Of a stretch of DNA of 64,000 nt, positions 1 to 64,000 are shown one piece after another (within the stretch, counting starts at the first letter, position 1; each line of letters begins with the position of its first letter). The position numbers and the translations under genes were made by a program. The stretch spans positions 51,550,749-51,614,748 of the forward strand of contig CM059193.1 in the NCBI GenBank assembly GCA_030323885.1, in the 5' to 3' direction. The notes under the pieces were generated by a model. The model had not been told where the DNA came from, did not search any database, and worked only from the letters and a program-made list of their open reading frames with translations. The stretch is from Branchipolynoe longqiensis (taxonomy: Eukaryota > Annelida > Polychaeta > Phyllodocida > Polynoidae).

Positions 1-123
1 CCACTTTAAAAAAAAAGAGATTATTTCAAGTGGCTACCTTTGCCAATATTTGATTTCAAAATATTCCAAATTAATTTAGGAGTGCACACCCATAGACAAT
101 AACCTAGTCTATCAAATTGATTT

Positions 124-623
124 NNNNNNNNNNNNNNNNNNNNNNNNNNNNNNNNNNNNNNNNNNNNNNNNNNNNNNNNNNNNNNNNNNNNNNNNNNNNN
201 NNNNNNNNNNNNNNNNNNNNNNNNNNNNNNNNNNNNNNNNNNNNNNNNNNNNNNNNNNNNNNNNNNNNNNNNNNNNNNNNNNNNNNNNNNNNNNNNNNNN
301 NNNNNNNNNNNNNNNNNNNNNNNNNNNNNNNNNNNNNNNNNNNNNNNNNNNNNNNNNNNNNNNNNNNNNNNNNNNNNNNNNNNNNNNNNNNNNNNNNNNN
401 NNNNNNNNNNNNNNNNNNNNNNNNNNNNNNNNNNNNNNNNNNNNNNNNNNNNNNNNNNNNNNNNNNNNNNNNNNNNNNNNNNNNNNNNNNNNNNNNNNNN
501 NNNNNNNNNNNNNNNNNNNNNNNNNNNNNNNNNNNNNNNNNNNNNNNNNNNNNNNNNNNNNNNNNNNNNNNNNNNNNNNNNNNNNNNNNNNNNNNNNNNN
601 NNNNNNNNNNNNNNNNNNNNNNN
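124..623. other. assembly gap (500 N)
   Basis: A run of exactly 500 N. A round size like this usually marks a scaffold join of unknown length, so features on either side may not be truly adjacent. The roughly 160 bases after it hold only a short TCTAGATT-rich imperfect palindrome at about 675-705. Confidence 0.99.
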
Positions 624-1099
624 GTGTCAGTGTGCTTTGTTAGTTACTCCTAAGTGTTGTCAGGAGCATGGCCATCTAGATTCTAGATTGAATCTAGATT
701 CTGGATTAGATTGCTCCACACACTAATAATAATACACTATACTACACTACAGACACATATGCATCCGAAAATACTACTATTTACTACAACAGTGTACTAC
801 AGGTAACATTTTTGTAGTTACTCAAGCAGCCATATTTTGTGTACTGGAGGTGAATATTGTGTTTAAAGGGACCAGCTATAGCTCGCTGGGACACTGCGCG
901 TACTCCGACAAATGCTCTCCAAGCACAACTTTGTTTAGTTTTTATGTTTAAATGAACCAAGTATGTGTGGGGAGAGTAGGGGACCCACTTCACCACCAGA
1001 AGTGGGTCAGTTCTGAGGCTGGGAATAGCTGGCAGCTGTTGTTTTAAAAATGGCTGGGTGAGTGGAGATAAGGGAGAGTAAAACTGGGGTATTTTCAAT

Positions 1100-1375
1100 C
1101 TTCTTTAGAGTAGTTCAATCAGGAAATATATTTGTGTAATGTAAAATATATGTTAGTACAATTACATTGCATAATTCAATGAGAAACAGATATAGATGAA
1201 AAAATTTTTTTGTTGATGAATGTAAAAAAGGTTCTGCTGTGGATGGGGTTTGAACCCACATCACCAAACAACTTCAGATTACAAGTCCAACACTCTAACC
1301 ACTAGGCCACAGAGACCACACATAATTAGTAGTCTCACTTCAGGCTATTTGTGTATAGGACGTCACATATAAAAG
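1100..1375 (-). repeat. left arm of large inverted repeat with tRNA-like segment
   Basis: This stretch is the reverse complement, with scattered mismatches, of 2262-2545. Read on the minus strand it carries a pol III A box (TGGCCTAGTGG) and a B box (GGTTTGAACCC on the plus strand) spaced as in a tRNA. The minus strand can form an anticodon stem with loop CTTGTAA, which would be a Thr(TGT) anticodon. The acceptor stem and variable loop are irregular, so it is a tRNA pseudogene or tRNA-derived SINE head, not a working tRNA. Weaker similarity between the arms seems to continue to about 780. Confidence 0.75.
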
Positions 1376-1570
1376 GTATGTATGTATGTATGTATGTATG
1401 TATCTATGTATGTATGTATGTAAGTATGTATGTGTGTGTGTGTGCATGCGTGCGTGCGCGCGCCTGCGTGCGTACGTACGTATGTATGTATGTACGTATG
1501 TATGTATGTATGCATGCATGCATGCATGCAGGTAGGTAGGTAGGTATGTACGTATGTATGCACGCACGCA
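1376..1570. repeat. (TATG)n-rich compound microsatellite
   Basis: Tetranucleotide TATG/GTAT repeats mixed with GTGC, CGTA and GTAG units. The tract is complementary in type to the CATA/ACGC tract at 1880-2258, so together they extend the foldback arms. The many open frames here are repeat artefacts. Confidence 0.95.
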
Positions 1571-1878
1571 CATGTGTTCGAGTTAGAGCGTCCGTCTCCC
1601 GTGTTGGTAGATCGTGGGGTTGTGAGTTTGAATCCTGGTCGAGTCAAACCAATGACTTTAATATTGATACTTGTTGCTTCCTAGTCTGGCGCTTGGCATT
1701 ATTAGGATAGGACAAGGACTGGTTGGCTCAGTGTCAGGATAATGTGACTGAGTGGGATATCAGGTCATGGTGCTGATGGCCTGGTATTCCAGTGGGGCAG
1801 CACGATAAAGTTGCCATGAGTGCGCACTGTCACAAGTCGGTACCTGTCCTGATATGACCTTAGATGTTGCTAGCACGC
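1571..1878 (+). mobile_element. tRNA-derived SINE (copy 1), in the foldback loop
   Basis: A member of the SINE family seen about ten times in the window. The order is a tRNA-like head with B-box-like GAGTTTGAATCC, a GTCGAGTCAAACCAATGAC segment, a central conserved part (AGTGTCAGGATAATGTGACT, then CCAGTGGGGCAGCACGATAA), and a 3' part ending GTCCTGATATGACCTTAGATGTTGC. The 3' end runs into the CA-rich microsatellite. No protein is coded; such elements move with LINE machinery. Confidence 0.85.
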
Positions 1879-1879
1879 A

Positions 1880-1950
1880 CACACACACACACACGTGCGT
1901 ACATACGTACGTACATACGTACATACGTACGTACCTGCCTGCCTGCGTAT

Positions 1951-1997
<47 letters not shown>

Positions 1998-2258
1998 CAT
2001 GCACGCATGCATGCATACATACATACATACATACGTACGTACGTACGTACGTACGTACATACATACATACATACATACTACATACATACATACATACATA
2101 CATACATACAACATAATTCGTAACATACATACATACATACATACATACATACATACATACATACATACATACAAACATACATACATACATACATACATAC
2201 ATACATACATACATACATACATACATACATACATACATACATACATACATACATACAT
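1880..2258. repeat. (CATA)n/(ACGC)n compound microsatellite
   Basis: About 380 bases of CACA, ACGT, ACGC and CATA tetranucleotide repeats, interrupted once near 2110-2125. It mirrors the TATG tract at 1376-1570 on the opposite strand. Confidence 0.95.
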
Positions 2259-2261
2259 ACT

Positions 2262-2545
2262 TTTTATATGTGATGTCCTATACACAAATAGCCTGAAGTG
2301 AGACTACTAATTATGTGTGGTCTCTGTGGCCTAGTGGTCAGAGTGTTGGACTTGTAATCTGAAGTTGTTTGGTGGTGTGGGTTCAAACCCCATCCACAGC
2401 AGAACCTTTTTTACATTCATCAACGAAAAAACGTTTTTCATCTATATCTGTTTCTCATCGAATCATGCAATGTAATTGTACTAACATATATTTTATATTA
2501 TGCAAATATATTTCCTCATTGCACTACTCTAACGAAGATTGAAAA
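2262..2545 (+). repeat. right arm of large inverted repeat with tRNA-like segment
   Basis: Reverse complement of the left arm. It contains GTGGCCTAGTGGTC (A box) and GGTTCAAACCC (B box). A Thr-like anticodon loop, CTTGTAA, sits between stems TTGGA and TCTGA. A diverged continuation with a CCCGGCGA...GTCCCTTTAA segment runs to about 2820 and resembles the reverse complement of 780-960. Confidence 0.75.
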
Positions 2546-3016
2546 TACCTCAGTATTACCCTCCCTTCTCTCCACTCAACCAGCCAATGGCACAACAATC
2601 TAGGTCACTCTCCTGTACACCACCAAGTGGAAAAGTTCAGTACTAAGCATGTACCACCCCTGTGGCACACATCTGAACTATTCTGAGTTCGTTTGTTTTC
2701 CCGGCGACGAATATCTCGTCCCTTTAATATTTTCGACGCATCTGCCTGCATTAGCTCATGTACTTCTCAGTTTTCCCCAAAGATGGCGGCACGAGCACGA
2801 TTTTAGATATGGTTCTGCCACCTAGTGGAAGTTATAGTCAGTACATGAAACTGTTTCCCTGTCCTTCATGTTATCAAGCAAAGCCATGAAGTTTGAACGA
2901 GTAATTGTAGTATTTAATTTGTTAGTACCCATAACTGAAATGGATTTATTTGAAATGCAGTTTTAGTTAATAATATATTTAAAACGGCCTTTCCGTCATT
3001 CAGCCTAGCCTACAGG

Positions 3017-4257
3017 GGCATCCCAGATAGCACACAGCCATCGGGCCGACGTCGGCTATTGGTCGCACCGTCGCCACCGACTTTCCACCATCGGGCCGAC
3101 GGCGGCGTTCCGACGTTAGGTTTCAATCCCTTTCCACTTTTGAGCCACCATTGGGCCACCGTCGGGCCAACGGCAGTAGCCCGCCTCTGGTTTGGATTGA
3201 TTTTTCAGATTCGAGCCACCGTCGGGCTACCGTCGGCCCGACGGTGGTGGGCCGACGTTCCGACGTTAGGTTTCAATCCCTTTCCACTTTTGAGCCACCG
3301 TCTGGCCACTGTCGGGCCGACGGCAGTAGCCCGCCGCTGGTTTGGATTGATTTTTCACATTCGAGCCACCGTCGGGCCAACGTCGGCCCGACGGTGTTGA
3401 TACGCGCATGCGCAGTTCGTTAAATATATTTTCCAGCTCGAGTCGCCATAGGCACATGTGCGATCGTTGAGCAGCGTTCTTTTTCTACCAATAACACCAG
3501 AAATCCCAGGAATTTTAAGGAATTATTTAACAGGTTTGTTTATTAATATGTTTAAATTATTTTGTAAAAGTTTGGTAATTTATTACGAAGTATTAATGGA
3601 ATTATTCGTGTTAATACAATTTGAATTATCCGATACGGTTTGTTTACTTCGAATCACCACCGGAACACGTGCGATCGTTGAGCAGCGTTCTTTTTCTACA
3701 AATAACTCCAGAAATCGCACAAATTTTAAGGAATTCTTTTTACAGGTTTGTTTATTAATATGTTTAGATTATTTTGTAAAAGTTTAGTAATTTATTAGGA
3801 TGTATTAATGGAATTATTCGTGTTAATACGATTTGAATTACGCTGTACGGAATGTTGACGAAGAACCGCCATCTTCGTTTTTTCCGAGAAGACACTGTCA
3901 CTATAGTGTCAATACGTACAGGTTTTCTATTTATTTTGAATAAATATATTGTGTCGGGCCTATGGCGGCAGCCGCCGTCGGGCCGACGTTGTTTTGTCCA
4001 ACCTGCCGCCGTCGAACCTAATTTATAAGGTTTTCTACTTATTTTGAATGAATATATTGTGTCGGGCCTACGGCGGCAGCCGCCGTCGGGCCGACGTTGT
4101 TTTGTCCAACCTGCCGTGTCGGGCCTACGGCGGCAGCCGCCGTCGAGCCGACGGTGGGATGTTGGACAATACAACGTCGGCCCAACGACGATTTCCACCG
4201 TTGGCCCGACGGAGAGGCCCGCCGTCGGGCCGACGGCTGTGTGCTATCTGGGATGCC
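3017..4257. mobile_element. non-autonomous DNA transposon with CCCAGATAGCACACAGCC ends
   Basis: The two ends are inverted copies of GGCATCCCAGATAGCACACAGCC followed by (A/G)TCGG. No transposase is coded. The interior is packed with direct and inverted copies of GTCGGGCCGACGG-like words. It also carries tandem duplications: a 150-bp unit twice at about 3107-3406, a 211-bp unit twice at about 3458-3880, and a GTGTCGGGCCTA unit about three times at 3951-4150. Because the word next to the terminal repeat is the one repeated inside, the repeats may be transposase-binding sites; that is inference. No clear target-site duplication was found. Confidence 0.85.
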
Positions 4258-4583
4258 TCCAATATAAGGAGGGTCAGAAATTAAACAGACCTCTCAAAGT
4301 TATATTCGACTCAGTTGAAACGCAGGAGTCTGTTATGAGCAACTTGAACAAACTCAAGGATGCTCCCGATAAAGTAAAGAACTTAGGAGTATGTTACGAT
4401 CTCGACAAAGAATATCGTAAAGCTCTTAGCGAACATGTACAAGGTGCTAAGGAAAAAACTGATCGGTCAAAAAAACTGGATTTACAAGGTCCAGGATCCT
4501 CCCTGGAATATAAAAGAGTTAAAAATAAGAAAGCAAGGTCAGGAAAAATAGATCATAGAATAGACTATAAAGTAAACAATTGA
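4258..4583 (+). pseudogene. fragment resembling the C-terminal part of a LINE ORF1 protein
   Basis: An open frame runs out of the transposon end and stops at 4583. The translated part begins near YKEGQKLNRPLKVIFDSVET and continues with a charged, Lys-rich tail. The pattern (RPLKV.F.S, then a Lys-rich segment with a short D..Y/R...L...A motif) is like retrotransposon ORF1 RNA-binding proteins. It has no start codon of its own, because the upstream part was replaced by the DNA transposon. A fragment of an unrelated cellular exon is an alternative. Confidence 0.45.
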
Positions 4584-4810
4584 TCATAAAAAATATGATT
4601 ATTAGTTTTTATCATATACTTATTGAATTATCTAGAGGGATACTAGGCATAGTTGGACCTATGATTATCATTATGTATGATGATTCACATTGATGAAGTG
4701 TAATTGATTTTCAGCAGGCTGCACGGTGAAGGGAAGTAACTAATGGCAGTAAGATGACAACTCTGAACTATTGGGGAATGACTTTCTGATCACTAAAAAT
4801 GGCATGAACT
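4584..4810. other. unassigned spacer
   Basis: AT-rich sequence between the ORF1-like fragment and the YR retrotransposon. I see no gene or clear repeat in it. Confidence 0.6.
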
Positions 4811-5091
4811 AATTGTCCATGTTAGCGCTAACATGGGTAATTCGCAGCGTGACGTGGGGTGGTAGACCTCTCAAGCTTCACAACCACCGAACCGCCACCT
4901 GCCGATTTACAGACAAACTAACCCCGCTCGGATTGCCCTAGTGCAACCCCACCGTACCCTAGCACCCGACCCTGCTGCCACCTATCGCCTCAAAAGCGCA
5001 CCATATGAAACCACACTGACCGCTCGCACATGACCAACCATCAGTCGCCGATTGGATACAAACCCGCCCACTACAACCAGACTGATTCAGC
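4811..5091 (+). repeat. split direct repeat A1 of the Ngaro-type element
   Basis: 281 bases matching 9984-10264 with a few percent difference. It begins AATTGT and then the perfect 20-bp palindrome CCATGTTAGCGCTAACATGG at 4817-4836. The match ends at CAGACTGATTCAGC. Confidence 0.93.
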
Positions 5092-6308
5092 AAAGGATCC
5101 GCTGCCGCAGGACCGCCACGCGAACGCCAAAAGAAAAAAGGATGCCGAAACGAACAATCAGATCCAGAGGTCGCCCTTGCTCCATAGTGACAAAAGTATT
5201 CATCACAACCTCTAAAGGAACACGACCCGCGGGATCGTCCGTACATACGCCCTCCAACAGCGAGTCAGACGGCTGCCACCAACAACGGTCAAGCCAATCG
5301 ACGTCTCCGATCATCGGACTTCACAGGATAGAGAAGACACTAACTGTCAAGCTGGACACAGTTACGAGTGCCATCATGTCTAGGATCAACGCCCTGGAGA
5401 CTGCTAAGGACCGAGTGTCCGTCACGACGATGAACAATGCGGCAGCCGCAGCCTCCGACCCACGTGGCGCGCGTAATGGCCACTGCAGCGACAGCCCGAG
5501 ACGGCATCGACGCAGTAGGAGCCGCTCACGCACTAGGACGTCCACACGATCACCAGACAGATGGAGCCATTACGATCGCCGTGAGGACAGCTTTCGAAAC
5601 CGCAGGAGGAATAATCGGAAAAGATCCCCATCCTACACCGATTCTGAGTCGGACCATAGGGGATCAATCGAGGACCTATTCAAGGACAAAGGATCGCGCT
5701 CAAACAAAAGAGGTAGGATCTCATTAATGCCACACACCTTTGTAATCTGAGGGGACAGGAAAGGCAAGGTGGGCCTTGGCGAGAGTATGTGCATGGAGTA
5801 CTTTAGTGCGTTGTTCCGTATGTGCAAAGATTCAAGTGTGCCCAGGTCATGGATAGAGCCATTACGCGAACAACAGGAGCAACTCAGTACAATGGCACTG
5901 GACTGGGACTGGGACACATGCATACTCTGGTCCAAACGCGTTTTTAGCATGATAGACGATAGGCGCCTGCCATGTGGTTGGGATGATGTATATGCAATCA
6001 AAGACGTACAACGGGACGCCCAGGCAGTTGACACACCCCTGGCGACTAAAAAGAAGAAAACAACGGACTACTACAAACGCCCAGAAGAATACGGAGGATA
6101 CGATTACGGTAACCATACCGAGTTCTCCACGGCCACAGACGGCCGGCCCTGCCATCAATGGAACTGGGGCAACGACTTTGGCCACTCATCAACACACGGT
6201 ACATTACCCAACCATTACTGCCAAGTCTGTGCATGGTGCGCAAATAAATACCGGAAAGCAAACCCGCACCGTGAGAAGGAATTCAACAACAAAAAACGAG
6301 CTCTCTAG
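5052..6308 (+). pseudogene. gag-like protein of the Ngaro-type element
   Basis: A single frame (about 419 codons) is interrupted by one TGA at 5748-5750. The N-terminal half is Ser/Arg-rich and basic (many RS/RR pairs around 5490-5640), consistent with nucleic-acid binding. The second half has a Trp-rich segment (LDWDWDTCILWSKRVFSMID) and a Cys/His cluster near the end, in the order C..WN, H, H, C..C..C. The same order occurs in the gag of the YR-type element at 28836-30053, which supports the assignment. The true start is uncertain: 5052 lies inside A1, and other ATGs follow. It would form the element's ribonucleoprotein particle. Confidence 0.7.
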
Positions 6309-6496
6309 AAGAAGCAAGCAGCCGAGTCAGAATCATCAAGCATCACCGACGCAGCACGGTCGGGTTTTCAGTAAATCGGCCGGCGGCAGCACCCACAGTT
6401 CCCTACGGCGGTGCTGAGCTTCCATCCGATGACAATAACTGAAACAACACACATGGTGAGCGACCTAGCATTAAGCCCAACAACCTTGACACCGGG

Positions 6497-8365
6497 TTGA
6501 GTAGTTCAACCACGACCATCCACCTCACAATCCCACAACCCACCCCGCCACCTGCCCCCCTCGTCATTCACCCCGCACACTCCCCTGCTCATGCCACTCC
6601 TGACCCACTTAATGCCACGTTCTTAACCATCACCGCCAGCTCCCCTCCACCATTAAGTGGGTCACTCTCCCCCCTCCCCGGGCACACACCTCCCGGGGCC
6701 GTGGCACGCATGTCCGCCACCAACGCCCGCCGCTCCCACCCCAGTACCCACGCCATCGCTGACCCAGTTAACACCACATGCTCAAGGAACACTCCCACCG
6801 CCTCGCCCCAACCACACACATCCGGTCTCTCACCCCCACGCCTCAACCCCGTCACCCCCCCCCCCCCTGCAGTGGCCACACCCCCTCCCTCGGCGTTCTA
6901 TACACACCCGACACACCCACCCACCAACGCCGGACCAACACAGCCAGTGGCCACCGTGCCCCCGCCCTCCCCACCCAACCACCAACTAACATTAAAAGTG
7001 GTGCAGCCCTCCCAAACATCGTCGGTGTCTACCCACAAGTCAACGAAGCAGTGGACTGACAAGGCTCTTACGTACGACGACAGACGACGAGCAGACGAAG
7101 ACATCAATGCTATAACCAACAACGACCTAATAACCTCGGCCGTCCCTTACAACCCTCCCCACACACCGGCATCTTATCGACTGACCCTCGAGAACATCTG
7201 GCTGACGACCATCCCCGGCGTGTGGTCCGACGAGAGCTATCGCGACATATACAATAAAGTTCGTGAAACAGGGCTTCCCAATCACATGGTCGCCCGAGTA
7301 CCCATCCCATCAGGCCTCATAATAAACAAATGGAGACAATACCTCGATGGCTACCATGACCAACAACTAGTCGAATACCTCGAGTTCGGCTGGCCGGCCG
7401 ACTTCAGCGGAGACCAGCCACCAATCCCCTCGATCGCCAACCACTAGGAGGACCCAGGTCACATGACCTGGATAGAGAGATACTTACACACCGAGGTCGG
7501 ACACGGCGCACTCCTGGGCCCGTTCGCGAGTCCCCCCTTCGCCCCCTGGGCGCAGACCAGCCCCATGATGACCAGCTCCAAAAAGAACACCAACGAGAGG
7601 CGGGTCATCATGGACCTCAGCTACCCTAGGGGCGCGAGTGTTAACACTGGCATCAGGAAGGGCCAGTACCTAGGACGGTCTGCGACCTACACCCTGCCAG
7701 GCATACAAGACCTCGCCGACGAGGTGACCCGTCTGGGTGACACCTGCTACCTATGCTCAGCAGATCTGGCAAGGGCGTACCATCAACTCCGTGCTTGCCC
7801 ACTTTCTGTCCCACTATACGGGATAAATTTACATGGACTAACCTACTTCGATGTCGCCCCGCCGTTCGGATGCCGTACTTCCTCCTTAGCATGCGCCCGA
7901 ACAACCAACGCCATGGTCTACCTCCTGAGTCAGCGGGGCCACCACGCACTCTGCTACCTCGATGATTTCGTTGGGGTGGCCCCTTCTGTCGTGAAAGCAG
8001 GGGACGCATACGAGGACATTATCAACCTCGCCGGCGAACTCGGAGTCGCCCTCTCCCCGGCCAAGTGCGTGCCACCAACCAAGAGCCTTGAATGGCTAGG
8101 ATACCTCATCTCAGCAAGTGAAATGACCCTCCGAATACCAGACATCAAACTCTCGGACATCCTCGCGGAGTGCAGACTATGGTCGACTGGGCGAAGCGCC
8201 TCCCGTCGAGACCTACAGAGACTAGTGGGCAGGCTCCAACACGTAGCACACTGTGTCCAGCCAGCCCGCCGCTTCATGAGTAGGATACTTACAGCCCTCA
8301 TGCCCCTCCGACGGGCAAGCACACTGTGCCTCGGGAGCTCGCAATGGACAGTGCGTGGTTCCTGA
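6497..8365 (+). pseudogene. pol: proline-rich leader plus reverse transcriptase of the Ngaro-type element
   Basis: One frame from 6497 to 8365 is broken only by a TAG at 7445-7447. The first about 170 codons are low-complexity Pro/Thr/Ser sequence, probably a linker. The RT domain follows. It shows SADLARAYHQLRA (motif A aspartate), FGCRTSSLACA, and the catalytic box CYLDDFVGVAPS near 7950-7985. After it comes SLEWLGYLIS, the usual RT palm end, and then a thumb segment with RRDLQRLVGRLQH. RNase H follows in the same polyprotein after a frameshift between 8365 and 8543. The enzyme copies the element's RNA into DNA. YLDD with both catalytic Asp is intact, so damage is limited. Confidence 0.85.
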
Positions 8366-8542
8366 GGTACGCCGAAACCACAAATGGCATCGTCCTCCTT
8401 CACCCCGACCCAGCCGAGGAATAGACGATCTAGTGCGACTCCACACTAAAAGGGGGCGGGGCCTACTCCCCCAAAGGTTTCTTCTCGGAGGAGTACCCCC
8501 CCCGCCATAACCGATCGCGCCTACAACATCACCCAGCTAGAA

Positions 8543-8893
8543 GTGATAAACCTGGTTGTCGCCCTCAACAATCTTGCCCTCTTCAATCCCCACACCTACA
8601 CTGTGATGGTCAACACCGACAAGCAGGCCTCGCAGGCAGTACTATCCTCGGGCGCCGGTCGCGACCCCATGCTCTGCGCCTGCGCCCGCAAGGTCTGGAG
8701 GATCGCCGCCACCCGCAGCTGCCTAGTCAAGGTGGTCCACAAGCCGGGGAAGGAACTGGTGCTCGCTGATGCACTCAGCAGGCGCCACAATGACCCCATA
8801 GCCAACACACGGGCCCGCATCATGTGCATGGAAAGAGGCATCGAACGCATCAGAGTACATCACTGCCTAGACCAATACGGACCCCCACTCTAG
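8543..8893 (+). pseudogene. RNase H domain of the Ngaro-type pol
   Basis: The frame contains VNTDKQASQAVLSS (Asp of the RNase H core, where TDN is more usual) and VLADALSRRHND (last catalytic Asp, typical LADALSR box). An upstream segment, YNITQLEVINLVVAL at about 8522-8560, supplies the catalytic Glu but lies partly ahead of the first ATG. The domain would degrade the RNA strand of RNA-DNA hybrids. It is separated from the RT by a frameshift in a C/G-rich stretch (8440-8510). It ends inside the start of the recombinase frame, an overlap of 70 bases in a different frame. Confidence 0.75.
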
Positions 8894-9891
8894 ATCTCTC
8901 TCCCTGGGAAGCTCGTATATTTGCCTCTCTCTTCCCAGGTGACCCGAACGACGACCGGAAGCACATACTGAAGCTACTCGACGCCGGACTCTCCGCTGGA
9001 ACCTGGAGGAACAAGCGACTACAGTCGAAGAAGTACACAGACTTCGCAAGAACGAGGGGATTCAAACCGCAGAAGCCCACCCAGATGGACGTCATGGCCT
9101 TCATTGCCCATCTCGACAAGACACTCAGGTCCCTGGGCGCCGTACTCAATTACCTCAGTGGGGCCCAGACCTGGACTAGGTTGCTCGGCGGCGCCCCCGA
9201 GGGCTTCGACACCTATCCGTTCCAGTTGGTTAAGAGGGGAGTGACCCGGACATCGATAAACGTCCCAGCGCCAGCCCCGCCCCTCTCCACGACCCAGCTA
9301 GAGGCCATTGTACGGTACTTCAAGGCCGGGGGCGCTGCTGCACTGGCCCTCACCGCCGCCACCCTCATGATGTTCTTCAACCTCTTGCGGCAGAGCAACG
9401 TGGTCATTCCGAACAGCCACTCAACCCGCCACACCCTCAAACGACGCGACATCACCAACGAGGTGGGCGGCCTCCGCATACACATACGTTCCACCAAGGC
9501 CTCCAGATCCCGGGCCAACCAATACGCCATACAACTACACATCATACCCAACTCGCTGTGCTGCCCGGTCAGCGCGTGGCATCGCTACACCGACGCAAAC
9601 CCAGGCGGCCCCTCCGACTTTGCGTTCGTCACCCCAGATGGACGCCCCTTGACTGCCACTATCCTGACCACCGCCATTCGCAGGGCCCTCCAGACCCTAC
9701 CACCACCCTGCGCCGAAGTCCTTCACCCTGCACGGCATCCGGAGAGGCGGAGCCCAGGCCTGCGCGAAGGCATGGACCCCGGCCGACGACGTCCGAGAAC
9801 TCGGTGCCTGGAGATCGGATGCCATGTATGGTTACGTACCTAAAAAAGCTTTCTTGGTGGCCACTCGGGCACTCTCTACCTTATTTGGTTG
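8824..9891 (+). pseudogene. tyrosine recombinase of the Ngaro-type element
   Basis: It starts with an N-terminal helical domain (about residues 45-110) and continues into the catalytic domain. The first catalytic Arg is in FFNLLRQSNVV (codon 9388-9390). The HxxR box is HGIRRGG at about 9731. The C-terminal ELGAWRSDAMYGYV contains the nucleophile Tyr candidates at 9827 and 9833. A one-base frameshift near 9718 separates the Arg box from the HxxR-Tyr part, so the first frame runs on to 9843 with a wrong tail. Read in the second frame, the domain ends with TGA at 9889-9891. The enzyme would insert a circular cDNA by strand exchange, replacing the integrase of LTR elements. All expected catalytic residues are present. 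Confidence 0.85.
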
Positions 9892-9977
9892 AGATTGCCG
9901 AGGTTCCTGTTGTGTGATCTTGAGTAGGTAACTGTCCAACTGTCCTGAATAAATGCAAATTAAACCACACCTGTCTC
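9887..9977 (+). repeat. split direct repeat B1 of the Ngaro-type element
   Basis: 91 bases matching 10321-10411 with about five differences. It begins GGTTGAGATTGCC and contains a possible polyadenylation signal, AATAAA, at about 9948-9953. It overlaps the last codons of the recombinase. Confidence 0.92.
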
Positions 9978-9983
9978 TTTGTG

Positions 9984-10264
9984 AATTGTCCATGTTAGGG
10001 CTAACATGGGTAATTCGCAGCGGGATGTGGGGTGGTAGAGCTCTCAAGCTTCACAACCACCGAACCGCCACCTGCCGATTTACGGACAAACTAACCCCGC
10101 TCGGATTGCCCTAGCGCAACCCCATCGTACCCCAGCACCCGACCCTGCTGCCACCTATCGCCTCAAAAGCGCATCATACGAAACCACGCTGACCGCTCGC
10201 ACACGACCAACCATCAGTCGCCGATTGGATACAAACCCGCCCACTACAACCAGACTGATTCAGC
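9984..10264 (+). repeat. split direct repeat A2 of the Ngaro-type element
   Basis: Second 281-base copy of A1. Its palindrome, at 9990-10009, has one central change (CCATGTTAGGGCTAACATGG). A 56-base unique segment, 10265-10320, separates it from B2. Confidence 0.93.
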
Positions 10265-10320
10265 CGCCGCCCACCCCTCAACTACAAAGGGACAGTAGAT
10301 CGTGGCGGTCGAGGCAGTAG

Positions 10321-10411
10321 GGTTGAGATTGCCAAGGTTCCTGTTGTCTGATCTTGAGTATGTAACTGTCCAACTGTCCTGAATAAATGCAAATTATACC
10401 ACACCTGTCTC
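10321..10411 (+). repeat. split direct repeat B2 of the Ngaro-type element
   Basis: Second copy of B1, again with an AATAAA signal. It marks the right end of the element; sequence after CCTGTCTC is unlike the element. Confidence 0.92.
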
Positions 10412-10936
10412 ATGAATTACTCTGTAACTCCATTACAGAACAGATAGATGCATTTACGTTCATTTTTTATTTTGAAATCAGTAGGACTGAAGAGTTAAAT
10501 ATATTTTTTTATATGTTTCTTTAACTTGAGGAAAGACCACATAAAACTTCTGTTGGATTGTACAGTCACATGGACTGTTAAACTCTGCTTAAAACTATGG
10601 TTACATAGGGAGATTCTTTTCTTGATGATACTAGGGGTATTATCTTCTTCTTGTAATGCAGTGGCATTCCACATCTTCTGATGTGAGATGGCACTCTAGT
10701 AGGGTTGTAGTAGTGACGCCCAATATGCTACATGTTGAAGCTTGTCATAGGATGACATTTTCCACTTCTTGTCCATAGGGATGGATTAAGCTCATGAGTT
10801 GAGATGATACTGTTGTTGGTTGTAATAATGCCACCCAGTCTACTGCATTTCAGCAGGACGTTATGGAATGTTGTTTTCTGGAGTGGGCTATAATAATGTC
10901 ACCCAATTTACTGCATATTGTAGTACAACATTTTCT

Positions 10937-11175
10937 TTCTTGTCATAAGAAACGACGCTGTCCAGTTCTTGTTCCATAGGGATGGAATAAATTTCTTGTC
11001 ATAAGACGCGACGCTGTCCAGTTCTTGTTCCATAGGGATGGAATAAATTTCTTGTCATAAGACATGACACTAGCCATTTCTTGTTCCATAGGGATGGAAT
11101 AAACTCATTATGTTATATGTTCTCATGTTGTCATAAGACATGACACTATCCAATTCTTGTTCCATAGGGATGGAA
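10937..11175. repeat. 56-bp tandem repeat, four copies
   Basis: Units contain TTCTTGTCATAAGA, then CAGTTCTTGTTCC and ATAGGGATGGAATAAA. Starts at 10937, 10993 and 11049 are 56 bases apart; the fourth starts after a 20-base insertion. Diverged relatives occur at 10741-10790. Confidence 0.8.
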
Positions 11176-11926
11176 TACACCTAAGTTCTTTTGCCTGAGG
11201 AAGATCTAAACACATAGTACAATTTCGATGGTAGAATCTGATAATTTTGGATTTGTCGATCATGAATGAACAGAGCATGTGAATATTATCATTATTGTCA
11301 TGAAATATCATAGACATAGGTTGTCATGAACTACTTATTGAAATGCATGAGATACATTATTAACATCATTGTCTTTCATATTGGAGAATATCATGGACAT
11401 AAGGTTAGCTTGAATATTTATTCATTTGTAAATTTGTGTAAATGTTGGGTGTGCATGTGTTCATATTTATTCATTTGAAAGTCATTGACAGATGAGGTGT
11501 TGAATATTGCATGTGTTCTTATTTATTCACTTGAAATTCATTGACAAATGAGATGTTAAATGTTGCATGGTTCATAGGAAATTCATTTGAAACTAAATAA
11601 TATAATGTAGGATGTTATCATAATTGTCATTAAATGTCTTAGTCAAAGGTTGATGAATGGTTCATTTATAATGCATGACTATGGTTGAATGTTATCAATA
11701 TTGCATGGAGATGTGTTCATTGAAATTCATGAAGGTACATTATTAACATTAGTGTCATGAGATGTCTTTCATATTGAAATTATCCTAGATATAGCGTTGT
11801 CCATAAAGGTTATTCATTTGAAAAATCATGTACAAAAAATCATTGAAAATTCATTGCATAATTGATGAATGTTATCATTTATTTCAGTATTAATTTGTTC
11901 CATTGACATAGACATATGATTGATCA

Positions 11927-12100
11927 TTGACATTATTTATGTTATCGGGACATAATAATGATCATGGTTTTGAGATGTTTATCGTTGACATTATTTGTGT
12001 TATGAGGACATAATAATGATCTTGGTACTAGAGATGTATATTATTGACATTATTCATGTAATAGGAACATATTAATGATCATTATATGGCAAAAGCTTCT
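11927..12100. repeat. about 58-bp tandem repeat, three copies
   Basis: Units start TTGACATTATT at 11927, 11985 and 12044, and contain GGACATAATAATGATC or a close variant. Confidence 0.75.
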
Positions 12101-12309
12101 AGTTATATAATCTATAGGGTTATAGATTTAAAACTTTAAAATACTTGGAGAATATTATTATTCTAAAATAATGTTATTGAATAGAAACATAATAATTGAT
12201 ATGTTACATCGATAATTTCTGCGTAAGAATAAGTCATCAGTTTGCCTTCTACGAAGACTACATCATAGGATCACAAGACCTTGAACATTGAGATCACATC
12301 AGTAATAAC

Positions 12310-12665
12310 AATGGACAATGCTCAGTTCACGAGGAACTGGAGCATATGCTGATGGTCACTGTGTTGGACTGATAAGGTTCACGATGAACTTTCGCATATG
12401 TGACTGAGTCAATGATTTCATAGCAGCAGTGTGATGGACAATGCTAAGTTCACGAGGAACTAAAGCATATGCTGACGGGTGCTTGGATCGATGACGTCTA
12501 GAAGTATGCAGCTTTAACATTGACATTAAATTGACTTCGCGATATCAGCAATATCAACACAAGGCTCAGTTCATGAGGAACTTTAGCATAGGTGACTGAG
12601 TCAATGATTTCACTTCAGCAGTGCGATGGACAATGCTGAGTTCAAGGAGAACTAACGCATATGCT
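12310..12665. repeat. five dispersed hairpin repeats (AGTTC-loop-GAACT)
   Basis: Stem-loops of AGTTC, a five-base loop and GAACT lie at 12324-12338, 12376-12390 (GGTTC variant), 12447-12461, 12568-12582 and 12639-12653. Most are flanked by TGCT before and AGCA after, which extends the stem. Loops vary (ACGAG, ACGAT, ATGAG, AAGGA). Confidence 0.7.
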
Positions 12666-13560
12666 GATTGTCATTGGATTGTGTTAGCGATATCAGGAGC
12701 AAAGACATTTATTCAATATACATTTGCCATTTCGCCAGAGAAACGCCTTAACATCATAAATCCAAGTCAATATTATAATACTACTACAGTATGGTTAAAC
12801 TTGAGCAAGAGCATGTAAATCTATTATTATTTAATAATATAGATATAAGTATTATGATTTTGAAGTTAAAAAAGAACCACTGTCATTGCTTTGTTTACAC
12901 TGTCGTATATGAATTTCTATTGCCGTGATTATTTGTTAATACTGATATTTGATGCTTTATCTTTGTACAGGAGGTACAAAAAGACATATTGATTCATCTT
13001 TTGCCATTATTTCAACACGAAACGACTTAAAATTGGTGAAATCAAAGATTTTGGTCTTGATTTGCAAGAAAATAGTTCCTAAAACTAGGTCATCAATTCA
13101 AACCGCTTAGGCCTTGTTTTCTCATTGGATTGAGTTCAGTAATGTTAATCCTATGAAGACCTGTCGAGCAACCATGCGTCTACCATCAACATCCCCAGGT
13201 TTCTTCTATTTTGACAGCCGGTAAAACAAAAACCTTGATATAGCGTATCGATGTGGGACTAAATGACAGCAGATACCAAATCCGATTAAGCACTAATGTA
13301 AGACCGATGCTATGTGACTGGAGTGTACCTTTGAATCATTGCAAAACAACCTCTAAACTGTCACAAATCTAAAAAATGCTCGGAATAAGCTAAAAATGAT
13401 GCCAAATGAATCAGATGCTTCTTTAGACATCATATGAGATATCAGAAGAATGAAATAATATTCGAAACATAGTAACAATTAAGATTATACAAATAAAATA
13501 AAAATTATTTTTATTCAACATTTTTTTTCTCTCGAAGTCAGATATACCTTATCCATTAAC

Positions 13561-14062
13561 GTGACTACTTAGACTCAATTTATTATTTTGGTTGATAGAA
13601 GAGATTTAAAGATGATATAACTACAACGTAGTACTGTGCACTTCTTTCTACACTGCTGGGGTGGTGGTAAGAAGTGGAGGGGGGGGGAGTACGTTGTAAC
13701 ATTTTCCGATATTATGACATATGAGGGATATATGGACTCTACTATAATAAATTGCATCTTGTCTATAAAATGGTAAATGGTAATAAATAAAACCAAAGGC
13801 ATATGAGGGATATGTGGAGTTGGTATACTATTACTCATAAAGTATAGAAAGTGTATAGTAAAATAGTATAGAGAGAGAGTGTCACTTCTTAGGTGGATAG
13901 TATTTGAGAAGTTGCCTCACATACCCCCTCCCCTCTAGAGTTATTTCTGGATCTCTGCCCCAGAGACAGACCTAACCATGCCTTGGCAACAGGGATATTG
14001 AACCCTCATTGGTGGTTAGAGGAATCCTTGTTAGGGATTGGAAGATTGGATCATGTGATCAC
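13561..14062. other. unassigned spacer
   Basis: AT-rich sequence with an 11-G run near 13678-13688. I see no gene or named repeat. Confidence 0.5.
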
Positions 14063-14290
14063 TGTAATGTACGTCTGAACACCTTGAGTAGCGTGATGGA
14101 ACTGTTTATTTACATACGTCTTTCCCAGCATGCCCCGTACATGATGTCACGGTTACCTATGACACGGATACACAACATCTCATTTCCATGGAAATATTGA
14201 GCGTAACACGCCTTATCACACAACCCTAATTAATCAAGTTAACAAAGAAAGCCTGTCTTAAATGTAATATATACTTAATCTAACACAACA
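14063..14290 (-). repeat. 3' LTR of the Gypsy-type element (228 bp)
   Basis: Read on the minus strand it starts TGTTGTGTTAG directly after a polypurine tract and ends TACATTACA. Its last 115 bases (14063-14177) match the right LTR almost exactly. The other 113 bases, between two ACACAACA words (14170-14177 and 14283-14290), are absent from the right LTR. Confidence 0.8.
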
Positions 14291-14396
14291 CTTCTTCCCC
14301 CCTTTCTGATGGCTTACATCAGTGTTCCAAATGTAGCCGATGTGAACCCCAAAGGTGCACATCCCAACACCGTAAAAGTAAGTCAAAGCAAAGTTC

Positions 14397-16076
14397 TTAA
14401 AGAAACCCCAACCTGTTCGGCGGACGAATGTGTCTACCATAACTTGTTCGATATGTATGCGTCATATCACCCTTGTGGTCACCGTTGTCACCCCGAGCTG
14501 TCCTATCATTGGGCATGTGATGTGAACTGTCCGGGGGACATTTATAGATGAACTTTCTATTCCGGCGCACAATTTTATGGCCACTGTTAACGATCTCATA
14601 ATCCCTGGGTCCAGGTGTATTATTATGAACGATCTGCCCGGACCTCCATTGTCCCATGTGATCTTTATACCTAATGTTATCACCCGGCCTAAGTGTGTTC
14701 AACGGTGTTCCAGCTCTCCTATCAAAGTGTTCTTTCTGATTTAATTGATTATGTTTCAATAACAACAATTTGGAAGATTGTACACATGGTTTCAACTTAA
14801 TATCTAACATAGGTAAGCGGGTTCTCAACCTGCGAGACATCAGCAATTGAGCTGGGGACGCCCCTATGCCTTGCAATGTAGTGTTACGGTAGTTCAACAG
14901 GCCTAGATACATGTCCCCATCATCCTGTTGTGACTTTTTTACTATATTTTTTATAGTTTGCACATATCTCTCCACCTGGCCATTGCTCTGGGCGTGCATC
15001 GGGTTCGTATATATAGGTGCAAAGCCATACCCGGTAGAGAAATTGGTATATTCAATACTTTTGAATTGAGGCCCATTGTCAGAAACGACATACTTAGGTA
15101 TACCGTACCTGGCAAATATCTGCTTTAGCGCTATAATTACAGCTTTGCTAGTGGTGGTCTGCATCTCAATAACCTCTGGGAACTTGGTATAATAATCAAC
15201 CACCACTAAATAATTAAAATCATTAACATGACATAAGTCCACCCATATTTTATAAAACGGTACGTCTACTACCGGGTGATTCATGAGAGGTTCTTTATGA
15301 GGTGCACTCCTAAAATCCTGACAGATTTGGCACCTAGCAATTTTGTCCTCAATTTGAGTGCCCATGCCAGGCCAGAACACAGTATCTCTTGCCAATTGCT
15401 TACATTTAATGATCCCTAAATGGGACTCATGGATTTTATTCAATACATCTGCTTGCAACGATTTAGGAATAACTATCTGTGTGCCCTTTAGTACCAAACC
15501 GTGAGATGATGTGATGTCCCTATTGTAAGTGTAGAAAGGCTTAATCGTTGGTGATACCATCTTGTTACTACTGAGCCAACCATCAAGAACGTAACAAATT
15601 ATTTCTTGCAGGGTTTTGTCCACTTTGGTTTCTGATATGACTCGCTGTACCATATCCGTCTCAATATCCACGGTTGCCACCGACACATCGTGATCGAAAA
15701 GATCATTTGGCTCTATGCTAGACGTGTGTGCTCTTGACAATGTATCTGCAAAATAAAGTGTTGACCCCTTAGTGTAAACCACCGTTAAATCATAATTCTG
15801 TAACCTCAACCTCATACGCTGCATGCGAGCTGAGAGTTCATGGATAGGTTTCAGCATAATGGATTCTAACGGCTTATGATCTGTTTGCACAATAATATTA
15901 TTACCGTATATATATTCGTGAAACTTTTTACAACCAAAGCAAATAGCAAGAAGCTCCTTTTCTATAACTGCGTAACTTATCTGACATTTATCCAACGCTT
16001 TCGAAGCCATTGCAACTGGTCGACCATCCTGAAAAATGGTCGCCCCCAATCCATATTTGGAAGCATCGGCCTGCAA
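14397..16076 (-). pseudogene. pol C-terminal half: RNase H and integrase (Gypsy-type)
   Basis: Open frame of about 559 residues. At its N-terminus it carries MQADASKYGLGATIFQDG (RNase H first Asp), VIEKELLAICFGCKKFHEY and QTDHKPLE. The integrase follows. It has a zinc-binding HLGIIKCKQLARD...CQICQDF segment at about residues 215-250, then the catalytic triad: WVDLCHVNDF, VVSDNGPQFKS and QVERYVQTIKN. A chromodomain is not evident; the tail ends in Arg-rich sequence. It would insert the cDNA into the host genome. The domain itself looks intact, but it is cut off from the upstream RT by frameshifts and stops between 16077 and 16583. Confidence 0.88.
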
Positions 16077-16583
16077 GACTATTTGCTCTTTACAATCAAA
16101 ATACCTGAGGATCGGTGCATCTCTTAATAGCTGTTTCAGTGCCTTAAATGCCGTTATCTGCGGTTCGTCCCAATGCCAGGCTATATTTTTCTGTATGATT
16201 GTTCATAATGGTTTTGTTATTTGTGCCATGTTATTTATGAATTTGCTGACGTAACCTATCATCCCCAAGAATCGCTGTACAGCAGGTTTGTCAGTAGGAT
16301 CAGGCATGTCTATGATTGCCTGCACTCGCTCTTCATTCGGCTTTAACCCATCAGCAGTAATTAAGTGCCCTACATAATTGACACTTGTCTGGCAAATTTT
16401 TCACTTTTGTGGATTTAACTTTAGATTCATCACTCTGGCACGGGATAATACCGCTTCTAACCGCTTATTATATTCAATTACAGTTCTTCCGTGTACTAAG
16501 AGATATCATCCGATATTACATGAACTCCCTCAATGTCATTTAGCATGTCATTCATTTCTTTAATGAAAATGTCTCCTGCCGTT
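16077..16583 (-). pseudogene. broken central RT segment of the Gypsy-type pol
   Basis: No single frame is open, but the minus strand still shows the catalytic neighbourhood HVISDDIS near 16495-16515, where VYVDDIL is usual. It is immediately followed by a frame change before VHGRT. Two Asp are kept, but the preceding residue is Ser. This break separates protease/RT-N from RNase H/integrase and makes the copy non-functional. Confidence 0.7.
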
Positions 16584-17381
16584 TTAATACCAAAGGGTAA
16601 CCTGGTGTAACGGAACCGTATTAAATGTACAAAGTTTGGAACTATTATTATCAAGCTGTACCTGCCAGTACCCACTATTTGCGTCTAGCACAGAGAAAAA
16701 TTTAGCCCCGTGTATTTGTGCTACGACTTCCTCTACCGTTCGGACAGGATATGGGCTTCGTAGGATAGCCTTATTTAACTTGGTGGGGTCCAAACACACT
16801 CTAATCTTGCCCGGTTTTCTAACAATTGTAATAGAGCTGACCCATGGGGTTGGTTCCTCCTCCTTAACAATTACACCTAAATTTAACATGCGGTCTAATT
16901 CTTTCTTGACATCAGCCATAATGGCCACAGGTATCCTACGTGGAGGATCAATTACAGGAGGTACAGATACATCTACATGAATTGTGGCATTCACTTTTAT
17001 AAGGCCTAAACCCTCAAATACATCAGAAAAATTATTTACCAGATGTTGTGCCTGTGATACAACCGGAGTGTCTTGAATAACATCAACACGAGATACTAGG
17101 TCTAAAGTAACACAAGCTTCTTTGCCTAGGATAGCACTGCCCACATCTGTGACTTGAAACTTCAGTCGTCTCCCTCTGACATCCAAATGCACCTCCCCAG
17201 CTGGCATTACCCGATCACCGTTGTACATCACTAAATGGCACTTGGAAGGACTCAGCACGACATTTACCAATTTGCGGTACACATCCAATGGTAAAATGTT
17301 CACTTCTGACCCGGTATCCATCTTAAAGGATACATCACAATTTTGAATCCGCACAGTCGTAAACCACAATCCATCCTTCAA
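16584..17381 (-). pseudogene. pol N-terminal part: protease and start of RT (Gypsy-type)
   Basis: The protease shows FKMDTGSEVNILP (DTG active site) and a later ILGKEA flap/helix box. The RT begins after a spacer with VIDPPRRIPVAI, then GVIVKEEEPTPWVSSI, RVCLDPTKLNKAI and FSVLDANSGYWQVQLD (motif A, Asp present). The frame begins with TTG and overlaps the gag stop by three bases (17378-17380), so expression as a gag-pol fusion by frameshift is likely. It breaks near 16584. Confidence 0.82.
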
Positions 17382-18262
17382 CCCGTCACTTCTGTAAACT
17401 GCACCGACGAACAGATCATAGGCTTGACCCAGCTCCAGTTATTTGGGTCAACCATCACTTCGTTAACTGGCACAGCTGTATTTAACTGAGCTCGGCATAC
17501 TTTGCGAAAATGCCCTATTTTATGACACCCAGCACATGTCTTCCCATGAGCTGGGCAACTCCCTCGTGGGTGATTATATCCACATTTATCACATTGAAAC
17601 GAGGTAAGCCTTGTTTGCCGAAACCTCGAAGATGGTGGTACCCATGGTTGCGATGGACGAGACGTCACACCCTGACGACGGCTATTGACAGTGTCGATGC
17701 TGGCCACATTTTTATCAGAACGAACATCATTATGAACCAACTGAGTAGACTTGTGTTCACTTAACCTGCACATTTGCACACATTGATCGAGAGATAAATT
17801 CGGTGTCTGTAACAGTCTGTTCCGAAGGGTATTATCCTTGATACCACAGACCAGCCTGTCACACAACAAGGACTCTTCGATATTGTCATAGCAACAGTGT
17901 GCTACTCGCGATTTAAGCTCCCGAATGTAGGCTTCACTGTTTTCGCTCGTCTGATTATACGAGTTGAATTGATAACGGATGACGGTGATGTTTGACTTAC
18001 CCTCACAATATTCATTAAAAGCAGCAATGAGTAGGGCAATTTTATCTCGATCTGTCGCATCTATCCTTAGCGTCTTGTAGATTTTCTGGGCTTCTCTACC
18101 CGCGACATGCAGGAACACGCAGCATTGTACTCTTTCAGATTTGGACGATGCACCCGACGCTGTCGCATAAATCTCATATGCTTGCAACCATGATCTCCAG
18201 TTCATGGCCATGTTGTCTTCAACATTCAAAGCAGACGGGGGTTTCAATCCCGTTAATGCCAT
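17378..18262 (-). CDS. gag of the Gypsy-type element
   Basis: About 294 residues from the ATG at 18260-18262 (MALTGLKPPSALNV). A longer frame to 18313 would start inside the LTR, so I chose the internal ATG. The capsid-like part has NWRSWLQAYEIYATASG and a C-terminal-domain-like stretch with YIRELKSRVAHCCYD. Near the C-terminus is a Cys/His knuckle region: CDKCGYNHPRGSCPAH, followed by CAGCHKIGHFRKVC, a standard CCHC finger (C-x2-C-x4-H-x4-C). The protein packages the element RNA. The frame is intact although pol is not. Confidence 0.85.
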   Translation of the reverse strand: MALTGLKPPSALNVEDNMAMNWRSWLQAYEIYATASGASSKSERVQCCVFLHVAGREAQKIYKTLRIDATDRDKIALLIAAFNEYCEGKSNITVIRYQFNSYNQTSENSEAYIRELKSRVAHCCYDNIEESLLCDRLVCGIKDNTLRNRLLQTPNLSLDQCVQMCRLSEHKSTQLVHNDVRSDKNVASIDTVNSRRQGVTSRPSQPWVPPSSRFRQTRLTSFQCDKCGYNHPRGSCPAHGKTCAGCHKIGHFRKVCRAQLNTAVPVNEVMVDPNNWSWVKPMICSSVQFTEVTG

Positions 18263-18293
18263 TTCGTCGAGTGCTCCCACAAATCTGACACCA

Positions 18294-18408
18294 TGTAATG
18301 TACGTCTGAACACCTTGAGTAGCGTGATGGAACTGTTTATTTACATACGTCTTTCCCAGCATGCCCCGTACATGACGTCACGGTTACCCATGACACGGAT
18401 ACACAACA
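18294..18408 (-). repeat. 5' LTR of the Gypsy-type element (115 bp, shortened)
   Basis: 115 bases matching 14063-14177 with three or four differences. Compared with the left LTR it lacks 113 bases. The missing part lies exactly between two ACACAACA words, so a deletion by recombination between 8-bp repeats explains the length difference. Confidence 0.82.
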
Positions 18409-18599
18409 ATCAACACCATCTTGTTCTGGAATCTATAAAAGTAATAAATGAGAGAGTCTCACTCTCCTACCTTTCACTCTTTATCTACTTTCCTTCATTA
18501 CCTGTATTGATTTCTCATTAGCGTGTCCACACCACTCACACCGCCAGCCGTCGACTTTACACTTCGACTCCCAACTCTCCTTTCAGAAACACATGAGGA

Positions 18600-19170
18600 C
18601 TATAATCTCAAATGCTAACTAGAGAGTAGGAATAATTAAAAGAACTTTCCATCGCCTCAACAAGAACAATTTTCTCATTCTATTTAAGTCTCTTGTTAGG
18701 CCAATTTTGGAATACTGTTGACAAATTTTGGAGCCCAATTGTTCGGAAAGATATTCTGGAGATTGAAAAGGTTCAGAGACATGCAACAAAATTAGTTCCA
18801 GTTATAAAGGACTTACCCTATGAACAAAGGCTTAGGGAATTGAAACTTCGTACCCTTTCCTACAGAAGGGAAAGAAGTGACATAACTGAAGTATTTAAAA
18901 TTATGAAAGGTTTTGATAAAATAGATATGAACCAATTTTTCACCTTGAATAAGAGAGAAGGCAGTCGGGCCATACTCTCAAACTAGTAAAACCCAGAGCC
19001 ATTTCAAAGTTAAGGCAACATAGTTTCTCAAACAGGATCATAAATATATGGAACAGTCTCCCACAAAATGTTATTGATGCCGAGTCAATAAATTCATTCA
19101 AGAACAGATTAGAAAAAGCAAGGGCTGATGATCCAGGAAAATTTGACCCCTTATTCACCACATGCTACTA
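18600..19170 (+). pseudogene. 3' end of a CR1/Jockey-like LINE, truncated
   Basis: The C-terminal part of a non-LTR reverse transcriptase. The thumb region LVRPILEYC (about 18690) leads, after a frameshift, to WSPIVRKDILEIEKVQRHAT and YEQRLRELKLRTLSYRRERS. A short frame-shifted tail to about 19160 ends in ...RLEKARADDPGKFDPLFTT. There is no catalytic box. A dead 5'-truncated LINE copy of a family different from the other LINEs here. Confidence 0.8.
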
Positions 19171-19474
19171 ATTATTCCTTGTGTTGCATATTTACTTGCA
19201 CTCAAGCAAAAATGAGAGACAAATAAGTGTTCACACTTCCTGTCTACCATTCACTATTTCGCTAAAAGCTCACAAGACATAGGCCTAAGCTCACAAGATA
19301 AAATCTTACAAGACAAAACCTCACACCCTTAATGAAAAAAGAGACAGGTTTCATCCGCCAGTGGGCGCTGCAGCCGGGTCGCCACCGTATTGAACCAGGC
19401 AAGTGAGACTCACTGCCTGCTTGACCCGCACCGTGATCGCTTCAGTGCCTACGGAATTGTTTTGTTGTTGTTGA

Positions 19475-19732
19475 ATGTCCCAGAACTTTTGTGGTCTGTA
19501 TGAGGCCGTACATGAAGGCGAAATTGACAAGAACTGTCCCAGGAACACCACGTACGGGGGTGGGGGTGGGGGGGGGGGGTCTGGTAGGCTATACTCCCGT
19601 CACGGCAAGAAGCCAGGCTTCTTGCATAACAAAGTCTCTGGGTGCACTTGTGACTCAAAGTCGTGCTCGTTTAGTCATGAGTATTCAAGATGTGTGAGCT
19701 GCTCTCATATCAGGGACGAGTGTCACGACTGA
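19475..19732 (+). CDS. small Cys/His-rich frame, possible gag finger
   Basis: 85 residues. The last 30 are GCTCDSKSCSFSHEYSRCVS followed by CSHIRDECHD, a dense Cys/His pattern (C-x-C-x4-C-x3-H-x4-C-x2-C). It resembles the finger at the end of DIRS-order gag proteins. A GGGGGT run is in the middle of the frame. It lies upstream of the broken YR element and may be its gag remnant or belong to another copy. I cannot assign a function beyond a probable zinc-binding fold. Confidence 0.35.
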   Translation: MSQNFCGLYEAVHEGEIDKNCPRNTTYGGGGGGGGSGRLYSRHGKKPGFLHNKVSGCTCDSKSCSFSHEYSRCVSCSHIRDECHD

Positions 19733-19895
19733 AGCCAGAACATTAAGTCGGGAACTCTGCCTGAGGACTGCGCAACCATGATGGGCGAGGAACCCATTGA
19801 CTACAAAGCCCATCAAGCAAAAACCGTGTTGGGAGGGGCCAAACGTGTGCTAGTGTGTGCGGTGAAGTCAGCCACCCCTATTCTACCTACAGATT

Positions 19896-19897
19896 CA

Positions 19898-19946
<49 letters not shown>

Positions 19947-20083
19947 CAGCAATAAGGAACAATTTTCACTTGTCCACAGGACAATTAAATCTGGTGTGAT
20001 TTTCACTTGTCCGTCTGAATTTTGACTTGTCCACAGTAAGCCTACATACCGTAGGCCTATATATACATACACACACACACAAT

Positions 20084-20112
<29 letters not shown>
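19896..20112. repeat. two (TA)n microsatellites with a short spacer
   Basis: (TA)n at about 19899-19942, then a spacer repeating TTTTCACTTGTCC-like words and a CA run, then (TA)n at about 20084-20110. Confidence 0.9.
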
Positions 20113-20116
<4 letters not shown>

Positions 20117-20497
20117 TTTACCTTGGTACTAAGCCTCTGGTTACTCATAGCCCAGGGAGAAGGAAGCACATCCGGGTCCAGCAATTAGCATAATCTACTC
20201 ACAACGGGAGGACGTTTGAGGAGTAGCTCCTGCAATTTTCTAATTTACGACTGATTCAACCAGGTTAGTTTTGTTTTTTGACGGCATACTTGGAATAGTT
20301 TTATGTTCGCAGTCATTTATTTCAAGTTGGAGAGCTTGAATGTGATTTTTAACTTAATTACAGGTAATTACCAGTGTTGTGCAACATCATTAGAACAATG
20401 CCGCCATTGTTCTTTTGTTTTTTGCCGCCCATTGCCGAACGGAGAGATGTTTGGTTGGAGCCACTAACATCGGAAAAGTGTATATTCCTTCCCGTCA

Positions 20498-20803
20498 TTG
20501 TCCATTACTTCCTATGGGTCGCGCTCACCACCCTGGGGAACCAGACCTTTCAAGGCAGCACCAGCCCCGGGCGGGGGGAGGACAGCCAGCCCACCCCCGC
20601 GCAAGTCGATCACCCGGCGGCCGACTGGCAGCACAACGCTAAGAAGGCGCGACAGGAACGCCACGCTATACTCGAAGCGGAGGCGGCGTTCGACCGACTC
20701 TGCCCTCGCCGCCGCGAAGGAGAATGTGATATGCTGGCTGTTCGCAAACATAGGGAAGTGCACGTACTCCCCATGCAAATACGAGCACGTGAAGAGGGAA
20801 TAG
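20498..20803 (+). pseudogene. gag-like CCCH finger fragment of the broken YR element
   Basis: About 100 residues. The basic N-terminal part is rich in Arg and Pro. The C-terminal CWLFANIGKCTYSPCKYEH gives C-x8-C-x4-C-x3-H, close to a CCCH zinc finger. DIRS-order gag proteins often carry such a finger followed by another Cys cluster; here a stop follows at once. It may bind element RNA. Confidence 0.5.
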
Positions 20804-21039
20804 GGGAAGTCGGGGGGAGCCCTCATACCTCTTGGGAGAGGCTGCTCCCCCCCCCCCCCCCCCAGACACCCCAGCGTGCAGGGAAATCATCGCTGGAGTG
20901 CGCGACGGTTTCCGTATCACCAGCTCGCCCGTATCCGATACGCCGTCGCACCAGCCCAACCACCCCTCAGCCACGCGCCCTGCCTCCGGCCGGCGGTGGA
21001 AAGCCATGCAGATACGGGCGTAGCTCGAGAACGGCCGAT

Positions 21040-21920
21040 ACATCAAGCGCAACAGCCCTGCACACATCACCAGCACCCTGGGAGCCATCCCCAAGGAGGC
21101 GGGCGGTATTAGGCTAATACATGACGCCTCGTGCCCCGGGGAGGCGCCATCAACGATTTCTTCGTCATACACCCCTGCCGTGACGAGTGCCGCCGCGTGA
21201 TGGTTGAATTAATGGCACTCCTGCGCGAGCTGATTTTCACCGTCAACTACGGGAAGTTGGTGGGGCCCAGCCAACATCACCTTCCTGGGTGTAGAAATTA
21301 ACACTGTCAGCTTCACTCTCGCCCTCCCACCCGGGAAGCTCCAGACCCTGATACAGGAGGCCGAGACAGCGGCGGCACACCACAGTCTCACCAAGCGAGG
21401 GCTGCAGTCCATATGCGGCATACTCAACTGGGCCGCCCAAGTGATATACGGTGGGCGCACACACCTCCGCCGCCTCCTGGACGTGATGGGCGCCCTCAGC
21501 CGTCAGGCCCACCGCGCCCGCGCCACTACCGCGGTGCACGACGACTTCCGCTGGTGGATCCTCTTTGCCGGCGACCACAATAGGCGCACGGCCATCCTCG
21601 ACGCGCCCATCCTCGACGGTGCGTGGTTCTCACTGACGTTCAGCGACTGGCCAGGTACCACGCGCCTGTCCATAAACTATAAAGAAGTTTTAAGCCTGGT
21701 GCCGGCGGCACACCTCTGGGCGCACACCTGGCGGAACAACCAGGTGTACGTCCACACCGACAACCATGCCGCCACCGCGATCATTAACCGCGCACCGTGA
21801 AGGACCCCTTCGTCATGTCCTACCTGCGGCAAATTTTCCACACCTCCATGGCCTACAATTTTAAGCTGTGCACGGTGTACTACCCAGGCGTATGCAATGT
21901 CATGGCCGACGCAGGGAGCC
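21040..21920 (+). pseudogene. RT remnant and RNase H of the broken YR element
   Basis: Frames change several times. The pre-catalytic RT segment GGIRLIHDASCPG (about 21110) is followed almost at once by the post-catalytic segment FFVIHPCRDECRRVM and, after it, ITFLGVEINT. The palm in between, including the YxDD box, is missing. A thumb-like KRGLQSICGILNWAAQV (about 21400) and an RNase H region follow, with SINYKEVLSLVPAAHLW (Glu), VYVHTDNHAATAIIN (Asp) and VCNVMADAGSRL (last Asp). This copy cannot reverse transcribe. Confidence 0.7.
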
Positions 21921-22056
21921 GGCTCATGTTGCGTGGTGGGCCAGAGTGCCTCCATGCTACGCTGGCACACACCATCACATATAGCCGCCACACCCCACAC
22001 CCAACACCCCACCAGGCCGCCCGCCTCAGTCAGCACGCAGCGCACACCACAATAAC

Positions 22057-22666
22057 ATGGACAATACGGCCAACGCAGCCCTCAACCAGGAGGTGGCGCG
22101 GTACCAGCGTGGCGCCCACGCCCCCAACACCGTCAGGGCGTATGCCACGTACTGGAATGCATACATCAGATTTTACGGCACCCTGGCCTCGCTCCTGTTC
22201 CAGCATCCACCACCCTGCTCTGCCAATACGTGGTGCACCTGCTGCGCCGCATGTGCTATTCTTCGATACAGCAATATCTCAACATCATACGGATACTTCG
22301 CCTGGAGTGGAACCTACGTAACCCGCTGGAGGGCAATTACCAACTCAGCATCACCCTCCGGGCCATCCGCCGCGAGTGCGGCGACACCACCAACCAGAAG
22401 GCCCCCATGACTGTCACGATGCTGCACGCGATACTGCGCAGCATCGACGTGCGCATCCCCGCCCACAAGGCAGCCTGGGCCGCGGCCCTCGCCATGTTCT
22501 TCGGACTCCTCGGGCACTCCAATATGATGCCCATTACCCGGGGGAGTTTGACCCCTCACGGCATTTGGGCGGTGCATGGATGCCCGCTTCACGCAGTTGG
22601 GCGTCAACCTAACCATCCACTGGTCTAAAACTAACCAATACCGCGGCCTGGCGCGCGTCATACCAT
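22057..22666 (+). pseudogene. tyrosine recombinase, N-terminal part (broken YR element)
   Basis: The start, NQEVARYQRGAHAPNTVRAY, is a SAM-like DNA-binding domain. After a frameshift near 22190 the frame continues with QYLNIIRILRLEWN and the catalytic domain AMFFGLLGHSNMMP. In the intact element at 4811-10411 the matching box is FFNLLRQSN, so the first catalytic Arg is Gly here. The frame is cut by the LINE after GLARVI. Confidence 0.7.
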
Positions 22667-24905
22667 TTTTGTTTTTTTTGTTTTTGTAAATATGTTTATT
22701 CTGCTGAATAAGTCTTTTTTCAGTGCTGAAGCACTGGTCTTCCAGCCATTTTTCAATTCAGGGTTATTTACACAAAAGGTATATAGAATAAGGTGACAAT
22801 ACCTGTTGAATGCACAATTTGCACCATGTAACACAATGAAATTCTGAAACCCAAAAGTTCCATAACAATATGGTACAGTAGTCTCATATAACTAGATCAA
22901 TATTAGTCAGATTAATGTGAGTATTTACATAGTATTTAGAATGTAAGCAGAAGTTATCTTCTGTATTCAGTTGGTAAACTTGTAGTAAGTTTCAATGTTC
23001 AGTTGCAGTTAGGCAAGTGGTATATAAATGTTGGTTTGTTAGGAAAATTCTAGTGTAACTCTAATGTAGTTAGTTATGTGAGTTTATGAATTATGTTGTT
23101 GGGGTGGGGTTGTTAATAATACACTGGACCAGCTGTGACCAGTGAAGCAGTGGGACCAATCCCAGTGCATTTAGGTCTTAAATTTTACATTTTTACCTGG
23201 ACTGTCTCTGTCATCGTATAGCCTATGGTTGACTGGAGATAACAGAGGAACAGCAACAAATTAAAAAAGTGAGGGGTGGGGGGGAGAAACCGAGGCTGAG
23301 GGTTCGGTGGTCTGCCACTTACGGTATGGTGACGCTATGGAACATACTTTACTGCAACTGCATAAGGGCCTGCCCAATCTGATGTACTCTTAGTGAGTTT
23401 TTAAATTCTAGGTAAGAGGATGCTGCCCTGGTTCTGGTTGGTAGGTTGTTCCACATCATGCTGCCTTTGTAAATTGGTGCTTTAATTAGTTTGTTTGTGG
23501 AAGGCTTGGGGACTTTGAGTAGAGTGGAATCAGCCCATCTAGTATTCCTTTTTGTGTTGTCTATATATTGGGTATCTCTGGCTCTTCTGTACATAAGTGA
23601 TAGGAGATGTGAATCTCTTCTAACCATTAGGTAATCTAGGTTTGCTTTGTCATACATTTCCTGTACACTTAGTGTTTTGCCCCAATAAATTGTTCTTAAC
23701 GCCCGGTTTTGGATCCTTTGTAGCTTAGTCAGTTGCTGCTTTGTGAGCAATCCATAAATTATATTATTATAGTGTATTGGTGGAACTGTTGATTTTTATA
23801 GCAGTAGAGCAGTGTTTTTGATTATGAGGCTCCACATCTTCCTGATTGTAGTCATTTTTAGTGCCAATGATTGAGTTAGTTAGTCTAGCCAGCTGTTGAT
23901 TCCCATTTAAGGTAGAATGGGTTGTGCTCTTGCCTTCCTTGCTTTGGTGCCATAAATGACAAACTCAGTTTTATTGGTGTTAAGGGATAGTTTGTTTTCA
24001 CTACACCACAGGTTAACCCTGGTCAGCACTGTTCGAACCTGATCGGTTGCTATTTGGAAATCTTTATTGTGTACTGTGAGTGCTGCATCGTCTGCAAATA
24101 ATGTGAATGTTGCATCCTCTGATACTTGGGGTAAATCATTTAAAAAGATTAGAAACAGAAGGGGGCCCAGGGTTGAACCCTGCGAAACTCCAGTTTTAAT
24201 AGTCCTGATGGTTGACTTAGTGTCATTAAGTTTTGTGCATTGTTTCCTATTAGTTAAGTAGATGGCCATGAATGTACAGGTTTTCTTCCCCAGTCCTGCT
24301 TTCTGGATTTTCTGCAATAGTATTCTATGGTCAATTGTATCGAAAACCATTTTGAAGTCGAGGTATACTACAATTGTAAGTTCACCTTTGTCCATGTTGG
24401 TCAATAACTCATCCATGAGAGAGGCCAATGCCCTAGTTGTTGATCTGTCTTTTCTAAATCCATTTTTTTTGGGTGGTTAGGTAATTGGAAGACTCTAACA
24501 ATGTTTTTATCTCATCATGTATTATTAGTTCTATGATTTTGCCAGGAAGAGGGAGAATAGATATTGGGCACAGCTCACTACAGTATCTTAGGTTATTGGT
24601 CTTTGGGATGGGTGAAACTGTAGCTAGTTTCCAGCTTTCCGGAAAAATACCAGTGTTGACCACTATGTTATACAGGTGTGTGAATTCATTTATAAGTGCA
24701 GTAATTGAAACCTTCATTCGGGCTCAGCTGATGTCTTTAATGCCAGATGACTTATATGCTGATGCAGCATTGACCTTTCTGAGGATTTGCTCCTGTCTTA
24801 TCTCAGTCAAATCATACGTCTGATCATTGGTGGTGACAGTGTAGGTGTCCTGACTATTTACAGCCTGGTCAAACTTTCTGGCAAGATTCTCACCTACATC
24901 AATAA
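22667..24905 (-). mobile_element. 5'-truncated LINE inserted in the YR recombinase
   Basis: Minus-strand non-LTR element. Its 3' tail, ACAAAAACAAAAAAAACAAA on the minus strand, lies at 22668-22690. RT parts are at 24454-24717 (fingers: LPGKIIELIIHDEI), 23907-24428 (palm) and 23349-23750 (C-terminal domain). YR coding sequence resumes on the right at ATTACCGCGC (24906). Only about three bases (ATT) could be shared as a target-site duplication. Confidence 0.85.
23349..24717 (-). pseudogene. LINE reverse transcriptase with frameshifts
   Basis: The palm shows VVYLDFKMVFDTIDHRILL (motif A Asp present; SKAF is usual where KMVF stands), GVSQGSTLGPLLFLIFLNDL and LFADDAALTV (catalytic FADD). The C-terminal part has LQRIQNRALRTIYW and a conserved AASSYLEFKNSLR segment. 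Three frames are needed, with breaks near 24440 and 23760-23900. Jockey/CR1-like by motif. No endonuclease is left in this copy. Confidence 0.8.
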
Positions 24906-25290
24906 ATTACCGCGCTTGGCCGTGTCCCCCCTCTGCCCGACGCAGGCCCTCTACAATGCCTGCCTTCTGTCCCTCGGAGCCCCCCCCCCCCCCCCCCCCC
25001 CACAGGGTCCCCTCCTGTGCCCGGGGGGCCGGGGGGGGGGGAGGCGGCGCCCTCACCCGGGCCATATTCTGTGCCATCATCCAGGGCGCCCTCCAGTGCG
25101 CGGGCTATGCGCCCGTAGACTACGGCACCCACAGCTTCCGGCGGGAGGCTGTTGCACCGTCTTCAACGCGGGAGTGTTGTAAGCGCGCATCCATGAGCTG
25201 GGCGGCTGGGCCTCGAACGCCTACATGGCTTATATCATCGCCGACACCACGGCCATCGGGCGCGCCAGCAGCGCCTTAGCCGCCGCTTTG
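24906..25290 (+). pseudogene. tyrosine recombinase, C-terminal part (broken YR element)
   Basis: Continues the split recombinase with LPRLAVSPLCPTQAL, then homopolymers, then ALTRAIFCAIIQGALQCAGY. The HxxR box is YGTHSFRRE (about 25120). After a frame change IHELGGWASNAYMAYI supplies the Tyr. His, second Arg and Tyr are all kept, but at least three frameshifts make it dead. Confidence 0.72.
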
Positions 25291-25450
25291 CCCCGTGTGT
25301 GAGGCACGCTCCCCCGCAGCCTCAACATGCGCACCACTACCACCCGCTGAGACTTTGGGACGCTGGGCGCGCAGGGGGAGGGCGCGCCGCCCGCCATGCA
25401 GCGGGCCAGCGCACAACGTCTCGCGGCAGGTGGCGGGTGCGCCTGGACAT

Positions 25451-26259
25451 TAATAACATTTAACCGCCAACAAGCTATTTCGAGGGCAGCGCGCGCACAC
25501 TATTACATTCTTATGTGACTTTATATATCATGTTATTGCTTCCATGTTTAATTGTCATTTAATATGTTTTATTTAGTCGGACTTTAATAAAAACTCCTCT
25601 TCACTCCCCCTGAGTGTTCGCGTTCATTTAAACGGGGTATTATATCTAAGTAATAGGCTCCCTACTAATAGAATTGCACTACTTGGATAGTTGTAATTGT
25701 AACTCTGAAGCTTATAATCCATGGGGGAACAAGTATACTAAGTTAGACACATCCCTGCCGGCGAAATGCCATCATCAAAAATACACGTAGGTGTGGATAA
25801 GTGTATTGCATACGGAGCCTAGATAGGTTAACGGTTAGGACTGACAGAAATACTCTCCCAAACCATGTGTAATATTCCAGAGTGGATATAAAACGGTTGA
25901 AACACTTGTGAAAAAAAAATAGGCACACACTCTCTGCCAGTTCTTTTTATGAGGCTGGTACCACTATATATATCCCTTACAGCTGATCCTGGAGCCACAA
26001 GGTCTCCAGTTTGCATGTGGTGTCGCTGGGAGGCAGTGTATTAGTCTTGGATGGAGAGAGGCTATGTACCAACAGGCTTAGGCACTCAACTCCCTTTTCA
26101 CTCCAATGAGGCTAGGTGGTGGCTGAAGGCTGACAACACATTCTATTCTATATACTAGTACGTACCATACACATTAGGTGGTGCCATACACATTAGGTTG
26201 GGGTCAGCTCGATCCTTATGTGGCTTACCCGATTGCTTGTTTTTGCTGATGGTTTAATA
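25451..26259. other. unassigned spacer
   Basis: The first about 190 bases may be the 3' end of the YR element (an AATAAA at about 25586). The remainder has no gene or recognised repeat. Confidence 0.5.
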
Positions 26260-27288
26260 GCCCTGTCACATTACGACGCTTCTCTCCAATGCGCGTCGAC
26301 GTATGTGATTTTCGGGCGGAACGTCGGCACACATCAGGAAGCATTACGTTTGCGCGCGTTGGCGCGCATTGGTAGACATTGATGAACGGCGACGGTCAGC
26401 GAGGATCGGCAGCACGCGTCGTGGTGCATCAAAAGTTTTGTGCTTGCACAAAACTTTCGACGCGTGGCAACGTGTGCTAACAACATGTGGGTGCGGACAT
26501 TATGGGGACGTTAGGAGGACGTCGAGACATGTTAGAAGCGCTTTGGATGAATGTTGCTCGGATGTTGCTTAACGTCGAATGACGTTGATATTTTTTCGAA
26601 CGACTGAGCGTTCCCTCAGCTCGTCGCTAACGTTCGATCGACGTTTGCATAACGTATAGCCGATGCGCTCTTGACGTTTCTCCAGCATTTCTCAATGTGT
26701 TGGACATGTTGGCCGCACATCTGGCGCTCGCTTAACATTGGTGGGCATTCTGCGAACGTTTTGTGAACGTTTAGTGAACGTTTAGCGAACATTTCGTCAG
26801 CTGATTGTGGGTTTGAGTATATAAAGGTAGGGATTTCCATGTTTGACCAGAACAGCTCAGCTCTTGGGAGGTGATGGATGTTAGTCACGCGTTACGCCAA
26901 CATCCGGCGCGCTCAGAGCACACCAAGAGGATGCTGATAACACGCTGCGCAACGCCGAGACGCGCCGATAGACACGGGAGGGAAGTAGGTCATGCGCTCT
27001 CGTATGTCGTGTAACACGTTCGCCGGTCACTAGCCGACTGCTGGAATAACGTTAAGCGAGCGCTATGCACACTCCGCACGCGCCAGAGGCTCGTTGGCAC
27101 ACGTTGCGAGAACCTTTTTTTTTTTTGTTTCGCCACGTGTCGACACACGTTGGCCACATGCTACTAACACGCTGCGCTGATGTAAAACTTTTTCCCACAC
27201 CGCCAAAATGTTGGATGTGTCTCGATGCGTACAACTTATTTTGCGCGTTGGCGGCACGCCAGCAAGAAGCGTCATAATGTGACAGGGC
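26260..27288. mobile_element. CCCTGTCA-ended non-autonomous DNA transposon (T1)
   Basis: Terminal inverted repeats of 24 bases (GCCCTGTCACATTACGACGC...) differ at one position. The interior has dozens of ACGTT/AACGT and GCGC words and no transposase. A 26-base palindrome at 26432-26457 has 11-base arms starting AAAGTTTTG, a CTTG loop, and arms ending CAAAACTTT. The same kind of central palindrome occurs in T2 and T3. No perfect target-site duplication. Confidence 0.85.
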
Positions 27289-28029
27289 CATAAGACCGGA
27301 TCAGCAGCAAAGGCCATCCATATCCACGGCCATATTCACACTGAAAACCTAGTGGTATTTATTCTGGCAGTCTTGTCAATCACATGCACATTCTTATATG
27401 GAAATTTACACGAAATTCCAAAATATTCAGATCCATGTGAAATGACAACAAAAAACATTTCTGATGCAATTTGAAATGGTTAGACTTTTATAAACTGTCA
27501 GTGAAATCTAATTCGCAAAACATAGCAACAAATTATAGGAAGCGGTAGGGGCCTACAACCCAACTGCTTTTAGCTTACCTAGATATAGTTATCGAACAGA
27601 AATATATGGGCAGGAAGACTGACTCCCTCTTTTATTTACCAGATTGTGTCTTATGGTTGACACAACATTCCCACCAGAATAGATGGACTCTGTGCTATAT
27701 ACATGAAAGCGAAATGCTTTCTATTGCGACACCAATGTTAAAGCTAATGGCTTGGTTTCCAAATCATTCATGTACCTATTTTTTTGTACGGCACCTTTTA
27801 AAAATATGCTGTAAGGTAATGTGATAGGTGTCCGGCCGCCCCAGACTCTTGTTCTCACGCATACACACCGGATGAACTACAAGGATCACGTACACTTCAA
27901 CTGTTTATTGTAGGATCTGCCCACTGCAACGTCCACATTCAAGTGACCCGCCCCCTCACTAGCTCGGCCCTACGTCACCTTTGTTGGGAGGGGGGTGGGG
28001 GTGGGGGTGGGGGTGGGGGGCTAGCCACA
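27289..28029. other. unassigned spacer with (GGGGGT)n tract
   Basis: No gene recognised. A (GGGGGT)n run at about 27988-28020 has the spacing of a strong G-quadruplex former. Confidence 0.6.
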
Positions 28030-28437
28030 CAGAGTGATGCGCGAGAAGGAAGAACAGAGGCGGAGGTGGGAAAACTGAGGCGTTTATTGTGACGCCTCGG
28101 GCAACATACAGAGAAACAGTGAGAATAACAATAAATGACAAAGTAAGGTACAAACAGGGTAACTGAGGAGGTAAACAGGCTGAGGAGGCACAGAGCAATA
28201 CAGGGGGCTCATGAGGAGCAGGGGGCTCGCGAGGAGCAAAGAGTCAGGGGCTCATGAGGAGCAGAGGATAAATAGTGAGGGGCTCATAAGGAGCAGTGTC
28301 AGAGTTGGTAGAGGGGGGGCCGAGGAGCCCTCCGCCAAAGAGTAAGGAGAGGGCTCGAGGCACGCCCGAGGCGGGGGCGCGGGGCGCCCGAGGCGGGGCC
28401 CGGAGAGGCAGGCCTGGATGAGAGGAGGGTCCGGGGT

Positions 28438-28839
28438 CTAGGTGGAGGGGGAGCGGGCGGCCAAAAGAAAAGGGTAGGCCCGCTCCTGAGGGCTGGGGGA
28501 GGAGGTCCGGTGAGGGTCGAGCAGGGGGGCAGCGAACTCCTCAGGGCTGGGCTGGGTGGGAATGGGGGTCGGGTCGGGCGGCTTCATGAAGGCGGTGTCG
28601 TGAAGGTCGGTGCCGTGTAGGTCGGTGGCTGGGCTGTCTGGGGGGGGGTCTCCCGTGAGGCTGGGCTGAGTCGTCTGAGGTGTGAGGTGCGAGGTGGTGA
28701 TCCTCGGCTTCGTCTGGGCGGCGTTTCGATCGGTGTTGCTGGGGGACCGTCGGTGGGCGTTGCGGAGCTGTCGGGAATGGTCGGGGTGAGGCGCCGGGCT
28801 ATGCCCCCCGGGCCAGCCGGGGGGAGGCCGGCGGATCAA
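28438..28839 (-). pseudogene. proline-rich N-terminal part of YR-element pol
   Basis: 133 residues, mostly Pro, Ser, Thr and His, overlapping the gag stop by four bases. The composition matches the proline-rich leader of pol at 6497-7000 in the Ngaro-type element. No RT motif follows before the stop, so pol is cut off. The overlap suggests translational coupling or frameshifting between gag and pol in the intact parent. Confidence 0.5.
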
Positions 28840-30053
28840 AAATCCGCCGAGGTGGCGGGGGTCTGGCGCTCACGGGCTTGCTTGGTGCGGCATGCGGCCT
28901 CGCTGTGCAATGTTAGTATGCGCCGGACGTTGGCGCAATACGCACAGACGTGCCGGTGCCTGTTTCCCACCTCGCCGTGAGCCTCTCCGAGGGGTGCCCG
29001 ATCGCACGAGGTGGGATCGCGGTTCCAAGCGGTGCAGGGGGCCCCGTGAGCGTGCCTATCGTAGGCGGTGCGGGTGTCGACCTGCTGCCGGGGGAGGTGT
29101 GCGCCTCGGGCCCCCTCGTCGCCTCGGGGAGCTGGTGTTGCCGGGGTGGTAGGCGTGGTGAGGGAGTCGAGCCTGACCGCGTTGAGGGCGACAGGGTCAT
29201 GCCAGCCCTGGGGGAGCCTTCCGTCCGCGATCCAGGAAAATATGGTCTCTGAGTACTGGCGGACGGTCGGCCAGGGGTGGATGAGGATGTCCCTCATGAC
29301 GGTGAGGTGGTGGTGGTGTAGGCCCTGGAGGGAGTGGGCCGGGAAGGAGGGATGGTTAACCAAGGTGAGGAGGGCGAGGCTATACTCGTCCCTGGTCGCC
29401 TCCCCGAGTTTTACCGCCTTGCGCCCCGGCCCCCTTTCCACGAGGTCGCAGGGGAAGACGTAGTCAGCGGGAATACCTCGGCGGCGTACGGTGTGTTGCG
29501 CCTCGGCGGATGCGAGGATGTCCCGGACTGCGTCGGCCGCGGATGTTGGGGTGTGCTCCGCGGGATCCTGACGGTAGGCGACCGACGGTGTCGAGCTGGC
29601 GTGGACGCGGCTGTACAGCTCGTACTGCGGGTGCAGGCCTCCGGGCTGAGTCGCGTGAGGTGGAGGCGGCGGCCGGCTCCCGGCTGCGGCGTGCGCCCGA
29701 GATGCCGGGACGGGCGGCAGGCTGTAGGCGGGCTCCTGCCGCGGCGCGGGTGCAGGCAGGTCCGAGGCTCCTCGGGCGATCCCCGTCTCAACGGCCTGGA
29801 CGCGGCTGGTGAGGCGGGTGATGGCCTGGATGAGGAGGGCGATCTCGCTGCTGGCGTGGCCCGAGGGTGCTGCGGGCGAGGTGGGGGCCGTGGAGGGGAG
29901 GGATCCCCCCGGGGAGCCCGAGGAGGGCCCCGGCGTAGCCATGCCGGAGATCTTGGAGGTTTTCCGGCTCTTTCCCTTTCCGCGCCCGGGCATGATGAAT
30001 ATCGGCAGAGGAGCAGCGATCCGAGGAGGAGTAGAGCCGGGCAGGAGAGCCAA
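28836..30053 (-). CDS. gag-like protein of the second YR-type element
   Basis: 405 residues, an intact frame. The N-terminus is basic (GRGKGKSRKTSK) and is followed by a Pro/Ser/Ala-rich region. A coiled segment follows (EIALLIQAITRLTSRVQAVE, about residues 70-90). The core (about 185-290) has DYVFPCDLVERGPGRKAVKL and YSETIFSWIADGRLPQGWHD, matching SKRVFSMIDDRRLPCGWDD of the gag at 5052-6308. The C-terminal finger has CTAWN, C, H, H and CAYCANVRR in the same order as the other gag (CHQWN...CAWCANK). The start may be a few Met later (MPGRGKGK). It would package element RNA. Alone among the YR genes here it has no stop or shift. Confidence 0.72.
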   Translation of the reverse strand: MALLPGSTPPRIAAPLPIFIMPGRGKGKSRKTSKISGMATPGPSSGSPGGSLPSTAPTSPAAPSGHASSEIALLIQAITRLTSRVQAVETGIARGASDLPAPAPRQEPAYSLPPVPASRAHAAAGSRPPPPPHATQPGGLHPQYELYSRVHASSTPSVAYRQDPAEHTPTSAADAVRDILASAEAQHTVRRRGIPADYVFPCDLVERGPGRKAVKLGEATRDEYSLALLTLVNHPSFPAHSLQGLHHHHLTVMRDILIHPWPTVRQYSETIFSWIADGRLPQGWHDPVALNAVRLDSLTTPTTPATPAPRGDEGARGAHLPRQQVDTRTAYDRHAHGAPCTAWNRDPTSCDRAPLGEAHGEVGNRHRHVCAYCANVRRILTLHSEAACRTKQARERQTPATSADF

Positions 30054-30159
30054 AGATAGAAGAAAAAGGGCAGAGAGCTGGAAGGGGGCTGGAGGCTGAG
30101 TGCCTGAGGGAGGCCGGCGGGCGGCCTTATAAGGGGGGAAGTGAGCAGAGGCAGGAGGG

Positions 30160-30330
30160 GGGTGAGTCGCTCAGGGCCGGGGGGAGGTGAGCAGTGGCGG
30201 GGGTGAGTCGCTCAGGGGCGGGGGGAGGTGAGCAGTGGCAGGAGGGGGGGGTGAGTCGCTCAGGGGGGGGGGGGAGGTGAGCAGTGGCAGGAGGGGGGGG
30301 GTGTGAGTCGCTCAGGGCCGGGTGAGTCGC
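30160..30330. repeat. G-rich tandem repeat in the YR-element leader
   Basis: About four copies of a 55-60-base unit, GTGAGTCGCTCAGGGsCGGG then GAGGTGAGCAGTGGC and a G run. Confidence 0.8.
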
Positions 30331-30489
30331 TCTCCCTCCCCTCGCATCAAACGAAATGCTTCGCATTACGACCAATGTGCAACCCAATGAGGGCACTGCC
30401 TGGTGGCTAGTGTGCTGCCACCTGGCGCAGTAGAGCTGTGTCGGTGTGTGGTGCAATCCCTGCAGCCACTGCGTATTGGTGGAGCTCAG

Positions 30490-33400
30490 GTATTTACATT
30501 TTTTAATTTCTTTTTTATTGAGGCTGTATTTATACTGTCCATAGCATATAAGCCCGGGTACCCAGGCTTGTTTTCAATGCTGGCCAGTTGTAGTGTTGGT
30601 GTTATCTTACCACACAGTAGCTGCTGATAAGTTATTTGATTGCCTGCATTTCAGTAGCAGATAGATAGTTGGTTGGTATGGTTAGTAGCCTATGTTAGTT
30701 TTTTTGGATTTTCTTGGCATATATGTATTTTATTTTGTTCTACTCTTATCACTAGACTAGCCTACTCCTATTTACATATCATAGGCTTGTACGTAGCTGT
30801 GTGGTGTGTTATCTGGCTACTTTTGAAAAGTAGCCATTGGGCGTCCTGCTGGTGGGCCATGACATATCACATGCCCCTTTGCAGTGCAGCTTAGTGGGGG
30901 TTTCCTAGCCTTATTTTGCACAGATATTTTGTGTAAGTTTTTAGGTCAGGAATTTGTCGTTCCTTTACCGTTTGGGCATTCCACACCTTGGCAGCCATTT
31001 CCAGTGTGTTTCTCTCATGAGCTTTTATTTGACTTCTGGTCTGCCTTAGTAGTGGCACATTATTTGCTCTAGTAGCCCTTTCTGGTTTTGTTAGGAGTTT
31101 ATTGTTTTGACTATAGCTATATGCTAATGTTTTCAAGTGAATTATTCTCCTATTTTCTAGTAATTCCACTTTGGTTCTTTTGTGTATGTCATAGGTGGGG
31201 TGCAGCTTGTCTACTCTTAGACAGATTTTTAGGGCTCTGTTCTGCAGTATTTGCAGTTTTTTTAGTAGTTATTTTCTCGCACCCATGTAGTTTACATCTC
31301 CATAGTCAAAATAGGGGAGCACCATGCCCTTGAAGATTTTTATTGACATTTCTTGTGTCATGTGGTCTCTTAGCTTTGCAAATAGCCACAGTTTATCGTT
31401 TACTTTCTGGATAATTTTGTTTATACATAGGTTGTAGTTTAGTTGGCTGTCCAACTCAAGGCCTAGGTATTTGTAATGGTCTACATTTTCTAATGTTTGG
31501 TTTCCTAACTTACAGTGTAGTTTTCTTTCTGGCATTTGTTTATGCGAGAAGAGTACTGTTTTTGATTTGCTTGGGTTGATTGTTATTTTGTTGGACTCAC
31601 ACCACTCATCTAGTTTTAGTAGGAGTTTATTTAGTTTAGTTATTACCTCCTCTTCTGTGGTGACATTTGCGTATATGACTGTGTCATCTGCATATAGTTG
31701 GAGGCATTCAGTTTGCAACCATTTTTCCAGATCGTTTATATAGATTATAAAGAGTAGTGGCCCTAACACTGATCCTTGGAGTACACCACATATGACAGGT
31801 TGGTTGTCTGATAGTGTATTGTTTATTTTTGTTTTCTGTTGCCTGTGCTCAGGTAGCATTTGATCCAATCCATAGTGTTGGATTTTATGCCCATGGTTTT
31901 TAGTTTTTCCAGTAGTATTTTATGGTGTACTGTATCAAATGCTTTGCTGAAGTCAATGAAGGCTGCTCCAACTAATTGTTTTTGGTTCATTGATGCCAGT
32001 ATGGCATTTGTTAGGTTAGCTATTGTTTTTGATGTGGAGTGCAGTTTCCTGAAGCCCCCTTGTCTTTCGTTTAGTATATCGTTTTTTTTCAGGAGTTCAT
32101 TTATGTGTCTATGTAACACTTTTTCAACGAGCTTGCCTGGGGTTTGAAGAATTGATGTTGGCCTGTAGTGTCCCATATTTTGTTTGTCTCCACTTTTGTG
32201 AATGGGGGTGATGGTTGCCATTTTCCAGGCTGAGATAAAATGCCCATGCTCAAAGGAGATGTTGAATAGGTCTACTATAGTGGCCGGGATGGCTTGGGGT
32301 GCCTCTTTCAGTATTTTAGTTGGTATTTCATCCATTCCACTTGGCTTATTCGTATTTATGTCATTTATTAATTTTTTTACTTCTATCATATCTGTTTTGC
32401 AGGTGGGGATTTCGTTCTGCACAGTTCCTGATCTGTTTTCCCATCTTTTAAAAAGAATTTCTGACAGCTTTTGCCCTATTGTGGCAAAGTGTCTGTTCAG
32501 TTTGTTTGCTGCATCTTCGTCTGTGAGCATTGCCCCTTCATTATCTTGGAAGTTTGTATGCTCTTCTTTGTTATTTTTTTTGGAATAATAGGTTTACATT
32601 TTCCCAGAATTTGTTTGTGTCGCTTCCCCAGTGTTTGTCCTGCTTTATTATGTATTTCTTTTTTGCTGTTCTCACAGCTTTGAGAGACTTGTTTCTGGCG
32701 ATATGGTAGGCCAGTTTGTCTTCTATTGTTTCTGTGCGATTTGCTTTATCACCCAGTTTACTTTTGGTTGTGATGAGTGTTAGCAGGTCTTTGTCTACCC
32801 AAGGGTCTTGGTTTTTTGTATTTTTCTTTTCTTTATGGGGCACATCTCATCAGTTGATTTTCTTATTTCTGTGATGATGTTGTCCCAATAGATATCAACA
32901 TCATCTCTGTTTTGTGTGATGTTGTTTATGTTTTGGTGCAGGTGATTTTTTAATGTATCTTCTGAGTAGTTTTTTAGGGACCTGCCCATTTTGTATTCAT
33001 AGTGATTTGTGCTTCCCTTGAGATTTTTCCTGGTTACATATACTAGTTTGTGGTCGCTTATACCCCAGCTTCTAGTGGCCCATTTGGTGGCATGGTTTGA
33101 GTTGGTTAGTATTAGGTCTATTGTTGAGCTATTATTGCTTAGCCTTGTGCTTTCAGTGATGAGCTGCTGCAGGCTAAGATTTTGATGGTGGTTTGCAGCA
33201 TTAGTTTATTTTTTTCATTGCTGCTGTAATTCATATTGAAGTCCCCTAGCACAAAGATTTCTGCATTTGTTGATTTTTTTTACAGTGTTTATGCTCTTTT
33301 CTAGTTCTTCAAGGAGTACTTCAATTTCACCTGACGGTGGCCTATAGAGGCTCACTATGGCTACATTTCCTTGTTTTTCGTTTTTTATTAGGCACCATAA

Positions 33401-33718
33401 TAGTTCTATGTGCTCATTTGAGAGATTTCTTGGTTTTAGCCTTTCAGTGTCTAGGTTTTTGGGGGCTTTGCAGTAAAGGGCAACACCTCCACCCTTCTTT
33501 GTTTGGTTCATTGCATTAATGGGTTGTCTGTTATTACGTACAAGCCTATATCCATCTATATTGAGGGTGTTGTTTTGGTGTTTGTCAGTGAACCATGTCT
33601 CTGATAATGTTAGTACATCTAGATTGTCTCTTTTAAGATGCATTTTTATTATGTCTATTTTATTGGATATGCTCTGGCAGTTTAGGTGGGCGAATATAAT
33701 TCTTGTGTATGCGCTTTA
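30490..33718 (-). mobile_element. LINE with endonuclease and RT (family L)
   Basis: Minus strand. It begins in the APE endonuclease near 33716 and ends in an A-rich 3' tail at about 30490-30520. The 3' UTR matches the LINE at 41190-43640 around GCCAGCATTGAAAACAA and the following GGCTTATA, so the two are one family. No ORF1 is seen here. Confidence 0.88.
30891..33716 (-). pseudogene. LINE ORF2: endonuclease, linker, reverse transcriptase
   Basis: The endonuclease (33215-33716) shows IIFAHLNCQSISNK, LTLSETWFTDKHQ, GGGVALYCK and VSLYRPPSGE. A frame break at about 33215 leaves the rest of the endonuclease in other frames. The linker (32571-32989) contains YHIARNKSLKAVRTAKKKYI. RT fingers and palm (31823-32530) have QGGFRKLHSTSKTIANLTN and AAFIDFSKAFDTVHHKIL. 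After another break, 31269-31868 has GVLQGSVLGPLLFIIYINDL and LYADDTVIY (catalytic YADD). The C-terminal part is 30891-31169. At least four frameshifts; CR1/Jockey-like by motif. It would nick target DNA and prime reverse transcription from it. Confidence 0.85.
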
Positions 33719-33765
33719 GCCACTATTGGGATTTCTGAATGCAAAGTACATGTGTGAACAAACTG

Positions 33766-34126
33766 TTAAAGCTGCAAAGTCCGATGAAACATAACAATTT
33801 CAAAACCAAAATAATTGTCTACATTTGATTCTACATATCTAACTTAGATACTGGTGAACTTCTTAGGCATTTTTTTCTACATAGAAGGGAATACTGAGTC
33901 AATTTAATAGAATCTGGTACTGCAGTAGCCTATGGTGTGAGAGTTTTGGCGTGCTTACTAACATTTTTTTGAAATGTTTGCACTTCAAATATCTCAAAAG
34001 TTAGCCATTCAAAATAAAAGTTACTTAAATCTAAAGTAAAGTAGATTATAATGATCAATGTAACATATTTATATCCGAAAAATAGCCGAAACTTAAAACC
34101 ATCGGACTATGCAACTTTAACGTTAA
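33766..34126 (-). mobile_element. TTAAAGTTGCATAGTCC-ended MITE, copy a
   Basis: About 350 bases with inverted ends (AAAGCTGCAAAGTCCGATG and its mate GGACTATGCAACTTTA). The interior includes AGTCAATTTAATAGAA and TCAAATATCTCAAAAGTTA, shared with the other copies. No coding capacity. Confidence 0.8.
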
Positions 34127-34141
34127 CTTCAGGATATATGA

Positions 34142-34630
34142 GCTGTGATACGTGGCAAGGAAGGAGAGACGAGGGAGTTGGAATAAAGACATTTATTCAA
34201 AGGCAGTAGCAATACGGGTACATGGTCAATGGATAACTGCATCAAGGATAAATGTCAAAGTAGTGTCTAATGAGGTAGAGAGTCAATGTCCAGAGGGCCA
34301 TGCCCGAGGCCAATGTCTATCGGGGGCATGAACCAGGAGGGGAGGAAGGTGGCCCGAGGAGCCCTCCACCTAAGGAGAAGGAAGGGTTGAAAGTAGGGTG
34401 GGTGGGTGGAGAAAATAGGTCCGGGCCTGGAGGGTGATGAAGGCGAGTGGCTAGGAGCAGCTAGGGCGGCCGGTTATAAGGGCCGAGAGAGGGGGGGGGG
34501 TTATGTAATAGTCCAACGGTCTAGGCAGGGGGGGGAGAGGAGAGAGGGGGGGGGCGCTCCTTCCCCGCCACGAATCAAACGCAATGCAAGCATTACGACC
34601 AACTGGTTTAATTCAATGAATTGATAAATA
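34142..34630 (-). mobile_element. internally deleted derivative of the second YR family
   Basis: Both ends resemble 28030-30380. The left part has CGAGGAGCCCTCC and ATTTATTC with minus-strand AATAAA. The right part has a GGTTATAAGGG segment, G-rich repeats and AAACGCAATGCAAGCATTAC near 34574. gag and pol are missing. Confidence 0.65.
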
Positions 34631-34681
34631 TTCACCCCCACCAACCACCGCACACACCCCCCCCCCCCCCCCCCCCCCCCC

Positions 34682-34766
<85 letters not shown>

Positions 34767-34822
34767 ACGCAATGCTAGCATTACGACCAACTGGTAATTC
34801 AATTGAATTGACTAAATATTTC
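34574..34822. repeat. duplicated YR-element terminus flanking a poly-C tract
   Basis: Two direct copies of a ~55-base sequence, at 34574-34630 and 34765-34822. Each starts AAACGCAATGC, then GCATTACGACCAACTGG, and flanks the homopolymer at 34657-34764. Each has an AATGCnnGCATT palindrome. Confidence 0.75.
34657..34764. repeat. 108-base poly-C tract
   Basis: 107 C with a single A at 34682. An extreme homopolymer whose true length cannot be trusted in an assembly. It can form G-quadruplex or i-motif structures. Confidence 0.97.
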
Positions 34823-35186
34823 CTCTATGTAGCAATCAATATTTAATAAGTGCACCAGAACCTAAGTTGGATATAAACGATCAAATGCAGCCAAGCCTTG
34901 GGTTAAAAGATCTGATGGTTTCATCAGGTTATGAACTCGAGGTTCAGAACAGAAACAAACAACAACTTGATCAATTGTAAATGGGTCTCGTGACTTGTTG
35001 ACACCTGGGAACAATGAACTAGCTACTGTCACTGCGTTATGATGGCTAAGATACTAGTCACTTAAAAATTACCAAATTAAAAAAAACACGACTATATAAA
35101 ACCATACTTTTATTGATGAAGGAAATGTTATTAGTAATTTCAACGAGGAATTAATATTGCAGTTTGCTAATACCACAAACATGTGC

Positions 35187-35436
35187 CACTAATATTCCAT
35201 TTAGTGATTAGCATAGTACAGTGTCACTAATATCTCATTGAGCGGTTGCTACAGCACTGTGTTACTAATATTCCAGTTAGCTCTCACAACAGAACTGTGT
35301 CACTAATATTCCAGTTACCTCTCACAACATAACTCTGTCACGAATATTCCATTTAGTGATTAGCACATCGCTGCATTACTAACATTTCACTTAGCTGTTA
35401 CCACAGTACAGTGTCACTAATATTCCATCCAGCCCC
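35187..35436. repeat. 38-bp tandem repeat, seven copies
   Basis: CACTAATATTCC-like words start at 35187, 35225, 35263, 35301, 35339, 35377 and 35415, exactly 38 bases apart although the units have diverged in sequence. Confidence 0.9.
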
Positions 35437-35842
35437 CCCGCCCCCATTAAAGAACTACTCACATGATTTGACATTGTATCGTAGACATCAACATTCGCCA
35501 TATTTTAACAAAAAACCCGAACTTTTATAACTATTAATTATAATATTGCATATAGATCGAATACGAATAGCGCTAAACAGCTGAAAAATGGCATAAGGGC
35601 CGAATGACAATAATAGTCATAACTTGACTACAGTGGCCCTACCCTCAGCATTTATTTATGCAGTCTTCTCCAGCCACACAGATAACAATCATAACAACAT
35701 CACATTCAAACAGATGTCGATGCTGGCCTTTAACCAAACTGATATGCTCGGGCTGCCTAACCGAGGCGTCCGTCTGCATGACACCGGTGCCGACTGAAGC
35801 CGAGGCGGCCAACACTGCGCCTTACTCCGCCCTCCTCCTCTC

Positions 35843-36262
35843 TTAAAGTTGCATTTTTCGATGGGTTTGTGTTTTTGTCATTTTCTGAGATAAATATATT
35901 AGGTTGATCATCATAACCTACCTTACATTAGTTTGACGTAATTTTGATTTAAAATCACTAATGTGGGATATATTTGAAGTGCAACCATGCACAATTAATT
36001 GTGGCGTGCTTGTCCAAACTCTCATGCCACATGCTTCAGCAGTAACATGTTCTATTACATTGACTTAGTACACCCTTGTATGTAGCAACAAATGCTCAGT
36101 CAGTAAATGGCCGCATACCTTCCGAGGGGTCGTCAGAGCAAATCAAATCATTGTCATTGTCATTGCACCAGTATATATACGTTGGATATATAGAATATAA
36201 TCTAGATATCTATTTTGGTTTTGAAAATTTGAAGCTTTCAGCGGACTATATAACTTTCAAAT
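35843..36262 (+). mobile_element. TTAAAGTTGCATAGTCC-ended MITE, copy b
   Basis: Starts TTAAAGTTGCATTTTTCGAT and carries TATTAGGTTGATCATCATAA and CATTAGTTTGACGTAA. The inverse end at about 36243-36262 is degenerate (GGACTATATAACTTTCA). Confidence 0.75.
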
Positions 36263-36443
36263 CACGACAGTTTGGTTAGGTTGAAAGCCACCTGCTCGGT
36301 TAGAGGCGCGCATTGTTCGACGGTCAGCGATTACACGCGTCGTTAGGCTGCACCGTCACGCCTGACTGGCTCCGACTAATCGGCAACTTATGGCTGGTGC
36401 TTGGAATCGGCAGACAGGCAGGATAGGTTGTTTTAAATGGGCA

Positions 36444-37445
36444 ATGTAGGCTACTGTGACCACACAGTGAGACATGGTAATGTGTCGTACGACAGGCACA
36501 CCGACGTATGGCAGGCACATAATGCACAAATACATCGGCTACTGTGACCAAATAGTGAGAGATGGTAATGTGTCGTACGACAGGCACACCGACGTGTGGC
36601 AGGCACATAATGCACAATTACATCGGCTACTGTGACCACACAGTGAGACATGGTAATGTGTCGTACGACAGGCACACCGACGTATGGCAGGCACATAATG
36701 CACAAATACATCGGCTACTGTGACCACATAGTGAGAGATGGTAATGTGTCGTACGACAGGCACACCGACGTGCGGCAGGCACATAATGCACAATTACATC
36801 GGCTACTGTGACCACACAGTGAGACATGGTAATGTGTCGTACGACAGGCACACCGACGTGCGGCAGGCACATAATGCACAAATACATCGGCTACTGTGAC
36901 CACATAGTGAGAGATGGTAATGTGTCGTACGACAGGCACACCGACGTGTGGCAGGCACATAATGCACAAATACATCGGCTACTGTGACCACACAGTGAGA
37001 CATGGTAATGTGTCGTACGACAGGCACACCGACGTGCGGCAGGCACATAATGCACAAATACATCGGCTACTGTGACCACATAGTGAGAGATGGTAATGTG
37101 TCGTACGACAGGCACACCGACGTGTGGCAGGCACATAATGCACAAATACATCGGCTACTGTGACCACACAGTGAGACATGGTAATGTGTCGTACGACAGG
37201 CACACCGACGTGCGGCAGGCACATAATGCACAAATACATCGGCTACTGTGACCACATAGTGAGAGATGGTAATGTGTCGTACGACAGGCACACCGACGTG
37301 TGGCAGGCACATAATGCACAAATACATCGGCTACTGTGACCACACAGTGAGACATGGTAATGTGTCATACGACAGGCACACCGACGTGTGGCAGGCACAT
37401 AATGCACAATTACATCGGCTACTGTGACCACATAGTGGGAAATGG
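36444..37445. repeat. 88-bp satellite, about 11 copies in a 176-bp dimer pattern
   Basis: The unit contains CGGCTACTGTGACCACA, GGTAATGTGTCGTACGACAG and CACACCGACGTG. Copies alternate CACAGTGAGACATGG with CATAGTGAGAGATGG, a dimeric higher-order repeat. 88 is not a multiple of 3, so the apparent frames only step through the copies. Confidence 0.95.
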
Positions 37446-38830
37446 TAATTCTTTGTGTACAGACACTCCCATAGGCCACTGGCACAGAGGGTATACACAG
37501 ATAGGCTACTATCACATGTAGGTGTTTGTCGTACAGACACTAACACAGACCAGTGCCACAGATTGGCATAGCCTACTGTCAGTGTTACATAGAGTTGTTT
37601 GTCATACAGACACTAATGCAGGCTACTGCCACAGAGTGGCACAGGGTGTACACATACTCTACTGTCACATGATCATGTTTGTTGTACAGACACTAACATA
37701 AGCCACTTTCATATGAACGTACCTTTCGCACATACACTCCCACAGGCCAGTGTCATAGAGTGGCACATGGTGTACACACATAGGCTACTGTCACAAGGTG
37801 GTGTTTGTTGTATATATACACTAATGCATAATGTATACCACTGTCACATAGTATTGTTTTTGTGTACATACAATCCAATAGGCCACGGCCATATTATGGT
37901 ACACGCATACATTTTAAGCTGCGTTTACACGGCCAAAAGTAAAACGATTCAAGACAAAGCGTTCTACCTGAAACGTTCTCGTGGTGCGTTTACACGGTGT
38001 CATATTTTCGTGGCTTCTGCGCATGCGCGGACTTTCGCTGGTTGCGGTGATCACTGCTATTTGTTTTGTTTACACTCTGCGATTCGATGCTGATCAAGCT
38101 GCTACGTTAATATCGCTTGGAATTTAAGGTTAATTTAATTAAATTTCATTATTTGAGTATGTAATTCTGTTAAATATGATCGCATTCAATAGATCTCGGT
38201 CTAATTGGTCCCTAACACTGCCGGGCACCAGCGATTAGTTACTGCTCCCCCTGTTTCCGGCACGCACTACTATTTTATAGTACCGCCGCCCGGGAACAAG
38301 CTGAAGCGTTTCCTGTAGACCACCTCCGGAGGTGGTATTCGCGGAACGTTCCAGCTGGAACGTTTCAGCCCTAAAACGCCGCAGTGGTGCGTTTACACGG
38401 CCACATTTAAAACGTTCTAGGCAACTGGTTCTACGTAGGACGTTTCAAGTCGCCCGTGTAAACGCAGCTTATGTCCATTGTCATACCGGGGTTCTCGCTC
38501 TGTTAATCAGACCCCGGCCACTGTCACATGATGACACATTTGGTACGCATGTGTAGGCCACTGTCACAGGATCGTGCGACCTGTACATATACACATTCCA
38601 CTGTCACACGGAGTCATATGGTGCACATATTTAGATGTAGGCCACTGTCACATGGTAACATATATTGTACAATTACACAATAGTCTGTCATATCGTGACA
38701 CTTGCTGTACATAATCAGATGTGTACTACTGTCTCATGGTGACACCTGTTGTACAGAATCTGACGTAGTCACATGGTGATATTTACACAGACACAGTGGT
38801 ACATGACCTATTTATTATGGACATATCCTG
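37446..38830. repeat. degenerate edge of the 88-bp satellite (interrupted)
   Basis: Sequence on both sides of the transposon at 37915-38471 keeps repeating GTACAGACACTAA, GGCCACTGTCACA and GTACACA words at irregular spacing. It looks like an old eroded continuation of the satellite. Confidence 0.65.
37915..38471. mobile_element. AAGCTGCGTTTACACGG-ended non-autonomous DNA transposon
   Basis: 557 bases with inverted ends TAAGCTGCGTTTACACGG. GTGGTGCGTTTACACGG recurs inside near 37983 and 38386, and AACGTT(C/T)-type words fill the arms. No coding capacity. Confidence 0.85.
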
Positions 38831-38982
38831 GCGACTTAATAGGATACTAGTGTCATTCGGCCGATATCAAGATAACACACGTGATATAATCACTATTATA
38901 ATACCCTTTTAAAATCCCATAATTTCTCTGACAATATCACAGATTTATGATTACATGATTAGTTTATTTACAATCCTTGCTC

Positions 38983-39028
38983 CCTCCCTCCCTCACTCAC
39001 TCACTCACTCACTCACTCACTCACTCAC
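38983..39028. repeat. (CTCA)n microsatellite
   Basis: About nine CTCA units after a CCCTCCCT lead-in. Confidence 0.95.
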
Positions 39029-39289
39029 ACGCACTAATCACTATTCACTATTCAGTATCGCTTGGATCCATGACCAGCAGTCATGTGGTAGAGGAATAGC
39101 CCTGTTTATTTACATGACAACCAGACATGAGTATTCATTGGGACTAAAATGCGTTTGCTCCGATTGCACTCTTACTTCTCAGAAAACGAGATTTTACTCC
39201 TGCACTCTCAACAGACAACAAGGTGAAATACATGACGATATTACACAAAAGATTCTATGAAATTCGATAGAAAAGAAGATGGCGTTTTA

Positions 39290-39660
39290 GAATAGGAGGT
39301 GATACAAGACAGTGTAACGCAAGACCGTGCAATACAGGACGGTGCAATACAATATAATGCTATGCAAGATGATGTCAAAGAGGAAACTGGAATAAATAGG
39401 ATGTAATACAATATAATGCTAGTGATTCATTACACGGTGATGCTATGCGAGATGATGCTATTCAAGATAGTGCGATAATAACAAAACGATGTCATTGAAT
39501 ATGATATTATCTGATTATAAAAGTTGCAATACAAAACCATGACACCATGAGATGATACTTTACAAGATAATGCTACACAAGACGATGTAATGCATGATGA
39601 CGTTATAAAACTATACAAGACGATGCAATACAGGACAATGCTATACAGATAAAGGAACAT
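39290..39660. repeat. degenerate GATG/CAATAC-rich repeat
   Basis: Loose repetition of GATGCTATGCAAGATGATG and GCAATACAGGACGGTGC-type words; no fixed period seen by eye. Confidence 0.55.
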
Positions 39661-39824
39661 GGCTCTCGTGTTCGCTTTGTTTACAATTTGCTACCGATAT
39701 TATCACCTTTCAGAATGTTTGCCATACATAGGCCCTACATAAGAATGGTAGCTGAAAGCCACACAGCTTGGCTCGTTCGCGCTTGTTAATTGACTTACGC
39801 AACTGACCTGAACTGATTTCATGG

Positions 39825-40161
39825 TTAACAGCTGAACCGCTGAATAATATATACGTCTGTTATTACATGTCAACAATAATGATCAATAATTAAAATAAAA
39901 AAAGACTACCTCCACAATAGTCACCACCTCTCGCCCCCGCCTCTAATTTGAAGTGGCATGTAGGAGAGTTACTATAACCGGAAGACTCGAATCGACATCA
40001 TGGCCAACAGGTGAACCGCTGAATAATATATGTATTTGATTAAATGGCGACAATAATGATCAAGAATAAATGACTGACTACCTCCACAATGGTCACCACC
40101 TCTCGCCTTCATTTGAAGCGGAGTTACTGAAACCAGAAGAAGTGTGTGTGTGGCTGCTGCT
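39825..40161. repeat. 179-bp tandem duplication in the innexin 3' flank
   Basis: CTGAACCGCTGAATAATATA near 39832 recurs as GTGAACCGCTGAATAATATA near 40011. ACTACCTCCACAAT and GTCACCACCTCTCGCC also recur. It lies directly downstream of the innexin stop (minus strand), so probably in or near the 3' UTR. Confidence 0.8.
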
Positions 40162-41091
40162 TCAGACGTCGTCGATCCCGTCGTCCTCCGAGCGGTGGTG
40201 CCATAGTGCCCGCTTGTTCCGGGAGAAGTCCCAGAGCTCGGCGACGATCTCGGAGGTCACGATGTCGTCGGTGTTGAGCGCAAGGAGCCGGAGAAGCAGG
40301 ACGCCGTCCGCACGCAGGTACTGCCCGACGAACCTCCGCACCCGCTGCCGGTCACTGCGCCGGTCACCGCGCAGGTCACCTCGTAGGTCACCGCGCAGGT
40401 CCAGCCGCTCGGTGGCTCGCAGCTGGCGCCTCACGAATGCGATGCGGTCTGCGCGGACCAGCGTCCGGTACAACCACACGACGAGGCCGGCCGTCGACGC
40501 GAAGGCGACGAAGACGAACCAGAACCAGACGAAGATGTAGATCTTCTCGTTGAACAGGTTTATGGGCAGCACGCACTGCACCGTGTAGCGGTGCACGTTT
40601 CCCAGCTGCCGCACCCGAAAGTCACACAGCGTCTCGCGCGGGAAGCGCTGCGTCGCTGCCCAGTCCTCGTTGCGCAGGAGGCTGCGCACGATGTGGATGC
40701 CGTAGAGGTGGTAGTCGGTGCCGAGGAAAACGTTCAGCAGGAAGAGTTGTGCCACGGCGTTCATCGCGTAGAGCAGCTTCACCAGCAGGTGCAACGTCGA
40801 CAGGAAGTTGCCGTACTTCCGGCCCCAGCAGCCGCACCGGAAGTGCCCGTGCGCGGGTCTGCAGCAGTAGGCGGGTGGGCGGAAGGTAACACAAAAGCGG
40901 TCGATCTGGTGGACGACATAGCGCATAGTCTTCTCATAGCTGTCGGCCTGGTGCAGGCCGCGCGTCGCCTGTACCAGCGTCGCTAGGTCGACACCGCAGC
41001 GCGCCGCCAGGAGGCGCCACGCCGCGTAGGGCAGGTAGAAGAAGAGCGCCTGCCCCACCAGGATCATCGGCACCCACTGGTAGTACACGAC
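40162..41091 (-). CDS. inx: innexin, exon 2 (TM2 to C-terminus)
   Basis: Codes residues 103-411 of an innexin, a four-pass plasma-membrane protein that forms gap junctions and hemichannels between invertebrate cells. It opens with VVYYQWVPMILVGQALFFYL, which contains the family signature YYQWV and the TM2 proline. TM3 follows at about 197-219 (LLVKLLYAMNAVAQLFLLNV, leading into the conserved FLGTDYHLYG). Extracellular loop 2 has two Cys at about 258 and 275, the usual pair. TM4 is about 286-310 (IFVWFWFVFVAF). The cytoplasmic tail carries a LRGD x3 repeat and ends in an acidic SEDDGIDDV. The stop is at 40162-40164. The acceptor is CTGTCCGCCAG before GTCGTG. No frame damage. The family is clear; the paralogue is not. 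Confidence 0.93.
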   Translation of the reverse strand, partial: VVYYQWVPMILVGQALFFYLPYAAWRLLAARCGVDLATLVQATRGLHQADSYEKTMRYVVHQIDRFCVTFRPPAYCCRPAHGHFRCGCWGRKYGNFLSTLHLLVKLLYAMNAVAQLFLLNVFLGTDYHLYGIHIVRSLLRNEDWAATQRFPRETLCDFRVRQLGNVHRYTVQCVLPINLFNEKIYIFVWFWFVFVAFASTAGLVVWLYRTLVRADRIAFVRRQLRATERLDLRGDLRGDLRGDRRSDRQRVRRFVGQYLRADGVLLLRLLALNTDDIVTSEIVAELWDFSRNKRALWHHRSEDDGIDDV

Positions 41092-41189
41092 CTGGCGGAC
41101 AGATAGTGAAACACTCGGGGGTTTACACTCGGGCCGGCCAGAACCCGGTGGGTTTCTAACCCGGCACCTAAATCAAGCGGGCGACCACT

Positions 41190-43001
41190 AGACATAGAAA
41201 ACTACCACAAAGCAAGAAATCGAAGACAGAAATTAGTGGGAAAAGCAAAAAAACGGTACATTGTCAAACAAAACCAACAATGGGGAAAAACTCATATAAA
41301 TTCTGGAACAACGTGAAAATACTATTACCTACCAATAAAATAAAGAATCAATTACCTTATACAACAACGAGAGAATGGAAATCAGCAACAGTGATGCTGC
41401 TAATATAATGAACAAGGATTTCTTTACCATAGGCAAACTATCCAAACAGTTCAACTCAAACTGGACCACAAAAGCACAACAATTAAACACAGACATTGGA
41501 GATTGCACAACCACAATAAAAGAGATAAGTGAACTCATAAAATCATTGGACTGCAACAAGCCCTCAAGCATTGAACATACCTCAAGCATAGTATTGAAAG
41601 ATGCATTCGGATGCATCCGAGATGTTATATGTGACGTATGCAACAAATCATTCACAAAAGGTACTTATGTGGACTGCTGGAAACTAGCCAAAGTAACACC
41701 GCTCCACAAAGGAGGTGATAAACAGATACTAGGCAACTATACACCAATCTCTATACTCCTACTACCTGGTAAACTAATGGAAACAATAATGCATAGGCAT
41801 ATTATGGACCACCTAAACAAACACAAAATATTAAACAGTAAACAGGGCGGTTTCAGAAAAAACTACTCGACAATAAAAACAATTGCTAACTTAATAACTG
41901 ACATTGCAAACAGCATCAATAAAAAGAACCTAGTAGGGGCGGCGTTCATAGACTTCAGCAAACCTTTTGACACAGTAGACCACCCGATCCTAAGGAGTAA
42001 ACTAACCCAAATGGGAATAATGGGAGTAACAGGAAAATAGCTACCAAGCTATCTAGAAAATCGAAAGCAATGCACCGCAGTAAATGGATCCATATCCAAT
42101 GAGGAAAAGATAACTTGTGGAGTTCCCCAAGGGTCAGTCCTGGGGCCACTTCTCTTCCTCATATATATTAATGATCTTAACAACTGGCTAGAAATTGAAA
42201 ACATCCAACTATATGCAGATGATATGGTGGTATATGCCGCAGGCAAAACAACCGAAGAAATAGAAACAAAACTGAATCTAACACTAATAAAGCTAACCGA
42301 GTGGTCCCAACTAAATAGGATAACCATAAACAACAGCAAATCGAAAACAGTACTATTTGGTTACAGGCTAACGAGTAATGACAAAATGAAGTCTCTTCTG
42401 GGAAACACCAAACTAGAACAGGTAAACAACTACAGATACCTGGGAGTGGATCTAGACAGACACCTAAATTATGACATCTGCATAACAAATACTTTCAAAA
42501 ACGCAAACCACAAAATATGGCTACCATCAAAACTGAGATACTACATGACTGAAAACAGGGCAATTAAAATATATAAAAGGCATGATCCTCCCCTACTTTG
42601 ACTATGATGATCTAGTATACATGGGAGGTAATACAAAACTATTAAACAAACTACAGGTGCTGCAAAACAAAGCCCTCAAAATATGCCTTCAGGTGCACAA
42701 AAGCTATCCCACAATAGAATTACACAAAAAATGCAACGCGACAACACACCTCAAAATACTAGCACACCATTACACCACAAAACCAGGCTACACAGCACCC
42801 CCCCCCCTTAGGGACACCAGGTACATGGCAGCCCCATTGCTACTGACAGCAATAAGTAACACAAACAATTATGAGAGAAGTGTACTGACCATGGCAGCAC
42901 ACAACTGGAATAATCAACCCACACAACAATGGGCAATCGAAAGCCTGGACCACTATACAAGATTCTTAAAGAAAACAAGGCAGTACACAACCACCCACTG
43001 A
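41190..43001 (+). pseudogene. LINE reverse transcriptase with stops and shifts
   Basis: Motifs in order: LPGKLMETIMHRHIMDH, QGGFRKNYSTIKTIANLI, AAFIDFSKPFDTVDHPIL (motif A; Pro where Ala is usual), GVPQGSVLGPLLFLIYINDL, LYADDMVVY (catalytic YADD) and NNYRYLGVDLDRHLNYDI. The C-terminal part at 42582-43001 has LLNKLQVLQNKALKICLQ. Frames break near 41370 and 42590, and a TAG at 42038-42040 interrupts the palm. Not active. Confidence 0.85.
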
Positions 43002-43640
43002 AGGAACAATATCTCACCTGACGTGGGCACAGTCACTGCTTGCTGTGTTCTGGCACAAAAAGATAGATATTACAAATACGGAAACGAGCCCTCCTAAGTA
43101 CTAAGGAAATCAGAATGACTATCACCATATGGAGCAGTCCGTCTGGGTATGTGTACTGGCACAAACAAAAGCAGAACTGGGCAGGCCACAGTCATTCATC
43201 GGATTCACCCTGAAATACAAAATGGCCAAGCACACAACACAACGATCCCACCTTGCCGCAGTCCTGAAGGGTCTGGGTGCGTTCTAGCACACTGGTGCAC
43301 TATCTAAGGACAGGGCGTGGGTGAAAGGATGCTGTAACACACCACAAAAGGGATGGGATCCTCTCCCGCAGGCCTGTATGTCATCCGGGTAGATGTACAT
43401 AGTAGGCTAAGGTATCATACTCAGATTAGGAAAAAACATTGAAAAATACAGAAATACTAATATAGAAACTACTAACACCCAAAGCTGCAAACAGTTGGCC
43501 CCAGCAAGACTAGGTAAACACTCCTGAGTGTGAGACCAGACCAAAACAGTACCACAGCTGCCCAGCATTGAAAACAATCACCCTCACGGGAGCTTATACA
43601 TTATGGACAGAATAAATAACTTGTCACAAACAACAACAAC
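41190..43640 (+). mobile_element. LINE of family L, 5'-truncated, inside the innexin intron
   Basis: Plus strand. It starts in the ORF2 linker (YHKARNRRQKLVGKAKKRYI, matching the linker of the LINE at 30490-33718) and ends in AATAAATAACTTGTCACAAA then a (CAA)n-A tail near 43640. The 3' UTR is shared with that LINE. It is antisense to the innexin. Confidence 0.87.
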
Positions 43641-43694
43641 AAAAAATGTAGGATATACTCTGATAGATGATTTTTGGTTTGGAAAATATTCTGA

Positions 43695-44046
43695 TTTAAA
43701 GTTGCATATCCTGATAAAAGAATCCAATTTTCAAAAGCAAGCCACTTCTCTAGATTTGAACCTACATATCGACCTTAGGTACTGATTCACCTATGAAGCA
43801 TCTCGTGCTACATAGAGTGGCATACTAAGGACATTTAATGGGACTCATTACTGCTGAAGCCTATGAGGTCAGAATTTTGACAAGCATGCCACAATTAATT
43901 TGGCATATTTACAATTCAAATGTCTCTTAAGTTAATCATTTTAAAGCAACGTTATTTCAAACTAAAGTATGGTAGATCATACTGATCAACCTGATATATT
44001 TATCTCATGAGAGGAACTGAAAACCATCGAACTATTCAACTTTTAA
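43695..44046 (-). mobile_element. TTAAAGTTGCATAGTCC-ended MITE, copy c
   Basis: Same ends and interior as copy a (GATTTGAACCTACATATCGA, CATTTAATGGGACTCATTAC). It lies between the intronic LINE and a SINE head. Confidence 0.75.
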
Positions 44047-44282
44047 CCAAATTATGCAACTTCAGCAGACTGGTTGAATGAGTTGAGCATTCGCTTCCGA
44101 TGTGGCAAGTCGTCGGATTGGAACACTGCCTTCGAATCGTTCAATGTGTTAAATACAGTTTACTACCTAACCTGCCACTCAACATTAGGCCAAATACAAT
44201 TTTTTTGGTGATCGTCCCAGCCCGTGCCTGAAAAATCGCCCGCCCCTGATTTATGACAACTGTAATAAAAAACAAAAACACT

Positions 44283-44415
44283 GACACGAGGAAGCGACAA
44301 GTATCAATGTTTAAGCCATTGGTTTGACTCTGCCAGGGTTCGAACCCAAGAGTTCCAATTCCAAGACCTATCAGAACGGGAGGCGGATGCTCAACTCATT
44401 CAGCCATCGCATTTC
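44283..44415 (-). mobile_element. SINE head (copy 2), 3'-truncated
   Basis: Minus strand shows TTGATGAG-type tRNA-like head sequence with B box GGGTTCGAACCC, then GAGTCAAACCAATGGC and TTGATACTTGTCGC. The central and tail parts are missing. A similar plus-strand head scrap is at 44065-44110. Confidence 0.7.
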
Positions 44416-44677
44416 GTTACATATTATTATGTCTAAATCATATGACCCTGATTTGTGTGATCGAAAGGACGATCACCAAACTTAACAAAATTTGGCCTTA
44501 CTAAGGATAGTGCAAGGAACAGCGAAATGAGAAATACCAATTATCCGCGATTTAAATTTTCCTTCAATTTTCCCTTCTTTATCCATGTACCAAAAAAACA
44601 ACCCAAAGCCCCCCCCCACCAAATCCCCCCTCCCCCCCACAAATGCTGAGCACCCAACCGGAAGTAGAGCTACGCAC

Positions 44678-44983
44678 GTATTTGACGGGTGCCCGCGGCT
44701 GGATGCCTTCCGCCAGCCCATCCTCGAAGGGCTTGTAGTAGGTGTTGGAGACCCAGCAGATCTTGTTGGCGTAGTCCTCGTAGTTGGAGCTGAAGTAGGC
44801 AGGCACCCAGCACTGGATCGGGTCGCCCACGTACTGCTTTGTCGACACGATGCCGGCGAACACGACCAGCAGCACGACCGTGTAGCTGTGGCTGAGGCGG
44901 TCCGCCGGGTCGTCGTCCCCGCGCGAACCCGACCCGCCCCCGCCCAGTGTCATCGGCGACAGCACGCCAAGCAGATTGGCCAT
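44678..44983 (-). CDS. inx: innexin, exon 1 (N-terminus, TM1, extracellular loop 1)
   Basis: Codes residues 1-102. The ATG at 44981-44983 (MANLLGVLSPMTLGGGGSGS) was chosen because it gives the short innexin N-terminus. The frame stays open upstream to 45517, but only through 9-bp PTPP-coding repeats. DRLSHSYTVVLLVVFAGIVS leads into TM1 (about 33-50), then KQYVGDPIQCWVPAYFS, the family box after TM1. Loop 1 has Cys 58 and Cys 76, the usual pair. A Gly/Ser-rich insert at residues 12-22, followed by RGDDDPADRL, is unusual. A non-repetitive donor (GTGCGTAG) follows codon 102. With exon 2 the protein is 411 residues, normal for innexins. Confidence 0.9.
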
Positions 44984-44989
44984 GGCTGG

Positions 44990-45420
44990 CGAGGGGAGGG
45001 GAGGGGAGGGGAGGGGAGGAGAGGGGAGGAGAGGAGAGGTGTGTGGGAGTGGGGTGTGGGGAGGGATGTGGGCTGTAGGAAGCCGGAGGTGTGAGAGGTG
45101 TGGGAGATGTGGGGAGGGAGGTGTGGGAGGTGTGGGAGGTGTGGGAGGTGTGGGAGGTGTGGGCAGTGTGGGAGGTGTGGAGGAGGGAGTGGGAGGTGTG
45201 GGAGGTGTGGGAGGTGTGGGAGGTGTGGGAGGTGTGGGAGGTGTGGGAGGTGTGGGAGGTGTGAGAGGTGTGGGAAGTGTGGGGATGGAGGTGTGGGAGG
45301 TATGGGAGGTGTGGGGTGGGAGGTGTGGGAGGTGTGGGGAGGGAGGTGTGGGAGGTGTGGGAGGTGTGGGGAGGGAGGTGTGGGAGGTGTGGGGAGGGAT
45401 GTGGGTTATAAGAGACGGTA
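44990..45420. repeat. purine-rich 5-bp and 9-bp repeats abutting the innexin start
   Basis: (GGGGA)n at 44990-45045, then (GGGAGGTGT)n to about 45420, with the pyrimidine strand as the innexin sense strand. It starts about 7 bases upstream of the ATG, so it would be 5' UTR or proximal promoter. Such tracts can form triplex or G4 structures. Confidence 0.92.
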
Positions 45421-45599
45421 GGTGCGGGGGAAGGACGGTTGGGAGGTAGGGGAGGAGATGCGGGTAGAGAGGGGTGCAGGAAAGGTAAGTGTGGGAGATG
45501 GGAGGTGAGGGCTGCAAGCAATCGTTAAGAGTCGAGCAGTTGGTTCAAGCGCGAGTCAGACAACCACATACACAATTTGCTCAGGTCAATTAGGTCAAA

Positions 45600-46440
45600 G
45601 CACTTCAACCATAGTTTACTCATGGTCAGTCTACTTCAACCATAGCTTAGTTAACAATAGCTTAGTTAAGGTATGTAAGTGAGGTCAAAGGTCTTCAACC
45701 ATAGTTTACTCATGGTCTGTAAGTGAGGTCAGACTACTTCAACCATAGCTTAGTTAGGGTATGTAAGTGAGGTCAAAGGACTTAAACCATAGTTTACTCA
45801 GGGTCTATAAGTGAGGTCAGACTACTTCAAGCATAGTTTTGATCAGGGTTTATAAGTGAGGTTAAGCAACCAGACACAGTTTTCTAAATGAGGTCAGACA
45901 GACACAGTTTACTCTGTAAGTGTGATCACACACATTTAACCATAGTTTACCTAGGGTCTGTAAGTGAGGTAAAACAACCAGACACAGTTTTCTAAATGAG
46001 GTCAGACAGACACAGTTTACTCTGTAAGTGTGATCACACACATTTAACCATAGTTTACCTAGGGTCTGTAAGTGAGGTAAAACAACCAGACACAGTTTTC
46101 TAAATGAGGTCAGACAGACACAGTTTACTCTGTAAGTGTGATCACACACATTTAACCATAGTTTACCTAGGGTCTGTAAGTGAGGTAAAACAACCAGACA
46201 CAGTTTTCTAAATGAGGTCAGACAGACACAGTTTTAGTGTGATCACACACACCATAGTTTACCTAGGGTCTGTAAGTGAGGTACAACAACCAGACACAGT
46301 TTTCTAAATGAGGTCAGACAGACACAGTTTACTCTGTAAGTGTGATCACACACATTTAACCATAGTTTACCTAGGGTCTGTAAGTGAGGTAAAACAACCA
46401 GAAACAGTTTTCTAAATGAGGTCAGAGACACAGTGTCCTC
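45600..46440. repeat. 108-bp tandem repeat, about five copies plus degenerate edge
   Basis: The unit contains GGTCTGTAAGTGAGGTAAAA, CAACCAGACACAGTTTTC and GTGTGATCACACACA (a palindrome). 45855-46440 is regular; 45600-45855 repeats the same words irregularly. 108 is a multiple of 3, which explains a repeated open frame. Confidence 0.9.
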
Positions 46441-46529
46441 AGGGTCTGTAAGTGAGGTCAGCCTACACAGACTGACCTCTGCACGCCGGCTGGCCCGGTT
46501 GTTGGCGGGCAGTTGCTGGTTGGCAGGCG

Positions 46530-47130
46530 GCTAGGCATGGCTTGATGGGCAGTTAGGCATGGCTTGGTCGGGCAGGTCGGCATAGCTTGGGCGGGCAGTT
46601 AGGTATGGCTTTGTGGGTGGCTAGACGGGCAACTAGTCATGGCTTGGCGGGCAGTTAGGCATGGCTTGGCGGGCAGTTAGGCATGGCTTGGTGGGCAGTT
46701 AGGCATGGCTTGGTGGGCAGTTCGGCATGGCTTGGCAGATAGTTAGGCATGGCTTGGTGGGCAGTTAGGCATGGCTTGGTGGGCAGTTAGACATGGCTTG
46801 GTGGGCAGTTAGGCATGGATTTGTGGGCAGTTAGACATGGCTTGGTGGGCAGTTAGGCATGGCTTGGTGGGCAGTTAGACATGGCTTGGTGGGCAGTTAG
46901 GCATGGATTGGCGGAAATTTAGGCATGGCTTGGTGGACAGTTAGGCATGGCTTGGTGGGCAGTTAGGCATGGCTTGGTGGACAGTTAGGCATGGCTTGGT
47001 GGGCAGTTAGTCATGGCTTGGTGAGTGCTTGGACAGAGCTTCGCGGGTGGTTTGACATGGCTTAGCGGGCGGTCAGGCATGGGCTGGTGGGTGGTTAGGC
47101 ATGGCTTGGCGGGCGGTTAGGCATGGGCTG
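46530..47130. repeat. 22-bp minisatellite, about 27 copies
   Basis: The unit GGCATGGCTTGGTGGGCAGT then TA is repeated with point changes; more diverged at both edges. Confidence 0.93.
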
Positions 47131-47800
47131 GCGTGCAGGTGGGCATGTGGAGGCGGCCTCCCCCTCCCCCGCGAACAGCTGTCCGCAGCGCCTACCTGAG
47201 GTGCTTTGTAGCCAGACCGTGGAGACGGCTAACCGTGTCGGGGCACTGTATCTAGCAGACCTCTACACGTAGCGTACACGTGACGTCACTGTGACGTCAC
47301 ACAGGCAGACGTCCTTACGACTTGAGCTCTCTGATCCAACGGCGTCGTATGGAGTGCTGCAGATCTGATTTAATTACACGGGCAATAAATAACAACTCTG
47401 AAACATGCCCGGCCTACATGACGGCTGGCTGGTCACGTGGTCAAAGAAGGCTCCGATGGTGAAAACTGTTGGCACATCAGTGCAAACCTCCTCTGGCAGC
47501 ACCTGAACGGTTCACTGGCACCAGTGTTAGCACATTTGGTTCCAAGGATGTCTCCCCTGATTTAGAAGGAAAAAAGCCTAATTAATTAAAGCATATATCT
47601 CAAGCACTCTGATGATCTCCGACATATTTGATGTTGCTGTTGTTACAATTTGGCTGTTGTTCATGATGTTGTGGTTTCTCGGTGTTGCAGTGTTACTGTT
47701 AGTCCGTACTTTTCAGATTGCTGTTCAGTACTGTTGATGACATTGCTGGTACAGCTGCTTAACGCAATGACAATCTTGCGAATTAAGCGGGTTGTACAAT
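47131..47800. other. unassigned region with paired CRE sites
   Basis: No gene seen. TGACGTCA occurs at 47281-47288 and 47292-47299, next to CACGTG at 47277-47282. Consensus matches only. Confidence 0.55.
47281..47299. promoter_or_regulatory. two consensus cAMP-response elements in tandem
   Basis: TGACGTCACTGTGACGTCA: two full CRE palindromes three bases apart, with an overlapping E-box-like CACGTG. They lie about 2.3 kb upstream of the innexin start on its 5' side. Binding and target gene are unproven. Confidence 0.4.
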
Positions 47801-47819
47801 AGTGGGCTACACAACCAAT

Positions 47820-48490
47820 TCACGACCAGTTACTCAACTTACTGGTTGCCTGCAGGTTGATGAGCAAAAAGCATTGAAGAGCTCCTCGTCTGTTACTGGT
47901 TCCCGGCAGGGTGGCACGCAGCCCTCACCAACCAGTTCCTGATACAGCCTACCGCTGGTTGCCTGCAAGCTGGTACACAACGAGAGCCTACCAGCCGCTC
48001 GCCTGCTACTGTCTGCCCATATCTGTTCGCATGCTTGTTTGTGGTTGCTCACAACAGGCTCGCCGTGACCAAGCTGGGTGCCTGCAGCAGGCTGATACTA
48101 AGACAAGTGCGAACCAGCTGCTGACCTGCTGATGGTTGCACACTGCAGACTGGTACTAAAATCAGCGTGAACCAGCTGATTGCATACTGCTGGTTGCCTG
48201 CTGTTGGTTGCCCGAAGCAGGCTTGTACGCAACCAGTGCTGACCTCACAGAGGGCAGGAGCTAATGGCTTCCCGTCTGGGAGCGGCCGCCAACGGTAGAC
48301 GCCTCAGGTTAGTGACAGATGAGTCTCTCACCTGGTGTGCCAAACCGACGGCGACAGGCGGGCTGTCACAGGCTGCCATAGGCTGTCACAAACTCCAACA
48401 GGCTGCCACAGGCTCCCGATGGCTGCCACAGTCTCCCATACACTGTCACAGCCTGTCACAGACCCCCAAAGTCTGCCACAGGTAGACTCG
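47820..48490. repeat. degenerate GGTTGC(C/A)TGC and GGCTG(C/T)CACA repeats
   Basis: 47820-48250 repeats ACTGGTTGCCTGCAG-like words; 48350-48490 repeats AGGCTGCCACAGGCT-like words at about 10-11 bases. Both diverged. Confidence 0.65.
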
Positions 48491-48906
48491 AGTTAGGTGC
48501 CAGCAAGCAGCCAAGTCCACCTGGTCACCAGGTCGTTCCGGGGTACAGCGCCCTCCTGTATGTTCACTTCTTTCCCTGTGTTGTCCCGTGTTGTCCTTCC
48601 TGGTGTTGCACCTTATCGCTTCCTGCTCTCCTCTGCTCTCCCCCTTCGCTGGTGCCCGGCTGCCCCGTGTCTCCGCCACGGGCAGCGAGCGCCCGTTGCC
48701 GACTCGGTGCTTGAGTAAGACTGCCGGCCAAGACGTGCAACCAGCCGGTCAGTCTGCGTACAGGGTGAGTGTACAGGTGAGTGCGTCAGGTGTTTTAGCA
48801 CGGCTGATCCATTCTACCCCCCACCTCCCTCCCACTCCCCCACTCCCCCACTCCTCCATCCGCGCTTCTCCCCCCCCCCCTCCACACACCTCCCCGCTCA
48901 ACAACA
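48491..48906. other. unassigned spacer
   Basis: Contains C-rich runs at about 48825-48890. No gene recognised. Confidence 0.5.
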
Positions 48907-49078
48907 TTAAAGTCGCATAGTCCAATGGTTCGGAGTTTCTGTCCTGCATAGTCCAATGGTTTGGAGTTTCTAGCATTTTTTAATCGTATTGATCGTTATA
49001 ATCTAAATTGCCTTAGTTTGAGGTAACTTTGATTTAAGATGGTTGACTTAGGATATCTTTTAAAGTATACACATGCAA
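48907..49078 (+). mobile_element. TTAAAGTTGCATAGTCC-ended MITE, half copy d
   Basis: Left half only, with an internal duplication of GCATAGTCCAATGGTT and GGAGTTTCT. It is followed by 258 bases of unrelated sequence (49079-49336). Confidence 0.7.
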
Positions 49079-49336
49079 TATCGTACAATATTGAAGCTGC
49101 TTGTACAACGTCGTGCGACAAGGCTGACGTGTTGGGGGCCGGGGGTTGGGTCGGTAGGCTGTGAGGGTTGGTTGATAAAGGCTCTTACTACATCGTCTAT
49201 AACCTTAGGAGAGGGGGTGGCACGCACACCATTTTCTTTGTCCATTTCAATGAGAACCTACATTCAATAGAGGTCCATTTGATGACGTCACAGCACATGC
49301 TAATTAGCCACGTGCCGGAGCCTCCTGCTGCTTTTA

Positions 49337-49505
49337 ACACTGCATAGTTTAATAAAAGTATCAACATTTTTAAAAGCAAAACACTTATATGGATTTGAAC
49401 CTACATAACCAACTTAGATACTGGTAAATTGATTAAGTATGTGTTGCTACATAGAAGGAAATACTAAGTCAATCTATTAGAACCTGTTAACCACTGAAGC
49501 CTATG
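49337..49505 (-). mobile_element. TTAAAGTTGCATAGTCC-ended MITE, fragment e
   Basis: Matches the other end of the family (GCATAGTTTAATAAAAGTAT, GGATTTGAACCTACATAACC). It runs into SINE copy 3. Confidence 0.7.
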
Positions 49506-49510
49506 CCAGC

Positions 49511-49716
49511 ACCATGACCTGATATCCCACAAAGTCACATTATCCTGATAGTGTGCTAACCAGTCCTTGTGCTCACCTATTACTGCCAAGCACCAGCCTA
49601 GGTAGTGACAAGTATCAATTTGATATATCATTGGTTTGACTCAGTTAGTGACAGTTAACCCGACCTTCTGGACGGGAAGCCAGCGCTTTACCGATTCTGC
49701 TACAGTATCCGGTCGT
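49511..49716 (-). mobile_element. SINE (copy 3), partial
   Basis: Minus strand head and central part; the 3' tail is missing. Contains CATGACCTGATATCCCAC and AGTCACATTATCCTGATA on the plus strand. Confidence 0.8.
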
Positions 49717-50066
49717 GTTATGAACATTAAATAGGTATTTAATGCATTGCTGTACTTGTATTACCGGAAGTCCCCTCCCCCCATACACATCACAATCAAG
49801 AAAGAGCAAAGTAGAATAAAAAAGCTTCCCACGGAAATCCACTCACCTCAGGCCTCCATGCTCTAAATACAGCAACAAATGCGATTTGTAGCTATATCCT
49901 ATTAAAGCGAATTGAACCACACTCCTCGTAGACAATGCAGCCACTGGCTTACCCAGTGATCCGATCCGCCAGTGCGAGCCTGCACTTTAGAGCAGCGTCC
50001 ACAGTCGCAATGTTATCCCTCCTCTAATAATCTAATAATCTAATAATCCACCAATGCGCTTGGTAT

Positions 50067-50406
50067 TAAAGTTGCATAGTCTAGTGGTTTTAAGTTTGTG
50101 TCATTTTCTGAGATAACTATATTAGGTTGATCATTGCAATCTACCTTACCTTAGTTTGAAGTAAGTTTCCTTTAAAATGACTAACTTAAGAGATATTTGA
50201 AGCGGCAACATGTACAAGTAACTTTGGTTTGCTTGACCCCATAGGCTTTAGCAGTAACTGGTTCTATTAAATTGACTTGGTAGGCCCTTTTATATAGCAA
50301 TACATGCTTAATAAGTGCACCAGTATCTAAGTTGTTTATGTAGGTTCAAATCTAAATAAGGTTTTGCTATGAAAAGTTGATGCTTTTATCGGACTATGCA
50401 ACTTTA
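50067..50406 (+). mobile_element. TTAAAGTTGCATAGTCC-ended MITE, copy f
   Basis: The best complete copy: TTAAAGTTGCATAGTCTAGT at the left and GGACTATGCAACTTTAA inverse at the right, 340 bases. No coding capacity. Confidence 0.85.
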
Positions 50407-50440
50407 AGTTGATAAGTGGACCAATCAGGTTGGGAATGTG

Positions 50441-50575
50441 GGAGGGTGGAAGGGGAGGGAGGTTAATGACCGGGGGGGGGGGGTTAGAGAGGTGTGGGAG
50501 GAGGGAGGGTGGAAGGGGTGGGAGGTTAATGAGCCGGGGGGGGGGGGTAGAGAGGTGTGGGAGGAGGGAGGGAAG
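50441..50575. repeat. about 68-bp G-rich tandem duplication
   Basis: GGGAGGTTAATG then an 11-12 G run and TAGAGAGGTGTGGGAGGAGG, present twice. Confidence 0.8.
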
Positions 50576-50759
50576 GGCGGCAGAAGACGAGGTTGCTGGG
50601 ATAATTAGAGAAAGACAAAAGGCAGCTGATTGTGAGGTGTGGGGATTAAATATGCGGCTTAGGATTTCAGTTGAACAGTTCATTATCCTTCTCCAATCTT
50701 CGCTGAGATCTCGACTAGGAACACATCTGGGGGATAATACAGGAGGATAAATGGGTTAA

Positions 50760-51000
50760 ATACGGACTGGCTTCCCATGCGCAAGGTCTTGGGTTCGACC
50801 AAGTCAAGCCACTGACTTACAAAATTGATACTTATTGCTACCTAGGCAGGCGCTTGGCATTAATACGATAAGGTAAGGACTGGAATAACAGGCCAGTCTT
50901 CCAGTAGGGCAGCACTATAATGTTGTCATGAGTGCACACTCTCACCAGTCAGTTCCCGACTTGCATGACCTTACGTGTTGCTAGGACACAAAAGTCCAAC
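50760..51000 (+). mobile_element. SINE (copy 4)
   Basis: Truncated head with B-box-like GGGTTCGACC, then the central part and a 3' end GACCTTACGTGTTGCTAGGA. Confidence 0.8.
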
Positions 51001-52064
51001 AAATAAACATTAAATGTTTGGTCAAACACAACATAATGGAACTGCCAATCAATCAATAATTCTGTGTAAAAGCGACGGTTGAATATTATATGACAATAAA
51101 TCTGTAATACTTCTCGCCATGAATATTGCCTCTGTCAACACAGCATTAAACAACTACGAATCAACCAGGTTTTAATCGACTGCCTAAGTACTGCCTACCA
51201 ACACGCCGCTATAAATGTAATACAAGTCCATGTTCCCTGTTCGAAATTCTGAAATCCCAAAAGTTCCGAAAACCGAAGTTTTTCTTCTTCTGTAGAGTAG
51301 GCCTATATGTATAAACTGTAGTATTATTTATCGGCTTTACTTATCCCACCCAGTCTGAATATTCATACATTTCTCTGGAGAAATATCAAATGTACATCAT
51401 TCTCCATCTCTCACCACATTCTTATAAACTAGATCATTCATCGTGAACATTTATTAGGGTAAATAACTACCATCTTCCACAGCCGAAAAAAACAAGGCTT
51501 TGGTCCAGACAAATGTGTTATTCTGAAAAATAAAATAATTACCCAAAATGAAGGAAGGTTAATTCTATTTATTTCTGCAAATTATATCAGATTTCTATTC
51601 ACACTAAAATACTCACTTTGGATTCCCAACATGTTGACTTTCTATATAAATAGTCGTTGATGTATATGTGCTTATGTGTAACAAAGTGTGCTTACAATGC
51701 CAATTGTGCTGTCGAAACACAAAGAGTATTTTATTACCAGCTGACCTTAGCATGATGTATTTCTGGTTTCTAGCGTTTGATCAATCGAACATAACACCGT
51801 CAACTGTTTACTGAATACATACGAAAACAAAATCACTATCGGAGGCTTAATAGGCCAGGGTTGCTTTGTTGTTTCTGTGTCTCGAACATATCAGTATGGG
51901 CTCGGCATTGTATAACCTTGAATAGCCAAGAAACTTTGATTAGCTAACATTTTGATTAGCTAAAGTCTAAAGTATAATTTCGAAGATGTGGTACTTGTAT
52001 TACGGATGGAGTATTTATAGCAATAATCATAATGAGAACGCATAAGCCATGGGTGACAATGTTA
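51001..52064. other. AT-rich region without recognised features
   Basis: About one kilobase of single-copy-looking sequence; I see no gene, repeat or RNA. Confidence 0.5.
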
Positions 52065-53530
52065 GCATTGTGTTTGATTCGACGGGAACAACATGCTCAC
52101 CCCGCCTGTACAGTTGTGTTTGATTCGATGGGAACAACATGCTCACCCCGCCTGTACAGTTGTGTTTGATTCGATGAGAACAACATGCTCACCCCGCCTG
52201 TACAGTTGTGTTTGATTCGATGGGAACAACATGCTCACCCTGCCTGTACAGTTGTGTTTGATTCGATGGGAACAACATGCTCACCCCGCCTGTACAGTTG
52301 TGTTTGATTCGATGGGAACAACATGCTCACCCCGCCTGTACAGTTGTGTTTGATTCGACGGGAACAACATGCTCACCCCGCCGTACAGTTGTGTTTGATT
52401 CGATGGGAACAACATGCTCACCCCGCCTGTACAGTTGTGTTTGATTCGATGGGAACAACATGCTCACCCCGCCTGTACAGTTGTGTTTGATTCGATGGGA
52501 ACAACATGCTCACCCTGCCTGTACAGTTGTGTTTGATTCGATGGGAACAACATGCTCACCCTGCCTGTACAGTTGTGTTTGATTCAATGGGAACAACATG
52601 CTCACCCCGCCTGTACAGTTGTGTATGATTCGAAGGGAACAACATGCTCACCCCGCCTGTACAGTTGTGTTTGATTCGACGGGAACAACATGCTCACCCC
52701 ACCTGTACAGTTGTGTTTGATTCGATGGGAACAACATGCTCACCCGCCTGTACAGTTGTGCTTGATTCGATGGGAACAACATGCTCACCCCGCCTGTACA
52801 GTTGTGTTTGATTCGATGGGAACAACATGCTCACCCCGCCTGTAGAGTTGTGTTTGATTCGATGGGAACAACATGCTCACCCCGCCTGTACAGATGTGTT
52901 TGATTCGATGGGAACAACATGCTCACCCGCCTGTACAGTTGTGTTTGATTTGATGGGAACAACATGCTCACCCTGCCTGTACAGTTGTGTTTGATTCGAT
53001 GGGAACAACATGCTCACCCCGCCTGTACAGTTGTGTTTGATCCGATGGGAACAACATGCTCACCCGCCTGTACAGTTGTGTTTGATTCGATGGGAACAAT
53101 ATGCTCACCCGCCTGTACAGTTGTGTTTGATTCGATGGAAACAACATGCTCACCCTGCCTGTACAGTTGTGTTTGATTCGATGGGAACAACATGCTCACC
53201 CGCCTGTACAGTTGTGTTTGATTCGATGGGAACAACATGCTCACCCGCCTGTACAGTTGTGTTTGATTCGATGGGAACAACATGCTCACCCGCCTGTACA
53301 GTTGTGTTTGATTCGATGGGAACAACATGCTCACCCGCCTGTACAGTTGTGTTTGATTCGATGGGAACAACATGCTCACCTGCCTGTACAGTTGTGTTTG
53401 ATTCGATGGGAACAACATGCTCACCCGCCTGTACAGTTCTGTTTGATTCGATGGGAACAACATGCTCACCTGCCTGTACAGTTGTGTTTGATTCGATGGG
53501 AACAACATGCTCACCCGCCTGTACAGTTGT
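52065..53530. repeat. 45/46-bp minisatellite, about 32 copies
   Basis: The unit contains GTTTGATTCGATGGGAACAA, CATGCTCACCCCGCC and TGTACAG. Left units are mostly 46 bases (CACCCCGCC) and right units mostly 45 (CACCCGCC). The 45-bp part keeps one frame open for 175 codons; this is a repeat artefact. Confidence 0.95.
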
Positions 53531-53537
53531 GCTTTAA

Positions 53538-53940
53538 GCCCCTGTCACACCTCACCGGATTGAGCAAACGGAAAGACACCGAACAAAGTCCGTTGATATC
53601 TGGCAAAGTCTGGTCTATGTCCATTGCATATCCGTTGATATCCGCCTGATCCGTTACAAGTTTTGAAAATGCACAAAACTTGGAACGGATGCCAGCGGAT
53701 TGACGTCTACGGTTCTTGTCCGGTTTGAGTTCGTTTCGTCCATTGGCTATCCATTCCTGTCCGTTTCAGGTCCATTTCATGTCCGTTTCATGTCCGTTTC
53801 ATGTCCGTTCGTCCGGCGGATTTTGACCCGATATCGCAACATTTTGACACATTTTAATACATTTTGATACTTATCACACCCAAACACCACCGGACTAGAC
53901 AATTCTGTCCGTTGCTCAATCGGCGAGGTTTGACAGGGGC
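53538..53940. mobile_element. CCCTGTCA-ended non-autonomous DNA transposon (T3)
   Basis: 403 bases. Inverted ends GCCCCTGTCACACCTCACCG and GCCCCTGTCAAACCTCGCCG are flanked by TTTAA on both sides (53533-53537, 53941-53945). A central 40-base palindrome lies at 53650-53689 (CAAGTTTTG...CAAAACTTG, extended by TCCGTT/AACGGA). The interior repeats TCCGTT(T/G) and CATGTCCGTTT. A TTAA-type duplication suggests piggyBac- or Kolobok-like transposition; inference. Confidence 0.88.
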
Positions 53941-53945
53941 TTTAA

Positions 53946-54180
53946 ACTCGTCTTCAGGTGGATGGGGAGTTTGGGGGGTTGGAGTTGGGTGGTTTGGGAT
54001 TGGGTGGTTGGAGGTTTGGGATTTTGGAGGTTTGAGGTTGGGGAGTTTGTTGATTGGATGGTTTGGGGAGTTGGGGGTAGGGGAGTTTTGGAGGTTGGTA
54101 ATTGAGGAGTTTGTGGGTTTGGAGTTGGCAAGTCAGGTGGTTGCGGGATTAGGGTTGAGATTGGGGGGGGGGGGGGTTCT
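53946..54180. repeat. GT-rich degenerate repeat
   Basis: Repeats of GGTTTGGGA and GGAGTTTGG-like words, ending in an 11-G run. Confidence 0.7.
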
Positions 54181-54237
54181 GATCCCACAGCACCAGACGT
54201 CTAATCCACTCCTCAACCAACCACTAAGTGGCACTAC

Positions 54238-54315
54238 ACAATCCGATCACAAACTGGATGCCGCACACAAGAAGGCGGCCGCCGCCCGTGTTCTGGCCGT
54301 GCTTAAGGCTGGTGG
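54238..54315 (+). CDS. possible exon or chance open segment
   Basis: Codes SDHKLDAAHKKAAAARVLAV followed by LKAGG, then GTGAGT, a consensus splice donor, at 54316. Composition is coding-like (Ala/Lys/Leu helix), but there is no clear acceptor, homologue or partner exon. I do not recognise it. Confidence 0.2.
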
Positions 54316-54414
54316 GTGAGTATTATTGTAGCCCGCTCCGCCCACCTCACTCAGCCACGTGAAGCGCAACCCGCACACATCTGTGTAGGCTTTAGCAGCA
54401 GGGTTGGTTGTTGG

Positions 54415-54655
54415 AGTTTTACGTCCTGGCAACATCTAAGGTCATATCAGGACGGTTACCGACTTGTGACAGTGCCACACTCATGGCGACTTTATAGTGA
54501 TGTCCCACTGGCATACCATGCCACCATCACCATGACCTGTTATCCCACTCAGTCACATTATCCTGATGCCAAGCCAACCAGTCCTTACCCTATGCTAATA
54601 TTGCTGAGCGCCAGTCTAGGAAGTGACAAGTATCAATTTAAAGTCATATATTTAG
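54415..54655 (-). mobile_element. SINE (copy 5), head missing
   Basis: Minus strand central and 3' parts, ending GATGTTGCCAGGACGTAAAA followed by CTCCAACAACCAAC, which shows the native tail of the family. Confidence 0.83.
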
Positions 54656-55342
54656 AGTAGGTATGGTAATCATGGCACCAGTACTGGTGGGAGGTGTTGC
54701 AACAAATGAAGAACTTTACCTAGAGCCGATCTGTACCCACAATACTGCTATTCCCGTCCTAAGCATTTGACTATATATGCTCTCTGATGTAATCATCTTT
54801 TAACCCACACCTACCTGTGTATGTGGCATTACGCCTGGGAGGTGAATGCCCCTCGCTACAACGCGTTGTCTCGTGTGTTTTTATCATCAACCACAACAGT
54901 ACAAAAGTAATTACCATACGCACACACTTCTTAACTGTGTTGCAACAACAAAAAAGATCGTTTTCTAAATATATAAAAGACGAAAACAACAACATATTCT
55001 GTATGCATGCCCAATTGTTTCTTACCACTCATACACATAAAACAAGGCTTGGTCAGTGCAGTCCATCACTGCGGCATTGATTTCAATGGGAATTAGGTCG
55101 AGTGGATTAAGGTCTGGTAGCGAAATTTAAAAACGCTCCCCGTGGTTGATTTACTAACGCGCAATCTGATTGGTTGTGGGCACTGCTTTGGCAAACAATA
55201 CTCACATAATGTATCCAGCTGTCTCATTAATCGTGCATAGAGTGGTGAGACCAATTATCAAATCTCTTCCCCCTACCCCCAACGGAGTCACGTGACACTG
55301 ATATGGATTTGGACTGTGGCCGAGTCGGCTCTTCAGGGGGTC
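54656..55342. other. unassigned spacer
   Basis: No gene or named repeat recognised. Confidence 0.5.
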
Positions 55343-55407
55343 TTTAAAGCCGACCATGTCCGATGAAAGCATCAAATGTTCAAAACCAAATCCCTAACCT
55401 AGATTTG
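55343..55407 (-). mobile_element. TTAAAGTTGCATAGTCC-ended MITE, copy g, left piece
   Basis: TTTAAAGCCGACCATGTCCG to ACCTAGATTTG. The other piece begins at 59076 with the same ACCTAGATTTG and continues the family sequence (ATCCTACATATCCAACTTGG). The two pieces are separated by the SINE with its expanded tail. Confidence 0.8.
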
Positions 55408-58400
55408 GTTGCTTGGTGGTTGGGGGCTTTGCGTTCTTGTAACATCTAACCTCATGTCAGCCGGATACAGATTTGATTGCTTGGTGGTTGGGGCTTTGCG
55501 TTCTTGTAACATCTAACCTCATGTCCGCACGGATACAGATTTGGTTGCTTGGTGGTTGGGGACTTTGCGTTCTTGTATCAATCTAACCTCATGTCAGAAC
55601 GACAGATTGGTTGCTGGTGGTTGGGGCTTTGCGTCTTGTAACATCTAACCTCATGTCGCCCCGGATACAGATTTGGTTGCTTGGTGGTTGGGGCTTTGCG
55701 TTCTTGTAACATCTAAACCTCATGTCAGCACGGCTACAGATTTGGTTGCTTGGTGGTTGGGGCTTTTGCGTTCTTGTAAACATCTAACCTCATGTCAGCA
55801 CGGATACAGATTTGTTTGCTTGGTGGTTGGAGCTTTGCGTTATTGTAAATCTAACTCATGTCAGCACGGATACAGAATTTGGTTGCTTGGTGGTTGGGGC
55901 TTTGCGTTCTTGTAACATCTAACATTCGTGTCAGCCGGATTACAGATTGGTTGCTTGGTGGTTGGGGCTTTGCGTTCTTGGAACATCTAACTCTTGTCAG
56001 CACGGATACAGATTTGGTTGCTTGGTGGTTGGTTGCTTTGCGTTCTTGTAACATCTAAACTCATTGTCAGCACGGATACCAGATTTGGTGCTTGGTGGTT
56101 GGGCTGTCGGTTCTTGTAACATCTAACCTCATGTCGCACGGATACAGATTTGGTTGCTTGGTGGGTGGTGCTTTTGCGTTCTTGTACCATCTAACCTCAT
56201 GTCAGCACGGATACAGATTTGGTTGCTTGGTGGTGGGCTTTTGCGTTCTTGTAACATCTAACCTATGTCAGCAGGATACTGATTTGGTTGCTTTGGTAGG
56301 TTGGGGCTTTGCGTTCTTGTAACATTCTACCTCATGTCAGCACGGGAGACAGTTTTGGTTGCTTGGTGTTGGTGCTTTGCGTTATTGTAACATCTAACCT
56401 CATGTCAGCACGGATACAGATTTGGTTGCTTGGTGGTTGGGTGGCTTTGCGTTCTGGTAATCATCTAACCTGTGTCAGCACGGATTACAGATTGGTTTTG
56501 CTTGGTGGTTGGGGCTTTGCATCTTGTAACATCGAACCGCATGTCAGCCGGAATACAGATTTGATTGCTTGGTGGTTGGTGCTTTGCGTTTTGTAACATC
56601 TAACCTATGTCAGCCCGGATACATATTTGGTTGCTGGTGGTTGGGGCTTTTGCATTCTTGTAACATCTAACCTCATGTCAGCATGGATACAGATTTGGTT
56701 GCTTGGTGGTTGGGGCTTTGCGTTCTTGTAACATCTAACCTCATGTCAGCCCGGATACAGATTTGGTTGCTTGGTGGTTGGGGCTTTGCGTTCTTGTAAC
56801 ATCTAACCTCATGTCAGCATGGATACAGATTTGGTTGCTTGGTGGTTGGTGCTTTGCGTTCTTGTAACATCTAACCTCATTTCAGCACGGATACAGATTT
56901 GGTTGCTTGGTGGTTGGGGCTTTGCGTTCTTGTAACATCTAACCTCATGTCAGCACGGATACAGATTTGGTTGCTTGGTGGTTGGTGCTTTGCGTTCTTG
57001 TAACATCTAACCTCATGTCAGCACGGATACAGATTTGGTTGCTTGGTGGTTGGGGCTTTGCGTTCTTGTAACATCTAACCTCATGTCAGCATGGTACAGA
57101 TTTGGTTGCTGGTGGTTGGTGCTTTGCGTTCTTGTAACATCTAACCTCATGTCAGCAGATACAGATTTGGTTGCTTGGTGGTTGGGGCTTTGCGTTCTTG
57201 TAACATCTAACCTCATGTCAGCACGGATACAGATTTGGTTGCTTGGTGGTTGGGGCTTTGCGTTCTTGTAACATCTAACCTCATGTCAGCACGGATACAG
57301 ATTTGGTTGCTTGGTGGTTGGTGCTTTGCGTTCTTGTAACATCTAACCTCATGTCAGCACGGATACAGATTTGGTTGCTTGGTGGTTGGGGCTTTGCGTT
57401 CTTGTAACATCTAACCTCATGTCAGCAGGATACAGATTTGTTGCTTGGTGGTTGGGTTTGCGTTCTTGTAACATCAACCTATGTCAGCGGATACAGATTT
57501 GGTTGCTTGTGTTGGGGCTTTGCGTTCTTGTAACATCTAACCTCATGTCAGCCGGATACAGATTTGATTGCTTGGTGGTTGGTGCTTTGCGTTCTTGTAA
57601 CATCTAACCTCATGTCAGCACGGATACAGATTTGGTTGCTTGGTGGTTGGTGCTTTGCGTTCTTGTAACATCTAACCTCATGTCAGCACGGATACAGATT
57701 TGGTTGCTTGGTGGTTGGTGCTTTGCGTTCTTGTAACATCTAACCTCATGTCAGCACGGATACAGATTTGGTTGCTTGGTGGTTGGGGCTTTGCGTTCTT
57801 GTAACATCTAACCTCATGTCAGCACGGATACAGATTTGGTTGCTTGGTGGTTGGGGCTTTGCGTTCTTGTAACATCTACTTGGGTGGTTTGTATCTCTCA
57901 TGTCAGCATGGATACAGATTTGGTTGCTTGGTGGTTGGGGCTTTGCGTTCTTGTAGCATCTAACCTCATGTCAGCACAGATACAGATTTGGTTGCTTGGT
58001 GGTTGGGGCTTTGCGTTCTTGTAAGATCTAACCTCATGTCAGCACGGATACAGATTTGATTGCTCGGTGGTTGGGGCTTTGCGTTCTTGTAGCATCTAAC
58101 CTCCTGGCAGCACGGATACAGATTTGGTTGCTTGGTGGTTGGGGCTTTGCGTTCTTGTAACATCTAACCTCATGTCAGCATGGATACAGATTTGGTTGCT
58201 TGGTGGTTGGGGCTTTGCGTTCTTGTAACATCTAACCTCATGTCAGCACGGATACAGATTTGGTTGCTTGGTGGTTGGGGCTTTGCGTTCTTGTAACATC
58301 TAACCTCATGTCAGCACGGATACAGATTTGGTTGCTTGGTGGTTGGGGCTTTGCGTTCTTGTAACATCTAACCTCATGTCAGCCCGGATACAGATTTGGT

Positions 58401-58756
58401 TGCTTGGTGGTTGGGGCTTTGCGTTCTTGTAACATCTAACCTCATGTCAGCACGGATACAGATTTGGTTGCTTGGTGGTTGGTGCTTTGCGTTCTTGTAA
58501 CATCTAACCTCATGTCAGCATGGATACAGATTTGGTTGCTTGGTGGTTGGTGCTTTGCGTTCTTGTAACATCTAACCTCATGTCAGCATGGATACAGATT
58601 TGGTTGCTTGGTGGTTGGTGCTTTGCGTTCTTGTAACATCTAACCTCATGTCAGCACGGATACAAATTTGGTTGCTTGGTGGTTGGGGCTTTGCGTTCTT
58701 GTAACATCTAACCTCATGTCAGCACGGATACAGATTTGATTGCTTGGTGGTTGGGG
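55400..58756. repeat. 68-bp satellite derived from a SINE 3' tail, about 50 copies
   Basis: The unit on the plus strand is AGATTTGGTTGCTTGGTGGT, TGGGGCTTTGCGTTCTTG, TAACATCTAACCTCATGTCA and GCACGGATAC. The period is exactly 68 in the regular part (for example 56691 to 56759). The last unit runs without a break into SINE copy 6, whose own tail is the same sequence. The seven bases AGATTTG are target-site sequence. The left third (55400-56640) has many single-base insertions and deletions; the right part is uniform. Confidence 0.95.
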
Positions 58757-59077
58757 CTTTGCGTCCTTGTAACATCTAAACTCATGTCAGGACGGATACC
58801 GACTTGTGAGAAAGCGCACTCATGACGATTTTATAGTGCTTCCCCATTGGGAGACCTACCTGCTGGCACCATGTCCTCATATCCCACTCAGTCACATTAT
58901 CCTGATGCTGAACTAACTAATCCTTGCCCTCTCCTGGTAATGCCAATCACCAGGCTAGCTAGGTAGGGACAGGTATTGATTTTGTAAGTCATTGGCTTGA
59001 CTCGGCTAGGATTCGAACCCCCGACATTCCGCACGGGAAGCCTGCGCTGTACCGATTCTGCCACCGCGTCCGGTCAC
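58757..59077 (-). mobile_element. SINE (copy 6), full-length parent of the 68-bp array
   Basis: Minus strand: head with A-box-like GGTGGCAGAATCGGT, B box GGTTCGAATCC, central part, then the 3' tail GATGTTACAAGGACGCAAAG that continues into the array. ACCTAGATTTG flanks it on the right (59076-59086) and the array on the left (55397-55407). Confidence 0.9.
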
Positions 59078-59262
59078 CTAGATTTGATCCTACATATCCA
59101 ACTTGGATTCTGGTACACTTATTTGTAAGTTTTCACTTCAAATATCTCCAAAGTAAACTATGTAAAGTAAAAGTTAATTCAAGGTAAAATAAGGTACAGC
59201 ATATCTACCAAGCTGAGGTATTTATTTAAAAGATATGACAGAAACGCTAAACCTATACTTTA
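59078..59262 (-). mobile_element. TTAAAGTTGCATAGTCC-ended MITE, copy g, right piece
   Basis: Continues copy g: CCTACATATCCAACTTGG, TTCACTTCAAATATCTCC and the degenerate far end. Confidence 0.75.
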
Positions 59263-60420
59263 ATTCACGATGAGACAAGTGTGGTATAATTTGCATTCAT
59301 TGGGAACTGGACAGTAATGGCCCTGTCACACTACGACGTAATGACATCAACGTAGGGAGAACGTGAAAAACGTCGAACTTCTCGGCGTAGAATGCAAATT
59401 TGGGCACAAGTTGAACGTGGATGCAGCGTAGTGGATGAGAGAGTAACGGCGGTAAAGCGTAGTGATGGCGTCATTCAACGAGAGAGGACAACGTAATTAT
59501 ACTCAGGGAACGTTATGTACATTATTCCATCGCCAGAACTACGTTGCTTTATGTTACCTTACGTTACTTATGTCATGAAACGGTGGCAAAATGGTAAACG
59601 TATGTTGGACATCCGTTAGGCGTCCATTATCCCGGCATTTTCACTACGTGGACTGCACGTTCACACTGGCTTTAATGTGGGTCAACGTAGTGCAATGTAG
59701 TGCAACGTAGTACAACGTAGTGCAACATAGTTGAACGTAGTGACCAACATTTTAATAACGTCTGTTTAACGTCATTGACGTTCGGCGAACGTGTACAAAA
59801 CATACGGCGAACGTAAACCCTTACGTTTGAGGTACGTCAAAAGTTTTGAACATGTCCAAAACCTCGACGTAACTCAACGTAACACGACGTAACGTGATGT
59901 AGCTCGACGTCAGTCTAACGTCATTCTGACATCATCATAACGTAACCCAACGTATGTCAACCTAATGATGAAAAATGACCACGTTAGGCTCACGTTCGCT
60001 CGTTACGTCATAGTGTGACAGGGGTATTAGACAGTTTACAAGGCAGGTAAGAATTTAATCAGGCGAATGGACCACTCGGCAATCTCAACCCTCGCGATCT
60101 AATGTATTTTTTTGTAGTTGAGGGGTGGGCGGCGGCAAAGTAAGGTTCGCTGTACTTCGCAGGTTCGTATCCAAGCGGGGACAGAGCTGCAGGCCGTGTT
60201 TTGACGTCAGTGCCAGGCGGACCGAACCCGCAAGGTGGCGAGAATCCGGTTTCGTGTGATGCAAAGTTAAGCCGGTAGGTGGCAGCAGCAGTGGGCAGAA
60301 GACCCTGGAGCAGGACGGTGAATTAACGCTAGGTGGCGAAACAAGTACCCGAATAGTTACTTGGCCCAAAAGCAGGCAAATGGCGTGGCAGTGTGGTTGA
60401 GAATGTTTGAAGGGTCTACA
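59262..60420 (-). mobile_element. YR (Ngaro-type) terminal remnant, interrupted by T2
   Basis: Reverse complement of A2-B2 of the element at 4811-10411, diverged. 59262-59328 matches the outer part of B2 (GTGTGGTATAATTTGCATT). 60024-60090 matches the inner part (CAATCTCAACCCTCG). 60100-60420 matches the spacer and A2 (GTAGTTGAGGGGTGGGCGGC, GTAGGTGGCAGCAGCAG). No coding part remains, like a solo terminus. Confidence 0.75.
59331..60023. mobile_element. CCCTGTCA-ended non-autonomous DNA transposon (T2)
   Basis: 693 bases. Inverted ends CCCTGTCACACTACGACGTA and CCCTGTCACACTATGACGTA. The interior is full of AACGTAGTG and ACGTTA words. A central imperfect palindrome at 59841-59864 has AAGTTTTG and CAAAAC arms around ACATGT. 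Confidence 0.85.
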
Positions 60421-60935
60421 CCCCACATCCCGCCACGAATTACCCGTGTTAGAGCTAACATGGACAATTGTTCACAATAGGTAAGCCCCCCGCTAACCTC
60501 CCCGGTGTTCGATATATCTATCACCCCACATCCCGCCGTGAATTACCCGTGTTAGAGCTAACATGGACAATTGTTCACAATAGGTAAGCCCCCCGCTAAC
60601 CTCCCCGGTGTTCGATATATCTATCACCCCACATCCCGCCACGAATTACCCGTGTTAGAGCTAACATGGACAATTGTTCACAATAGGTAAGCCCCCCGCT
60701 AACCTCCCCGGTGTTCGACATATCTACCACCCCATGTCCCGCCACAAATTACCCGTGTTAGCGCTAACATGGATAATTGTTCACAATAGGTAAGCCCCCC
60801 GCTAACCTCCCCGGTGTTCGACATATCTACCACCCCATGTCCCGCCAGGAATTACCCGTGTTAGCACTAACATGGACAATTGTTCACAATAGGTAAGCCC
60901 CCCGCTAACCTCCCTGGTGTTCGACATATCTAGGA
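60421..60935. repeat. 103-bp tandem repeat of the YR terminus, five copies
   Basis: Unit starts lie at 60421, 60524, 60627, 60730 and 60833, exactly 103 bases apart. Each contains, inverted, the start of repeat A: GAATTACCCGTGTTAGAGCT then AACATGGACAATTG. The other 43 bases (GTAAGCCCCCCGCTAACCTC and following) are not in A1 and may be flank or a diverged B end. Confidence 0.93.
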
Positions 60936-61100
60936 TAGGGCACGGACTGGTAACCTGACTGTCAGGATAATGTGACTCAGTGATATATCGGTTGGCCGCA
61001 TGGTATCCTATTGGAGTAGCACTATGCAGTCACCACCAATGCACGCTGTCACAAGTCAGTACTTGTCCTGATATAACCGCTGATATTATTAGGCCGTAAG
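60936..61100 (+). mobile_element. SINE (copy 7), 5'-truncated
   Basis: Central and 3' parts: AGGATAGGGCACGGACTGG, TCAGGATAATGTGACTCAGT, TAGCACTATGCAGTCACCA. Confidence 0.8.
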
Positions 61101-61611
61101 ACTCTATTCACTTCCTCCCTCACTTAATATATCATTATGGATCGATTGTCATGCCTTTTTATTGTTATTTTCTTTGGCTGGTGTCTAATTACCATATATA
61201 CCACTTATATTTTATGACTGAAGCTATGCCTGCCAAGATATACATGAGGCTTGTATTTCAGTTCATCAACAATAGCTTTATTCATTTAAGAAACAAGTAT
61301 ATAATATATATCATGCCAGCATTGTGTCGAAAGCACAATGTCTATGTTGATGTCTATTGGGTCTATTGCAGTACTTAGTGACTTACCTCGTTTGATAACA
61401 ATTATATCGGTTTGATAATTCTTTGGATAGTTTTCAATGGCTGGGTATATGTAACACTATATTCATTAGTGATGACACTAGCTATGGTCTGAAATGGAAA
61501 TTCATCCAATAAACATCATATCATATTATTATCGTCTCAGATAAGCGCTGAAAAGTTGCTATTCAAAGAAATATTGACCCGCACCAACAAAACCAACAAT
61601 ATGGGGCAGGC
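61101..61611. other. AT-rich spacer
   Basis: Nothing recognised; a 75-codon frame at 61151-61378 has no family features. Confidence 0.5.
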
Positions 61612-61935
61612 TGTTAGAAATTTACGTCCTGGCAACATCTAAGGTCACATCAGGACGGGTACCGACCTGTGACAGTGTACACTCATGGTGACTTTATAGT
61701 GCTGCCCCACTGGCAAATCAGGCCACCGGCACCATGACCCAATATCCCACTCAGTCACATTATCCTGACACTGAGCTAACCGGTCCTTGCCATATCGTAT
61801 TAATGCTGAGCACCAGGCTAGGAAGTGGAAAGTACCAATTTTAAAGTTATTGGTTTGACTGGACTGGGAACCGAACTCTCGATCTCCCACACGCGAGGCC
61901 CGCGCTCTGCCGATTCGGCCACGGCCGCCCAGTCC
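61612..61935 (-). mobile_element. SINE (copy 8), near full length
   Basis: Minus strand head (GGCCGAATCGGCAGAGCGCG, B-box region GGTTCCCAGTCC), centre and tail (GATGTTGCCAGGACGTAAAT). Confidence 0.85.
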
Positions 61936-61954
61936 ATAATATGGGGTTAAAGAC

Positions 61955-62118
61955 CAGCAGGGATGGTGAATGAGTTGAGCGTCCATCTCCTGTTTTTGTA
62001 GATCGAGGGATTCGAACACATGGATTTGAAGCCCAGTCGAGTCAAATCAATGACTTAAAAAGTGATACTTGTTGCTACCTAGCTTGCCGCTCGGCATTAT
62101 TAGGATAGGGCAAGGGGA
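61955..62118 (+). mobile_element. SINE (copy 9), 3'-truncated
   Basis: Head TGAATGAGTTGAGCGTCC with an internal duplication around the B box (GGATTCGAACACATGGATTT), ending at GGATAGGGCAAGG. Opposite in orientation to copy 8. Confidence 0.78.
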
Positions 62119-62361
62119 AGTGGAATGAGGAAGACCAGTCGTCCGTGATTGGAATTTCACCGGCTTAATCAATGAATGTAATGCAAATGATAAAAAGAAG
62201 CAACACAATGCAATAAATCATCCTTGAAACTGCTCGACTCAGGATAATATTTTACTCGGGAAGCTAAAGCGCTGGGTTTATGTTCGGAGCCTTTTGTGCC
62301 TCCAAACCGGAAGTGTGCGGTTCAGGTCCACTTTGCTTCTATTTGCAATGTGTGTGCAGTC

Positions 62362-62841
62362 ATGCGTGACCGTCTGCTGAATTGGTGTAGCGTGCAGTCC
62401 CTCACTCCCACACTCCCTCCCTCACTTACTCGCCCACTCCCCTCCTCCAGCCCTCCCTCCCTCCTTCCGTCCCCCTCGCTCATTCCTTCGTTCCCCCCTT
62501 CCCTCACTCACTTCCTTACTCATGCGTGACGGTCTGCTGAATTGGTGAAGCATGCAGTCCCTCACTCCCACACTCCCTCCCTCACTTACTCGCCCACTCC
62601 CCTCCTCCAGCCCTCCCTCCCTCCTTCCGTCCCCCTCGCTCATTCCTTCGTTCCCCCCTTCCCTCACTCACTTCCTTACTCATGCGTGACGGTCTGCTGA
62701 ATTGGTGTAGCGTGCAGTCCCTCACTCCCACACTCCCTCCCTCACTTACTCGCCCACTCCCCTCCTCCAGCCCTCCCTCCCTCCTTCCGTCCCCCTCGCT
62801 CATTCCTTCGTTCCCCCCTTCCCTCACTCACTTCCTTACTC
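62362..62841. repeat. 160-bp pyrimidine-rich tandem repeat, three copies
   Basis: Copies start at 62362, 62522 and 62682 with ATGCGTGACSGTCTGCTGAA; most of each unit is CTCC/CCCT tracts. The copies differ at only a few sites, so the duplication is recent. Confidence 0.94.
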
Positions 62842-62944
62842 CACATTCCCTCCCCTCCCACTTACCCACTTACCTAAAGTTACCAATTCACTCATACTCA
62901 CACTCATACTAACACTCACTCTCACTCACTTAATTCTTGATCGC

Positions 62945-63310
62945 AAAAGAGACCGCACGTAGTGGTTTAATCGGTAGAGCGCAGGGTTCCCGTGCGGAAG
63001 GTTGGGAGTTCGAATCCCAGTCGAGTCAAACCAATGATGTACACAATTGAGACTTGTCACTACCTAGCCTGACACCCGGCATTATTATGATAGAGCAAGG
63101 GCTGGTTAGCTCAGTGTCAGGATAATGTGACTGAGTGAGACATTGGGTCATGGTGCCATCGGCCTGGTCTCCCAGTGGGGCATCACTATAAAGTCGCCAT
63201 GAGTGCACACTGTCGCAAGTCGATACCCGTCCTGATATGACATTAGACATTAGATGTTGCCGGATGTAAAACCCCAACACACAAACAAAACCCCAACACA
63301 CACAAAAATG
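62945..63310 (+). mobile_element. SINE (copy 10), full length
   Basis: The best head: A-box-like TAGTGGTTTAATCGGTAGAG and B box GAGTTCGAATCCC, then AGTCAAACCAATGA, the central part and the tail GATGTTGCCGGATGTAAAAC followed by CCCAACACACAAAC twice. It shows that the native tail is a CCAACA-rich short repeat. Confidence 0.9.
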
Positions 63311-64000
63311 GCAAAGATATGCTTTCTCAGGCAAACCTATCACAAATCCCTTCCACCTGGGCCACATTGGCATGATGATGGCTGTTCAAGTTTGGTCGAT
63401 TCTACCGAATGGCCGACGTTGACCACTAGTCGCGCCACCTGTGGGCTATTTTGAGAGGTTAGATTTGTAGCAGCCTGAGGCCATTATACTACTCATATAT
63501 CAAACACCAAAGTGATATGTTGCTAGAAGTTGAAATCTAGGTGTGACATTTTTTCTCCCAATTTATATATATTTTGTGTCTGCGTTGCGTGATTTTTTTT
63601 CAATTTTCAGGATCCGAGTGTTCCCAGCTAAGCGAAAATGAAATTGAATTTGATTGCGCTTTCCTGATGAAGTAAGGTGAACATAAAATAAAATATACCA
63701 GCTCTTACAGTTTCTGAATGGTAAGTTTCTCAAGAAGGTTGGTTTATAGCAAGATTTTCTTTTCTTTGGGGGTGGGGGTGGGCTGGGGTGGGATGTGGGG
63801 TACCCATACCCGCTAGATACGAAGGGGAGTATAACTATAACTCAGTAGCAGATTATTAAAGGGTCCAAGGGTCACTGCAATCATGCTATGGCTATTAGGT
63901 CCTTCAGGCTGAATGACATTTTTCAATTGTTAAGGTGACGTATGATAAGGAATACTTCGACAATTTGAAAGTAGTCCAAAGCGCTATCAATGAAAGTCAG
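63311..64000. other. unassigned right edge
   Basis: A GGGGGTGGGGGTGG run near 63768-63785. No gene recognised. Confidence 0.5.

What the first reader, a model, noticed from the sequence alone, without database searches (positions are those of the whole stretch)
55343..59262. A satellite array caught at its birth from a SINE tail
SINE copy 6 (58757-59077, minus) has its 3' tail continued by about 50 tandem 68-bp units. The SINE plus array is flanked by ACCTAGATTTG on both sides, and outside these lie the two halves of one MITE. So a SINE inserted into a MITE, made an 11-base target-site duplication, and its 3' end then grew into a 3.4 kb satellite in place. The matches are direct; the order of events is inference.
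Basis: partly seen in the sequence, partly recalled or inferred. Interest (0 to 1): 0.92.

Follow-up and report, generated by a model that had tools for sequence, protein, structure and literature searches.

The report
SINE tail grown into tandem array
In an invertebrate genome, a small mobile element (a SINE) sitting inside another mobile element carries 50 tandem 68-base copies of its own tail, most of which end in seven bases identical to the landing site, so the array likely grew in place after the jump, with the landing site likely supplying part of the repeat.

Summary
A tRNA-headed SINE (58739-59075, minus) runs into 50 units of 68 bp (55401-58799). The whole lies between two copies of ACCTAGATTTG inside a MITE, and six other MITE copies in the window cross the site uninterrupted. 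On the left, 7 of the 11 duplicated bases also belong to the last array unit.

New here: the unit is 61 bp of SINE 3' end plus CAAATCT, the first seven bases of the target-site duplication. The SINE body has CAAGTCG at the matching place, and none of the 6 other SINE copies reaching it has CAAATCT. The array starts at the SINE breakpoint and stops at the target breakpoint. This fits a Haber-Louis type duplication between two 7-base near-repeats, one in the SINE and one in the target, after insertion, then expansion.

"At its birth" is too strong: the array consensus differs from the SINE-resident unit at 4 of 61 sites, and much of the distal part is rich in small indels, probably poor polishing. 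SINE-derived satellites and minisatellites are known; the target-supplied repeat end is the variant. Whether the array occurs elsewhere could not be tested: the genome search did not complete.

The parts
55343..55396 (+). left part of the host MITE, up to the target-site duplication
   Evidence: aligns with six other copies across the joined site; inverted end
55397..55407 (+). target-site duplication, distal copy (ACCTAGATTTG); its last 7 bases are also the end of the last array unit
55401..58799 (-). array of 50 units of 68 bp (SINE sense GTATCC...CAAATCT), the first being the SINE's own 3' end
58732..58799 (-). SINE-resident first unit; 4 differences from the array consensus, none in the CAAATCT joint
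58800..58806 (-). CAAGTCG in the SINE, 5 of 7 like the target's CAAATCT: inner breakpoint word
58739..59075 (-). tRNA-derived SINE, 5' end at 59075, 3' end running into the array
58998..59070 (-). tRNA-like head of the SINE
   Evidence: Rfam tRNA model 1-71 of 71, 19.9 bits, E 0.15, below the gathering score; GGTTCGAATCC (box B form, recalled) read in the sequence
59076..59086 (+). target-site duplication, SINE 5' side copy (ACCTAGATTTG), free of the array
59087..59263 (+). right part of the host MITE, with a middle deletion relative to its relatives

Best explanation
A tRNA-derived SINE inserted into a MITE with an 11-base target-site duplication, and later the stretch from a CAAGTCG in the SINE to the CAAATCT of that duplication was likely duplicated in place and then likely expanded to 50 units. 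Shown: the SINE, the duplicated 11-mer, the split MITE with uninterrupted relatives, the 68-bp unit made of 61 bp of SINE 3' end plus seven bases equal to the target, and array limits at exactly those two breakpoints. Inferred: that the first duplication was replication slippage or unequal exchange between the two 7-base near-repeats (the Haber-Louis route), that it followed the insertion, and that further slippage or unequal exchange with homogenisation made 50 units.
For: Every part of the joint is predicted: SINE 3' end, then CAAATCT from the target, then GTATCC of the SINE. CAAATCT occurs 42 times exactly in the array stretch, 35 of them directly followed by GTATCC. None of the 6 other SINE copies that reach this place has CAAATCT there: three CAAGTCG, one each CAGGTCG, CAAGTCA, CCAGTCA. 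Two substitutions to exactly the target bases in a pure SINE unit: likelihood ratio about 1800 against (simple independence model). Chance 7-base match at this phase: 15 of 186815 random sites in the masked window. The two breakpoint words match at 5 of 7; 5 of 331 SINE positions reach that and none exceeds it. Whole number of units between the two breakpoints. At unit positions 9 and 35 the SINE-resident unit agrees with most other SINE copies and the array consensus does not, so the array stems from the SINE.
Against: No second locus, allele or species was seen. CAAATCT could also be a 7-base priming match of an RNA that already carried the unit; at any phase of the unit such a match occurs by chance in 926 of 186815 sites. 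The word match is only 5 of 7. The SINE's normal 3' end rests on one other copy with a clear target-site duplication (61.9k copy); four further copies tested gave none. Neighbouring units do not share recurrent variants more than shuffled ones at lags 1-6, so there is no direct trace of stepwise local expansion (4 variants only, low power).
Confidence: 0.76

Rival explanations
1. The SINE RNA already carried one or more 68-bp units before insertion; its end ...CAAATCT primed reverse transcription on a target with the same seven bases, and the array may have grown further afterwards.
For: Explains the 7-base overlap of array and target as a priming match; no TTTT run (recalled Pol III terminator) occurs in the array in SINE sense, so a transcript could in principle cross it.
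Against: Needs an unexplained origin of CAAATCT in the unit and an independent 7-base match at the insertion (any phase: 926 of 186815 random sites). None of the other SINE copies in the window shows the unit joint.
Confidence: 0.12
2. The first duplication was made during the insertion itself, by a jump of the reverse transcriptase or faulty repair of the fresh target site, and only the expansion came later.
For: Also gives a unit holding target bases and integer units; SINE tails elsewhere in the window hold short repeats (63268-63307).
Against: A jump on the RNA alone does not add target bases between two SINE segments; a DNA repair step would still be needed. Not separable by sequence from duplication soon after insertion.
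Confidence: 0.07
3. The SINE inserted at the edge of an array that was already there.
For: None found.
Against: The unit is the 3' end that other SINE copies carry at unrelated sites, and the 11-mer lies outside SINE and array together.
Confidence: 0.02
4. The array, or much of its length, is an assembly artefact.
For: 65 small indels fall in units 19-50 and none in units 1-18, apart from one insertion of about 16 bases that I left out of the count; other long arrays in the window show 0% indels in TRF.
Against: Both ends continue into matching MITE parts and duplicated 11-mers, and units 1-18 are clean. Copy number may still be wrong.
Confidence: 0.03

Closest known systems
SINE-derived satellites (sSats) of squamate reptiles (PMC10702118; abstract, passages and sections 5 and 19 read)
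   Same: Head-to-tail units from part of a SINE, with a longer terminal unit that reaches the SINE terminus; unit sizes from 67 nt; long arrays of hundreds of units.
   Different: There the link is by similarity; the words TSD and target site do not occur in its main text. Some units there hold 14, about 30 or 44 nt 'of unknown origin'; here the extra 7 nt equal the target site.
TE-derived human minisatellites flanked by short direct repeats (PMC3389668, passages) and the Haber-Louis model as described in PMC6947457 (passages); Haber and Louis 1998 and Jurka and Gentles 2006 not read
   Same: Short direct repeats flank the amplified motif. In PMC3389668, 300 of 7,276 arrays have flanking repeats of 5-20 bp, mostly 7 bp.
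   Different: In the Alu cases as described the short repeats are in the element; here one is in the target-site duplication, and they match at 5 of 7.
Older SINE-related satellites: Hy/Pol III of salamanders, Satellite 1 of Xenopus, mouse B1 arrays (seen only as table rows in PMC9659126 and PMC6947457)
   Same: Tandem repeats from SINEs.
   Different: Listed there as from the tRNA-related region or an internal B1 word; here the 3' end plus target bases.
Proposals that target-site duplications seed repeats (PMC9659126, passages; PMC12628747, passages)
   Same: They give target-site duplications a part in making tandem repeats.
   Different: There: joined duplications after excision, or repeated insertion into the same site. 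Here: one duplication serves as the outer end of a unit that is mostly SINE.

Membership tests
tRNA-derived SINE | tRNA-like head | tested here: inconclusive
   Full-length tRNA model match on the SINE strand, but 19.9 bits, E 0.15, below the gathering score of 29
tRNA-derived SINE | dispersed non-coding copies with a shared body | tested here: met
   Other copies at several places and on both strands, 71-78% pairwise with this copy
tRNA-derived SINE | target-site duplication at the insertion | tested here: met
   11 of 11 here, with the overlap caveat; 9 of 9 at the 61.9k copy; none of 8 or more bases found for the four other copies tested
tRNA-derived SINE | 3' end shared with a partner LINE | tested here: inconclusive
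   No LINE in the window matches the SINE 3' end; genome not searchable
MITE (host element) | short non-coding dispersed element with terminal inverted repeats | tested here: met
   Six other copies; inverted ends clear in the 33k and 50k copies, worn in the host
SINE-derived satellite | head-to-tail units derived from part of a SINE, next to a SINE terminus | tested here: met
SINE-derived satellite | many loci in the genome, heterochromatin or subtelomere link | not testable with these tools
   The genome search did not complete (11 calls); one array in the window
Haber-Louis type minisatellite | short direct repeats bounding the amplified motif | tested here: inconclusive
   CAAGTCG and CAAATCT at the breakpoints match at 5 of 7, reached by 5 of 331 SINE positions; not an exact repeat

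The most novel reading that the evidence does not exclude
SINE insertion makes satellite seeds because the target-site duplication supplies the outer short repeat: any target whose first bases resemble a stretch inside the SINE 3' end sets up a ready-made slippage pair. The stretches 'of unknown origin' in other SINE satellites would then be captured target DNA, and each array would carry the address of its birthplace.
Probability: 0.3. Interest if true: 0.72.

Novelty: new variant of a known kind. Interest (0 to 1): 0.52.

Why it matters
How satellites start is often argued from similarity alone. Here one locus holds the target, the SINE, both breakpoints and the product side by side, and the repeat unit carries bases equal to the landing site, which, if they come from it, puts the amplification after the insertion. 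The same test (compare the non-SINE part of a unit with that locus's target-site duplication) can be run on TE-derived arrays in any genome.

Tried and rejected
Considered and dropped: a pre-existing array hit by a SINE (the unit is the SINE's own 3' end); chance similarity of the flanks (six relatives cross the site); a real age gradient along the array (the excess in units 19-48 is mostly small indels, 63 against 34 private substitutions, and looks technical; not proven); stepwise local expansion shown by neighbour similarity (no signal at lags 1-6, low power); a G-quadruplex as driver (best 25-base score 1.16, reached by 5% of window positions: weak); a partner LINE in the window (none matches). 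A scan of viral contigs for the unit found nothing (says little about an animal genome). Literature: nine answered searches; in their listings and in the passages I read I saw no report of target-site bases inside a SINE-derived unit. Most listed papers were not opened and only open-licence papers are held, so this is no proof of absence.

Full report
What is there. On the minus strand a SINE begins at 59075 with GACCGG and a tRNA-like head (58998-59070; tRNA model 1-71 of 71, E 0.15, below Rfam's own score limit). It is 71-78% identical to six other copies in the window. From 58799 to 55401 follow 50 units of 68 bp, the first of which is the SINE's own 3' end. The 11-mer ACCTAGATTTG stands at 59076-59086 and 55397-55407.

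The host. With the flanks joined, six other copies of the surrounding element align across the site (exact join). Copies at 33k and 50k show matching inverted ends, TTAAAGTTGCATAGTCCGAT and close forms; the host's right end is worn.

The unit. In SINE sense it is GTATCC...CAACCACCAAGCAAC followed by CAAATCT. The first 61 bp are SINE 3' end: with the locus masked, the unit hits three other SINE copies at 48.2, 32.8 and 31.9 bits, against a maximum of 26.5 for 100 shuffles. Where the unit has CAAATCT before GTATCC, this SINE copy has CAAGTCG. Of the 6 other copies that reach this place, three read CAAGTCG and one each CAGGTCG, CAAGTCA and CCAGTCA. CAAATCT is the start of the target-site duplication in SINE sense. 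It stands beyond the SINE's 5' end, outside the array, and in 2 of 6 uninterrupted MITE relatives, with near forms in the other 4. In the array stretch it occurs 42 times exactly, 35 of them directly before GTATCC; CAAGTCG occurs once, in the SINE body.

Why this points to growth in place. A duplication from just after CAAGTCG in the SINE to just after CAAATCT in the target gives this joint. It also predicts that the array begins at the SINE breakpoint, ends at the target breakpoint (CAAATCT, then AGGT and the MITE) and holds a whole number of units. All three are seen. A unit made of SINE alone would need two substitutions that both hit the target base; with 4 of 61 differences elsewhere the likelihood ratio is about 1800 against that, under a simple independence model. 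A chance 7-base match at this phase occurs in 15 of 186815 random sites of the masked window, and at any phase of the unit in 926 of 186815. The two breakpoint words match at 5 of 7, reached at 5 of 331 SINE positions and exceeded at none. This is the layout of the Haber-Louis model as described in PMC6947457 (passages), with one of the two short repeats in the target-site duplication. The mechanism of the first step and of the expansion is inference.

Direction and age. At unit positions 9 and 35 the SINE-resident unit agrees with most other SINE copies while the array consensus has changed, so the array stems from the SINE. The array consensus differs from the resident unit at 4 of 61 sites outside the joint; the SINE copy differs from the majority of other copies at 36 of 251 sites. 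Four variants recur in 4 to 14 units each without neighbour clustering at lags 1-6, which suggests exchange between distant units but has low power. This is an established array, not one at birth.

Against, and limits. Small indels: 0 in units 1-18, 15 in units 19-31, 48 in units 32-48, 2 in units 49-50; private substitutions 11, 1, 33 and 1. One insertion of about 16 bases in the clean part was left out of the indel count. I take the small indels for poor polishing, so the copy number is approximate. The SINE's normal 3' end rests on one other copy with a clear duplication (CCCCATATT, the 61.9k copy); four others tested gave none. The window lies in a protostome-like animal: it encodes an innexin (Pfam E 6e-73) whose best match is unnamed (57%) and whose best named matches are annelid, Capitella and Lamellibrachia, both 47%. 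The species is not known to me. Nothing beyond the window could be searched, because the genome tool did not complete. The main rival left is an RNA that already carried the unit and primed on a 7-base match.

Place among known things. SINE-derived satellites are known from squamates (PMC10702118) and, by review tables, from salamanders, Xenopus and mouse. In human, 300 of 7,276 TE-derived tandem repeats are flanked by 5-20 bp direct repeats, mostly of 7 bp (PMC3389668, passages). Reviews already give target-site duplications other parts in making repeats. What is added here is a unit whose end equals target DNA, at a site whose duplication, split host element and uninterrupted relatives are all readable. 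That some squamate units hold stretches 'of unknown origin' makes the idea testable elsewhere.

Noticed in passing
63268-63307: The tail of another SINE copy (62951 onward, plus) repeats its last 18 bases about 2.2 times: short tail repeats at a second SINE.
   Followed up: partly
1376-2260: A SINE copy (about 1560-1880, plus) has a GTAT array on its 5' side and an ACATACGTACGT/CATA array directly at its 3' end.
   Followed up: partly
60415-61125: A 103-bp x 5 array abuts a SINE fragment that lacks its 5' part and starts right at the array's end (about 60933).
   Followed up: partly
55401-57560: Single-base indels are concentrated in units 19-50 of the array, absent in units 1-18: probably poor polishing of a long-read assembly.
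   Followed up: partly
57832-57915: One unit of the otherwise clean part holds an insertion of about 16 bases of unknown source.
   Followed up: no
34657-34764: A run of 108 C lies inside or beside another copy of the same MITE.
   Followed up: no
40162-41088: Innexin reading frame, minus strand, inside a region full of retroelement frames; nearest named relatives are annelid.
   Followed up: partly
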